Origin: Blastococcus sp.
Lineage (GTDB): Bacteria; Actinomycetota; Actinomycetes; Mycobacteriales; Geodermatophilaceae
NCBI GenBank assembly: GCA_025965715.1
Contig: JAOPWJ010000134.1
Span: forward strand, 1-37,092
Reading direction: 5' to 3'
DNA: 37,092 nucleotides
Under the pieces are notes generated by a model that worked only from the letters and a program-made list of their open reading frames with translations, searched no databases and was not told where the DNA came from. Of the stretch, positions 1 through 37,092 are shown one piece after another. Made by a program: the position numbers and the translations under genes. Numbering within the stretch: position 1 is the first letter of the stretch; each line of letters opens with the position of its first letter.

Positions 1-263
1 CGGCAGGACTAGATGGATGACCGCCCAACGGGAGGCCGCTAGGCGCCCGTGGACAGAACCCGGCGTACAGTCCGACTCGTCCGTCGCCCACCGACCCTCC
101 CGCCGGTCACCGGTCCTCCGGCGACGCCCGGAGGGGCCGAAGCAGTCCACCCCGGCCTCCCGTGGTCGGGCATGCGGACTGCCTGTGCGGCTCGGGTGCC
201 GAACTGTTCCGGTCCGGCTGATCCTCGACCGAAGGTCGACAAGGCCGCGGGGAGGCAGGAGAC
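1..263. other. Left-edge stretch with no recognised gene
   Basis: Short open frames exist on both strands but their translations are Arg/Pro/Gly-rich, as expected from GC-rich noncoding DNA, and show no domain or convincing ribosome binding site. It directly precedes a decayed VOC-family gene, so it may be decayed sequence as well. Nothing else is supported. Confidence 0.5.
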
Positions 264-275
264 GCGCCCGGGCTC

Positions 276-645
276 GCCGGGGTGCACCATGTCGCGCTGA
301 TCAGCGACGCCGCGCGCTCAGCCGAGTGGTACTCGCGGGCTTCGAACGGCTGGGGTAGCCGGCGCGCGAACGGTTCGAGCGGTTGGCCCTGGTGGCACCC
401 GAGATGCCGCTGCTGGCGACCTTGTTGTCACACCACGGCCGGCGGCTTCGACGAGACCCTGGCGAGGTTGGACCATCCGGCGTTCGCACCGAGTCGCCCG
501 GAGGCGTCGACACATGGCGGCGCTGGCTGACCACGCAGCAGGTCGGCTGCTCCGTGCTTCAGGACGGCGCGCTGCAAGGCAGTCGGTTGATCACGTTCCG
601 GAATCGCGACGGGTTCGGATCCGGTGCTGCTACAGCCCCCGAGCC
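276..645 (+). pseudogene. Decayed VOC/glyoxalase-family dioxygenase-like gene (multiple frameshifts)
   Basis: Pieces of one VOC-fold protein appear in order but in different frames. GVHHVALISD and RSAEWYSR lie in one frame (about 276-335); GFERLG and LALVAPEMPLLATLLSHHG in a second (about 336-430); GGFDETLARLDHPAFA returns to the first (about 435-485); DTWRRWL, VGCSVLQDGALQGSRLITF and RNRDGF are in the second (about 505-615); IRCCYSPRA, matching the usual family ending DG-I-x-L-E-x-YSP, is in the third (616-645). The order and spacing match a normal protein of about 130 residues, so this is one gene broken by at least four indels. The usual metal ligands can be guessed (HHVAL His, FDETLARLDH His) but no intact product can be made. 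It lies 175 bp upstream of the transporter-nitrilase cassette. Sequencing error is unlikely given the number of breaks and the clean flanking genes. Confidence 0.72.
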
Positions 646-743
646 TCTCTCGTGGCGCGTCGCCCACAGGGTCGGCGGCCGGCCGGCACTGCCTCGTTCG
701 CCTGGTCAGCGGCCCGTCAGCGTCGGGTCGCCCGGGAAGCTGG

Positions 744-766
744 TTCCGCAAGGCGCGTCTGCGGAA
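744..766. promoter_or_regulatory. Inverted repeat TTCCGCA-N9-TGCGGAA, candidate operator
   Basis: TTCCGCA (744-750) and TGCGGAA (760-766) are perfect 7-base arms around a 9-base spacer, 54 bases before the transporter start. A weak -10-like TAGCCT follows at 774-779. The position suits a repressor or activator site for the transporter-nitrilase pair, but no regulator gene lies nearby. A chance hairpin is possible. Confidence 0.4.
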
Positions 767-819
767 GCTGTCCTAGCCTGGACGCGCTTCGACGTGACCA
801 GGAGTCAGCAGGAGGCGCC

Positions 820-2178
820 ATGACGACCGAGAGTGCGCAGACCGTCACGCCCGGGCTGGACGAACGTCCACCCGACAGCGAATCGGTCCGCCGCAAGAAG
901 GGCCTGACCGCGCTCAGGGCGGCGACCTTCGGATTCTTCGTCGACATGTACGACGTCTACCTGCCGGTGATCGCGCTGGCGCCTGCGATCATCTATTTCA
1001 CGCCGCCCGACCTCTCGGACACCGCGCAGACGACGCTCTTCTACGTCATCTTCGCGGTCTCGCTGATCGGTCGCCCGCTGGGCGCCCTGTTCTTCGGTCC
1101 GCTGGGTGACCGCATCGGCCGTCGGAAGACCACCATCATCTCCGCGGCCGGCTTCACCGTCTGCACGGGCTTGATCGCCATTCTCCCCGGCTACCAGACG
1201 TGGGGCCTGCTGCCCGCCGTCCTGCTCGTCCTTCTCAGGCTGGCGGACGGCATCTTCCTCGGTGGGGAGTACACGGCTGCCAACCCGCTGGCGATGGAGT
1301 ACGCGCCCCGGGCGCAACGCGGCCTGTACGGCTCGATCATCAACACCGGCTATCCGCTCGCGCTGGCGACGATCACCGTCCTGACCATCGTGACCCTGCA
1401 GATCTTCCCGGCCGGCGAGGCCGACTCGGCCTACGCGGTGTGGGGTTGGCGCGTTCCCTTCGTCATCGGTTTCCTCCTGTCCCTCGGCGTGTTCCTCTAC
1501 TACTGGAAGTCCGTCCCCGAGTCGGAGATGTGGCTCAAGGCCAGTAAGACCGCCGGGGAGACCAAGCCGCTGCGCGAACTGTTCTCCGGCACCAATGCTC
1601 GTGCGCTGGGCCAGGTCTTCATCGTGATGACCGGTGCATGGCTGACCCTGAATGCCGTTGCCGGGGCCGTACCGGGCGTCCTGAAGACGACCATGGGCGT
1701 GTCCGCCGGTTGGACCAACATCGTCGTGCTGGCGGGCGCCCTGGTCGCCGTCATCCTGTTCCCCATCTTCGGGGTGCTCGGTCAGCGGTACGGACGTCGG
1801 CAGATCCTCATCGCTCTCGGCGTGGTCAACGTCGTCGTCACTCCGCCGCTCTACGCCTTGGCGGTCGCCAGTGGGGGCGACGACCTCCTCACGCTGGTGC
1901 TCCTCGTCGGCGCGGTCGAGATCGCGACCCTCGTCGTCTGGTCCATCGTCACCGCCTACATCACGGAGAGCTTCCCCACGTCGGTCCGGGCGTCCGGCTA
2001 CGGCATCGGCTACAGCCTGGCCAGCATCATCCCGGCGTTCTACGCCTTCTACATGCTGGGACTGGGAACGTTCATGCCCTACAAGTACACACAGATCGTC
2101 GTCCTGGCCCTCGGTGGCGTGTGCCTCGTCGTCGGCGCATACATGGGGCAGGACCAACGACACAAGGAACTGGGTTGA
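820..2178 (+). CDS. MFS transporter, metabolite:H+ symporter-like
   Basis: A 452-residue membrane transporter with about 12 hydrophobic segments. After a polar N-terminal tail of about 30 residues comes TM1 (FGFFVDMYDVYLPVIAL). The MFS loop 2-3 signature GDRIGRRK is present, and a related GQRYGRR loop sits at the start of the second half. The acidic residue in TM1 and the DGIFLGGEYTAAN motif in TM4 resemble the metabolite:H+ symporter branch, which imports small organic acids and similar compounds. The ATG at 820 was chosen because AGGAGG (about 809-814) precedes it; the frame is open further upstream but that stretch is decayed VOC sequence. The nitrilase starts 32 bp after the stop, so the two are probably co-transcribed and the substrate may be a nitrile or the acid it yields. 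Substrate is inference. Confidence 0.88.
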   Translation: MTTESAQTVTPGLDERPPDSESVRRKKGLTALRAATFGFFVDMYDVYLPVIALAPAIIYFTPPDLSDTAQTTLFYVIFAVSLIGRPLGALFFGPLGDRIGRRKTTIISAAGFTVCTGLIAILPGYQTWGLLPAVLLVLLRLADGIFLGGEYTAANPLAMEYAPRAQRGLYGSIINTGYPLALATITVLTIVTLQIFPAGEADSAYAVWGWRVPFVIGFLLSLGVFLYYWKSVPESEMWLKASKTAGETKPLRELFSGTNARALGQVFIVMTGAWLTLNAVAGAVPGVLKTTMGVSAGWTNIVVLAGALVAVILFPIFGVLGQRYGRRQILIALGVVNVVVTPPLYALAVASGGDDLLTLVLLVGAVEIATLVVWSIVTAYITESFPTSVRASGYGIGYSLASIIPAFYAFYMLGLGTFMPYKYTQIVVLALGGVCLVVGAYMGQDQRHKELG

Positions 2179-2210
2179 GCGGCTAGCCATCGAACCCGAG
2201 GAGATCCGTC

Positions 2211-3245
2211 GTGCCTGCCGATACCTTTCCCTCCGGCCGTATCGCCGGGGTGCACGCCTCGCCCATCTACCTGGATCGCGACCGGACCATGGACAAGATC
2301 GGCGCGCTCGTGGCCGAAGCCGCTCGGGGTGGCGCGCGTGTCGTGGCCTTCTCGGAGAGCTTCCTGCCCGGCTTTCCGATCTGGTGCCTGGTACAGCGGC
2401 CGATCGACCAGCACGGCCAGTTCGAGCGGTTGTTCGCCAATTCGGTGCAGGTGCCCGGGCCGTACACGGAGCGACTCGCCCAGATCGCGCGGTCCAATGA
2501 CGTCTATCTCAGCATCGGCGTGACCGAACGCAGTGCGGTCAGCATGGGGCAACTGTTCAACACGAACCTCATCTTCGATCCGTCGGGAACCCTCGTCTCC
2601 CATCACCGCAAGCTCGTCGCGACCTGGGCGGAGCGACTCGTGTGGGCCCACGGCGACGGTGCGGGTCTGGGGGTCGTCGAGACCGAGATCGGGCGTCTGG
2701 GGGTGCTCATCTGCGGGGAGAACACCAATCCGTTGGCCCGGTACGCGTTGATGGCACAGGGGGAGCAGGTGCACATCGCCACCTGGCCCCCCGTGTGGCC
2801 GTTCAGGCGGGGAGGTGACGGTGAGGCCTACCGCCGCTGGATCGAGGTCCGATCAGCCGCTCACGCCTTCGAGGCCAAGGTGTTCGCGCTCTCGGTGGCC
2901 GCTCATCTCGACGAGCTCACCATTCTCGGGTGCGCCGACGGGGATACCGAGGTGGAGAAGGTGCTTCGCGATGCGCCCCCGGCTGTCTCCCTCGCGCTCG
3001 GTCCGGACGGGAACCTGATCGGCGACCACATCCAGGGGGAGGAGGGCATCCTCTTCCTCGACGTCGACGTCGCCAAGTCCATCGCTCCGAAGATGGCTCA
3101 CGACGTCGTCGGTGGGTACCAGCGGTTCGACGTCTTCGATGTGACGCTCAACAAGCGGCGGCACGCGCCGATACGCCTGCTGGGTGACCACCTGGATGCC
3201 ACGGTCTCCGCCGGCGGGAGGCCCGGCGAGAGCGAGGAGGCTTAG
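2211..3245 (+). CDS. Nitrilase (nitrile to carboxylic acid + ammonia)
   Basis: A 344-residue carbon-nitrogen hydrolase of the nitrilase branch. The catalytic set is visible: Glu49 in FSESFLPGFP, Lys134 in HHRKL, a second Glu at 141 in WAERLVW, and the nucleophile Cys168 in GVLICGENTNPLARY. The CGENTNPL form is typical of true nitrilases rather than amidases or carbamoylases. The YRRWIEVRSAAHAFE and FLDVD segments also fit. Length matches the family (about 320-370). The start is GTG at 2211 behind GAGGAG. It follows the MFS gene by 32 bp and probably shares its transcript. Aliphatic, aryl or arylacetonitrile preference cannot be read from sequence. The product is cytoplasmic and such enzymes often form spirals. 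Confidence 0.9.
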   Translation: MPADTFPSGRIAGVHASPIYLDRDRTMDKIGALVAEAARGGARVVAFSESFLPGFPIWCLVQRPIDQHGQFERLFANSVQVPGPYTERLAQIARSNDVYLSIGVTERSAVSMGQLFNTNLIFDPSGTLVSHHRKLVATWAERLVWAHGDGAGLGVVETEIGRLGVLICGENTNPLARYALMAQGEQVHIATWPPVWPFRRGGDGEAYRRWIEVRSAAHAFEAKVFALSVAAHLDELTILGCADGDTEVEKVLRDAPPAVSLALGPDGNLIGDHIQGEEGILFLDVDVAKSIAPKMAHDVVGGYQRFDVFDVTLNKRRHAPIRLLGDHLDATVSAGGRPGESEEA

Positions 3246-3556
3246 CGCTCGCTGCGGCCGGCCAGTGGGGTGCTGCCTGTGCGTGTCGGGCCCGGGACAG
3301 GCGGCCGAGCCGCGTCGTCGCGACCGGTGCGAAAGCCCGCCTGCTTCGACCTGGGCGCGCCGTCCTGACAGGTGCTCTGCCGGTGTCTCGTAGGCCACCT
3401 GCAGGGATGCCTGTCGTGCAGCCTGTCGATCCCTCGACGGTCATGTTCCGGTGCGCCGCGTCGGCACGCTGCCGCAAACTCCCCGACCCGTCGGCCGCCG
3501 AGGAACGGCGCCTGTCCGACCAGGCGGGTGGTCGCCGAACTGCCGCATGCGGGTAG
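3246..3556. other. Convergent intergenic region, no gene seen
   Basis: These 311 bases separate the ends of the nitrilase gene and the minus-strand membrane gene. I find no plausible coding frame and no strong terminator; only short imperfect repeats such as GTCGA-TCCC-TCGAC near 3425-3440. Confidence 0.5.
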
Positions 3557-4390
3557 TCAGCGGCTGGTCTTCTCCATCCGCAGGTAGCAGGCCACCGAGG
3601 CGACCAGCACGCCTGCGAATCCCACGGCGAAGAGCCACGTGAGCACGTTCGAGGGGTCCAGGTCGCGAGCGGCCCTGACCCCGCTCACCACGATCAGCGC
3701 GAGCATGAACATCGCGACCTGCAGCATCAGGCGCATGGCGCTCCAACGCCGCTCGGTGAACGCCCCGACGGCGGTCAGACCCAGTGCGAAGATCGCCCCC
3801 ATCGTCCGGGCGGTCAGCGGCGTCAGGGTCCACGGCCACAGGGCGATCGCTCGCTCGGGGAACAGGAACAGGAACGCGCTCATGGCCAGGGCCAGGACGC
3901 CGACCGCCCCGACCATCCGCGCCACCGACCCGGGCACGACGGCGTCGTCGTCGTCGCTCGTCGGATCCTCCCAGCGCCGGTTCACCACCCACACGCCCAT
4001 GATCAGGAACGGCGTACTGAAGTACAGGCCCGCCCACAGCCAGAACGCGACGTGGGAATGGCTGAACTTCGCCCAGTGCAGGACGGTGGCGATCCCCATG
4101 AGCGTCGCGAACGCCGCGACCGGCGGGAACCCCGCCTTGATGGTGTGCCACCGGGATGCCCGTACGGCCCGCGCGAAGAAGTAGGCGCCGCCGAGGTACA
4201 CCGATCCCAGTATCAGCGCCGTCACCGGGGGCTTGATCGGCCATGCGAACAGCCGCCCGGTGTCCCGTGGCCAGACGCAGAGGACGACGAAGGCCAGCAC
4301 CAGGAAGGGGATGATCGCCGCCGAGACTCCCCGGGTGACCGGGAGCACGCGGTCGTCGTGGGCGACTCGATCCGCTGCGCGTTGCGCCAT
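3557..4390 (-). CDS. Multi-pass membrane protein of unknown function
   Basis: A 277-residue protein with about eight hydrophobic segments and short loops. A polar N-terminus of about 20 residues (MAQRAADRVAHDDR) precedes the first segment; one acidic loop (EDPTSDDDDAVV) sits mid-protein; the tail ends RMEKTSR. No catalytic or cofactor motif is evident and I do not recognise the family. The start at 4390 was chosen over an upstream in-frame ATG at 4432 because GGAGG lies just before it. It is transcribed away from the SRPBCC gene, with which it shares a 120-bp divergent region. The coding frame is supported by clean hydrophobic periodicity. Function unknown. Confidence 0.75.
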   Translation of the reverse strand: MAQRAADRVAHDDRVLPVTRGVSAAIIPFLVLAFVVLCVWPRDTGRLFAWPIKPPVTALILGSVYLGGAYFFARAVRASRWHTIKAGFPPVAAFATLMGIATVLHWAKFSHSHVAFWLWAGLYFSTPFLIMGVWVVNRRWEDPTSDDDDAVVPGSVARMVGAVGVLALAMSAFLFLFPERAIALWPWTLTPLTARTMGAIFALGLTAVGAFTERRWSAMRLMLQVAMFMLALIVVSGVRAARDLDPSNVLTWLFAVGFAGVLVASVACYLRMEKTSR

Positions 4391-4510
4391 CGTGGCCTCC
4401 GGTGCCGGAAGGACGGTACTGCGCCCCGGCACCGGTCACCAGGAGCAGAAGGCCCGCAGGTGGCCGCCGCCGGGGCCAGACTGAGAGTCCGGATCGGGGT
4501 GATCACGACG

Positions 4511-5062
4511 ATGAGCACCGACTACGAGTTCGTCACGGTGTGGCGCGTGCCCGGCACCATCGCCGAGGTGAGGGCCGTGCTCAGTGACGGGCGGGCGCTG
4601 CCCGCGTGGTGGCCGTCGGTCTACCTCGGCGTCGTCCCGCGCGTGGACGGCGGCGCGGACCTGGTCGGCAGCGTCGCCGACCTGCACACCAAGGGCTGGC
4701 TTCCCTACACCCTCCGCTGGGCGCTGACGATCACCGAACCGATCACCGATGCGGGGTTCGCGCTGTCGGCCGAGGGCGACCTGACCGGAACCGGCCGATG
4801 GACCTTCGTCCAGGACGGGCCGGAGGTGGTGATCGCCTACGACTGGCGGGTCAGCGCCACCAAGCCGTTACTGCGCCGTCTCAGCTGGTTGTTGCGACCC
4901 GCGTTCGCAGCCAACCATCACTGGGCGATGGCCCGTGGTGAGGAGAGCCTCCGGCTGGAGCTGCGCCGGCGGCGTGCCACCACGGTGGAGCAGCGTGCGG
5001 AGGTGCCACCGCCGCCGGCCCCGACCTTCGCCTGGCTGCGGCCGCGATCCCACGGCCGCTGA
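4511..5062 (+). CDS. SRPBCC (START-like) family protein
   Basis: A 183-residue protein with the pattern of polyketide-cyclase/START-like domains: a first strand YEFVTVWRVPGTIAEVRAVL, the W-x-x-WWPSVYLGV segment usual after the first helices, central strands (LRWALTITEPI, FALSAEGDLTGTGRWTFV, VVIAYDWRVSA), and a long C-terminal helix (NHHWAMARGEESLRLELRRR). The fold forms a hydrophobic cavity that binds lipids or other small apolar molecules; no catalytic residue can be assigned. A Pro-rich tail of about 25 residues follows the domain. ATG at 4511 starts the domain directly; the ribosome binding site is weak (GGGGTGATC). It is divergent from the membrane protein at 3557-4390, so a functional link is possible but unproven. 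Confidence 0.8.
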   Translation: MSTDYEFVTVWRVPGTIAEVRAVLSDGRALPAWWPSVYLGVVPRVDGGADLVGSVADLHTKGWLPYTLRWALTITEPITDAGFALSAEGDLTGTGRWTFVQDGPEVVIAYDWRVSATKPLLRRLSWLLRPAFAANHHWAMARGEESLRLELRRRRATTVEQRAEVPPPPAPTFAWLRPRSHGR

Positions 5063-5137
5063 CCGGGAGCGAGCCGGTGCCGGGCCAAATCAGGCGGTCG
5101 CGCACCGGACGCAGGCGCTGGCCGAAGCCCCCCGGCT

Positions 5138-5155
5138 CGCCGGGCGTGCCCGGCG
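5138..5155 (+). terminator. Hairpin CGCCGGG-CGTG-CCCGGCG
   Basis: Perfect 7-bp arms with a 4-base loop, 76 bases after the SRPBCC stop and before the end of the convergent COG4705-type gene. There is no T-tract, as is common for actinobacterial terminators. Chance formation in GC-rich DNA is possible. Confidence 0.4.
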
Positions 5156-5286
5156 GGAGCGGGACGTCGTCCCCGAGCGTGCCCCCGCACGTCCAAGGTG
5201 GGGGTGGTGCCCGGTGCGTCGACCGTGTGACTGGAGACCGCGGGCGCGGTCATCGTCTGCTCCCGGCGTCGGTCGGTCGTGCGGTG

Positions 5287-6147
5287 TCACTGGTGTCGAC
5301 CGTCCGCGGGAGCCGAACTCATCGAATCGCCGACGGGGGCAGCCTCCCGCCTGGCGGGTACCTCCTCCGCGGGCACCTCGGCCTGGTCCCGGCGGGTGAG
5401 GGCGAGGTAGACGACGACGCCCAGGATCGTGACGAGGAAGAGCACGCTGGTCCACGTCGTCCCCAGCCCGAGGCCGCCGTCGGCACGGGCCTGCGCGAGT
5501 CCGTCGCCGAGCGAGGCACCGAGCGGCCGCGTCAGGATGTAGGCGATCCAGAACGTCAGGACGGCGTTGGCGCCGAAGACCAGGTGACTGATCGCGACCG
5601 CCGCGATGATCAGCGCCACGATCAGGGCGGTGGGCCAGTAGCCCACTCCGAAGCGCTCGCCGACCAGGTCACCGGCGGCGGTGCCCAGGGCGAAGGTGTA
5701 CAGGATCGCCAGCCAGTAGAACGCCTCGCGCCGTGAGGTCACGATGCTGTGGATGGACAGCGTCCGCTCCGACCGGTACCAGACGGCGAAGGTCACGGCG
5801 AGCGCGATCGTGAACACCGCCGTGCTGATCTCCAGCGGCACGCCGAGCGCGTCGGTGAGGTTGTCGGTGATCAGGGTGCCCACGACGCTGATGAGCACGA
5901 CGGTCAGCCAGTAGACCCCGGGCACGTACTGCCGCGTGCGGAACTGCCACACGAGGACGGCGACGAACACCACGGTCATCACCACCGTCGTACCCGACAA
6001 CCCGAGGCCCAGGCCACTGAGGAAGTCGGCCGCGGTCTCGCCCACGGTGGTGGCGAGGATCTTGATGATCCAGAAGAAGACCGTCACCTCGGGGACCTTG
6101 TTGAGCAGGGTCCGGGCGTCGGGGCGCTGCTGTTCCAGTTTGGTCAT
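5287..6147 (-). CDS. COG4705-type integral membrane protein
   Basis: A 286-residue multi-pass membrane protein. The N-terminal segment LNKVPEVTVFFWIIKILATT and the following VGETAADFL are hallmarks of the uncharacterised COG4705 family. A related PTALIVALIIAAVAISH region and FWIAYILTRPLGASLGD in the second half suggest an internal repeat, also typical. A charged C-terminal tail follows the last segment. No biochemical role is established that I can state. The start at 6147 is the ATG of MTKLEQQ; the frame is open upstream but runs through the response-regulator gene's antisense. It diverges from the two-component genes across only 73 bp containing a regulator-like direct repeat, so it is a likely target of that system. 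Confidence 0.82.
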   Translation of the reverse strand: MTKLEQQRPDARTLLNKVPEVTVFFWIIKILATTVGETAADFLSGLGLGLSGTTVVMTVVFVAVLVWQFRTRQYVPGVYWLTVVLISVVGTLITDNLTDALGVPLEISTAVFTIALAVTFAVWYRSERTLSIHSIVTSRREAFYWLAILYTFALGTAAGDLVGERFGVGYWPTALIVALIIAAVAISHLVFGANAVLTFWIAYILTRPLGASLGDGLAQARADGGLGLGTTWTSVLFLVTILGVVVYLALTRRDQAEVPAEEVPARREAAPVGDSMSSAPADGRHQ

Positions 6148-6171
6148 GACCGGAATGGTGCGGCGGGCGGT

Positions 6172-6189
6172 CTGAACGCCGCCTGAACG
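6172..6189. promoter_or_regulatory. Direct repeat CTGAACG, 11-bp period: candidate OmpR-type operator
   Basis: CTGAACG occurs at 6172-6178 and 6183-6189, one helical turn apart (TTCAG-N6-TTCAG on the other strand). Tandem half-sites with this period are the usual target of OmpR/PhoB-family dimers. It sits between the divergent COG4705-type gene (25 bp from its start) and the response regulator gene (32 bp from its start), so one site could control both. The assignment to this regulator is inference. Confidence 0.6.
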
Positions 6190-6220
6190 GTGGTGGCGCC
6201 GTGGCCTGCGGACAAGGACC

Positions 6221-6910
6221 ATGCCAGGCGTGGAGGGCGCGCGTGTACTGGTCGTCGAGGACGACGCTGTCCTGCGGGGGGCGGTCGCCCGCGGGCTGCG
6301 GGAGGAAGGCCTCCACGTCGTGACGGCCGGCGACGGAACGACGGCACTGCAGAGCATGGGCGCCGGTCCGGATGCGCCCTTCGACGTCGTGGTGCTCGAC
6401 ATCGGGCTGCCCGACTCCGACGGTCGCGACGTCTGCCAGGCCCTCCGCGCCCGCGGCATCGACGTCCCCGTGCTCTTCCTGACCGCCCGGGACCAGCTGC
6501 ACGACGTGCTCGCGGGTTTCGCGGCGGGCGGGGACGACCACCTCAGCAAGCCGTTCCACATCAGCGAGCTGCTCGCGCGGATCCGGGCGATGGTCCGCCG
6601 GGGACGCCCGCGCGCTCCGGCCGCCGAGACCCGGCTCCGACTCGATCCCGCGGACCACGCGCTCGTCGGACCCGCCGGCCGGCAGCCCCTGACGCCGACG
6701 GAGTACCGGGTGCTCGCCGCCCTGATGGGTGCGTCGGGCCAGGTGGTGCGCCGGCGGGCGCTCGTGTCGGCCGGCTGGCCGCACGGAGCGATCGTCGCGC
6801 AGAACTCGCTCGACCAGTACGTCGCCCGGCTCCGCCGAAAGCTGGCCGACGCCGGCGATTCCGACCGCACGATCGCCACGGTCCACGGCGTCGGATACCG
6901 CTTCGCGTGA
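6221..6910 (+). CDS. OmpR-family response regulator
   Basis: A 229-residue two-domain regulator. The receiver domain (about 7-120) has the acidic pair in VVEDD (14-15), phosphoacceptor Asp60 in VVVLDIGLPD, Thr88 in FLTAR, and Lys110 in HLSKPF. The DNA-binding winged helix (about 130-227) shows LTPTEYRVLAALM, SLDQYVARLRRKL and the closing TVHGVGYRFA. ATG at 6221 gives a complete receiver domain. The kinase gene begins 28 bp after the stop, so they form one transcript. The direct repeat at 6172-6189 is its probable operator. The stimulus is unknown. Confidence 0.93.
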   Translation: MPGVEGARVLVVEDDAVLRGAVARGLREEGLHVVTAGDGTTALQSMGAGPDAPFDVVVLDIGLPDSDGRDVCQALRARGIDVPVLFLTARDQLHDVLAGFAAGGDDHLSKPFHISELLARIRAMVRRGRPRAPAAETRLRLDPADHALVGPAGRQPLTPTEYRVLAALMGASGQVVRRRALVSAGWPHGAIVAQNSLDQYVARLRRKLADAGDSDRTIATVHGVGYRFA

Positions 6911-6938
6911 CCGCTCCGCGCCGTACGAGGGCACCGGC

Positions 6939-8285
6939 GTGACGCCGACGCGGAGCCTGCGGAGCCGGCTGTCCTGGTCCGCGACAGGAGTGCTGGCGCT
7001 GTGGGTGGCTGTGCTGACCATCGGGGCGAACGTCCTGCTCGCCGGCGCGCTCGCCCGCGGGGCGGACGGCGTCCTGCGTGCGCGGGCCGAGGCCGCGGCC
7101 GCCACGGTCCAGCTGGACGCGCGGGGAGAGGTGCGTGTCCTCGACGCGCGGGACGACGACGCCCTTGACGTCGGGACATGGATCTTCACCGCCGACGGAA
7201 CGCCGGTGGAGACGCCCCCGGGGAGTCCGGCGGGTACGGACCGCACCGCAGCCGCGCTGGCCGCGGCGGCCGACCGGCAGCGCACCGTCGACACCGGAGT
7301 TCCTGCCCGCGCCCGGCTGCTGGCTCTTCCGGTACGGGAGGCCGGCTCCCGGATCGCCACGGTGGTCACGAGCACCTCACTGACGCCCTACGACAACCTC
7401 AAGCGGATGGCCGGCATCGGCAGTGCCGTTCTGGGCCTCCTGCTGCTGGGAATCGTGCACCTGGTGCTGCGGGCCAATGTCGCGCGGGCGCTCCGCCCGG
7501 TGCGGACGATGACCTTGCAGGCCGGCCGGTGGAGCAGCGACGACGTCGGCCGGCGCTTCGGCGACGATCCGCGGCCGGCCGAGCTCGACCAGCTGGCGAG
7601 CACCCTGGACGGGGTGCTCGACCGGCTCGCCGCCGTCCTCCGCCACGAACGGCAGCTCTCCGACGAGCTCAGCCACGAACTGCGGACGCCGTTGGCGCGG
7701 GTTCAGGCGGAGGTGGACCTGTTGCGGCAGCGGCCTCGGGACAGGACCGAGCGCGAGCGGGCGCTCCGCGTCGTCGACGAGGCGGCCGGCTCGATGCGTC
7801 GCATCCTCGACACGCTCATGACCGCCGCGCGCTCCGCCACCGGCGTGGCTCCCGGCCGCTGCGTGGCTGCCGCCGTCCTGGAGCCGCTGCTCGGCCGCAC
7901 AGCGGTCGACCGGCCCGCACTGGAACTCGAGACCGACGTGCCACCGGACCTGGTCGTCGGCGTCAGTGCCGCCGTCCTCGAGCGCATGGTCGCCCCCGTG
8001 CTGGACAACGCCGTCCGCTACGCCCGCTCCGAGATCCGTATCGGAGCGAGCCGCCACGACGGCGGCGTCCGACTGGTGATCACCGACGACGGTCCCGGAG
8101 TGCCGCGGGAGAACCGCGAACGGGTCTTCGAACCGGGCTGGCGCGGCGACGCGGAGGACACCCACCCCGGTGCCGGCCTCGGCCTGGCCCTCGCCCGGCG
8201 CCTGGCCGTCGCCGGCGGCGCCACGATCGCCGTGTCTTCCGGCGGAACGGGCGCGCGCTTCGACATCGAGCTGCCCGCGGGGTAG
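6939..8285 (+). CDS. Sensor histidine kinase, partner of the preceding regulator
   Basis: A 448-residue membrane kinase. TM1 is at about 14-38, followed by an extracytoplasmic sensor of about 115 residues (acidic, no recognised fold), TM2 at about 157-178, and a HAMP linker (RPVRTMTLQAGRW onward). The phosphoacceptor is His246 in LSHELRTPL. The ATPase domain has N-box VLDNAVRYAR, G1 DDGPGVP and G2 GAGLGLALARRLA. The start is GTG at 6939 behind GAGGG; upstream open frame is only the overlapping regulator gene. All catalytic boxes are intact. It probably phosphorylates the regulator encoded just upstream. Confidence 0.92.
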   Translation: MTPTRSLRSRLSWSATGVLALWVAVLTIGANVLLAGALARGADGVLRARAEAAAATVQLDARGEVRVLDARDDDALDVGTWIFTADGTPVETPPGSPAGTDRTAAALAAAADRQRTVDTGVPARARLLALPVREAGSRIATVVTSTSLTPYDNLKRMAGIGSAVLGLLLLGIVHLVLRANVARALRPVRTMTLQAGRWSSDDVGRRFGDDPRPAELDQLASTLDGVLDRLAAVLRHERQLSDELSHELRTPLARVQAEVDLLRQRPRDRTERERALRVVDEAAGSMRRILDTLMTAARSATGVAPGRCVAAAVLEPLLGRTAVDRPALELETDVPPDLVVGVSAAVLERMVAPVLDNAVRYARSEIRIGASRHDGGVRLVITDDGPGVPRENRERVFEPGWRGDAEDTHPGAGLGLALARRLAVAGGATIAVSSGGTGARFDIELPAG

Positions 8286-8445
8286 CCGGTCGGCATCGCC
8301 GCCGCTCGGCTCGCTGGGCGACCCGACGGCGTGGGCGACCCGGGTGTGGCGCCCGTCCCGTGCCCGTTCCGCTGCACAGCGGCGACGTCCCGGAGGACCA
8401 TGCGGGGAAGGGGTCGGACGGACGGCGCGGCGCGGAGGCGGACCG

Positions 8446-9618
8446 ATGACCGGCACGGGCTTGGATCGGGTGACCGTCGTGCGCGACGGCAGACCGGTGC
8501 TGCACGACGTGACGCTGCAGGCCGCGGACGGCGAGCTGCTGGTCGTGCTCGGTTCGTCGGGCAGCGGCAAGTCCACGCTGCTGCGGGCGATCGCGGGCCT
8601 CGAGCAGGTCAGCTCCGGCGACGTGTTCATCCGGGGCCGCCGGGTCACCGGGTCGCCCCCTGGTCCGCGACGGGTCGCGATGGTGTTCGAGGGCGCCGCC
8701 CAGCTGATCCCGTTCCTCGACGTGTCCCGCAACCTCGGGTGGGGGCTCGAGATCCAGGGGCGTCCGAGGCCGGAGGTGGAGGAGCGAGTCGGGACCCGGG
8801 CCCGGCAGCTGCGGCTGAGCCGGCTGCTGTCCCGGCGTCCGGGCCAGCTGTCCGGGGGCGAGCGTGGTCTGGTCGGCATCGGTCACGCGCTCGTCCAGGT
8901 GCCCGACGCCTTCCTCCTCGACGAACCGCTCGCCGACCTCGACGCCCAGCAGCGGGCAGACGTGCGCAGGCAGGTCGCGCAGGTCGTGCGCTCGCTCGGC
9001 GTGACCACGTTCTACGTGACCCACGATCAGGCCGAGGGGCTGGCGGTCGCCGATCGGGTCGCGCTGATCCACCAGGGCCGGCTGGTGCAGGTGGGCCGGC
9101 CACGGGACCTCTACGAGCGCCCGGTGAACCTCCAGGTGGCGGGCTTCGTCGGTGCCCCACCGATCGGCCTGCTGCCGGGGCGGCTCGTGGTCGCCGGGGG
9201 GCAGGCCGGCTTCGAAGTGGGCACTCGAACGCTGCCGCTGTGGGGACCGGTTCCACCGCCGCTGCAGGCTTCCGTGGGACGGGAGCTGGTGCTGGGATTG
9301 CGGGCCGAGGACGTGCGCGACGCCGCGGCCGGGCACGGTCCCGACGCGGTGGCGCTGGACGGGCTGGTGACCCAGGTGGAGTACAGCGGGCGGCAGAACG
9401 TGGTCACCGTGGCGGTCGACGCACCGCTGGTCACCGTTCCCGACGCCGATCTGCCCCTCGGCGGATCGTCCGGTGCCACGTTGCGCACGTTCTTCCCGCC
9501 GCGCGCAGCGGTCCGCCTCGGCGAGCGGATCCGTCTCGCCGTCGAGGTGGCGCGCGCGCACGTCTTCGACGTCGCCACCGGGGAGGCGCTCTGGCACCCC
9601 GACGATTCTGGGCGCTGA
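8446..9618 (+). CDS. MalK-type ABC transporter ATPase with atypical Q-loop and signature
   Basis: A 390-residue ATPase: nucleotide-binding domain (about 1-235) and C-terminal TOBE-like regulatory region (about 240-385, with LGLRAEDV and FFPPRAAVRLG). Walker A is GSSGSGKST (36-44), Walker B FLLDE (156-160), D-loop LADLDA, H-loop His193 in VTHDQAEG. The Q-loop normally reads VFQ; here it is VFEG, with Glu82 in place of Gln. The signature is LSGGERGLVGIGHAL instead of LSGGQRQRVAIARAL, losing the usual Arg and Ala positions. No permease or binding protein is encoded nearby. It follows the two-component operon by 160 bp. It may energise a permease encoded elsewhere, or may have altered coupling; both are inference. 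The ATG at 8446 starts the domain. Confidence 0.87.
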   Translation: MTGTGLDRVTVVRDGRPVLHDVTLQAADGELLVVLGSSGSGKSTLLRAIAGLEQVSSGDVFIRGRRVTGSPPGPRRVAMVFEGAAQLIPFLDVSRNLGWGLEIQGRPRPEVEERVGTRARQLRLSRLLSRRPGQLSGGERGLVGIGHALVQVPDAFLLDEPLADLDAQQRADVRRQVAQVVRSLGVTTFYVTHDQAEGLAVADRVALIHQGRLVQVGRPRDLYERPVNLQVAGFVGAPPIGLLPGRLVVAGGQAGFEVGTRTLPLWGPVPPPLQASVGRELVLGLRAEDVRDAAAGHGPDAVALDGLVTQVEYSGRQNVVTVAVDAPLVTVPDADLPLGGSSGATLRTFFPPRAAVRLGERIRLAVEVARAHVFDVATGEALWHPDDSGR

Positions 9619-9651
9619 CGGCTTCGGACCTTCCCGCGGCAACGCCCGAAC

Positions 9652-10680
9652 TCAGGCGAGCGGGACGACGACACCCTCCGTGGCGCTGCGCCGCGCCGCG
9701 TCCAGCACGGTGGCCGTCATGACGGCGTCACGGGGATCGACGGGCACCGATCCCACGCCGCGGACCGCTCGGGCGAAAGCCGGGTAGTACGAGCTCCACC
9801 GGCCGGCTCGGGTCGGCACCGCCTCGCCGTCGTCCCCGCGGTGCACCCGGCCCCATCGTTCGGCCGGCTCGACGCCCCAGCCCGCCCCGAGTGTGGCCGG
9901 CGTCTGCCCGGCGATCAGCGCGTCCTCCTGGCCGTCCATGAGGGCGGTGACGACGTAGCTGCCCGTCGTCCCCGTGGCCCGGAACCGCGGCCCGGGCGCG
10001 CCCTGGCTCCAGCTGCCCGACAGGTGCGACCGCGTGCCATCGACATGGGTGAGGGCAAGGAAGACGTCGTCGTCCAGGCCGTTGTCCCGCAGCCGCCACT
10101 CGGCGTAGACCGACGCCACCGGACCGAGCAGGACCAGCGCCTGGTCGACCAGGTGGCTGCCGAAGTCACGCAGGGTGCCGCCACCCGACGGCGGGGGACC
10201 GGGGTCGGGGTCGAGCCGCTCGAAGCGGGACTCGAACCGGGTCAGCGTGCCCAGCGTCCCGTCCGCGACCAGGGCCCGCAGGGTCAGGAAGTCGGAGTCC
10301 CACCGCCGGTTCTGGTACGGCGAGAGCGGCAGCCCCAGCCGTTCGGCCAGCTCCACGGAACGACGAGCGGCGTCGGCGTCCAGTGCGAACGGCTTGTCGC
10401 ACACCACCGCGAGGCCCAGCTCGAGCGCTTCGTCGGTGAGCCGGCTGTGCGTGTCGGCGGGCGTCGAGATGGCCACCGCCTCGGCGCCGGCGTCGCGAAG
10501 CTCCGCGAGCGAGCCGAACGTCTCGATGCCCGGATGTTCGGAGGTCGCGAGTGCCTGGCGCGCGGGCGACGTGGTGACCACCCCGAGGAAGTCGCACTCC
10601 GGTGCGGCGGCGAGCAACGGCGAGTGGAAGTACCGCCCGCCGAAGCCGTACCCCACCAGACCGAACCGGACAGGCTCCAT
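9652..10680 (-). CDS. Gfo/Idh/MocA-family oxidoreductase
   Basis: A 342-residue NAD(P)-dependent dehydrogenase-type protein. The Rossmann fold opens with RFGLVGYGFGGRYFHSPLL (GxGxxG form). The sugar-dehydrogenase motif E-K-P appears as CDKPFA, and AISTPADTH is also typical. The C-terminal sheet domain contains YQNRRWDSDFLTL, the catalytic-region motif GGTLRDFGSHLVDQALVLLG (Asp and His), and later strands. Such enzymes act on inositols, sugars or related polyols; the substrate cannot be set here. The start at 10680 has AAGGGAA before it. It is convergent with the ABC ATPase (33 bp apart) and divergent from chrA (211 bp). Confidence 0.9.
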   Translation of the reverse strand: MEPVRFGLVGYGFGGRYFHSPLLAAAPECDFLGVVTTSPARQALATSEHPGIETFGSLAELRDAGAEAVAISTPADTHSRLTDEALELGLAVVCDKPFALDADAARRSVELAERLGLPLSPYQNRRWDSDFLTLRALVADGTLGTLTRFESRFERLDPDPGPPPSGGGTLRDFGSHLVDQALVLLGPVASVYAEWRLRDNGLDDDVFLALTHVDGTRSHLSGSWSQGAPGPRFRATGTTGSYVVTALMDGQEDALIAGQTPATLGAGWGVEPAERWGRVHRGDDGEAVPTRAGRWSSYYPAFARAVRGVGSVPVDPRDAVMTATVLDAARRSATEGVVVPLA

Positions 10681-10891
10681 GTCGCGTTCCCTTCGTCGTC
10701 CCTCGGCTGGCGACAGCTTGGTGGACGACGGCCCCCACCGTGCGCGCAGGGCAGCCTCCGTGCCCGGCGCCGACCGGCGATGATGGGCCGCCCCGCCGCG
10801 GCAGCCGCGAGATGGTCGCCAGAGCCGTGACATCGGGCGGCTCCGGGTGCGATCCGGTGGCTTCGGCGCGCAGCGAGAGAGTGGAGGCCCG

Positions 10892-12283
10892 ATGAGCAGC
10901 CACGCGGTCCCGGGCGACCCGGTGCCCGTCGACCCGGCCATTCCGTTCCGGACGGCGGTGGGCGTCTGGTTCGCCATCTCCCTGCAGACCTTCGGGGGGC
11001 CGGCCGGTCAGATCGCCGTCATGCAGCGCACGCTCGTCGAGGACAAGCGGTGGATCGGGCAGCGGCGGTTCCTGCACGCCATGAACTACTGCATGCTCCT
11101 GCCCGGCCCTGAGGCGCAGCAGCTGGCCACCTACATCGGCTGGCTGGTGCACGGCACCCGGGGCGGCCTGGTCGCCGGGGGCCTGTTCGTGCTGCCCGGG
11201 GTCGTCGCCCTGTTGGCGCTGTCGGCCCTGTACGTCGCGTTCGGCTCGACCGTCGCGGTCACCGCGCTGTTCGCCGGGCTCGCCCCCGCGGTGCTGGCGA
11301 TCGTCGTCCAGGCGGTGATCCGGGTCGGCCGACGCGCGTTGACCAGCACCGCGCTGGTCGCCATCGCGGTCACGTCGTTCCTCGCGCTGTTCCTGTTCGC
11401 CGTGCCGTTCCCGGTCGTGGTGCTGGTGGCCGGCGGTGCGGGCTGGGCGCTGGCACGGTGGCGGCCCGGTGCCATGCCGCAGGGGGGAACTGCCGACACC
11501 AGGGACGACGGACCCGCACCGGTCATCCCGGACGACGCATTGCACACCGAACGGCCGTCCGGCCGACGGACGCTGCGGGTGCTCCTCGTCGGCCTGCTGG
11601 TCTGGGGCGTGCCGCTCGCGTCGGTGGCGCTGCTGACCGGCGCGCACAGCGTCTTCACCGAGCAGGGCCTCTTCTTCTCCGGCGCCGCCGTCGTCACGTT
11701 CGGGGGTGCCTACGCCGTCCTCGCCTACGTCGCGCAGCAGGCGGTGCAGGTCTACGGCTGGCTGGCGCCGGGGGAGATGGTCCGCGGTCTGGCGCTCGCC
11801 GAGACGACGCCCGGCCCGCTGATCATGGTCGTGCAGTTCGTGGCCTTCCTGGGCGCCCACCGCGACCCCGGCCCGCTCGACCCGTGGGTCGCGGCTGTCC
11901 TCGCCTCGCTCCTGGTCACCTGGGTGACCTTCGTGCCGAGCTTCCTCTTCGTCCTCCTCGGCGCGCCCTACATGGAGCGGCTGCGGGGCAACCGGTTCCT
12001 GTCGGCGGCACTCACCGGCATCACCGCGGCGGTCGTGGGGGTCATCGCGAACCTGGGGGTCTACTTCGCCGTCCACACGCTCTTCCGGGACACCCGGACG
12101 GTCGACTCGTCGGTGTTCGCCCTGGAGCTGCCCGATCCGTCGACGCTGCGTCCGGTGGGGCTCGCCATAGCGATCGTCGCGGCGGTGCTGATCTTCCGCC
12201 TGCGCTGGTCGGTGCTGCGGACCCTCGGCCTCTGCGCGCTCCTGGGGCTGGCCGCCGGCCTCTCCGGCCTCATGGTGTCCTGA
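10892..12283 (+). CDS. chrA: Chromate transporter, ChrA family (two-domain)
   Basis: A 463-residue membrane protein with two homologous halves, the long ChrA form. Each half carries the family motifs: TFGGPAGQIAVMQ then NYCMLLPGPEAQQLATYIGW in the N-half; VTFGGAYAVLAYVAQQA then ALAETTPGPLIMVVQFVAFLGA in the C-half. A hydrophilic linker of about 40 residues (Gly/Asp/Pro-rich, about 190-232) joins the halves. The family exports chromate in some bacteria; many actinobacterial members are annotated only by homology, so chromate as substrate is inference. ATG at 10892 follows GGAGG with good spacing. Confidence 0.9.
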   Translation: MSSHAVPGDPVPVDPAIPFRTAVGVWFAISLQTFGGPAGQIAVMQRTLVEDKRWIGQRRFLHAMNYCMLLPGPEAQQLATYIGWLVHGTRGGLVAGGLFVLPGVVALLALSALYVAFGSTVAVTALFAGLAPAVLAIVVQAVIRVGRRALTSTALVAIAVTSFLALFLFAVPFPVVVLVAGGAGWALARWRPGAMPQGGTADTRDDGPAPVIPDDALHTERPSGRRTLRVLLVGLLVWGVPLASVALLTGAHSVFTEQGLFFSGAAVVTFGGAYAVLAYVAQQAVQVYGWLAPGEMVRGLALAETTPGPLIMVVQFVAFLGAHRDPGPLDPWVAAVLASLLVTWVTFVPSFLFVLLGAPYMERLRGNRFLSAALTGITAAVVGVIANLGVYFAVHTLFRDTRTVDSSVFALELPDPSTLRPVGLAIAIVAAVLIFRLRWSVLRTLGLCALLGLAAGLSGLMVS

Positions 12284-12653
12284 CGTTCCACCCGGCCGCG
12301 GGTGCCCGCGCGCCGCCCGCGGAGCGTCGTCGTGGGTGGTCGGGGTGGCGCGGCCCCGACGGACAGCCCAGGCGTCCACCGCCACGGGGTCCCATGCTGC
12401 TTCGTGTCCTGCCGGTCGCTGCGCCCGCGGCCGCCGTCACCCCGGTTCCGTGCGCCGCCTCGGCCACGCCGGAACGGGCGCTGGTGGAAACTTTCGGTGC
12501 GCTCAGCGGCGACGCGGCGGCCCGCAGTCCGCAGTTCGGCCACAATGTCAGCGCGGCGGCCCGAAGTTCCGCTACGACGAGTACTGATCGATGGGCGGTC
12601 CCCTGGCGCTCGGCCGGGGCACCGCCGATCCAGTTCGCCATGACAGGGATCCG
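12284..12653. other. Gene-free stretch between chrA and the pilus locus
   Basis: In these 370 bases three overlapping short plus-strand frames stay open, but none has a recognisable domain. One (12394-12657) begins with a hydrophobic run that resembles a signal peptide (MLLRVLPVAAPAAAVTPVPC), then turns to low-information sequence. Short GC-rich direct repeats (GCGGCGGCCCG-like, near 12515-12565) are present. I would not call a gene here. Confidence 0.45.
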
Positions 12654-13313
12654 ATGACCGCACTGCTCGCCGCTGCCGCGGGCCTGCTCGGGCTGGCCGT
12701 CGCAGTTCTCGTCAACCGCGCCGCCGGCCGCTATCCCTGGGACGGGCCGGGGCCCCGCGGCCGGGCGACCGCGGTCCGGCCCCCCGTGGTGGAGATCGGG
12801 ACGGCGCTGCTGTTCGCGCTCGTCGCGCTGCGCTTCGGCTCCTCCTGGGAACTGCCGGCCTACCTCTTCCTCGCCGGGTCCGCGGTGCTCCTGGCCGTCA
12901 TCGATCTGCAGCACCACAAGCTGCCCAACCGGGTGGTTCTCCCGTCGATCGCCGTGGGCGCCGTGCTGCTGACCGGAGCGGCGGCGGGGGAGCAGGCCTG
13001 GCCGGCGCTGCTGCGGGCCGGGGGGGCCGGCACCGTCCTCTTCGCGGTCTATCTGGTGCTCGCGCTGATCTCGCCACGGAGCCTCGGCATGGGCGACGTG
13101 AAGCTTGCGGCCCTCCTCGGGCTCTACCTGGGATGGCTGGGCTGGGGCGCCGTCGTGCTCGGTGCGGCCGCGGGGTTCGCCGTCCAGGCGCTCGTGGCAC
13201 TGGTCCTCCTCGCGGGGCGGCGGGTGAGCCTGCGCGGCGAGCTGCCGTTCGGTCCCGCGATGCTCCTCGGCGCCGCCGTCGTCATCGGCTGGAGCGGTTC
13301 CCTGCTTCCCTGA
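12654..13313 (+). CDS. Prepilin peptidase (type IV A24, TadV/CpaA-like)
   Basis: A 219-residue membrane aspartic protease. The two catalytic aspartates are seen: Asp84 in AVIDLQHHKLPN and Asp148 in the GMGDVK motif. About six hydrophobic segments are present. The N-terminal methyltransferase/zinc domain of full PilD enzymes is absent, as in TadV-type enzymes of Tad systems. It would cleave the Flp pilin and TadE-type pseudopilins downstream at the membrane. ATG at 12654 has ACAGGGA before it; a nearby ATG (12640) is out of frame. It lies 186 bp before flp and may have its own promoter. Confidence 0.9.
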   Translation: MTALLAAAAGLLGLAVAVLVNRAAGRYPWDGPGPRGRATAVRPPVVEIGTALLFALVALRFGSSWELPAYLFLAGSAVLLAVIDLQHHKLPNRVVLPSIAVGAVLLTGAAAGEQAWPALLRAGGAGTVLFAVYLVLALISPRSLGMGDVKLAALLGLYLGWLGWGAVVLGAAAGFAVQALVALVLLAGRRVSLRGELPFGPAMLLGAAVVIGWSGSLLP

Positions 13314-13415
13314 GCAGCCCGTCGGCGCTCACACAGCGTGACTTCGAGTGCGTTCGTGCACCCGTAGGAGTGGCCGGTCTCCTCCATGAGAGGGGTTCAC
13401 CCTCAAGTCGGCCGG

Positions 13416-13431
13416 GATGTCGCACGACATC
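13416..13431. promoter_or_regulatory. Palindrome GATGTCG-CA-CGACATC upstream of flp
   Basis: Perfect 7-base arms around two bases, 69 bp before the flp start, in the 186-bp gap after the peptidase gene. Size and place suit a dimeric regulator's operator for pilin expression. No regulator is encoded next to it, and promoter elements around it are not clear. Confidence 0.45.
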
Positions 13432-13499
13432 ACTCCCACAGCCGCGAGGCCGGGTCACCCGATCCGGACCGGCCGGCCGACACCCCTCAGGAGCAGCAC

Positions 13500-13709
13500 G
13501 TGCAGAAGGCCTACGCCACCCTTGTCAGCCTCATCGCCATCGCCCAGGACCGCCTCGAGCGGGACGAGAAGGGTGCGACCGCCGTCGAGTACGGCCTCAT
13601 GGTCGGCCTGATCGCCGTCGTGATCATCGGTGCCGTCACCCTGCTGGGTGGCGAGCTCAAGAGCCTGTTCGAGACCGTCCAGGGCAAGCTCGGCGCCATC
13701 CCCAAGTGA
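13500..13709 (+). CDS. flp: Flp-type (type IVb) pilin precursor
   Basis: A 69-residue pilin. A leader of about 24 residues (MQKAYATLVSLIAIAQDRLERDEKG) ends in Gly and is followed by ATAVEYG, the class IVb cleavage motif with Glu at +5 and Tyr at +6. A hydrophobic helix (LMVGLIAVVIIGAVTLLGG) and a short polar end complete the mature pilin of about 44 residues. The GTG at 13500 was chosen because AGGAG lies 8 bases before it; the frame is open back to 13386 but that gives an unusual leader. The strong hairpin just after the gene would raise pilin over downstream products. Confidence 0.92.
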   Translation: MQKAYATLVSLIAIAQDRLERDEKGATAVEYGLMVGLIAVVIIGAVTLLGGELKSLFETVQGKLGAIPK

Positions 13710-13740
13710 CCTCGCACTGAGTCCAGGTCGCGGCTGTCCC

Positions 13741-13777
13741 GGCGCAGCGGCCCCGCACCACGCGGGGCCGCTGCGCC
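13741..13777 (+). terminator. 16-bp-stem hairpin after flp (attenuator-like)
   Basis: GGCGCAGCGGCCCCGC (13741-13756) and its exact complement (13762-13777) enclose the loop ACCAC, 31 bases after the flp stop and 28 bases before the tadE start. No T-tract follows. It is likely to stop most transcripts after flp or protect its 3' end, with read-through for the assembly genes. Confidence 0.8.
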
Positions 13778-13805
13778 GCTGCACGAGGAGAGGTGGTGAG
13801 CGGGA

Positions 13806-14216
13806 ATGCGGATGCGGCTGCGTCACGAGCGCGGTGCCAGCGCGGTGGAGTTCGCCTTCATCCTTCCGCTGCTCATCCTGCTCGTGCTCGGCATCGCCGA
13901 GTTCGGCCACGCCTTCCAGGTGCAGGGAACGCTCTCGGCCGCCGCCCGCGAAGGCGTGCGGGCGATGGCGCTGCGCAACGACCCGGCCGACGCCCGTGCC
14001 GTCGTCCGGGACGCCGCGTCATTCCTGGATCCCGGCATCACCGACGCGCAGATCTCGATCAAGGTCGTGGGCGGCACCGCGACCACCTGCCCTGCGACCG
14101 ACGCCGGCACGACCGCCGTGCGCCTCACCATCACCTATCCGATGCCCTTCCTCACGAGCTTCTTCGGGTCGAGCGTCACTCTGACCGGAACGGGGGTCAT
14201 GCGATGCAACGGATGA
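13806..14216 (+). CDS. tadE: TadE-like pseudopilin
   Basis: A 136-residue protein with the TadE plan: basic N-terminus (MRMRLRHERG), cleavage site G|ASAVEF with Glu at +5, then a long hydrophobic segment (FAFILPLLILLVLGIAEFG), followed by about 100 extracytoplasmic residues with AAREGVRAMAL, usual for the family. Two cysteines lie in the exported part (TTCPATD and the terminal MRCNG), possibly a disulfide. ATG at 13806 has AGGAGAGG upstream. The last 13 bases overlap the next gene, so translation is probably coupled. Confidence 0.88.
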   Translation: MRMRLRHERGASAVEFAFILPLLILLVLGIAEFGHAFQVQGTLSAAAREGVRAMALRNDPADARAVVRDAASFLDPGITDAQISIKVVGGTATTCPATDAGTTAVRLTITYPMPFLTSFFGSSVTLTGTGVMRCNG

Positions 14217-15181
14217 CCGGCCGTCTCCGCCGCCGGGTCGCCGGCGAGCGCGGCGCCGCCGCGGTGATGCTCTCGCTGCTCCTCGTGCCGATGCTCGGCT
14301 TCGCCGCCATCGCCGTCGACGTGGGGTCGCTCTACGCCGAGCGCGCCCGGCTCCAGGTAGCGGCCGATGCCGCCGCGATCGCCGTCGCGCAGGACTGCTC
14401 CCGCGGCAACTGCGGCGACATGCTGGCCACGGCGCAGAGCCTGGTCACCGCCAACGACGGCGACGCGACGGCGGCGCACCCGGAGCTCACCAGCGACCCG
14501 CACACCGTCACCGTCACCGGGAGCACCCCCGAGGAGCACTGGTTCGCCCCCGTCATCGGCTTCGACTCGACCGCCGTCTCCGCGACCGCGACCGTCGGCT
14601 GGGGCGGCCCGAGCAACGGCACGGCACTCCTGCCGCTCGCCTTCTCCTGGTGCTCCTTCAAGGCTCAGACGGGCGGCGGCATCCCGTCGACCACGACCCT
14701 GCAGACCATCCTGCTGAGCAAGACCGCCGACGCACCGCAATGCGTCGGGCCCTCCGGCCTGAACGTTCCCGGGGGCTTCGGCTACCTCGTGACCGACCCC
14801 GGGACCTGCAAGGTCACCAGCGCCATCCACCGGTGGATGTACTCCGACACCGGCAACGGGCCCCCCTCGGCCTGCGCGTCCAAGGACTTCTCCGCCTTCC
14901 TCGGCAAGACGGTGCTGATGCCGATCTATGACTCGGTCGACGGACAGGGGAGCAGCGGCCGGTACCGGGTGTACGGCTACGCGGCCTTCCACCTGACCGG
15001 CTATCACCTGGTCCCCGGCCAGTTCAGCACCCAGAACAAGCTGTGCGGTCAGGGGCAGGGCAGCAACGACAAGCGCTGCGTGACCGGCTACTTCACCCGC
15101 TTCGTCGAACTCTCCGACGCCTGGAACTACAGCCCGGACGCACCGCAGCTGGGCTCCTCCGTCCTCCGACTGATCCGATGA
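14204..15181 (+). CDS. TadG-like pilus assembly protein with cysteine-rich exported domain
   Basis: A 325-residue protein. The N-terminus has RVAGERGAAAVMLSLLLVP, a hydrophobic segment and DVGSLYAERARLQVAADAAAIA, which is the TadG/Flp-associated pattern. Its ERGAAAVML lacks the Glu at +5 that Flp and TadE carry, so it may be an uncleaved anchor. The exported part (about 55-325) contains repeated cysteines (DCSRGNC, WCSF, PQCVG, GTCKV, SACAS, KLCGQ, RCVTG), consistent with several disulfides, and no von Willebrand domain that I can see. It overlaps tadE by 13 bases and lies 13 bp before cpaB. Confidence 0.82.
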   Translation: MQRMTGRLRRRVAGERGAAAVMLSLLLVPMLGFAAIAVDVGSLYAERARLQVAADAAAIAVAQDCSRGNCGDMLATAQSLVTANDGDATAAHPELTSDPHTVTVTGSTPEEHWFAPVIGFDSTAVSATATVGWGGPSNGTALLPLAFSWCSFKAQTGGGIPSTTTLQTILLSKTADAPQCVGPSGLNVPGGFGYLVTDPGTCKVTSAIHRWMYSDTGNGPPSACASKDFSAFLGKTVLMPIYDSVDGQGSSGRYRVYGYAAFHLTGYHLVPGQFSTQNKLCGQGQGSNDKRCVTGYFTRFVELSDAWNYSPDAPQLGSSVLRLIR

Positions 15182-15194
15182 AGGGACGCCTCTC

Positions 15195-15944
15195 GTGAGA
15201 CGACGTCTTGTCGCCGCCTCCGCGGCCCTCGTCCTGTTCGTCGTCGGCGCGCTGGTGCTGGTGGCCTACGTGCGCGGCGCGGACGCCCGCGCCCTCGCCG
15301 GCGCGCAGCCCGTCCAGGTGCTGGTCGTGGACCAGCCGGTTCCCGCCGGCACTCCCGGCGAGGAGCTGGCCGAGTACGTCCGCAGCGACATCCTGCCGGC
15401 CAAGGCCGCGGTCGAGGGCCGGGTCGCCGACCTCGCCGCCCTCGACGGCCTGGTCGCCACCACCGACCTCGAGCCCGGCGAGCAGCTGCTCGCCAGCCGG
15501 TTCGAGCAGCCCGACCAACGTCAGGCGGCAGGGACTGTCCAGGTCCCGACGGGTCTGCAGGAGGTCAGCGTGCTGCTCGACCCGCAGCGCGCAGTGGGCG
15601 GCCGGCTGGCCGCCGGCGACACGGTGGGCGTCTACCTGTCCCAGGTGCTCGGTGACCTGAAGCAGACACACGGCGTCCTGCACCGCGTGCTCGTCACCCA
15701 GGTGCAGGGCGCGCCCGCGGCGCCGGACCCCGCGGCCGCGGCGGGCACGGAGACGGCGGCGTCGAGCAGTGCCCCGGCGTCGAGCCTGATGGTCACGCTG
15801 GCCGTCGACGCCCAGGACGCCGAGACGGTGATCTTCGGCGCGGAGCACGGAACCCTCTGGCTCTCGCTGGAGCCCGAGGGCTCGGAGACCGGCGGCACGC
15901 GCGTGGTCCAGCCCGAGAACGTCTACGGAGGAGTGCCCCGATGA
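15195..15944 (+). CDS. cpaB: CpaB/RcpC-type Flp pilus assembly protein (SAF domain)
   Basis: A 249-residue protein: one N-terminal membrane anchor (RRLVAASAALVLFVVGALVLVAYV), then a SAF-type region (VLVVDQPVPAGTP, VATTDLEPGEQLLASRF) and the RcpC part (VSVLLDPQRAVGGRLAAGDTVGVYL). An Ala/Ser-rich linker (about 175-195) precedes the last strands. In Gram-negatives CpaB works with the secretin, absent here; in actinobacteria it is retained in Tad loci with an unclear role. The start is GTG at 15195. It overlaps cpaE by 4 bases (ATGA). Confidence 0.88.
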   Translation: MRRRLVAASAALVLFVVGALVLVAYVRGADARALAGAQPVQVLVVDQPVPAGTPGEELAEYVRSDILPAKAAVEGRVADLAALDGLVATTDLEPGEQLLASRFEQPDQRQAAGTVQVPTGLQEVSVLLDPQRAVGGRLAAGDTVGVYLSQVLGDLKQTHGVLHRVLVTQVQGAPAAPDPAAAAGTETAASSSAPASSLMVTLAVDAQDAETVIFGAEHGTLWLSLEPEGSETGGTRVVQPENVYGGVPR

Positions 15945-17131
15945 GCCGCGTCGTGGTGGCCGGAGCCGATGAAGACCTGATCCTCCGCGTCAAGGAGGCC
16001 GCCGACGGCGACGTGGCCGTCCTTCCGCCGGGCCGGTTGCCCGGCGACCCGGCCCGCCTGTTCGAGCAACTCGTCGACGGTGAGCTGCCCGACGTCCTGC
16101 TGGTCGGCCCGCACGCGCCGGCCCCCGAGGTGCTGACCCTGGCCGCCCGGCTCGACGTGCAGAGCCCCGGCATCGCCGTCGTCCTCATGGCCGAGCCGTC
16201 GGCGCAGATGTGGCAGGCCGCCATGCGGGCCGGCATCCGTGACCTCCTCGACCCGGCCGCCGGTGCCGACGAGATCCGGGCCGCCGTGGACCGCGCCGGG
16301 CAGGCGGCCGCGAGCCGCCGCCGCGTCCTGCGCCCGCCGGCCGAGACCGAGCGTTACGCCGGCCGCGTCATCACCGTCGCCTCACCCAAGGGCGGCGTGG
16401 GCAAGACCACCGTGTCGACGAACCTCGCCATCGGGCTCACCGCGGCGGCGCCGCAGTCGACCGTGCTCGTCGACCTCGACGTGCAGTTCGGGGACGTCGC
16501 CTCCGCGCTGGGTCTGGTGCCGGAGTACACGCTGCCCGACGCCGTCCGCGGGCCGGCGAGCGAGGACACGATGGTCCTCAAGACCTTCCTCACCCAGCAC
16601 CCCAGCGGTCTCTACGCCGTCTGCGGCGCAGAGTCACCGGCCGCCGGCGACACCGTGAACGGCGAGGATGTCACCCGGCTGCTGGCCTCGCTCGCCCGCG
16701 AGTTCCGCTACGTCGTCGTGGACACCGCGCCCGGCCTGTCCGAGCAGACGCTCGCCGCACTGGACCGCGCCTCGGACGTCGTCATGCTCACGAGCATGGA
16801 CGTCCCCGGCGTCCGAGGGCTGCGCAAGGAGCTCGACGTGCTGCGGGAGCTGGCCATGATCCCGGCCGGCCGGCACGTGGTCATGAACTTCGCCGACCCC
16901 AAGGGCGGGCTCTCCGTGCGCGACGTGGAGACCACGATCGGTGCCGGTGTGGACGTCGTGCTGCCGCGCTCGAAGAATGTTCCCGCGTCCACCAACCGCG
17001 GCGTGCCCATCCTGCAGAGCCATCGGCGTGACCCCATGGCCAAGGAGATGCAGCGACTGGTGTCGCGGTTCGCCGCCACTCCGCTCATGAAGCCCGGCAA
17101 GTACCGGGCCAAGCACCGGGCGGCCGGCTGA
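15941..17131 (+). CDS. cpaE: CpaE/TadZ-type ParA-like localisation ATPase
   Basis: A 396-residue protein: an N-terminal receiver-like domain without the usual phospho-Asp context (about 1-125; IRDLLDPAAGADEIRAAV near its end), then a MinD/ParA-type ATPase. The deviant Walker A is SPKGGVGKTT (148-157). Further motifs are VLVDLDVQFGDVASALGL and YVVVDTAPGLSEQTLAALD. TadZ proteins mark the site of pilus assembly at the inner face of the membrane. Start and stop overlap the neighbours (4 bases with cpaB, 1 with cpaF), the mark of one tightly coupled operon. Confidence 0.92.
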   Translation: MSRVVVAGADEDLILRVKEAADGDVAVLPPGRLPGDPARLFEQLVDGELPDVLLVGPHAPAPEVLTLAARLDVQSPGIAVVLMAEPSAQMWQAAMRAGIRDLLDPAAGADEIRAAVDRAGQAAASRRRVLRPPAETERYAGRVITVASPKGGVGKTTVSTNLAIGLTAAAPQSTVLVDLDVQFGDVASALGLVPEYTLPDAVRGPASEDTMVLKTFLTQHPSGLYAVCGAESPAAGDTVNGEDVTRLLASLAREFRYVVVDTAPGLSEQTLAALDRASDVVMLTSMDVPGVRGLRKELDVLRELAMIPAGRHVVMNFADPKGGLSVRDVETTIGAGVDVVLPRSKNVPASTNRGVPILQSHRRDPMAKEMQRLVSRFAATPLMKPGKYRAKHRAAG

Positions 17132-18555
17132 TGAACCTCACCGAACGCCTCGAGGCCGCACGTGGTGGGATTCGGCCGGTCACCGCGACCCCCGCCGCCC
17201 CCGCGTCGGCCGCCCCCCTGTCACCGTCCCGGCCTGCGAGCGCACCGTCGCCCACCCCGCCCACGGACGCCCTCGCCAAGCTGAAGGACCGCGTCGGCAA
17301 GGCGTTGTTCGAGCGCATGGGCAGCCGGATGAACGACCCCAGCCTGAGTGCCGACGCGCTGCGCACGATCGTGCTGGGCGAGCTCGACGTGGTGGTCGAG
17401 GAGGAGAACGTCCCGCTCAGCACCGACGAGCGGCAGCGGCTCACCGCCGAGCTCGCCGACGACGTGCTCGGCTACGGGCCGCTGCAACGGCTGCTCAACG
17501 ACGACCTGGTCACCGAGATCATGGTGAACGGGCCCGACTCGATCTACGTCGAGCGCGGGGGGAAACTGGAGCGCACCGCCACCCGGTTCACCTCCGAGGA
17601 GCACCTGCGCCGGGTCATCGACCGGATCGTGTCCCGCGTGGGACGGCGCATCGACGAGTCCTCACCGCTGGTCGACGCCCGCCTCGCCGACGGATCGCGC
17701 GTCAACGCGATCATTCCGCCGCTGGCCTTCAGCGGCTCCACGCTGACCATCCGCAAGTTCTCCAAGGACCCCTTCACCGTCGACGACCTGATCAACTTCG
17801 GCACGCTGTCCCCGGAGATGGCGGAGCTGCTGCACGCGTGCGTCGAGGCCCGGCTGAACGTCATCGTCTCGGGCGGCACGGGGACCGGGAAGACGACGCT
17901 GCTCAACGTGCTGTCGTCGTTCATCCCGAACGGCGAGCGGATCATCACCATCGAGGACGCCGTCGAGCTGCAGCTGCAGCAGGAGCACGTGGTCCGGCTG
18001 GAGTCCCGGCCGCCCAACATCGAGGGCAAGGGCGCGATCACCATCCGCGACCTGGTCCGCAACTCGCTCCGCATGCGGCCCGACCGCATCGTCGTCGGCG
18101 AATGCCGGGGTGGCGAGAGCCTGGACATGCTCCAGGCGATGAACACCGGCCACGACGGCTCGCTGTCGACCGTGCACGCCAACTCGCCCCGCGACGGGAT
18201 CGCCCGCCTGGAGACCCTGGTCCTGATGGCCGGGATGGACCTGCCGCTGCGGGCCATCCGCGAGCAGATCGCCTCCGCCGTGGACGTCGTCGTGCAGCTC
18301 ACCCGCCTGCGCGACGGCACCCGCCGGGTCACCCACGTCACCGAGGTGCAGGGCATGGAGGGGGAGACGGTCACCCTGCAGGACGCCTTCCTCTTCGACT
18401 ACTCCGCCGGCGTCGACGCGCACGGCACGTTCCTCGGCAAGCCGGTGCCCACCGGCGTCCGCCCCCGGTTCACCGATCGCTTCGACGACCTGGGCATCAA
18501 GCTGTCGCCGCGGGTCTTCGGAGCGGTCGCCCCGGTCGGCACGCGGAGCTGGTGA
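17131..18555 (+). CDS. tadA: CpaF/TadA secretion ATPase
   Basis: A 474-residue hexameric motor ATPase of the type II/IV secretion family. After an Ala/Pro-rich leader (about 15-48) comes the N-domain (LADDVLGYGPLQRLL, VTEIMVNGPDSIYVERGG). Walker A is GGTGTGKTT (248-256), followed by an Asp box (ITIEDAVELQL), Walker B region (RMRPDRIVVGECRGGE) and His box (GHDGSLSTVHANSP). All catalytic motifs are present. It powers Flp pilus extension, and in some Tad systems retraction, with TadB/TadC in the membrane. ATG at 17131 overlaps the cpaE stop. Confidence 0.95.
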   Translation: MNLTERLEAARGGIRPVTATPAAPASAAPLSPSRPASAPSPTPPTDALAKLKDRVGKALFERMGSRMNDPSLSADALRTIVLGELDVVVEEENVPLSTDERQRLTAELADDVLGYGPLQRLLNDDLVTEIMVNGPDSIYVERGGKLERTATRFTSEEHLRRVIDRIVSRVGRRIDESSPLVDARLADGSRVNAIIPPLAFSGSTLTIRKFSKDPFTVDDLINFGTLSPEMAELLHACVEARLNVIVSGGTGTGKTTLLNVLSSFIPNGERIITIEDAVELQLQQEHVVRLESRPPNIEGKGAITIRDLVRNSLRMRPDRIVVGECRGGESLDMLQAMNTGHDGSLSTVHANSPRDGIARLETLVLMAGMDLPLRAIREQIASAVDVVVQLTRLRDGTRRVTHVTEVQGMEGETVTLQDAFLFDYSAGVDAHGTFLGKPVPTGVRPRFTDRFDDLGIKLSPRVFGAVAPVGTRSW

Positions 18556-18557
18556 CC

Positions 18558-19499
18558 ATGTCCCCGGCCCTCCTGGTGCTCGGCCTCGCCGCGGTCGCTG
18601 CCGCGTTCCTGCTCCTCGCTCTCGTCGTCCTTCCGGCAGGGCACCGGCGCGTGCCGCTGAGCCGGCTCGACCCCTCCGCGGCGCCGCCGTCCTCGGCCTT
18701 GTCCGGTGCCGGTGCCGCAGCGGGCGCTGCGGTGGAGAAGGCGCTCGCCAGGCGCGGTCGCCTCGCCGAGGGTGCCGCGGCGCTGGAGCGGGCCGGAATG
18801 ACGATGCGGCTGCCCGACTTCGTCCTCGCCGTCGGCCTGGCCACCGTGGCCGCCGGCGTGCTCGGCTTCGCCCTGGCCGGGGTGGTCGTCGGGCTGTTGC
18901 TCGCGGCCGCCGCGCCGCTGGGCGCCAAGCTGCTGCTGAAGTTCCGTGCGAGCCGTCGTCAGGCCGCCTTCGCCGACCAGCTCGACGACTCCCTGCAGCT
19001 CATGGCCGGGAGCCTCCGCGCCGGCCACAGCCTGCTGCGGGCGGTCGACTCCGTCTCGCAGGAGGCTGATACGCCGACGTCGGAGGAGTTCTCCCGGATC
19101 GTCAACGAGACCCGCGTCGGCCGCGACCTCAACGACGCCCTCGACGAGGTGGCCGCCCGGATGGGCAGCGACGACTTCGTCTGGGTGGCCCAGGCCATCG
19201 CCATCCACCGTGAGGTCGGCGGCAACCTGGCCGAGGTGCTCGACGCCGTCAGCCACACCATCCGCGAGCGCAACGCCATCCGCCGTCAGGTGAAGGCGCT
19301 GTCGGCGGAGGGGAAGCTCTCGGCCGTCGTGCTGATGGCGCTGCCCTTCGGTGTCACCGGCTTCATCTCGCTGACCAACCCGGCGTACCTGTCCCGGTTC
19401 ACCGAGAGCTTCATGGGCTACGCCATGCTGGCCGTGGCCGCGTTCATGCTGCTCGTCGGCGGGCTGTGGCTCAGGAAGACCGTGCGGATCCAGTTCTGA
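18558..19499 (+). CDS. tadB: TadB-type inner-membrane platform protein
   Basis: A 313-residue protein of the type II secretion F family. The N-terminal membrane segment (LLVLGLAAVAAAFLLLALVVL) is followed by a second segment pair (about 90-125), a cytoplasmic domain with FADQLDDSLQLMAGSLRAGHSLLRAV and GRDLNDALDEVAARM, and two C-terminal membrane segments. LQLMAGSLRAGHS is the typical F-domain signature of TadB. The start could also be GTG at 18552, which overlaps the cpaF stop. Its stop overlaps tadC by one base. Confidence 0.9.
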   Translation: MSPALLVLGLAAVAAAFLLLALVVLPAGHRRVPLSRLDPSAAPPSSALSGAGAAAGAAVEKALARRGRLAEGAAALERAGMTMRLPDFVLAVGLATVAAGVLGFALAGVVVGLLLAAAAPLGAKLLLKFRASRRQAAFADQLDDSLQLMAGSLRAGHSLLRAVDSVSQEADTPTSEEFSRIVNETRVGRDLNDALDEVAARMGSDDFVWVAQAIAIHREVGGNLAEVLDAVSHTIRERNAIRRQVKALSAEGKLSAVVLMALPFGVTGFISLTNPAYLSRFTESFMGYAMLAVAAFMLLVGGLWLRKTVRIQF

Positions 19500-20410
19500 T
19501 GGCCACCGTTCCCGCTCCCGTGCTCGCCGCGGCACTGGCCGTCGCCCTCGCCCTGCCGCTGTTGGGCTGGTCGATGTTCGCCCGGCCTGGCAGCACGGCC
19601 GTCCAGGCGCGCGAGAACCTGGTCCGTGGCATCGCGCTCACCGGCACCGGCGTCGGGACCGCCTCCGCCGCAGGCCGGGGTGGTGCGGGCCTGCTCACCC
19701 GGCTGGTCGGGGCGCTGACGCCCCGCAGCACCGTGGCCCGTCTCAACCGGCTGGCCGGCACCGCAGGTCGCCCCGCGGCGTGGCCGCTTCCGCGGCTGGT
19801 GGCCGCGAAGGTGGTGCTCGCGGCCGTGGCCGGCGGCCTCGGCCTGATGCTCGTGAGCGGCGGGCCGAGCCTGGTGACCGTGGTGCTCGCGGCCACGGTC
19901 ACCGTCGTCGCCTACTTCCTGCCCGAACTGCTGCTCTACAGCCGTGGTCAGGAGCGGCAGGACGCCATCGGGCTCGAGCTGGCCGACACCCTCGATCAGA
20001 TGACCATCGCCGTCGAGGCCGGTCTGGGCTTCGAGTCGGCCATGGCGCGGGCCGGCGCGAACGGCAAGGGGCCGTTGGCCGAGGAGCTGGTGCGCACCCT
20101 GCAGGACATTGCCGTCGGGCAGCCGCGGCGCGAGGCCTACCTGGCGCTCGCCGAGCGGACCGGCGTCAAGGATCTCGCGCGGTTCATCCGCGCCGTCGTC
20201 CAGGCCGACGCCTACGGGGTCTCGATCGCCGACGTGCTGCGCACCCAGGCGCAGGAGATGCGGCTCAAGCGCCGGCAGCGGGCCGAGGAGAAGGCGATGC
20301 AGATCCCGGTCAAGGTGATCTTCCCGCTCATCCTGTGCATCCTGCCGACGCTGTTCATCGTGCTGCTCGGCCCCGCGGTCATGGACATCGTCGCGGTCTT
20401 CGGCGGGTGA
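19499..20410 (+). CDS. tadC: TadC-type inner-membrane platform protein
   Basis: A 303-residue partner of TadB with the same F-domain plan: N-terminal membrane segment (VLAAALAVALALPLLG), a central segment pair (about 100-140), cytoplasmic LELADTLDQMTIAVEAGLGFESAMARA, DLARFIRAVVQADAYGVSIADVLRTQA and RQRAEEKAMQIPVKVIFPLILCILP. TadB and TadC together form the platform on which the ATPase acts. ATG at 19499 overlaps the tadB stop. The operon ends 5 bases later in a strong hairpin. Confidence 0.9.
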   Translation: MATVPAPVLAAALAVALALPLLGWSMFARPGSTAVQARENLVRGIALTGTGVGTASAAGRGGAGLLTRLVGALTPRSTVARLNRLAGTAGRPAAWPLPRLVAAKVVLAAVAGGLGLMLVSGGPSLVTVVLAATVTVVAYFLPELLLYSRGQERQDAIGLELADTLDQMTIAVEAGLGFESAMARAGANGKGPLAEELVRTLQDIAVGQPRREAYLALAERTGVKDLARFIRAVVQADAYGVSIADVLRTQAQEMRLKRRQRAEEKAMQIPVKVIFPLILCILPTLFIVLLGPAVMDIVAVFGG

Positions 20411-20415
20411 CGAGC

Positions 20416-20454
20416 GGGGTGTGGGAGTGCAGCTTTCCTGCACTCCCACACCCC
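20416..20454. terminator. 17-bp-stem hairpin ending the tad operon (bidirectional)
   Basis: GGGGTGTGGGAGTGCAG (20416-20432) and its exact complement (20438-20454) enclose CTTTC. It starts 5 bases after the tadC stop and ends 10 bases before the stop of the convergent gene, so it can serve both. No long T-tract, as usual in GC-rich actinobacteria. Confidence 0.85.
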
Positions 20455-20464
20455 CTCGCCGGGG

Positions 20465-20827
20465 TCAGCCCGACTTCTTGTGGGATCCGCTCGACCGGGG
20501 CTGGGCCGGGTTGGTCGGGTCGCCGTGCGACGGCGCGTTCACCGCGGGTCCGGACGTCGCCTCGGACACCGGCGACCCTCCGGCCGGAGCCGGCGGGGCG
20601 TCCGCGCCCACCGCTGCCGGGTCGCCGCCGGAGGGCTGTGCGCCCTCCTTCAGGCCGGTCAGCCGGTTCTGCATCGCCGACACGATCTGTACGCGGTTGG
20701 CGTGCCGCTGTTCGTAGCTGAGCAGCGTCTGCAGACCCCCCGCGTCCAGGGTGCGGATCCGGGAGATCAGCGATCCCACGGGCAGGTGGTCGTAGTCGGG
20801 CAGCGGCAGGTCGTCGCGCTCTGTCAT
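20465..20827 (-). CDS. Small actinobacterial protein with DUF8129-like N-terminus
   Basis: A 120-residue protein. Residues about 6-60 (LPLPDYDHLPVGSLISRIRTLD, then LLSYEQRHANRVQIV and AMQNRLTGLKEG) match a small helical domain common in actinobacteria that I associate with DUF8129; function unknown. The rest is Gly/Pro/Ala-rich and probably disordered, ending SSGSHKKSG. ATG at 20827 has GAGAGGA before it; an in-frame ATG at 20890 lacks such a site. It diverges from the Rv2629-like gene and shares the bidirectional terminator with tadC. Confidence 0.75.
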   Translation of the reverse strand: MTERDDLPLPDYDHLPVGSLISRIRTLDAGGLQTLLSYEQRHANRVQIVSAMQNRLTGLKEGAQPSGGDPAAVGADAPPAPAGGSPVSEATSGPAVNAPSHGDPTNPAQPRSSGSHKKSG

Positions 20828-20993
20828 CCGTCGTCCTCTCGTGCATCTGTCGGGCTCCGGTCGGCAACCGGCTACCCCCGCCCCCAGCATCCGACACGGG
20901 TGTGAGGCCTCGGTCGGTGGGTAGGCGGATCGACGGCGGCCGCGTTGCCGGCGCCGCTGTCAGCATCCGATCGACCGAGGAGTTCTCCCTCTC

Positions 20994-22127
20994 ATGGACG
21001 TGTCCTTCCTGGAGCCGGTGTTCGCTGCGTCCGGCCCGTACGCCACGGTGTGCGCCGACGTCACCCACACCACCGAGAACGCCGACACCGAGCTGGACCT
21101 GCGCGTCCGCGCCCTCTCCGACCGGCTGACGGAGCAGGGCGCACCCGAGGCCGTCGTCGAGTCGGTGCGCGCCCGCCTGCTCGAGGGAAACGAGGGTGGC
21201 GAGGCAGGCACGCTCAGGGGCCGGGCCCTGGTGGTCGCCTCCGACGGCTCGGTCGTCCTCGATCACGCGCTGGTCGGCGCCCCGACGCGCGAGGTGGCCG
21301 AGTGGTCCCCGCAGCCGGCCCTGTTGGCGGTGCTCCGCCAGCTCCCCGGTCGGGTGCCGCACATCGTCGTCCTCACCGACCGCACGGGGGCCGACATCAC
21401 CTACATCGGGGCGCCGGGAACGGTCGAGGAGGAGAGGACCGTCGAGGGGGAGACCTTCCAGATCCGCAAGTTCCAGGGGGGCGGCTGGGCGCACCACCGC
21501 TACCAGCACAACGCCGAGAACAAGTGGGTGCACAACGCCGAGGAGGTCGCCACCCAGATCTCCTCGATGGCCCGCAGGCTTGCGCCACGGTTCGTCCTGG
21601 TCGCCGGTGACGTCCGCGCACGGCAGATCCTCACCGACCGTGCCAGCGACCTGTGGTCCGACCTGATCGTGAGCATGGACGAGGGCGGCCGCGCAGCCGG
21701 CGCCGATCGCGAGCCGGTCGACCGGCGCGAGGCCGAGCTGGTCGCCGAGCACGAGGCCCGCGAGTGCGCCGAGGTGATCGAGCAGATCGCCTCCGCATCG
21801 GCGCACGGGCTCTCGCTCACCGGAACGGCGCTGGTCGTGGACGCGCTGCGCAAGAACCAGGTTGAGACCCTGGTGCTCGCCGACCGGCCCGACGACGAGA
21901 AGCTCCTGGTCGGCGGCTCGCCGCTGGAGCTCGGCGTGAGCCAGGACGACATGCAGGCCCTCGGCTCGCAGGAGGTGCACTCGGTACCCGGCGAGCGCGC
22001 CCTCATCGCCGCCGCGGTGGCCACCAGGGCGGGCGTCGTCGTCGTTCCGCGCGCGGCCATGCCCGGCGACATCCCGGTCGCCGCCATCCTCCGGTACACC
22101 GACGCCTCGACCGCGTCCGGCCAGTGA
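20994..22127 (+). CDS. Rv2629-like protein, bacterial archaeo-eukaryotic release factor fold (baeRF family 2)
   Basis: A 377-residue protein with features of the Vms1/eRF1-related baeRF2 family, whose mycobacterial member is Rv2629. Visible are the N-terminal SFLEPVF-ASGPYATVCADVTHTTENAD, the central GGGWAHHRYQHNAENKWVHNAEE motif (residues about 162-185), and a C-terminal domain with ALVVDALRKNQVETLVLAD and VHSVPGERALIAAAVATRAGVVVVP, like the eRF1 third domain. Relatives are proposed to act on ribosome-bound peptidyl-tRNA or as hibernation-type factors; whether this one hydrolyses is unknown. ATG at 20994 follows GAGGAG. Small stress-type genes follow at 34 bp and onward. Confidence 0.82.
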   Translation: MDVSFLEPVFAASGPYATVCADVTHTTENADTELDLRVRALSDRLTEQGAPEAVVESVRARLLEGNEGGEAGTLRGRALVVASDGSVVLDHALVGAPTREVAEWSPQPALLAVLRQLPGRVPHIVVLTDRTGADITYIGAPGTVEEERTVEGETFQIRKFQGGGWAHHRYQHNAENKWVHNAEEVATQISSMARRLAPRFVLVAGDVRARQILTDRASDLWSDLIVSMDEGGRAAGADREPVDRREAELVAEHEARECAEVIEQIASASAHGLSLTGTALVVDALRKNQVETLVLADRPDDEKLLVGGSPLELGVSQDDMQALGSQEVHSVPGERALIAAAVATRAGVVVVPRAAMPGDIPVAAILRYTDASTASGQ

Positions 22128-22161
22128 CCTCGTACCGAACCGATAGAAGGAGAACGATCCC

Positions 22162-22419
22162 GTGAGCGACCCGCACCAGCCCGCCACCTCGCCCGGCACC
22201 GACCAGGGCGACATCGAGCGCCGGGCCGCGCTCGCCGAGGCCCTCGGCAAGGAGGTGTGGCCCGCCGACCGCGACACCCTGATCGGCAAGGCGCAGGAGG
22301 GACACGCACCCGACCACGTGCTGTCCCAGCTGCGCCGGCTGCCCGAGGGCCAGGAATTCACCAACGTCCAGGAGGTTGCCCAGGCGCTGGGACTGGGCAC
22401 CGAACAGCAGCGGTTCTGA
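22162..22419 (+). CDS. DUF2795 family small protein
   Basis: An 85-residue protein. After a disordered start of about 18 residues, the DUF2795 helical fold is seen: ERRAALAEALGKEVWPADRD, LIGKAQEGHAPDHVLSQLRRLPEGQEFTNVQEVAQAL. Family members are frequent in actinobacterial stress regions; function unknown. The start is GTG at 22162 behind AGAAGGAGAA, a strong site. The next gene starts one base after its stop, so they are co-transcribed. Confidence 0.85.
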   Translation: MSDPHQPATSPGTDQGDIERRAALAEALGKEVWPADRDTLIGKAQEGHAPDHVLSQLRRLPEGQEFTNVQEVAQALGLGTEQQRF

Positions 22420-22420
22420 C

Positions 22421-22672
22421 ATGCCGTCGATGAAGGATCCCTCGCCCGAGGCCATCGCCAACGTCACCGAGCACAACGTGAAGACGCGGGCGCGGCTGCT
22501 GCCCGAGGAACAGTCGGTCGAGGGGCACCCCGACCCGGCGACGGGCGGGATCGACCCCGAGGTGCAGGCCGCGGTGATCCTCGCCGAGTCGGAGGAGCGC
22601 ACCATCCACGCCGATCCGGACGACGCCCAGGGCGCCCACCGTCAGTCGGCGGAGACCGCGGATCAGCCCTGA
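22421..22672 (+). CDS. Small acidic protein of unknown function
   Basis: An 83-residue, acidic, probably partly disordered protein. The only patterned part is about residues 10-62 (ANVTEHNVKTRARLL, VQAAVILAESEERT). I do not recognise a family. ATG at 22421 directly follows the DUF2795 stop; an alternative ATG is at 22430. Coding character is supported by codon use and tight linkage to the DUF2795 gene, not by homology. Confidence 0.62.
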   Translation: MPSMKDPSPEAIANVTEHNVKTRARLLPEEQSVEGHPDPATGGIDPEVQAAVILAESEERTIHADPDDAQGAHRQSAETADQP

Positions 22673-22690
22673 GCGAGGACTGGGCCCTCG

Positions 22691-22822
22691 GGCGCGGCGC
22701 GCCTGGGCACGAGGTCGTTCACCGTCCGGCGGGAACTCATCCAGGACGGCGAGGTGGCGATCCGCGGCCACGTCGTCCTGGTGCACGTCGACTTCCCCTC
22801 GAACGGCACGGGCGCCATGAGG
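22691..22822 (+). pseudogene. C-terminal relic of a hotdog-fold acyl-CoA thioesterase
   Basis: In one frame the translation reads ARLGTRSFTVRRELIQDG, then EVAIRGHVVLVHVDF, which matches the last strands of 4-hydroxybenzoyl-CoA-thioesterase-type proteins (R-x-G-x-x-SF-x-V-x-YEL... VLVHVD). The N-terminal part with the catalytic region is absent, and after 22822 the sequence turns to Arg-rich noncoding type. The same frame stays open into the ChaB gene, but a real fusion is unlikely because the ChaB gene has its own strong start site. The whole 22673-23011 gap holds nothing else I can support. Confidence 0.5.
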
Positions 22823-23011
22823 CGCTGCACGGTGATCCGGGACAGATCCGGGCCGACTGGACGACCTGTGTGGCGGCGGCCCATCGACAGCGGCACCACG
22901 TGGCCGAGGCGGCGCCGACGAACGGGCCGCAGACCTCGGCCGATGCTCCCGGATGTGATCATCTTCGCTGTCCTGGGTAGGACCGGGACCAGTCCCTCGA
23001 GAGGAGAGGTC

Positions 23012-23440
23012 ATGCCCAAGACCACGAAGAGCGGTAGCGCGAAGTTGTCGGAGCTGCCCAGCACGCTGAAGCGGTCGGCGAAGAAGGCGCAACGCACCTT
23101 CGCGAAGGCGCACGACTCCGCGGCCGGCGAGTACGGCGACGAGAAGCGCGCGAACCAGGTGGCCTGGGCCGCGGTGAAGCACAGCTTCGAGAAGGTGGGC
23201 GATCACTGGGAGAAGAAGGCGGGCGGCAAGAAGGGGCCTTCCGACGCGCAGGCGGCAGGTGGCCGCACCACCGACCGGAAGACCAAGGGTGGCGTCGACG
23301 CCAAGGCGACCAAGGAGCACCTGCTGAAGCTCGCCAAGAAGCTCGACGTGTCGGGCCGCTCCACGATGAAGAAGAAGCAGCTGGTCGACGCGATCCAGAA
23401 GGCGAACAACAAGAAGACCGCCGACGCCCGCAAGAAATGA
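23012..23440 (+). CDS. ChaB-domain protein with Rho N-terminal-like tail
   Basis: A 142-residue, very Lys-rich protein. A ChaB domain occupies about 12-70 (SELPSTLKRSAKKAQRTFAKAHDSA, AWAAVKHSFEKVGDHWEKK). A Lys/Gly-rich linker follows, then a SAP/Rho_N-like helical hairpin (TKEHLLKLAKKLDVSGRS, KKKQLVDAIQKANNKK, about 100-136), which in other proteins binds nucleic acid. A nucleoid or stress role would fit but is inference. ATG at 23012 follows GAGGAGAGG. Confidence 0.85.
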   Translation: MPKTTKSGSAKLSELPSTLKRSAKKAQRTFAKAHDSAAGEYGDEKRANQVAWAAVKHSFEKVGDHWEKKAGGKKGPSDAQAAGGRTTDRKTKGGVDAKATKEHLLKLAKKLDVSGRSTMKKKQLVDAIQKANNKKTADARKK

Positions 23441-23445
23441 CCCCT

Positions 23446-23488
23446 GCGGAGTGGATTCGGGGCGGTAACCCGCACGAATCCACTCCGC
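23446..23488. terminator. 14-bp-stem hairpin between convergent chaB-type and M24 genes
   Basis: GCGGAGTGGATTCG (23446-23459) and its exact complement (23475-23488) enclose 15 bases that can form a small inner GGG/CCC stem. It starts 5 bases after the ChaB stop and ends 6 bases before the stop of the minus-strand peptidase gene, so it can end both transcripts. Confidence 0.8.
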
Positions 23489-23494
23489 TCGGGT

Positions 23495-24796
23495 TCAGAT
23501 GAGGATCAGCTCGGTCTGGCGGCCGTCGAGGTACTCGATGCCCCCCGCGGTCAGGGCGATGCCTTCTTCGAGGGCCATCCGCACACACTGGCCACCCCAC
23601 TCGGGCACCGGGCGGCGCACGGCCAGCTCCAGCGCGTAGGCGGTGTCGGCGTGCACCGGGTAGTCGCCCGCTCTCGGGACGCACCTCTGCTCGTCCCACT
23701 GGCCGATCGCCGGGCCCGCTCCGTGGCCGTGCACGCCGAGCGGATGGGAGTACACGTCGGCGTCGATGCCCGCTTCGGCCGCGGCGGCACGGGCGGCGGC
23801 GAGCACCTCGTTCCCGGTCCGGCCGATGGTCAGCGCCTCGGTCGTGAGGTCCTGCATCCGGTTGCCGGTGCGCAGCGCCGCCTGCAGACCGGCGGGCGCC
23901 CCGGCCTCCCCGGCGCGCAGTACGTAACCGTTGCGCTGGGTGTCGGTCTTGAGTCCGAGGCTGGCCAGCCCGACGTCGCAGTGCACCAGGTCGCCGGGTT
24001 GGATCACCGCGTCGTAGGGCACGGTCGGCAGCAGGGTCCCCCGTTCCGGGGCCAGCGGCACTCCGGCGCGCTGCAGGCCGACGCTCGGGTGGAACCACGG
24101 CTCGACACCGAGGTCGTGGAAGCGCTGCCGGATCCACCAGGCCACGTCGAGCGCCGTCGTCGTCCCGACCCGGATGACCGCAGGGGAGAACGCCTCGGCG
24201 ATGACCGCGTGCGCCAGCCGGTTGAGGGCGCGCAGGGCAGCGATCTCTTCCGGCAGCCGGGTCTCGAGCCAGCTGACCACCAGGTCCTCGGCCGGCACGA
24301 GCCGCTCGGCATAGGGCCCGAGCGCTGCGGTGACCTGGCCGTGCTCGGTGTGCGAGAGCCCGTCGGCCAGGGCGAACGAGGCCGAGACGTCGATGCCGAT
24401 GCGCCGCGGATCGGCCTGCTCGACGATCCTGCGGACGGCAGCCCACTGCGACTGCTCGGCGGGCAGCGCGGGCTCGTCGCCGGGAGACCAGGCCGGCAGG
24501 AACTGGCCCACCGCGTACGGGGAGACCGCCGCCGCCGTGACGCCGTCGTCGCTGCGGTGCAGTACCAGGATGGTGCGACGGCGTGCCGACAGCCATGTCG
24601 CCGGTAGCAGCGTGGCCAGCACCGGGTCCTCGTTGTACTCGCGGCCGATCACCAGCCAGAGGTCGATGTCGGCGCGGTCCATGAGCTCCGGGAGCAGGTC
24701 GAGCAGCCGCTGGGTCAGCCAGCGGTCGCGGACGTCGGCCTGCTCACGCAACGGCAACGGGACCGTCCGCGTGGGGTCCGGCGCGTCGAGCGGCAT
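23495..24796 (-). CDS. M24-family metallopeptidase (Xaa-Pro aminopeptidase-like)
   Basis: A 433-residue protein with an N-terminal creatinase-like domain (about 25-170; DIDLWLVIGREYNEDP) and a C-terminal pita-bread domain. The five metal ligands are seen: Asp274 (VHCDVG), Asp285 (KTDTQRNGYV), His358 or 356 (VHGHGAGP), Glu390 (YALEL) and Glu410/411 (MALEEGIALTAGG). These coordinate two divalent metals in aminopeptidase P and prolidase. The usual D-x-x-R-T context is D-T-Q-R-N here, a small variation. ATG at 24796 gives the normal N-terminus; an upstream ATG (24916) would add 40 Pro-rich residues and is less likely. Substrate is unknown. Confidence 0.88.
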   Translation of the reverse strand: MPLDAPDPTRTVPLPLREQADVRDRWLTQRLLDLLPELMDRADIDLWLVIGREYNEDPVLATLLPATWLSARRRTILVLHRSDDGVTAAAVSPYAVGQFLPAWSPGDEPALPAEQSQWAAVRRIVEQADPRRIGIDVSASFALADGLSHTEHGQVTAALGPYAERLVPAEDLVVSWLETRLPEEIAALRALNRLAHAVIAEAFSPAVIRVGTTTALDVAWWIRQRFHDLGVEPWFHPSVGLQRAGVPLAPERGTLLPTVPYDAVIQPGDLVHCDVGLASLGLKTDTQRNGYVLRAGEAGAPAGLQAALRTGNRMQDLTTEALTIGRTGNEVLAAARAAAAEAGIDADVYSHPLGVHGHGAGPAIGQWDEQRCVPRAGDYPVHADTAYALELAVRRPVPEWGGQCVRMALEEGIALTAGGIEYLDGRQTELILI

Positions 24797-25019
24797 GCCG
24801 ACAAGACAAGCAGAGAACCGGTCGGGCCACCGGTCGAAGCAGGCGGCGGGAGGTCCTCCCGCGGGCGACGTCGCCGGCCGGGGGCTCGGGACCACCTCGG
24901 GGGTGCGGCTCAGCACCGCGGCCGAGTCGCCATTACCCGGCGGTGATCAGAGGACGGCGGGGTGTCATTCCGCGCGGCACGACCCCTGTGGCCGCGTCCC
25001 GGGCTGCCAGGCTGACGCG

Positions 25020-25493
25020 ATGTCTCACCTCGACCCCGCCCTGGTCGACGTCCGCACCGTTGCCGCCCACCCCCTGGTGAGCAACGGCAGCACCGGCTCG
25101 CTGCGCATGGTGGCGCCGGGAGCTGCCACTGCCGGTCGCTTCGGTCTGGTCGAGTACCGCGTCGCGCCACACAGCCCGGGGGCCGAACCGCACTATCACC
25201 GGACCTTCTCCGAGAGCTTCTACGTGCTGTCCGGGCAGCTGACCGTCTACGGGGCGGGGGAGTGGCAGCCCCTCGGCCCGGGCGACTTCGTCCTGGTGAA
25301 CGAGGGAGGGGCGCACGGCTTCCGGAACGACGGCGACGAGGAGGCCGCCTTCCTCATCCTCTTCGCGCCCGGGATCGCGCGCGAGCTCTTCTTCGCAGAG
25401 CTGGCCGAGTTGCGCCGCAGCGGCCGAACGCTCAGCCCGGAGGAGATGACCGCCTTCTACGCCCGGCACGACCAGGCTATGGTCGACCCCTGA
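25020..25493 (+). CDS. Cupin-domain protein
   Basis: A 157-residue single cupin. Motif 1 is PHYHRTFSESFYVLSGQLTVY, where the His pair and Glu match the metal ligands; motif 2 is PGDFVLVNEGGAHGFRND with the last His ligand. A C-terminal helical tail (ELFFAELAELRRSGRTLSPEEM) is usual in this actinobacterial group. ATG at 25020 was taken because the domain starts at once and the upstream open frame is antisense of the peptidase gene. Only about 220 bp separate it from the divergent peptidase. Substrate is unknown; a regulator or small-molecule dioxygenase role is possible. Confidence 0.85.
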   Translation: MSHLDPALVDVRTVAAHPLVSNGSTGSLRMVAPGAATAGRFGLVEYRVAPHSPGAEPHYHRTFSESFYVLSGQLTVYGAGEWQPLGPGDFVLVNEGGAHGFRNDGDEEAAFLILFAPGIARELFFAELAELRRSGRTLSPEEMTAFYARHDQAMVDP

Positions 25494-25549
25494 GCGGCAG
25501 TGGAAGGGTGGTTCCCGTTCGCCCCACCAGCCGCTACGAGGAGGCCCCC

Positions 25550-25732
25550 TTGGCCGGAGGACCGTGGTTCTTCTGTCTCAGGCACCACACCGTCGAGGAC
25601 CGCGACGGGTGCGCCGAGCGGCACCGCCTGGGCCCGTACGAGACCCGCGAGGAGGCCGAGCACGCGCTGCAGTCGGTCGCTCAGCGGGAGGAGGCGCTCA
25701 CTGCCGAGGACCGCGCCTGGAAGGACGACTGA
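25550..25732 (+). CDS. 60-aa SPOR-like small protein (TTG start)
   Basis: A 60-residue protein: GGPWFFCLRHHTVEDRDGC, then RLGPYETREEAEHALQSVAQREEAL and an acidic end. The W-F-C-L-R-H-H start and GPY-T-x-EEA-x-AL helix resemble the short SPOR-like proteins common in actinobacteria. TTG at 25550 was chosen because GAGGAGG lies 6 bases before it; the frame is open upstream (a GTG at 25509) but that part is unlike the family. It follows the cupin by 56 bp and may share its transcript. Confidence 0.7.
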   Translation: MAGGPWFFCLRHHTVEDRDGCAERHRLGPYETREEAEHALQSVAQREEALTAEDRAWKDD

Positions 25733-25957
25733 CCTCTCTCCGCGCCTTTCTGTTGAGCAGACGCCTACGGGCATGATCGGGTGCGTGACGGACGGGCGCG
25801 CGGTGGAGGACCTCGTCGTCGGGGGGCGGGGCGGCACGGGTCCACAGGGCGGGTGCACGCCGGTGTCCGGATCACCGACGTCGGAAACGACCCCCTGCTC
25901 CGCGGCCCCCGCGCGCCGGGGCCGGGGAGTAGGCACGGGCCGGCAAGAGCGCACGCG

Positions 25958-26713
25958 GTGATCCCGACCGACGACTGCGGCGCCGTGTACGACGGGCCGT
26001 CCCCGCGGCGCGTCGTCAGCCTGGTGCCGTCTCTCACCGAGGCGATCGCGGCGACCGACATCAGCCTGCTGGCCGGCGCCACCGACTGGTGCACGCACCC
26101 CGCGGGGCTTGCCGTTCCGCGGGTCGGCGGCACCAAGTGGCCCGACCTGCAGCGCGTGCTGGCCGTGCGGCCCGACCTCGTGGTCGCCAACGCCGAGGAG
26201 AACCGGGACGAGGACGTCGAGGCTCTGCGGGCAGCGGGCATCCCCGTGTGGATGACAGCTCCCGCCACCGTGGACCAGGCGCTGGACTCGCTGGGGCGCC
26301 TGTGTGCCGTGTTGGGCCACCCGGCGCCGGGGTGGCTGCGCAAGGCCCGTGCCGGGTGGGCCACGCCTGCGCAGGTGTCGCCGGTGCGGGCCGTCGTCCC
26401 CGTCTGGCGTCGTCCGTGGATGGTCCTAGGACGCGACACGTTCGCCGGCGATGTGCTGCGCCGGCTCGGCGTGGTCAACGTCTTCGCCGGCTCGGCCGAT
26501 CGCTATCCGCGCCTGCGCACGGACGAACCGGCCACCGTCGAGGCCGACCTCGTCGTCTTCCCCGACGAGCCGTACGCCTTCACCCGGGACGACGGACCCG
26601 AAGCCTGGCCGCAGGCGCGACCGGCGTTCGTCAGCGGCCGGCACCTCACGTGGTACGGCCCGTCGCTCACCGAGGCGCCCGCCCTGCTGACCGCGCAGCT
26701 CCTGCGCCGCTGA
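25958..26713 (+). CDS. Helical-backbone metal receptor (BtuF/periplasmic-binding-fold), apparently cytoplasmic
   Basis: A 251-residue protein. The fold is that of the B12/iron-receptor class: RRVVSLVPSLTEAIAA, AGATDWCTHPAGL, RVGGTKWPDLQRVLAVRPDLVVANAEENR, then the backbone helix (VDQALDSLGRLCAVLG) and a second lobe (LGRDTFAGDVLRRLGVVNVFA, DLVVFPDEPYAF). NAEENR and TDWCTHP mark a subgroup lacking a signal peptide or lipobox; none is visible here. The start is uncertain: GTG at 25958 begins right at the domain; the frame stays open to a GTG at 25781 with unlike sequence. No ABC permease is nearby. Substrate unknown. Confidence 0.8.
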   Translation: MIPTDDCGAVYDGPSPRRVVSLVPSLTEAIAATDISLLAGATDWCTHPAGLAVPRVGGTKWPDLQRVLAVRPDLVVANAEENRDEDVEALRAAGIPVWMTAPATVDQALDSLGRLCAVLGHPAPGWLRKARAGWATPAQVSPVRAVVPVWRRPWMVLGRDTFAGDVLRRLGVVNVFAGSADRYPRLRTDEPATVEADLVVFPDEPYAFTRDDGPEAWPQARPAFVSGRHLTWYGPSLTEAPALLTAQLLRR

Positions 26714-26725
26714 GCCGCAGCCCCG

Positions 26726-27160
26726 TCAGCCGGCCGGAAGGAGGTCCCGGCCGAGCTGGTGCAGCAGCCCGACGAAGTCGTCGTTGCGCCACCACTCGGC
26801 GACCTTGCCGTCGACGAGGCGGTAGACGTCGGTGCCGCCCCACCGGACGGCCCGTCCCGTCGGCGCGATGCCGGCCAGGTCGCCGGAGTGCGTTCCGGTC
26901 GCGGTCCACCGGGCCGTGACCAGATCGCCTTCGGCAACCGTCGCCTCGACGGCGATGTTGAGGTCGGGGAAGGTCGACCGGAGTCCCTCGAACGCCCGGC
27001 GCAGGCCGTCGAGACCCTCCGTGTCGGGGGCGGTTCCCGGAGTTCCTGGATGAACCCGTAGGTCGGGGCTCACGAAGAGACCCAGCAGGTCGGCGCGGTG
27101 GGTGTTCACGCATTCCCCGACCAGGCGGCGGACGACGTCCTTGTTCTCCTCGATGCCCAT
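26726..27160 (-). CDS. SnoaL-like/ester cyclase-type NTF2-fold protein
   Basis: A 144-residue NTF2-fold protein: ENKDVVRRLVGECVNTHRADLLGLFVSPDLRVH, a central FEGLRSTFPDLNIAVEATVAEGDLVTARWTATGTH, and the end TDVYRLVDGKVAEWWRNDDFVGLLHQLG. This order is that of SnoaL-type polyketide cyclases and many unassigned relatives. Function cannot be set; no polyketide genes are nearby. ATG at 27160. It is convergent with the receptor gene, 12 bp apart, and follows panB by 117 bp in the same direction. Confidence 0.82.
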   Translation of the reverse strand: MGIEENKDVVRRLVGECVNTHRADLLGLFVSPDLRVHPGTPGTAPDTEGLDGLRRAFEGLRSTFPDLNIAVEATVAEGDLVTARWTATGTHSGDLAGIAPTGRAVRWGGTDVYRLVDGKVAEWWRNDDFVGLLHQLGRDLLPAG

Positions 27161-27277
27161 GGATCAGCGTCGCACCGGCTGCCGCTGAGGGGAACGGGCG
27201 ACGGCGCGCCACGGTCCGCCGTCGCGAGTCAGGCCGGCGCGTCCGTCGGCTCGCTCGTAGGAAACGTCGGGGGTGCT

Positions 27278-28108
27278 CTACTCGAACGAGTGCTCCGGCC
27301 CCGGGAAGACCCCGCCGCGGACCTCGTCGGCGTACTCGCGGGCGGCCCGAAGCAGCTCGGCCCGCAGATCGGCGTACTTCTTGACGAACCGCGGCACGCG
27401 ACCGCCGGTGTAGCCGGCCATGTCCGGCCAGACGAGCACCTGGGCGTCGCAGTCGACGCCGGCACCGATGCCGATCGTCGGAATGGTCAGCTCCTTGGTC
27501 ACCTGGCCGGCGATCTCCGCGGGGACCATCTCGAGGACGACGGCGAACGCGCCGGCCTCCTGCACGGCGTGCGCGTCCTCGAGCAGCTTCTCGGCTCCGG
27601 CGCCGCGACCCTGGACCCGGAAGCCGCCCAGGGCGTGCTCGCTCTGCGGGGTGAACCCGATGTGGGCCATGACCGGGATGCCGGCGTCGACGATCTTCCT
27701 GATCTGTGGCGCGACCCGCACCCCGCCCTCGAGCTTGACCGCCTGCGCGCCGCCCTCCTTCATCAGCCGGAAGGCGGTGGCCAGCGCCTGGTCGGGGCCC
27801 GCCTCGTAGCTGCCGAACGGCATGTCGCCGACGACGAGCGTGCGCTTGGTGGAGCGCGTGACGGCCTTCGTCATCAGCAGGATGTCCTCGACGGTGACCG
27901 GGACGGTGCTGGAATAGCCGAGGACGACGTTGCCCGAGGAGTCGCCGACCAGGAGTACGGGGATGCCCGCCTCCTCGAACACCGAGGCGCTGACGGTGTC
28001 GTAGGCGGTGAGCATCGCCCACTTCTCGCCCCGCTCCTTGGCCTGCTGCAGGTGGTGCACGCGCACGCGGGTCGTCGACTGCCCGCCGTAGACCACTGAC
28101 TCGCTCAC
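27278..28108 (-). CDS. panB: 3-methyl-2-oxobutanoate hydroxymethyltransferase
   Basis: A 276-residue PanB, first step of pantothenate synthesis (ketoisovalerate + methylene-THF to ketopantoate). Motifs: [23 protein letters not shown] (metal-binding Asp), [11 protein letters not shown] (second Asp), AVKLEGG (substrate Lys region), [23 protein letters not shown] (catalytic Glu region), and [19 protein letters not shown]. Length is usual. The start is GTG at 28108, overlapping the nadE stop (GTGA), so the two cofactor genes are translationally coupled. panC and panD are not in the window. Confidence 0.95.
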
Positions 28109-29937
28109 TGAGCCGCTCCTTCGCGGACGCTGGGCAGGCTCTCCCGCCAGCGATTGCTGATCGGCAGGCGCCGATCCCGGCCGAACGCCTTCAAGCTGAT
28201 CTTCGTTCCCGGTGCCGACTGGCGGCGCTTGAACTCCGCGGCGTCCACCAGACGGAGGACCCGGGCCACCACGTCGGCGTCGTGGCCGCGCTCGAGAAGT
28301 TCGGCCATCCCGAGGTCGCGGTCGACGTAGTCGGCGATGACCGCGTCGAGCTCCTCGTAGGAGGGGAGCGAATCGCTGTCCTGCTGACCGGGCGCGAGCT
28401 CCGCGGACGGCGGCTTGTCGATCGAGTTCTCCGGGATGGGCTCGGTCTCGCCGCGGCTCCGGGCGTACTCGTTGCGCCAGCGGGCGAGGTTCCAGACCAG
28501 CGTCTTGGGCACGTCCTTGATCGGTGCGAAGCCGCCGGCCGCGTCGCCGTAGAGGGTGGAGTAGCCGACCGCCACCTCGCTCTTGTTGCTCGTGGCCAGG
28601 AGCAGGTGCCCGTGCTGGTTGGACAACCCCATGAGCAGCGTGCCGCGCACCCGGGCCTGCAGGTTCTCCGCTGCGACGCCGGTCAGCTCCACCGACCCGT
28701 GGTACGCGTCGACCATCGGCGCGATCGGGACCACGGAGTAGTGCATCCCCAGCCGGTTCGCGGAGTCCTGGGCGTCGGAGAGCGAGTGCTCGCTGGACCA
28801 CTTCGACGGCAGCCCGACGCCGTGTACCCGGTCTGCACCCAGGGCATCGACCGCCAGCGCAGCGACCAACGCGGAATCGATGCCGCCGGACATCCCCAGC
28901 ACGACCGACTTCATCCCGTTCTTGTCGATGAAGTCGCGCAGCCCCATGACCAGGGCGCGCCAGACTTCCTCGCAGTCGGTCAGCGGCTCGGCGATCGAGT
29001 TCGGCCGCGCCTCGAACGGCGCCACCGGCTCGTCGGAGAGCACGTGGCGGGTGACGGTCATCGGCCCGATGCGGCCCTCCGTCCGCCCGGGGTTGACGGC
29101 CGGGTCGACGGTGAGGTCGACGGTGAGCAGGTGCTCCACGAACTGTGGCGCGCGGGCCACGAGCCCACCGTCGGCGCCGACCACCAGCGAGTCGCCGTCG
29201 AAGACCAGTTCGTCCTGCCCGCCTACTTGGTTGCAGTACGCGATGGGCGCCCGGGCCTCGGCGGCGCGGCGGCGGACGAGCGGCAGCCGCAGGTCGTCCT
29301 TCGCCCGCTCGTAGGGCGAGGCGTTGGGGGAGACGACGAGGTCGACGCCGGCCTGGCCCGCGACGCCGCACGGGCCGCCCTCGACCCAGAGGTCCTCGCA
29401 GATGGTCAGGGCGACGTCGACCCCGTGCAGGCGGACGATCGAGAGCTCGTTGCCGGGCACGAAGTAGCGCGCCTCGTCGAAGACGCCGTAGTTCGGCAGG
29501 TGCCGCTTGTAGTAGCGGGTCACCACCTGGCCGGCATACAGCAGTGCGGCCGCGTTGCGCGGCGCCCCCCGACGGGGGTTGGCGTCGCCCGGCCGGTCGT
29601 CGTCGATGTCCGGGTGATCGATCGGCGCCGGACCGCTGCCCTCCGTGTGCGCGAGGTAGCCGACCACGACGGCCACGTTGCCGAGCCCGTCGCCCGCCAG
29701 CGCCGTGGCGAGGTCGACGAGGGCACGCTCGCTGGCCCGCGCGAAGGACTCGCGCAGGACCAGGTCCTCGGCCGGGTAGCCGGTCAACGTCATCTCCGGG
29801 AAGACGACGAGATGGGCCCCGGCGGCCGATGCCTTCGCCGTCCAGGTGCGCACCAGTTCCGCGTTTCCCGCGAGGTCACCGACGCGGGTGTCGACCTGGG
29901 CCAAGCCCACCCGCAGCTGCCGCTGCTGATCGTTCAC
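28105..29937 (-). CDS. nadE: Glutamine-dependent NAD+ synthetase
   Basis: A 610-residue two-domain enzyme. The N-terminal nitrilase-fold glutaminase has Glu48 ([11 protein letters not shown]), Lys144 ([14 protein letters not shown]) and Cys180 (TICEDLW). The C-terminal synthetase has the ATP loop [15 protein letters not shown], with [31 protein letters not shown] and [12 protein letters not shown] at the end. It makes NAD+ from deamido-NAD+, glutamine and ATP, the last step of NAD synthesis. An acidic/Arg loop (about 99-127) is inserted between two strands of the glutaminase domain. panB follows with a 4-base overlap. Confidence 0.96.
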
Positions 29938-30247
29938 GGGTGCATCCTCGTCCGCCGGACGGTGCCCCGGCCAGGTGGGTGGGCATCCGCGCGCGACCAG
30001 GGACGACGGGCAGCGGCGGGCCCACCGTGACTGGGTGCCCGAGTGCCGGCCATCGAGGTGCTCGACGGCGGGAGCCCTTGCTGGCCCCGGCAGCTCCCGG
30101 GTCCCCGCGGCGACCTGGCCGCGGGCGGGGCAGGCGCCGCCGACCTCGCCCGCGCGGGCTTCTGCGACGCCTCCGAGTGCCGTCCGCTCTCGCTCGGACG
30201 AGCGGACACGGAGTTTCGAGAGCGAGAGTTAGTTCTAGACTCCCGTC
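29938..30247. other. Divergent intergenic region with candidate leaderless promoter
   Basis: No gene is supported in these 310 bases. Near the right end TAGACT (30236-30241) resembles a -10 box whose expected start point falls on or next to the ATG at 30248, implying a leaderless transcript for the regulator. Upstream lie CGCTCG-GA-CGAGCG (30191-30204) and GTCCGCT/AGCGGAC (30182-30188, 30201-30207), and GAGT...ACTC flanks the -10 region. The -35 is weak. Confidence 0.45.
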
Positions 30248-30940
30248 ATGGACGAGACCCGGACGGCGCAGGTCGCAGCGGTGGCCGCCCTCGCGGAGCC
30301 GACCCGCCGCCGCCTGTACGACCATGTCGTCCGGCAGGCCGCGCCGGTGAGCCGCGACGAGGCGGCGGTCGCCGTGGGCGTTCCTCGCGCCACTGTCGCC
30401 TTCCACCTGGACCGGCTGGTCGACGACGGCCTGCTGGACGTCGTCTTCGAGCGGCGAACCGGCCGCACCGGACCCGGCGCCGGTCGCCCGTCGAAGCTCT
30501 ACCGGCGGGCGGAGTGCTCGGTGTCGGTCTCCCTTCCGGAGCGCCGGTACGACCTGGCGGGTGAGCTCCTCGCCGCATCCCTGGCCGAGGCCGAGCGCAC
30601 CGGCGAGCGGCCCGGTGCCGTGCTCGATCGGCGCGCGTTCGCTCGCGGTCGGGAGCTGGCCGGCGAGGTGGCGAGCGCGGATCCGGACGCGGCGCTGCGC
30701 GTGCTCGAGGGCCACGGCTTCGAGCCGCGGCGGGAGGGGGAGGGGATCGTGCTGGCGAACTGTCCGTTCCACGTCCTTGCCCGAGACCACACGGAGCTGG
30801 TCTGCGGAATGAACGTCCGGCTGCTCGAGGGGCTGCTCGACGGGTTGCCCGGGGCAGGGTTCGAGGCCCGCCTGCGTCCGACGCCAGGCATGTGCTGCGT
30901 TCGGCTCGAGCGCTTGCATCCCGGGCCCGGAGGCGGTTGA
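30248..30940 (+). CDS. SufR-like winged-helix regulator with C-terminal cysteines
   Basis: A 230-residue regulator. An ArsR/SufR-type winged helix spans about 8-82 (LAEPTRRRLYDHVV, VSRDEAAVAVGVPRATVAFHLDRLVDDGLL, wing with RTGPGAGRPSKLYRR). The C-terminal domain carries cysteines at 172 and 186 (NCPFHVLARDHTELVCGMN) and a Cys pair at 216-217 (PGMCCV), plus one at 90. Known SufR proteins use a similar N-C-P-x-H...C region to hold an iron-sulfur cluster; the spacing here (C-x13-C-x29-CC) differs from the classic four-Cys SufR pattern, so cluster binding is inference. No ribosome binding site precedes the ATG, fitting leaderless translation. The downstream promoter begins inside its stop codon. 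Confidence 0.85.
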   Translation: MDETRTAQVAAVAALAEPTRRRLYDHVVRQAAPVSRDEAAVAVGVPRATVAFHLDRLVDDGLLDVVFERRTGRTGPGAGRPSKLYRRAECSVSVSLPERRYDLAGELLAASLAEAERTGERPGAVLDRRAFARGRELAGEVASADPDAALRVLEGHGFEPRREGEGIVLANCPFHVLARDHTELVCGMNVRLLEGLLDGLPGAGFEARLRPTPGMCCVRLERLHPGPGGG

Positions 30941-30965
30941 CAGGAGCGGCCGGCGGGTCTCTACT
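30937..30965 (+). promoter_or_regulatory. Promoter for the doxX-folE-reductase operon
   Basis: A perfect -35 TTGACA (30937-30942, overlapping the regulator stop) and a -10 TCTACT (30960-30965) with a 17-base spacer. The predicted start lies in the adjoining inverted repeat. It is one of the clearest sigma-70-type promoters in the window. Confidence 0.75.
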
Positions 30966-30966
30966 C

Positions 30967-30986
30967 CTAACCATCATTGGTTTTAG
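30967..30986. promoter_or_regulatory. Operator-like inverted repeat AACCA-TCAT-TGGTT
   Basis: The repeat, with CTA/TAG flanks, lies directly after the -10 box and covers the predicted transcription start, where a bound repressor would block the polymerase. AAGGAG (30987-30992) and the ATG at 30999 follow. The regulator encoded just upstream is the natural candidate to bind; the pentamer CTAAC also occurs (other strand) in that gene's own -10 region. Confidence 0.65.
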
Positions 30987-30998
30987 AAGGAGCCCGCC

Positions 30999-31439
30999 AT
31001 GACCCTCCACCTGAACCGCTCCCGGATTCCCGCCGCCATCGGTGCCGACCCCGCTCTCCAGGCCTTCCTGCTGCTGCGCACGGCCTTCACCGTGGCGCCG
31101 ATCGTCTTCGGCCTCGACAAGTTCACGAACCTGCTCACCGACTGGCCGGGCTACCTGGCGCCCTGGATCGACGGCATCGTGCCGGGCAGCGCGCAGCAGG
31201 CGATGTACGGCGTGGGGGTCGTCGAGATCGTCGCGGGTGCCGCCGTCGCCGTCGTGCCCCGGTTCGGCGGCTGGCTGGTCGCCGCCTGGCTCGGCGGGAT
31301 CATCCTGAACCTGCTGACGGTCCCCGGTTTCTACGACGTGGCCCTGCGCGACGTCGGGCTCCTGGTCGCGGCCGTGGCACTGGCCCGGCTCGCCTCGGTC
31401 TACGCCCCCGGCCGCCCCTCGACCCGCTTCCGGGCATGA
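30999..31439 (+). CDS. DoxX-family membrane protein
   Basis: A 146-residue protein with four membrane segments: ALQAFLLLRTAFTVAPIVFGLDKFTNLL, MYGVGVVEIVAGAAVAVV, WLVAAWLGGIILNLLTV and DVGLLVAAVALARLA. The R-x-x-x-x-x-x-P-I-x-F-G-x-x-K start and the VGVVEIVAG motif are DoxX-like. In mycobacteria a DoxX protein works with superoxide dismutase and a sulfurtransferase in oxidant defence; that role is not proven for this branch. It starts after AAGGAG, under the promoter at 30937-30965, and overlaps folE by 4 bases (ATGA). Confidence 0.85.
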   Translation: MTLHLNRSRIPAAIGADPALQAFLLLRTAFTVAPIVFGLDKFTNLLTDWPGYLAPWIDGIVPGSAQQAMYGVGVVEIVAGAAVAVVPRFGGWLVAAWLGGIILNLLTVPGFYDVALRDVGLLVAAVALARLASVYAPGRPSTRFRA

Positions 31440-32065
31440 GCACGCCGCAGTGGACCGGTGCGGCGGACGGCCGCGCCATTGCGCTCCGGGTGGTGCGCGA
31501 GCGCGGCGCCATCGACGCTCCGGCCGCCGAGCGTGCGGTCGCCGACCTCCTCCGCGCGCTCGGCAAGGACCCGGCCGAGCCCCACCTGGCCGACACGCCA
31601 CGCCGGGTGGCCGACGCCTACGCCGAGCTGCTGACGGGGCGCCAGTTCGACCTGACCACCTTTCCCAACGACGAGGGCTACAACGAACTCGTCCTCGCCA
31701 CCGGCCTCCCGGTCCAGTCGCTGTGCGAGCACCACCTGCTGCCCTTCTCCGGGGTCGCGCACATCGGCTACCTGCCCGACGACCGCATCCTCGGGCTGTC
31801 GAAGCTCGCTCGCGTGCTCGAGCTGTTCGCGCGGGACCTGCAGGTGCAGGAACGGCTCACCCAGCAGGTCGCCGACTGGTTGCAGGAACACCTCGCACCC
31901 CGAGGTGTGGGCGTGGTGATCGAGGCCGAGCACCTGTGCATGTCCCTGCGCGGTGTCCGGGCCCCCGGCGCCCGGACCATCACCTCCGCCCTGCACGGCC
32001 TGCTCCGCGACGACGGCCGTTCGCGGCAGGAGTTCTTCGCGCTGGCCGGTACCGGCTCCCGCTGA
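31436..32065 (+). CDS. folE: GTP cyclohydrolase I (FolE-type), in a redox operon
   Basis: A 209-residue GTP cyclohydrolase I, making dihydroneopterin triphosphate from GTP. The zinc ligands are Cys97 and His100 (LCEHHLLPFSG) and Cys168 (EHLCMSLRG). HIGYLPDDRILGLSKLARVLELFARDLQVQERLTQQ and DTPRRVADAY are family signatures. No other folate gene (folP, folB, folK) is near, unlike the usual ftsH-folE-folP cluster, so this is probably a second copy. It overlaps doxX by 4 bases and precedes the flavoprotein by 20 bp. Its pterin product might serve a role other than folate; inference. Confidence 0.93.
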   Translation: MSTPQWTGAADGRAIALRVVRERGAIDAPAAERAVADLLRALGKDPAEPHLADTPRRVADAYAELLTGRQFDLTTFPNDEGYNELVLATGLPVQSLCEHHLLPFSGVAHIGYLPDDRILGLSKLARVLELFARDLQVQERLTQQVADWLQEHLAPRGVGVVIEAEHLCMSLRGVRAPGARTITSALHGLLRDDGRSRQEFFALAGTGSR

Positions 32066-32085
32066 TCGAGAGAAGGCTGATCCGC

Positions 32086-33309
32086 ATGACCTCCCAGGAC
32101 GCGTTCGTGATCGTCGGCGCCGGGCTCGCCGGCGCCAAGGCAGCCGAGACCCTGCGCGGCGAGGGATTCGACGGGCCGGTGGTGCTGGTCGGGGCGGAGC
32201 AGGAGCTCCCGTACGAGCGGCCGCCGTTGTCCAAGGGCTACCTGGCCGGCACCGCGTCGCGGGAGAGTGCCGCGGTCCACGCCGTCGACTGGTTCGGACA
32301 GCACGACGTCGAACTGCGCACCGGCGTGCGGGCGACGGCGCTGGACCCGGCCGCCCACCGCCTGACCCTCGACACCGGCGCAGCGCTCGGCTACGCCCGG
32401 CTGCTGCTCGCCACCGGATCCTCCGCGCGGCGGCTGTCCCTGCCCGGCGCCGACCTCGACGGTGTCCGGTACCTGCGCACCCTGCCCGACGCCGACCGCC
32501 TGCTCGCCGACCTCTCCGGTGGTGGGCGGGAGGTCGTCATCGTGGGCGCGGGGTGGATCGGCCTCGAGGTCGCCGCCGCCGCCCGGGCCCACGGCAACGC
32601 GGTCACCGTCGTCGAGCCCCGGCCGACTCCGCTGCACGCCGTCCTGGGGCCGGTCATGGGCGACGTCTTCGCGCGCCTGCACCGCGAGCACGGGGTCACG
32701 CTCCTGACCGGTACGGGCGTCCGAGAGTTCCGCGGCCGCGGGGGCCGGGTGGCGGCCGTGGTCACCGACCGCGGGGAGCTGCCGGCGGACGTCGTCCTCG
32801 TGGGCGTGGGAGCGGTGCCCAACACCGAGCTCGCCGCCGAGGCCGGTCTGGAGGCGGGCAACGGCGTCCTGACCGACGCCGCCCTGCGCACCTCGGCACC
32901 GGACGTCTTCGCCGCCGGGGACGTCGCCGCCGCGCTCCATCCGCTCTACGGCCGCCACGTGCGGGTCGAGCACTGGGCGAACGCCCTCAACCAGGGGCCC
33001 GCGGCGGCGCGATCAATGCTCGGCCGGGTGGTCAGCTACGACCGGGTGCCGTACTTCTACACCGATCAGTACGACCTCGGAATGGAGTACTCGGGGCTGG
33101 GTGGCCCGGGCGACACCGTGGTCTGCCGGGGCAACCCCGAGGACGGCGCGTTCATCGCCTTCTGGCTCGACGACGGCCGGGTCACCGCCGGCATGAACGT
33201 CAACGTATGGGACGTGAGCGGCCCCATCCAGGAGCTGATCCGCTCGGGCCGACCGGTCGACGTCGGGCGGTTGACCGACCTCGACGTCGCACTGGAGGAG
33301 GTCTTCTGA
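32086..33309 (+). CDS. FAD-dependent NAD(P)H oxidoreductase, ferredoxin-reductase type
   Basis: A 407-residue flavoprotein of the putidaredoxin/rhodocoxin-reductase group. The FAD-binding fold starts VIVGAGLAGAKAAETLR, with YERPPLSKGYLAG; the NAD-binding fold is VVIVGAGWIGLEVAAAARAHG; the second FAD motif is VFAAGDVAAALHP with the usual RVEHWANALNQG. The C-terminal reductase domain (YFYTDQYDLGMEYSGL) is present. Such enzymes pass electrons to ferredoxins; none is encoded here. ATG at 32086 follows AGAAGG. It is the last gene of the doxX-folE operon. Confidence 0.92.
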   Translation: MTSQDAFVIVGAGLAGAKAAETLRGEGFDGPVVLVGAEQELPYERPPLSKGYLAGTASRESAAVHAVDWFGQHDVELRTGVRATALDPAAHRLTLDTGAALGYARLLLATGSSARRLSLPGADLDGVRYLRTLPDADRLLADLSGGGREVVIVGAGWIGLEVAAAARAHGNAVTVVEPRPTPLHAVLGPVMGDVFARLHREHGVTLLTGTGVREFRGRGGRVAAVVTDRGELPADVVLVGVGAVPNTELAAEAGLEAGNGVLTDAALRTSAPDVFAAGDVAAALHPLYGRHVRVEHWANALNQGPAAARSMLGRVVSYDRVPYFYTDQYDLGMEYSGLGGPGDTVVCRGNPEDGAFIAFWLDDGRVTAGMNVNVWDVSGPIQELIRSGRPVDVGRLTDLDVALEEVF

Positions 33310-33318
33310 CCCCCTCGC

Positions 33319-33337
33319 CGCCGTGGAAAGGACGGCG
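33319..33337 (+). terminator. Weak hairpin CGCCGT-N7-ACGGCG
   Basis: A 6-bp stem with a 7-base purine loop begins 10 bases after the flavoprotein stop. Modest stability and no T-tract; it may end the redox operon. Confidence 0.35.
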
Positions 33338-33442
33338 ACACGTACAGGATCGGGGGACAGGTCGTGTGCAGACCCCCCGGACGAGGCAAGGTGAGGGTCG
33401 AAGCTAGGCGCTGACACACCCCGGAAACGAGCGGACGCGAAC

Positions 33443-34792
33443 ATGGCGAGCATGGACCGACAGCAGGAGTTCGTCCTGCGGACCCTGGAAGAGCGCGACA
33501 TCCGTTTCGTGCGGTTGTGGTTCACCGACGTCTCGGGCTACCTCAAGGCCGTCGCGGTGGCCCCGGCCGAGATCGAGGCCGCCTTCGCCGAGGGCATCGG
33601 TTTCGACGGCTCCGCGGTGGAGGGATTCGCGCGGATCTACGAGTCGGACATGCTCGCCAAGCCCGACCCCGGCACGTTCCAGGTGATGCCCGCGCCCAAG
33701 GGCGGGGCGAGCGACACCGCCCGCATGTTCTGCGACATCACGCTTCCCGACGGCTCGCCGGCGTGGGCCGACCCGCGCCACGTCCTGCGCCGGGCGCTGG
33801 GCAAGGCCGCCGACATGGGCTTCACCTTCTACACCCACCCCGAGGTGGAGTTCTTCCTGCTCAAGGACCTGCCCACCGACGGCAGCCCGCCCGAGCCCGC
33901 CGACAACGGCGGCTACTTCGACCTGTCCACGCACAACGTCGCGCACGATTTCCGGCGGGAGGCCGTCTTCGCGCTGGAGGCGATGGGCATCTCGGTGGAG
34001 TTCAGCCACCACGAGGTCGCGCCCGGCCAGCAGGAGATCGACCTGCGCTACGCCGACGCCCTGTCGATGGCCGACAACATCATGACGCTGCGCCACGTGG
34101 TCCGGGAGGTCGCGCTGGCGCAGGGAGTGCACGCAACCTTCATGCCCAAGCCGTTCACCGACCTGGCCGGCTCGGCGATGCACACGCACCTGTCCCTGTT
34201 CGAGGGCGACCGCAACGCCTTCCACGACGCCGCCGACCCGATGCGGCTGTCGACGACGGCCAAGCAGTTCATCGCCGGCATCCTCACCCACGCCCGCGAG
34301 TTCACCGCCGTCACCAACCAGACGGTCAACTCCTACCGCCGGCTGCTGGCCGGCACCGAGGCGCCGACCGCCGCCACCTGGGGCCGGGCGAACCGGTCGG
34401 CGCTGGTGCGCTTGCCGTCCTACAAGCCGAGCAAGGTGAACTCCTCGCGCGTCGAGGTGCGCTCGCCCGACTCGGCCTGCAACCCCTACCTCACCTTCGC
34501 GGTCCTGTTGGCCGCCGGGCTGCGGGGCATCGAGAAGGGCTACGAGCTGCCGCCGGAGGCCGAGGACGACGTGTGGTCGCTCACCGACACCGAGCGTCGA
34601 GCGGCTGGTTACGAGGACCTTCCGGTCTCCCTCGGTGACGCGGTTACCGCGATGGAGAGCAGTGAGCTGGTCGCGGAGACCCTCGGCGAGCACGTCTTCG
34701 AGTTCTTCCTGCGCAACAAGCGCGAGGAGTTCGCCTCCTACCGGCAGAACGTGACCCCCTTCGAGCTGCGCCGCTACCTCCCGGGCCTGTGA
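33443..34792 (+). CDS. glnA2: Glutamine synthetase, GlnA2 type
   Basis: A 449-residue type I glutamine synthetase-family protein. Motifs: FVRLWFTDVSGYLK, GIGFDGSAVEGFARI, FYTHPEVEFFL (metal Glu), VEFSHHEVAPGQQEIDLRYADAL, FMPKPFTDLAGSAMHTHLSL (His and substrate loop), NSYRRLLAGTEAPT and SRVEVRSPDSACNPYL. The region matching the GlnA1 adenylylation loop reads KGYELPPEAEDDV, without the N-L-Y motif, as in GlnA2. In Mycobacterium glnA2 sits next to glnE, as here. In Streptomyces a GlnA2 was reported to glutamylate polyamines, so ammonia may not be the true acceptor. ATG at 33443 has weak GGAAACGAG upstream; ATG at 33452 is an alternative. Confidence 0.9.
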   Translation: MASMDRQQEFVLRTLEERDIRFVRLWFTDVSGYLKAVAVAPAEIEAAFAEGIGFDGSAVEGFARIYESDMLAKPDPGTFQVMPAPKGGASDTARMFCDITLPDGSPAWADPRHVLRRALGKAADMGFTFYTHPEVEFFLLKDLPTDGSPPEPADNGGYFDLSTHNVAHDFRREAVFALEAMGISVEFSHHEVAPGQQEIDLRYADALSMADNIMTLRHVVREVALAQGVHATFMPKPFTDLAGSAMHTHLSLFEGDRNAFHDAADPMRLSTTAKQFIAGILTHAREFTAVTNQTVNSYRRLLAGTEAPTAATWGRANRSALVRLPSYKPSKVNSSRVEVRSPDSACNPYLTFAVLLAAGLRGIEKGYELPPEAEDDVWSLTDTERRAAGYEDLPVSLGDAVTAMESSELVAETLGEHVFEFFLRNKREEFASYRQNVTPFELRRYLPGL

Positions 34793-34797
34793 CGAAG

Positions 34798-34850
34798 GGC
34801 CCTCCTGCCCCGCCGCTCGCAGGCTCGCGGCGGGCCCCTGCGGGAGGGCC
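34798..34850 (+). terminator. Long two-part hairpin after glnA2
   Basis: Outer arms GGCCCTCC (34798-34805) and GGAGGGCC (34843-34850) and inner arms CCCGCCGC (34809-34816) and GCGGCGGG (34827-34834) form an interrupted stem starting 5 bases after the glnA2 stop. The next gene has its own -10-like box right after it. Confidence 0.7.
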
Positions 34851-34852
34851 AT

Positions 34853-34858
34853 TAACCT
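34853..34858 (+). promoter_or_regulatory. -10-like TAACCT for a leaderless amidotransferase transcript
   Basis: TAACCT ends 7 bases before the GTG at 34866, so transcription would begin at or next to the start codon. No ribosome binding site is present in the gap. The -35 would fall inside the hairpin and is not clear. Confidence 0.45.
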
Positions 34859-34865
34859 CGACGGC

Positions 34866-35597
34866 GTGACTCGCCTGCTCGTCGTCGTCCCTCATGACAG
34901 CGATCCGCTCGCCCGCCTGGGCGACTGGCTGCGCGGCGCCGGCATGGAGCTCGACGAGCGGCGCCTCAGCGCCGGCGACGCACTGCCGGCCGGCCTCGAC
35001 GGCTTCGACGGGCTGGTCGTGCTCGGTGGTCCCCAGTCCGCCATGGACGACGAGGCGACGAGCCCCGAGCTGGTCGGCGTCCGCCAGTTGCTCAGGCAGG
35101 CCCTGGACGCCGACCTCCCCACGCTGGCCATCTGCCTGGGGGCCCAGCTGCTCGCCGAGGTGGGCGGCGGCAAGGTGCGTGCGGGCGTCGACGGGCCGGA
35201 GGTCGGCGCGACCCTGGTGGCCAAGCGCGACGCCGCCGACGCCGACCCGGTGTTCGGCCCGCTGCCACTGTCGCCCGACGTCCTCCAGTGGCACCACGAC
35301 GAGATCGCCGAACTGCCCACCGGCGCGACCCTGCTTGCCGGCAACCCGTTCTACGCACACCAGGCATTCCGGTCGGGACGGCACGTCTACGGGCTGCAGT
35401 TCCACATCGAGACGACGCCGGAGGTCGTTCGCCAGTGGGCGGAGTCCGACGAGGTCGGCGTGGCGGCGAGCCCGCACGACGTGGAGACGATCTGTTCCCG
35501 CTCCGACGCAGCGCACCCCGACATGGAGGAGGCCTGGCAGCCCTTCACCGCCCGGTTCGCCGATCTGGTCCGGGCCCGCGCGCACCTGGCCGCCTGA
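34866..35597 (+). CDS. Class I glutamine amidotransferase-like protein
   Basis: A 243-residue GuaA/PuuD-like amidotransferase domain protein without a synthetase domain. Catalytic residues: Cys90 (LAICLGAQLLAE), His180 and Glu182 (LQFHIETTPE). VVLGGPQSAMDD forms the oxyanion-side loop. Such stand-alone proteins hydrolyse glutamine or gamma-glutamyl compounds; next to a GlnA2-type enzyme, a gamma-glutamyl amine hydrolase is an attractive guess but is inference. The start is GTG at 34866 with no ribosome binding site, fitting leaderless translation. glnE begins 4 bases after its stop. Confidence 0.88.
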   Translation: MTRLLVVVPHDSDPLARLGDWLRGAGMELDERRLSAGDALPAGLDGFDGLVVLGGPQSAMDDEATSPELVGVRQLLRQALDADLPTLAICLGAQLLAEVGGGKVRAGVDGPEVGATLVAKRDAADADPVFGPLPLSPDVLQWHHDEIAELPTGATLLAGNPFYAHQAFRSGRHVYGLQFHIETTPEVVRQWAESDEVGVAASPHDVETICSRSDAAHPDMEEAWQPFTARFADLVRARAHLAA

Positions 35598-35601
35598 GTT
35601 C

Positions 35602-37092
35602 ATGACGAGGTCAGAGGTGGAGGTGCCGCGCCGGGCCGTGGTGCGGCTCGCCCGCTTCGGCTTCGAGGACGGCGAACGGGCCGCCCGCCTGCTCTCTGAC
35701 CCGGCCCTCGGGCTGTGGGACCTCGAGCGCAACGAGCCCGCCGACCCGGAGGCCGGCCCGGTCGTGGCCGCGCTGGCCCGCGCCGGCGACCCCGATCTCG
35801 CCGTCCGCTCGCTGCACCGGCTGGTCGAGGCCCTCGACGGCACCGACGCCAGCGGGGCGTCGGCCGCGGCCCTGCTCGCCGGGCTGCGCGGCTCGGGTCT
35901 GCTGCGCAGCAGGTTGCTGTCGGTGCTCGGGGCCATCTCCGGCCTGGCCGACCACCTGGCCGCCCATCCCGCGGACTGGACGGTCCTGGACGACGACGGG
36001 GACGGCGCACCGGTCGGGGCGGCGCGCCCGTCGGCGCAGGAGCTCCAGCGCCAGATGCTCAGCTCGGTCGGCGCCGATCCCGACGACCCGCCGTGGGGCG
36101 TCCGGCTGGGCAAGGGAGCGCCGGACGCATCCCCGACGCGCATCAGCGCCCTCCGGCTGGCCTACCGCCGGGCCATCCTGTCCCTCGCGGGTCGCGACCT
36201 CGGCGACTCGCTGCCGGCCGAGGAGGCGGCCGCCGAACTGGCCGACATCGCCGCCGCGGTCCTGACCGCCGGGCTGGCGCTGGCCGTCGCCGAGCAGCCG
36301 ACGTCCGCCGCTGCCTGCCGCCTGGCGGTCATCGCGATGGGCAAGACCGGTGGCCGGGAGCTCAACTACGTCAGCGACGTGGACGTGGTCTTCGTCGCCG
36401 AGCCGGTGGATCCCACCGATCCTGAGCCCCCGGCGATCACTTCCGCGACGCGGGTGGCCGCCGCACTCATGCGGATCTGCCGCGAGGCGGCGTGGGAGGT
36501 CGACGCCGCTCTGCGCCCGGAGGGCAAGGCGGGGGCGCTGGTCCGCACGGTCTCCGGCCACCGCGCGTACTACGAGCAGTGGGCGAGCACCTGGGAGTTC
36601 CAGGCGCTGCTGAAGATGCGTCCCGTGGCCGGCGATCCGCACCTCGGGCTGGCCTACGTCGAGGCCCTGTGGCCGCTGGTCTGGAAGGCCGGCGACCGCC
36701 CGGGCTTCGTCGCGGAGGTGCAGGCGATGCGCCGGCGGGTGGAGGCCAACATCCCGCCGGCCCAGGTCGAGCGGGAGCTGAAGCTCGGTCGGGGCGGCCT
36801 GCGCGACGTCGAGTTCGCCGTCCAGCTGCTGCAGATGGTGCACGGCCGGGTCGACGTGCGGCTGCGGGTCGGCGGCACGCTCCCGGCGTTGCACGCGCTG
36901 TCGGCCGGCGGGTACGTCGGGCGGGACGACGCGGCGACCCTCATCGCCTCCTACCGCTTCCTGCGCACGGTCGAGCACCGGTTGCAGCTGCTCCGCCTGC
37001 GCCGCACGCACCTGCTGCCCACCGACGAGCAGCAGCTGCGCTGGCTGGCCCGGTCGCTCGGCTACAAGCCCGATCACCGCGGAGAGGCCGTC
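35602..37092 (+). CDS. glnE: Glutamine-synthetase adenylyltransferase/deadenylylase, 3' end beyond window
   Basis: The first 497 residues of GlnE, open to the window edge; the full protein is usually near 1000 residues, so about half is missing here. Seen are the N-terminal helical part (VRLARFGFEDGERAARLLSDP), then the first nucleotidyltransferase domain with AVIAMGKTGGRELNYVSDVDVVFV (metal-binding Asp pair), ALRPEGKAGALVRT, YYEQWASTWEFQALLKMRPVAGD and KLGRGGLRDVEFAVQLLQ. This half corresponds to the deadenylylase domain. It acts on GlnA1-type synthetase, not encoded here. ATG at 35602 lies 4 bases after the amidotransferase stop, so the two are likely co-transcribed. Confidence 0.95.
   Translation, partial: MTRSEVEVPRRAVVRLARFGFEDGERAARLLSDPALGLWDLERNEPADPEAGPVVAALARAGDPDLAVRSLHRLVEALDGTDASGASAAALLAGLRGSGLLRSRLLSVLGAISGLADHLAAHPADWTVLDDDGDGAPVGAARPSAQELQRQMLSSVGADPDDPPWGVRLGKGAPDASPTRISALRLAYRRAILSLAGRDLGDSLPAEEAAAELADIAAAVLTAGLALAVAEQPTSAAACRLAVIAMGKTGGRELNYVSDVDVVFVAEPVDPTDPEPPAITSATRVAAALMRICREAAWEVDAALRPEGKAGALVRTVSGHRAYYEQWASTWEFQALLKMRPVAGDPHLGLAYVEALWPLVWKAGDRPGFVAEVQAMRRRVEANIPPAQVERELKLGRGGLRDVEFAVQLLQMVHGRVDVRLRVGGTLPALHALSAGGYVGRDDAATLIASYRFLRTVEHRLQLLRLRRTHLLPTDEQQLRWLARSLGYKPDHRGEAV

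Follow-up and report, generated by a model that had tools for sequence, protein, structure and literature searches.

The locus raises the question whether a cysteine-bearing regulator and the three genes behind it constitute a conserved regulated unit and, if so, which signal this unit answers. It lies in a 37,092-nt stretch of Blastococcus sp. DNA (contig JAOPWJ010000134.1), hereafter the window, to which all coordinates refer (Table 1). The regulator of the window is called REG, and the loci of its homologues are called REG loci. The four open reading frames that a sequence-only reading of the window had placed between 30248 and 33309 were confirmed, and Pfam assigned a family to three of them, all but the DoxX-like one. 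As that reading had described, the driven genes overlap or nearly touch: the FolE start overlaps the DoxX stop (ATGA), and a 20-bp gap separates FolE from the reductase.

Table 1. Features of the regulator locus, in coordinates of the window
Feature	Position	Strand	Remarks
Putative operator half-site GTTAGTTCTAGAC	30228-30240	+	directly before regulator start
ArnR-like wHTH regulator (REG)	30248-30940	+	230 aa; Pfam HTH_20, E=3.6e-11; Cys172, Cys186, Cys216, Cys217
-35 element TTGACA	30937-30942	+	overlaps regulator stop codon; 17 bp ahead of TCTACT
Putative 30-bp operator, near-match to TTCTA-N20-TAGAA	30959-30988	+	9/10 arm bases; ends 10 bp before DoxX start
-10 region TCTACT	30960-30965	+	lies within the putative 30-bp operator
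Inner palindrome AACCA-TCAT-TGGTT	30969-30982	+	centre of the 30-bp site
DoxX-like four-helix membrane protein	30999-31439	+	146 aa
FolE paralog (GTP cyclohydrolase I)	31436-32065	+	209 aa; Pfam GTP_cyclohydroI, E=7.7e-64
FAD/NAD(P)H ferredoxin-reductase-type flavoprotein	32086-33309	+	407 aa; Pyr_redox_2, E=3.3e-68, plus Reductase_C

Linkage was counted in 78 actinobacterial loci among the named loci, which are the best 80 of 554 relatives of the regulator, so that remoter homologues may differ in behaviour. DoxX or FolE is adjacent to the regulator in 75 of these 78 (65 divergent, 10 tandem). A strain-specific accident, which the sequence-only reading had named as the finding that would count against it, is thereby ruled out. 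When loci were chosen by DoxX, the regulator adjoined it in 33 of 37; within 4 kb of DoxX, FolE was found in at least 10, the reductase in at least 13 and all in at least 6, the last three counts being minima because contig ends cut some stretches. The linkage is thus conserved in other strains as well. FolE stands immediately beside the regulator in 26 of the 78 named loci, and in 25 of these no DoxX is adjacent. A DUF2231 protein replaces DoxX at some loci, and many Streptomyces loci consist of a regulator-DoxX pair with neither FolE nor the reductase behind it. The gene set is modular and its four-gene composition is not fixed; as FolE and the reductase are often absent, no single pathway fits every locus. 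A constant extra partner gene was not found, the commonest neighbour families, among the best 25 of 197, each accounting for 4 of 150 scanned neighbours. Single-seed searches for other pterin genes (PTPS-like, FolB-like and FolK-like; E<=1e-8) gave no match in the vicinity of the regulator, either in a set of 55 loci or in the 78 named ones.

In the promoter, a perfect TTGACA starting in the regulator stop codon had been claimed, and its overlap with the stop was confirmed. The inverted repeat noticed at the start point is conserved and forms the centre of a larger, putative 30-bp operator; this inner palindrome is also present in loci L004, L142, L144 and L150, and with one change in L166. 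The operator rule was derived from one locus set and then tried on the second (named) set, a site being called at 8/10 arm bases or better and the chance level being taken from dinucleotide shuffles. In the named set such a site was present in 43 of 47 DoxX promoters, 35 of them at 10/10 (shuffle mean 1.6, maximum 7), and in 13 of 24 FolE promoters (shuffle mean 0.5). TTGAC starts 20-23 bp ahead of the site in 70 of the 98 operator-bearing promoters. By these sequence counts the conservation of the putative operator exceeds chance. The match falls below 8/10 in 28 of 126 promoters, including 9 of the 16 DUF2231-type ones and those of L143 and L148, which are close synteny relatives of the window.

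Directly before the regulator itself only a half-site is seen. TAGA lies 8-9 bp ahead of a start codon in 10 of the 12 tandem loci inspected, the codon in L145 being an ATG that precedes the called start; it abuts the start in L141 and is missing in L151. Under the 30-bp rule the regulator start reaches 5/10 in the window and 6-7/10 in ten other tandem loci, and L141 has 9/10 at a different position. The half-site hints at autoregulation. Across 30 DoxX-bearing genomes 17 exact operator sites were found, 13 of them at the regulator-DoxX locus, and 14 genomes were without any. The 4 exact sites off the locus compare with 18 for a reversed-pattern control, which leaves a global regulator with many sites unsupported; as the sites elsewhere do not exceed the control, the regulator looks local in its action. 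The genome of the window (80% complete) holds two sites at one mismatch or fewer, one of them the putative operator of Table 1. A DosR-type box was also considered, and an exact scan for GGGAC-N6-8-GTCCC gave 5 matches, none at a regulator promoter.

What kind of regulator REG is can be judged first from its cysteines. The cluster-type cysteines ascribed to it are four in number (C172-X13-C186-X29-C216 plus C217) and all are invariant in 55 of 55 homologues. According to a study of ArnR from Corynebacterium glutamicum (PMC12343034), that protein has three cysteines in all, Cys179, Cys193 and Cys223, in the arrangement C-X13-C-X29-C. It binds a [4Fe-4S] cluster and senses nitric oxide (NO), its nitrosylated form lets go of DNA, and it represses nar and hmp, with narKGHJI as a target operon. 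The label 'SufR-like' that REG had been given does not hold: the report on SufR Rv1460 places its cysteines at C203, C216 and C244, i.e. X12/X27 (PMC6034842), a spacing also read by eye in the SufR of L289. Single-seed searches for SufB, SufD and SufU gave no match in 55 and 78 REG loci (E<=1e-8). The spacing together with this absence rules out SufR identity for REG, which by its cysteine spacing looks ArnR-like, with one extra adjacent cysteine. The AlphaFold2 model of REG (pLDDT 88) resembles ArsR wHTH structures in its N-terminal half (Foldseek, weak, E about 7e-3), and a PDB structure search with the model was uninformative on its C-terminal half. In a tree built without a proven ArnR, REG and its homologues form a clade of their own (87/97 support) that excludes the paralogs linked to nar or to fdxA; next to it stands a group of weak support (83/54), made up of nar-linked and other paralogs. 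With the REG profile the nar-locus regulator of L333 scores 45.3 bits and the SufR of a suf operon 46.5 bits; the former being no nearer to REG than the latter, these scores do not establish orthology with ArnR. Seeds of SufS and SufC gave scattered matches near REG, which were taken for other aminotransferases and ABC proteins.

Of the driven proteins, the DoxX-like one lies below the Pfam DoxX cut-off (18.4 against 23.6 bits), but Rhodococcus plasmids encode homologues that bear the annotation DoxX. Its AlphaFold2 model shows four long helices with confidence (pLDDT 91) and matches NACHO/TMEM35A best in the PDB (TM 0.67/0.73, but E=0.094). A thiol-type DoxX, as had been suggested, is improbable, since the window protein lacks cysteine and conservation of Cys or His stays under 60% in every column of 47 homologues. 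The window FolE scores 190.3 bits with TIGR00063 (cut-off 181.6) and carries Cys97, His100 and Cys168 at all three Zn-ligand positions of E. coli FolE. It belongs to a second clade, separated by a branch with 99 SH-aLRT support (20 rows versus 48 of the main group). Main-group FolE is present in nearly every genome and is assumed by similarity to be the housekeeping enzyme; on this phylogeny the window FolE is a spare, second GTP cyclohydrolase I. The best PDB matches of the reductase are 3lxd and 1q1r, it stays under the curated cut-off in all of the best 25 of 59 NCBIfam families, and with a single cysteine it has no CxxC disulfide.

Which signal reaches the operon is suggested by its surroundings. 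In three related genomes of one genus (3 of 55 loci) narKGHJI lies beside the regulator, and the DoxX side holds genes resembling tgs1 and devR, the seeds of this dormancy-type neighbour test having come from a part of these loci; nar genes adjoin the regulator in none of the 78 named loci, and the window operon contains none. REG paralogs stand beside nar operons in L333-L335. Within one family narI occurs in 22 of 26 regulator-bearing genomes and in 60 of the 125 remaining ones (Fisher p=0.0009, phylogeny ignored). Neighbours of the nar and dormancy types suggest NO or low oxygen as the signal. We infer a cluster, repression, an NO signal and a metabolic role, and give roughly an even chance to the reading that a small redox/pterin operon is switched on through an ArnR-like Fe-S repressor, which probably responds to NO. 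REG would be a winged-helix dimer in which C172, C186, C216 and possibly C217 hold a [4Fe-4S] cluster. With its cluster intact it would occupy the 30-bp repeat over the -10 of the DoxX promoter and block transcription, and perhaps also bind the weaker site at its own start. NO, or another cluster-damaging signal of low oxygen or nitrate respiration, would free it from the DNA. The operon would then yield DoxX (elsewhere DUF2231), the second GTP cyclohydrolase I and the flavoprotein, which may sustain electron flow and pterin supply under stress.

The same operon and Fe-S regulator might instead answer oxidants or a limitation of iron or Fe-S clusters by SufR-like sensing, as the sequence-only reading proposed. 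A ferredoxin reductase would fit such stress, the wHTH-plus-cysteine architecture is common to REG and SufR, and the REG profile does match the SufR of a suf operon; yet the different cysteine spacing of SufR, the lack of SufB, SufD and SufU homologues in the loci searched and the direction in which the neighbours point make this signal unlikely. The regulator could also be an ArsR-type sensor of thiols or of a metal such as zinc, devoid of an Fe-S cluster, with the Cys-Cys pair as a zinc site or disulfide switch. Its fold is ArsR-like, the adjacent Cys216-Cys217 departs from the three-cysteine ArnR, and the ArnR paper itself mentions Zn in the protein and a weak resemblance to a zinc-bound TRAPPC3 fold (PMC12343034). 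This we consider improbable, as three of the four cysteines match in spacing those of a proven [4Fe-4S] protein.

More doubtful than convincing is the view that the genes share a stress promoter and no pathway, DoxX being the real target and FolE and the reductase passengers in some lineages. The nearly constant regulator-DoxX pair, the variable FolE and reductase counts (both minima) and the bare Streptomyces pairs would agree with it; the FolE genes beside the regulator, almost all without an adjacent DoxX, together with the separate FolE clade, indicate a recurrent association instead. Recycling of a pterin carrier by the reductase and DoxX, as once suggested, is not directly supported. Very improbable as a whole is a dedicated NO- or hypoxia-induced pterin pathway in which the dihydropterin of the FolE paralog would serve as redox cofactor or NO/peroxynitrite scavenger rather than for folate, the flavoprotein would keep it reduced, DoxX or DUF2231 would link it to the quinone pool, and REG would represent a new [4Fe-4S](Cys)4-type ArnR-like subfamily using Cys216-Cys217.

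A literature search on GTP cyclohydrolase and DoxX with actinobacteria or DosR found no paper, and a wider one, judged by title and abstract opening, found no description of the operon; it is apparently a self-contained actinobacterial stress operon, so far undescribed. With a putative operator and a main target promoter defined for a widespread actinobacterial regulator subfamily, signal and function become directly testable in laboratory strains, and the second FolE clade as well as the DoxX/DUF2231 membrane proteins acquire a regulated context.

Among known systems, the window reductase shares Pyr_redox_2 plus Reductase_C with the BphA4/putidaredoxin-reductase family, but the window operon has neither ferredoxin nor oxygenase. 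The window FolE and the main actinobacterial FolE have the same GTP cyclohydrolase I domain and lie on opposite sides of the supported branch. SufR is likewise a repressor of the wHTH type with C-terminal cluster cysteines, but controls the suf operon, whereas the loci searched show no SufB, SufD or SufU homologue near REG. ArnR, also actinobacterial, shares with REG the wHTH, the C-terminal sensory domain and the exact spacing of the first three cysteines, and three REG homologue genes adjoin its target operon; unlike ArnR, REG has the invariant fourth Cys217 and stands at DoxX, FolE and reductase promoters. The two regulators thus offer a natural comparison for the effect of a fourth cysteine on an ArnR-like cluster.

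The four reading frames, their order and their nearly touching junctions agree with the sequence-only reading, in which a redox-sensing operon had been proposed. An HTH_20 domain was found in the regulator by domain search, and FolE (GTP cyclohydrolase I) and the reductase are clear members of their families. The third protein, in the membrane, resembles DoxX but has diverged so far that it scores below the Pfam cut-off; its structure was confidently predicted to have four helices. Upstream lies nadE, on the opposite strand, and downstream a glutamine synthetase gene. The order nadE-regulator-DoxX-FolE-reductase-glutamine synthetase was also found in the Geodermatophilaceae loci L143, L145, L148, L150 and L166, where up to four extra genes separate nadE from the regulator; this shared order hints at the origin of the window. 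Elsewhere in the window, a co-directional gene run resembles by eye a Tad/Flp pilus cluster.

Positions of the features discussed
Feature	Sequence	Position	Strand
Regulator (230 aa)	window	30248-30940	+
Operator	window	30959-30988	
DoxX	window	30999-31439	
FolE	window	31436-32065	
Reductase	window	32086-33309	
Tad/Flp-like gene run	window	12654-20410	
Second-paralog cluster, Rhodococcus plasmid	L138	7914-11431	
Second-paralog cluster, Rhodococcus plasmid	L139	7904-12309	

DoxX matches were obtained in 37 of 296 genomes by a class-wide search. At the 37 DoxX loci looked at (one weak match was left out, and contig ends make neighbour counts minima) a regulator homologue adjoined DoxX in at least 33, FolE and the reductase were present within 4 kb of DoxX in at least 10 and at least 13, respectively, and the full set in at least 6. 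Loci were also chosen by the regulator, using patterns over GPGAGRP and NCPF, from the best 80 of 554 relatives, and it was called in 78. Among these best relatives DoxX or FolE adjoined the regulator in 75/78 loci; FolE came within 3 kb in 42 of them, and in 28 a reductase gene lay no more than 4 kb away. Of the proposed four-family linkage, the association of the regulator with DoxX or FolE recurs; all four genes occur together in 12 of the 78. Where DoxX is absent a DUF2231 membrane protein (17 members in the cluster) often stands in for it. These neighbour counts indicate a constant core in which the regulator is joined by a membrane protein, by FolE or by both; the reductase is often added to it. 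In six loci (L101, L102, L103, L105, L107 and L122) an additional membrane protein of about 140 aa immediately precedes FolE; the one member of this cluster (c9) searched gave no Pfam match.

The operator, TTCTA-N20-TAGAA, overlaps the -10 region and was first suggested by the intergenic regions of one set of loci. An arm spacing of 20 was outstanding among spacings of 8 to 26 (74 of 80 DoxX promoters, against a mononucleotide-shuffle mean of 2.4). At 8 or more of the 10 arm bases, the operator was found in 31/33 DoxX, 4/6 FolE and 7/15 DUF2231 promoters of this first set, the source of the rule, and in 43/47, 13/24 and 0/1, respectively, of the regulator-chosen set, for which dinucleotide shuffles gave means of 1.6 (DoxX) and 0.5 (FolE); the sets share some organisms, and promoters with similar last 60 bases were counted a single time. 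It was missed by 28 of the 126 promoters, including L143 and L148. The window operator scores 9/10, and the inverted repeat noticed previously is present but is only the centre of this larger 30-bp site. Across 30 of the 37 DoxX-bearing genomes there were 17 exact sites, of which 13 were counted at this locus, and 14 of the 30 had none; the reversed pattern gave 18 in 30 genomes. The window genome (80% complete) has two sites with at most one mismatch, one being the window operator. TAGA was found 8-9 bp before a regulator start codon in 10 of 12 tandem loci looked at, where the complete operator was mostly weak (5 to 7 of 10). The TAGA hints that the regulator may control its own synthesis.

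FolE was present in 291/296 genomes, including a second, more similar group. In a 68-row tree a branch with SH-aLRT support of 99 split 20 less similar sequences from 48 of the second group, among which the window FolE falls and of which 30 lie near the regulator. The 20, labelled by similarity alone, are probably housekeeping enzymes. The window genome holds a fragment of this first kind at a contig edge (G000:C48, locus L357), where the cut folE adjoins a reading frame resembling folP. Second-clade FolE without the regulator was also seen in L126, L133 and L136, where genes named by eye adjoin it: a small folB-like one in all three, a folK-like one in L133 and L136, and a PTPS-like one in L126.

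The window FolE has its Zn-ligand positions. Since PTPS-like, FolB-like and FolK-like genes were not found near the regulator with single seeds in 55 and 78 loci, its product could either enter the ordinary folate path or be used unchanged. A quinone/thiol-type membrane protein had also been suggested; because the reductase contains a single cysteine and DoxX none, a thiol relay appears unlikely and electron transfer to ferredoxin or quinone more plausible.

In three related genomes (L052, L055 and L058) regulator-DoxX is flanked by nar genes adjoining the regulator (narI and narJ called by Pfam; narG, narH and narK by length and order) and, on the DoxX side, by tgs1-like (WS_DGAT), Pyridox_ox-like and DevR-like genes; a DevS-like gene was called in L055 and L058. 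These latter neighbours presumably resemble the mycobacterial DosR regulon. By count, seeds other than DevR/DevS matched in 15/55 and 20/78 regulator loci versus 0/20 regions taken at random (Fisher p = 0.008 and 0.010, respectively). Because some of these loci had themselves supplied several of the seeds, and the control stretches were shorter, this enrichment of dormancy-type neighbours is only a hint. Within one bacterial family narI was present in 22/26 genomes with a strong regulator match (E<1e-30) versus 60/125 (p 0.0009, uncorrected for phylogeny).

In the regulator C172, C186, C216 and C217 are kept in 55/55 homologues (at least 39% identity) at loci found through their DoxX or FolE. 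Paralogs beside nar operons (L333-L335) and others, some of the latter next to fdxA and ctaD-like genes, carry C-X13/14-C-X27/31-C without the Cys-Cys pair. On the Rhodococcus plasmids L138 and L139 a second ArnR-like paralog, divergent from fdxA and a ctaD gene and followed by a small membrane protein, lies close to the DoxX(-FolE) unit; in L139 a gene resembling by eye a truncated globin comes next. Homologues of all four are present in L046. The regulator formed its own clade in a 28-row tree (87/97), and by its profile the L333 nar regulator (45.3 bits) is about as distant as a SufR (46.5 bits), the remaining paralogs being nearer (67 to 98 bits). It is therefore best named ArnR-like, not ArnR; the L333 regulator, judged by its nar neighbours, is probably a true ArnR. 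By analogy with ArnR, the Fe-S form would repress the operon and NO would release the regulator. Rv1460 SufR uses C203, C216 and C244 (PMC6034842), and ArnR of Corynebacterium glutamicum binds [4Fe-4S], loses DNA binding on nitrosylation and has Cys179, 193 and 223, the spacing of which is identical to that of C172, C186 and C216 (PMC12343034).
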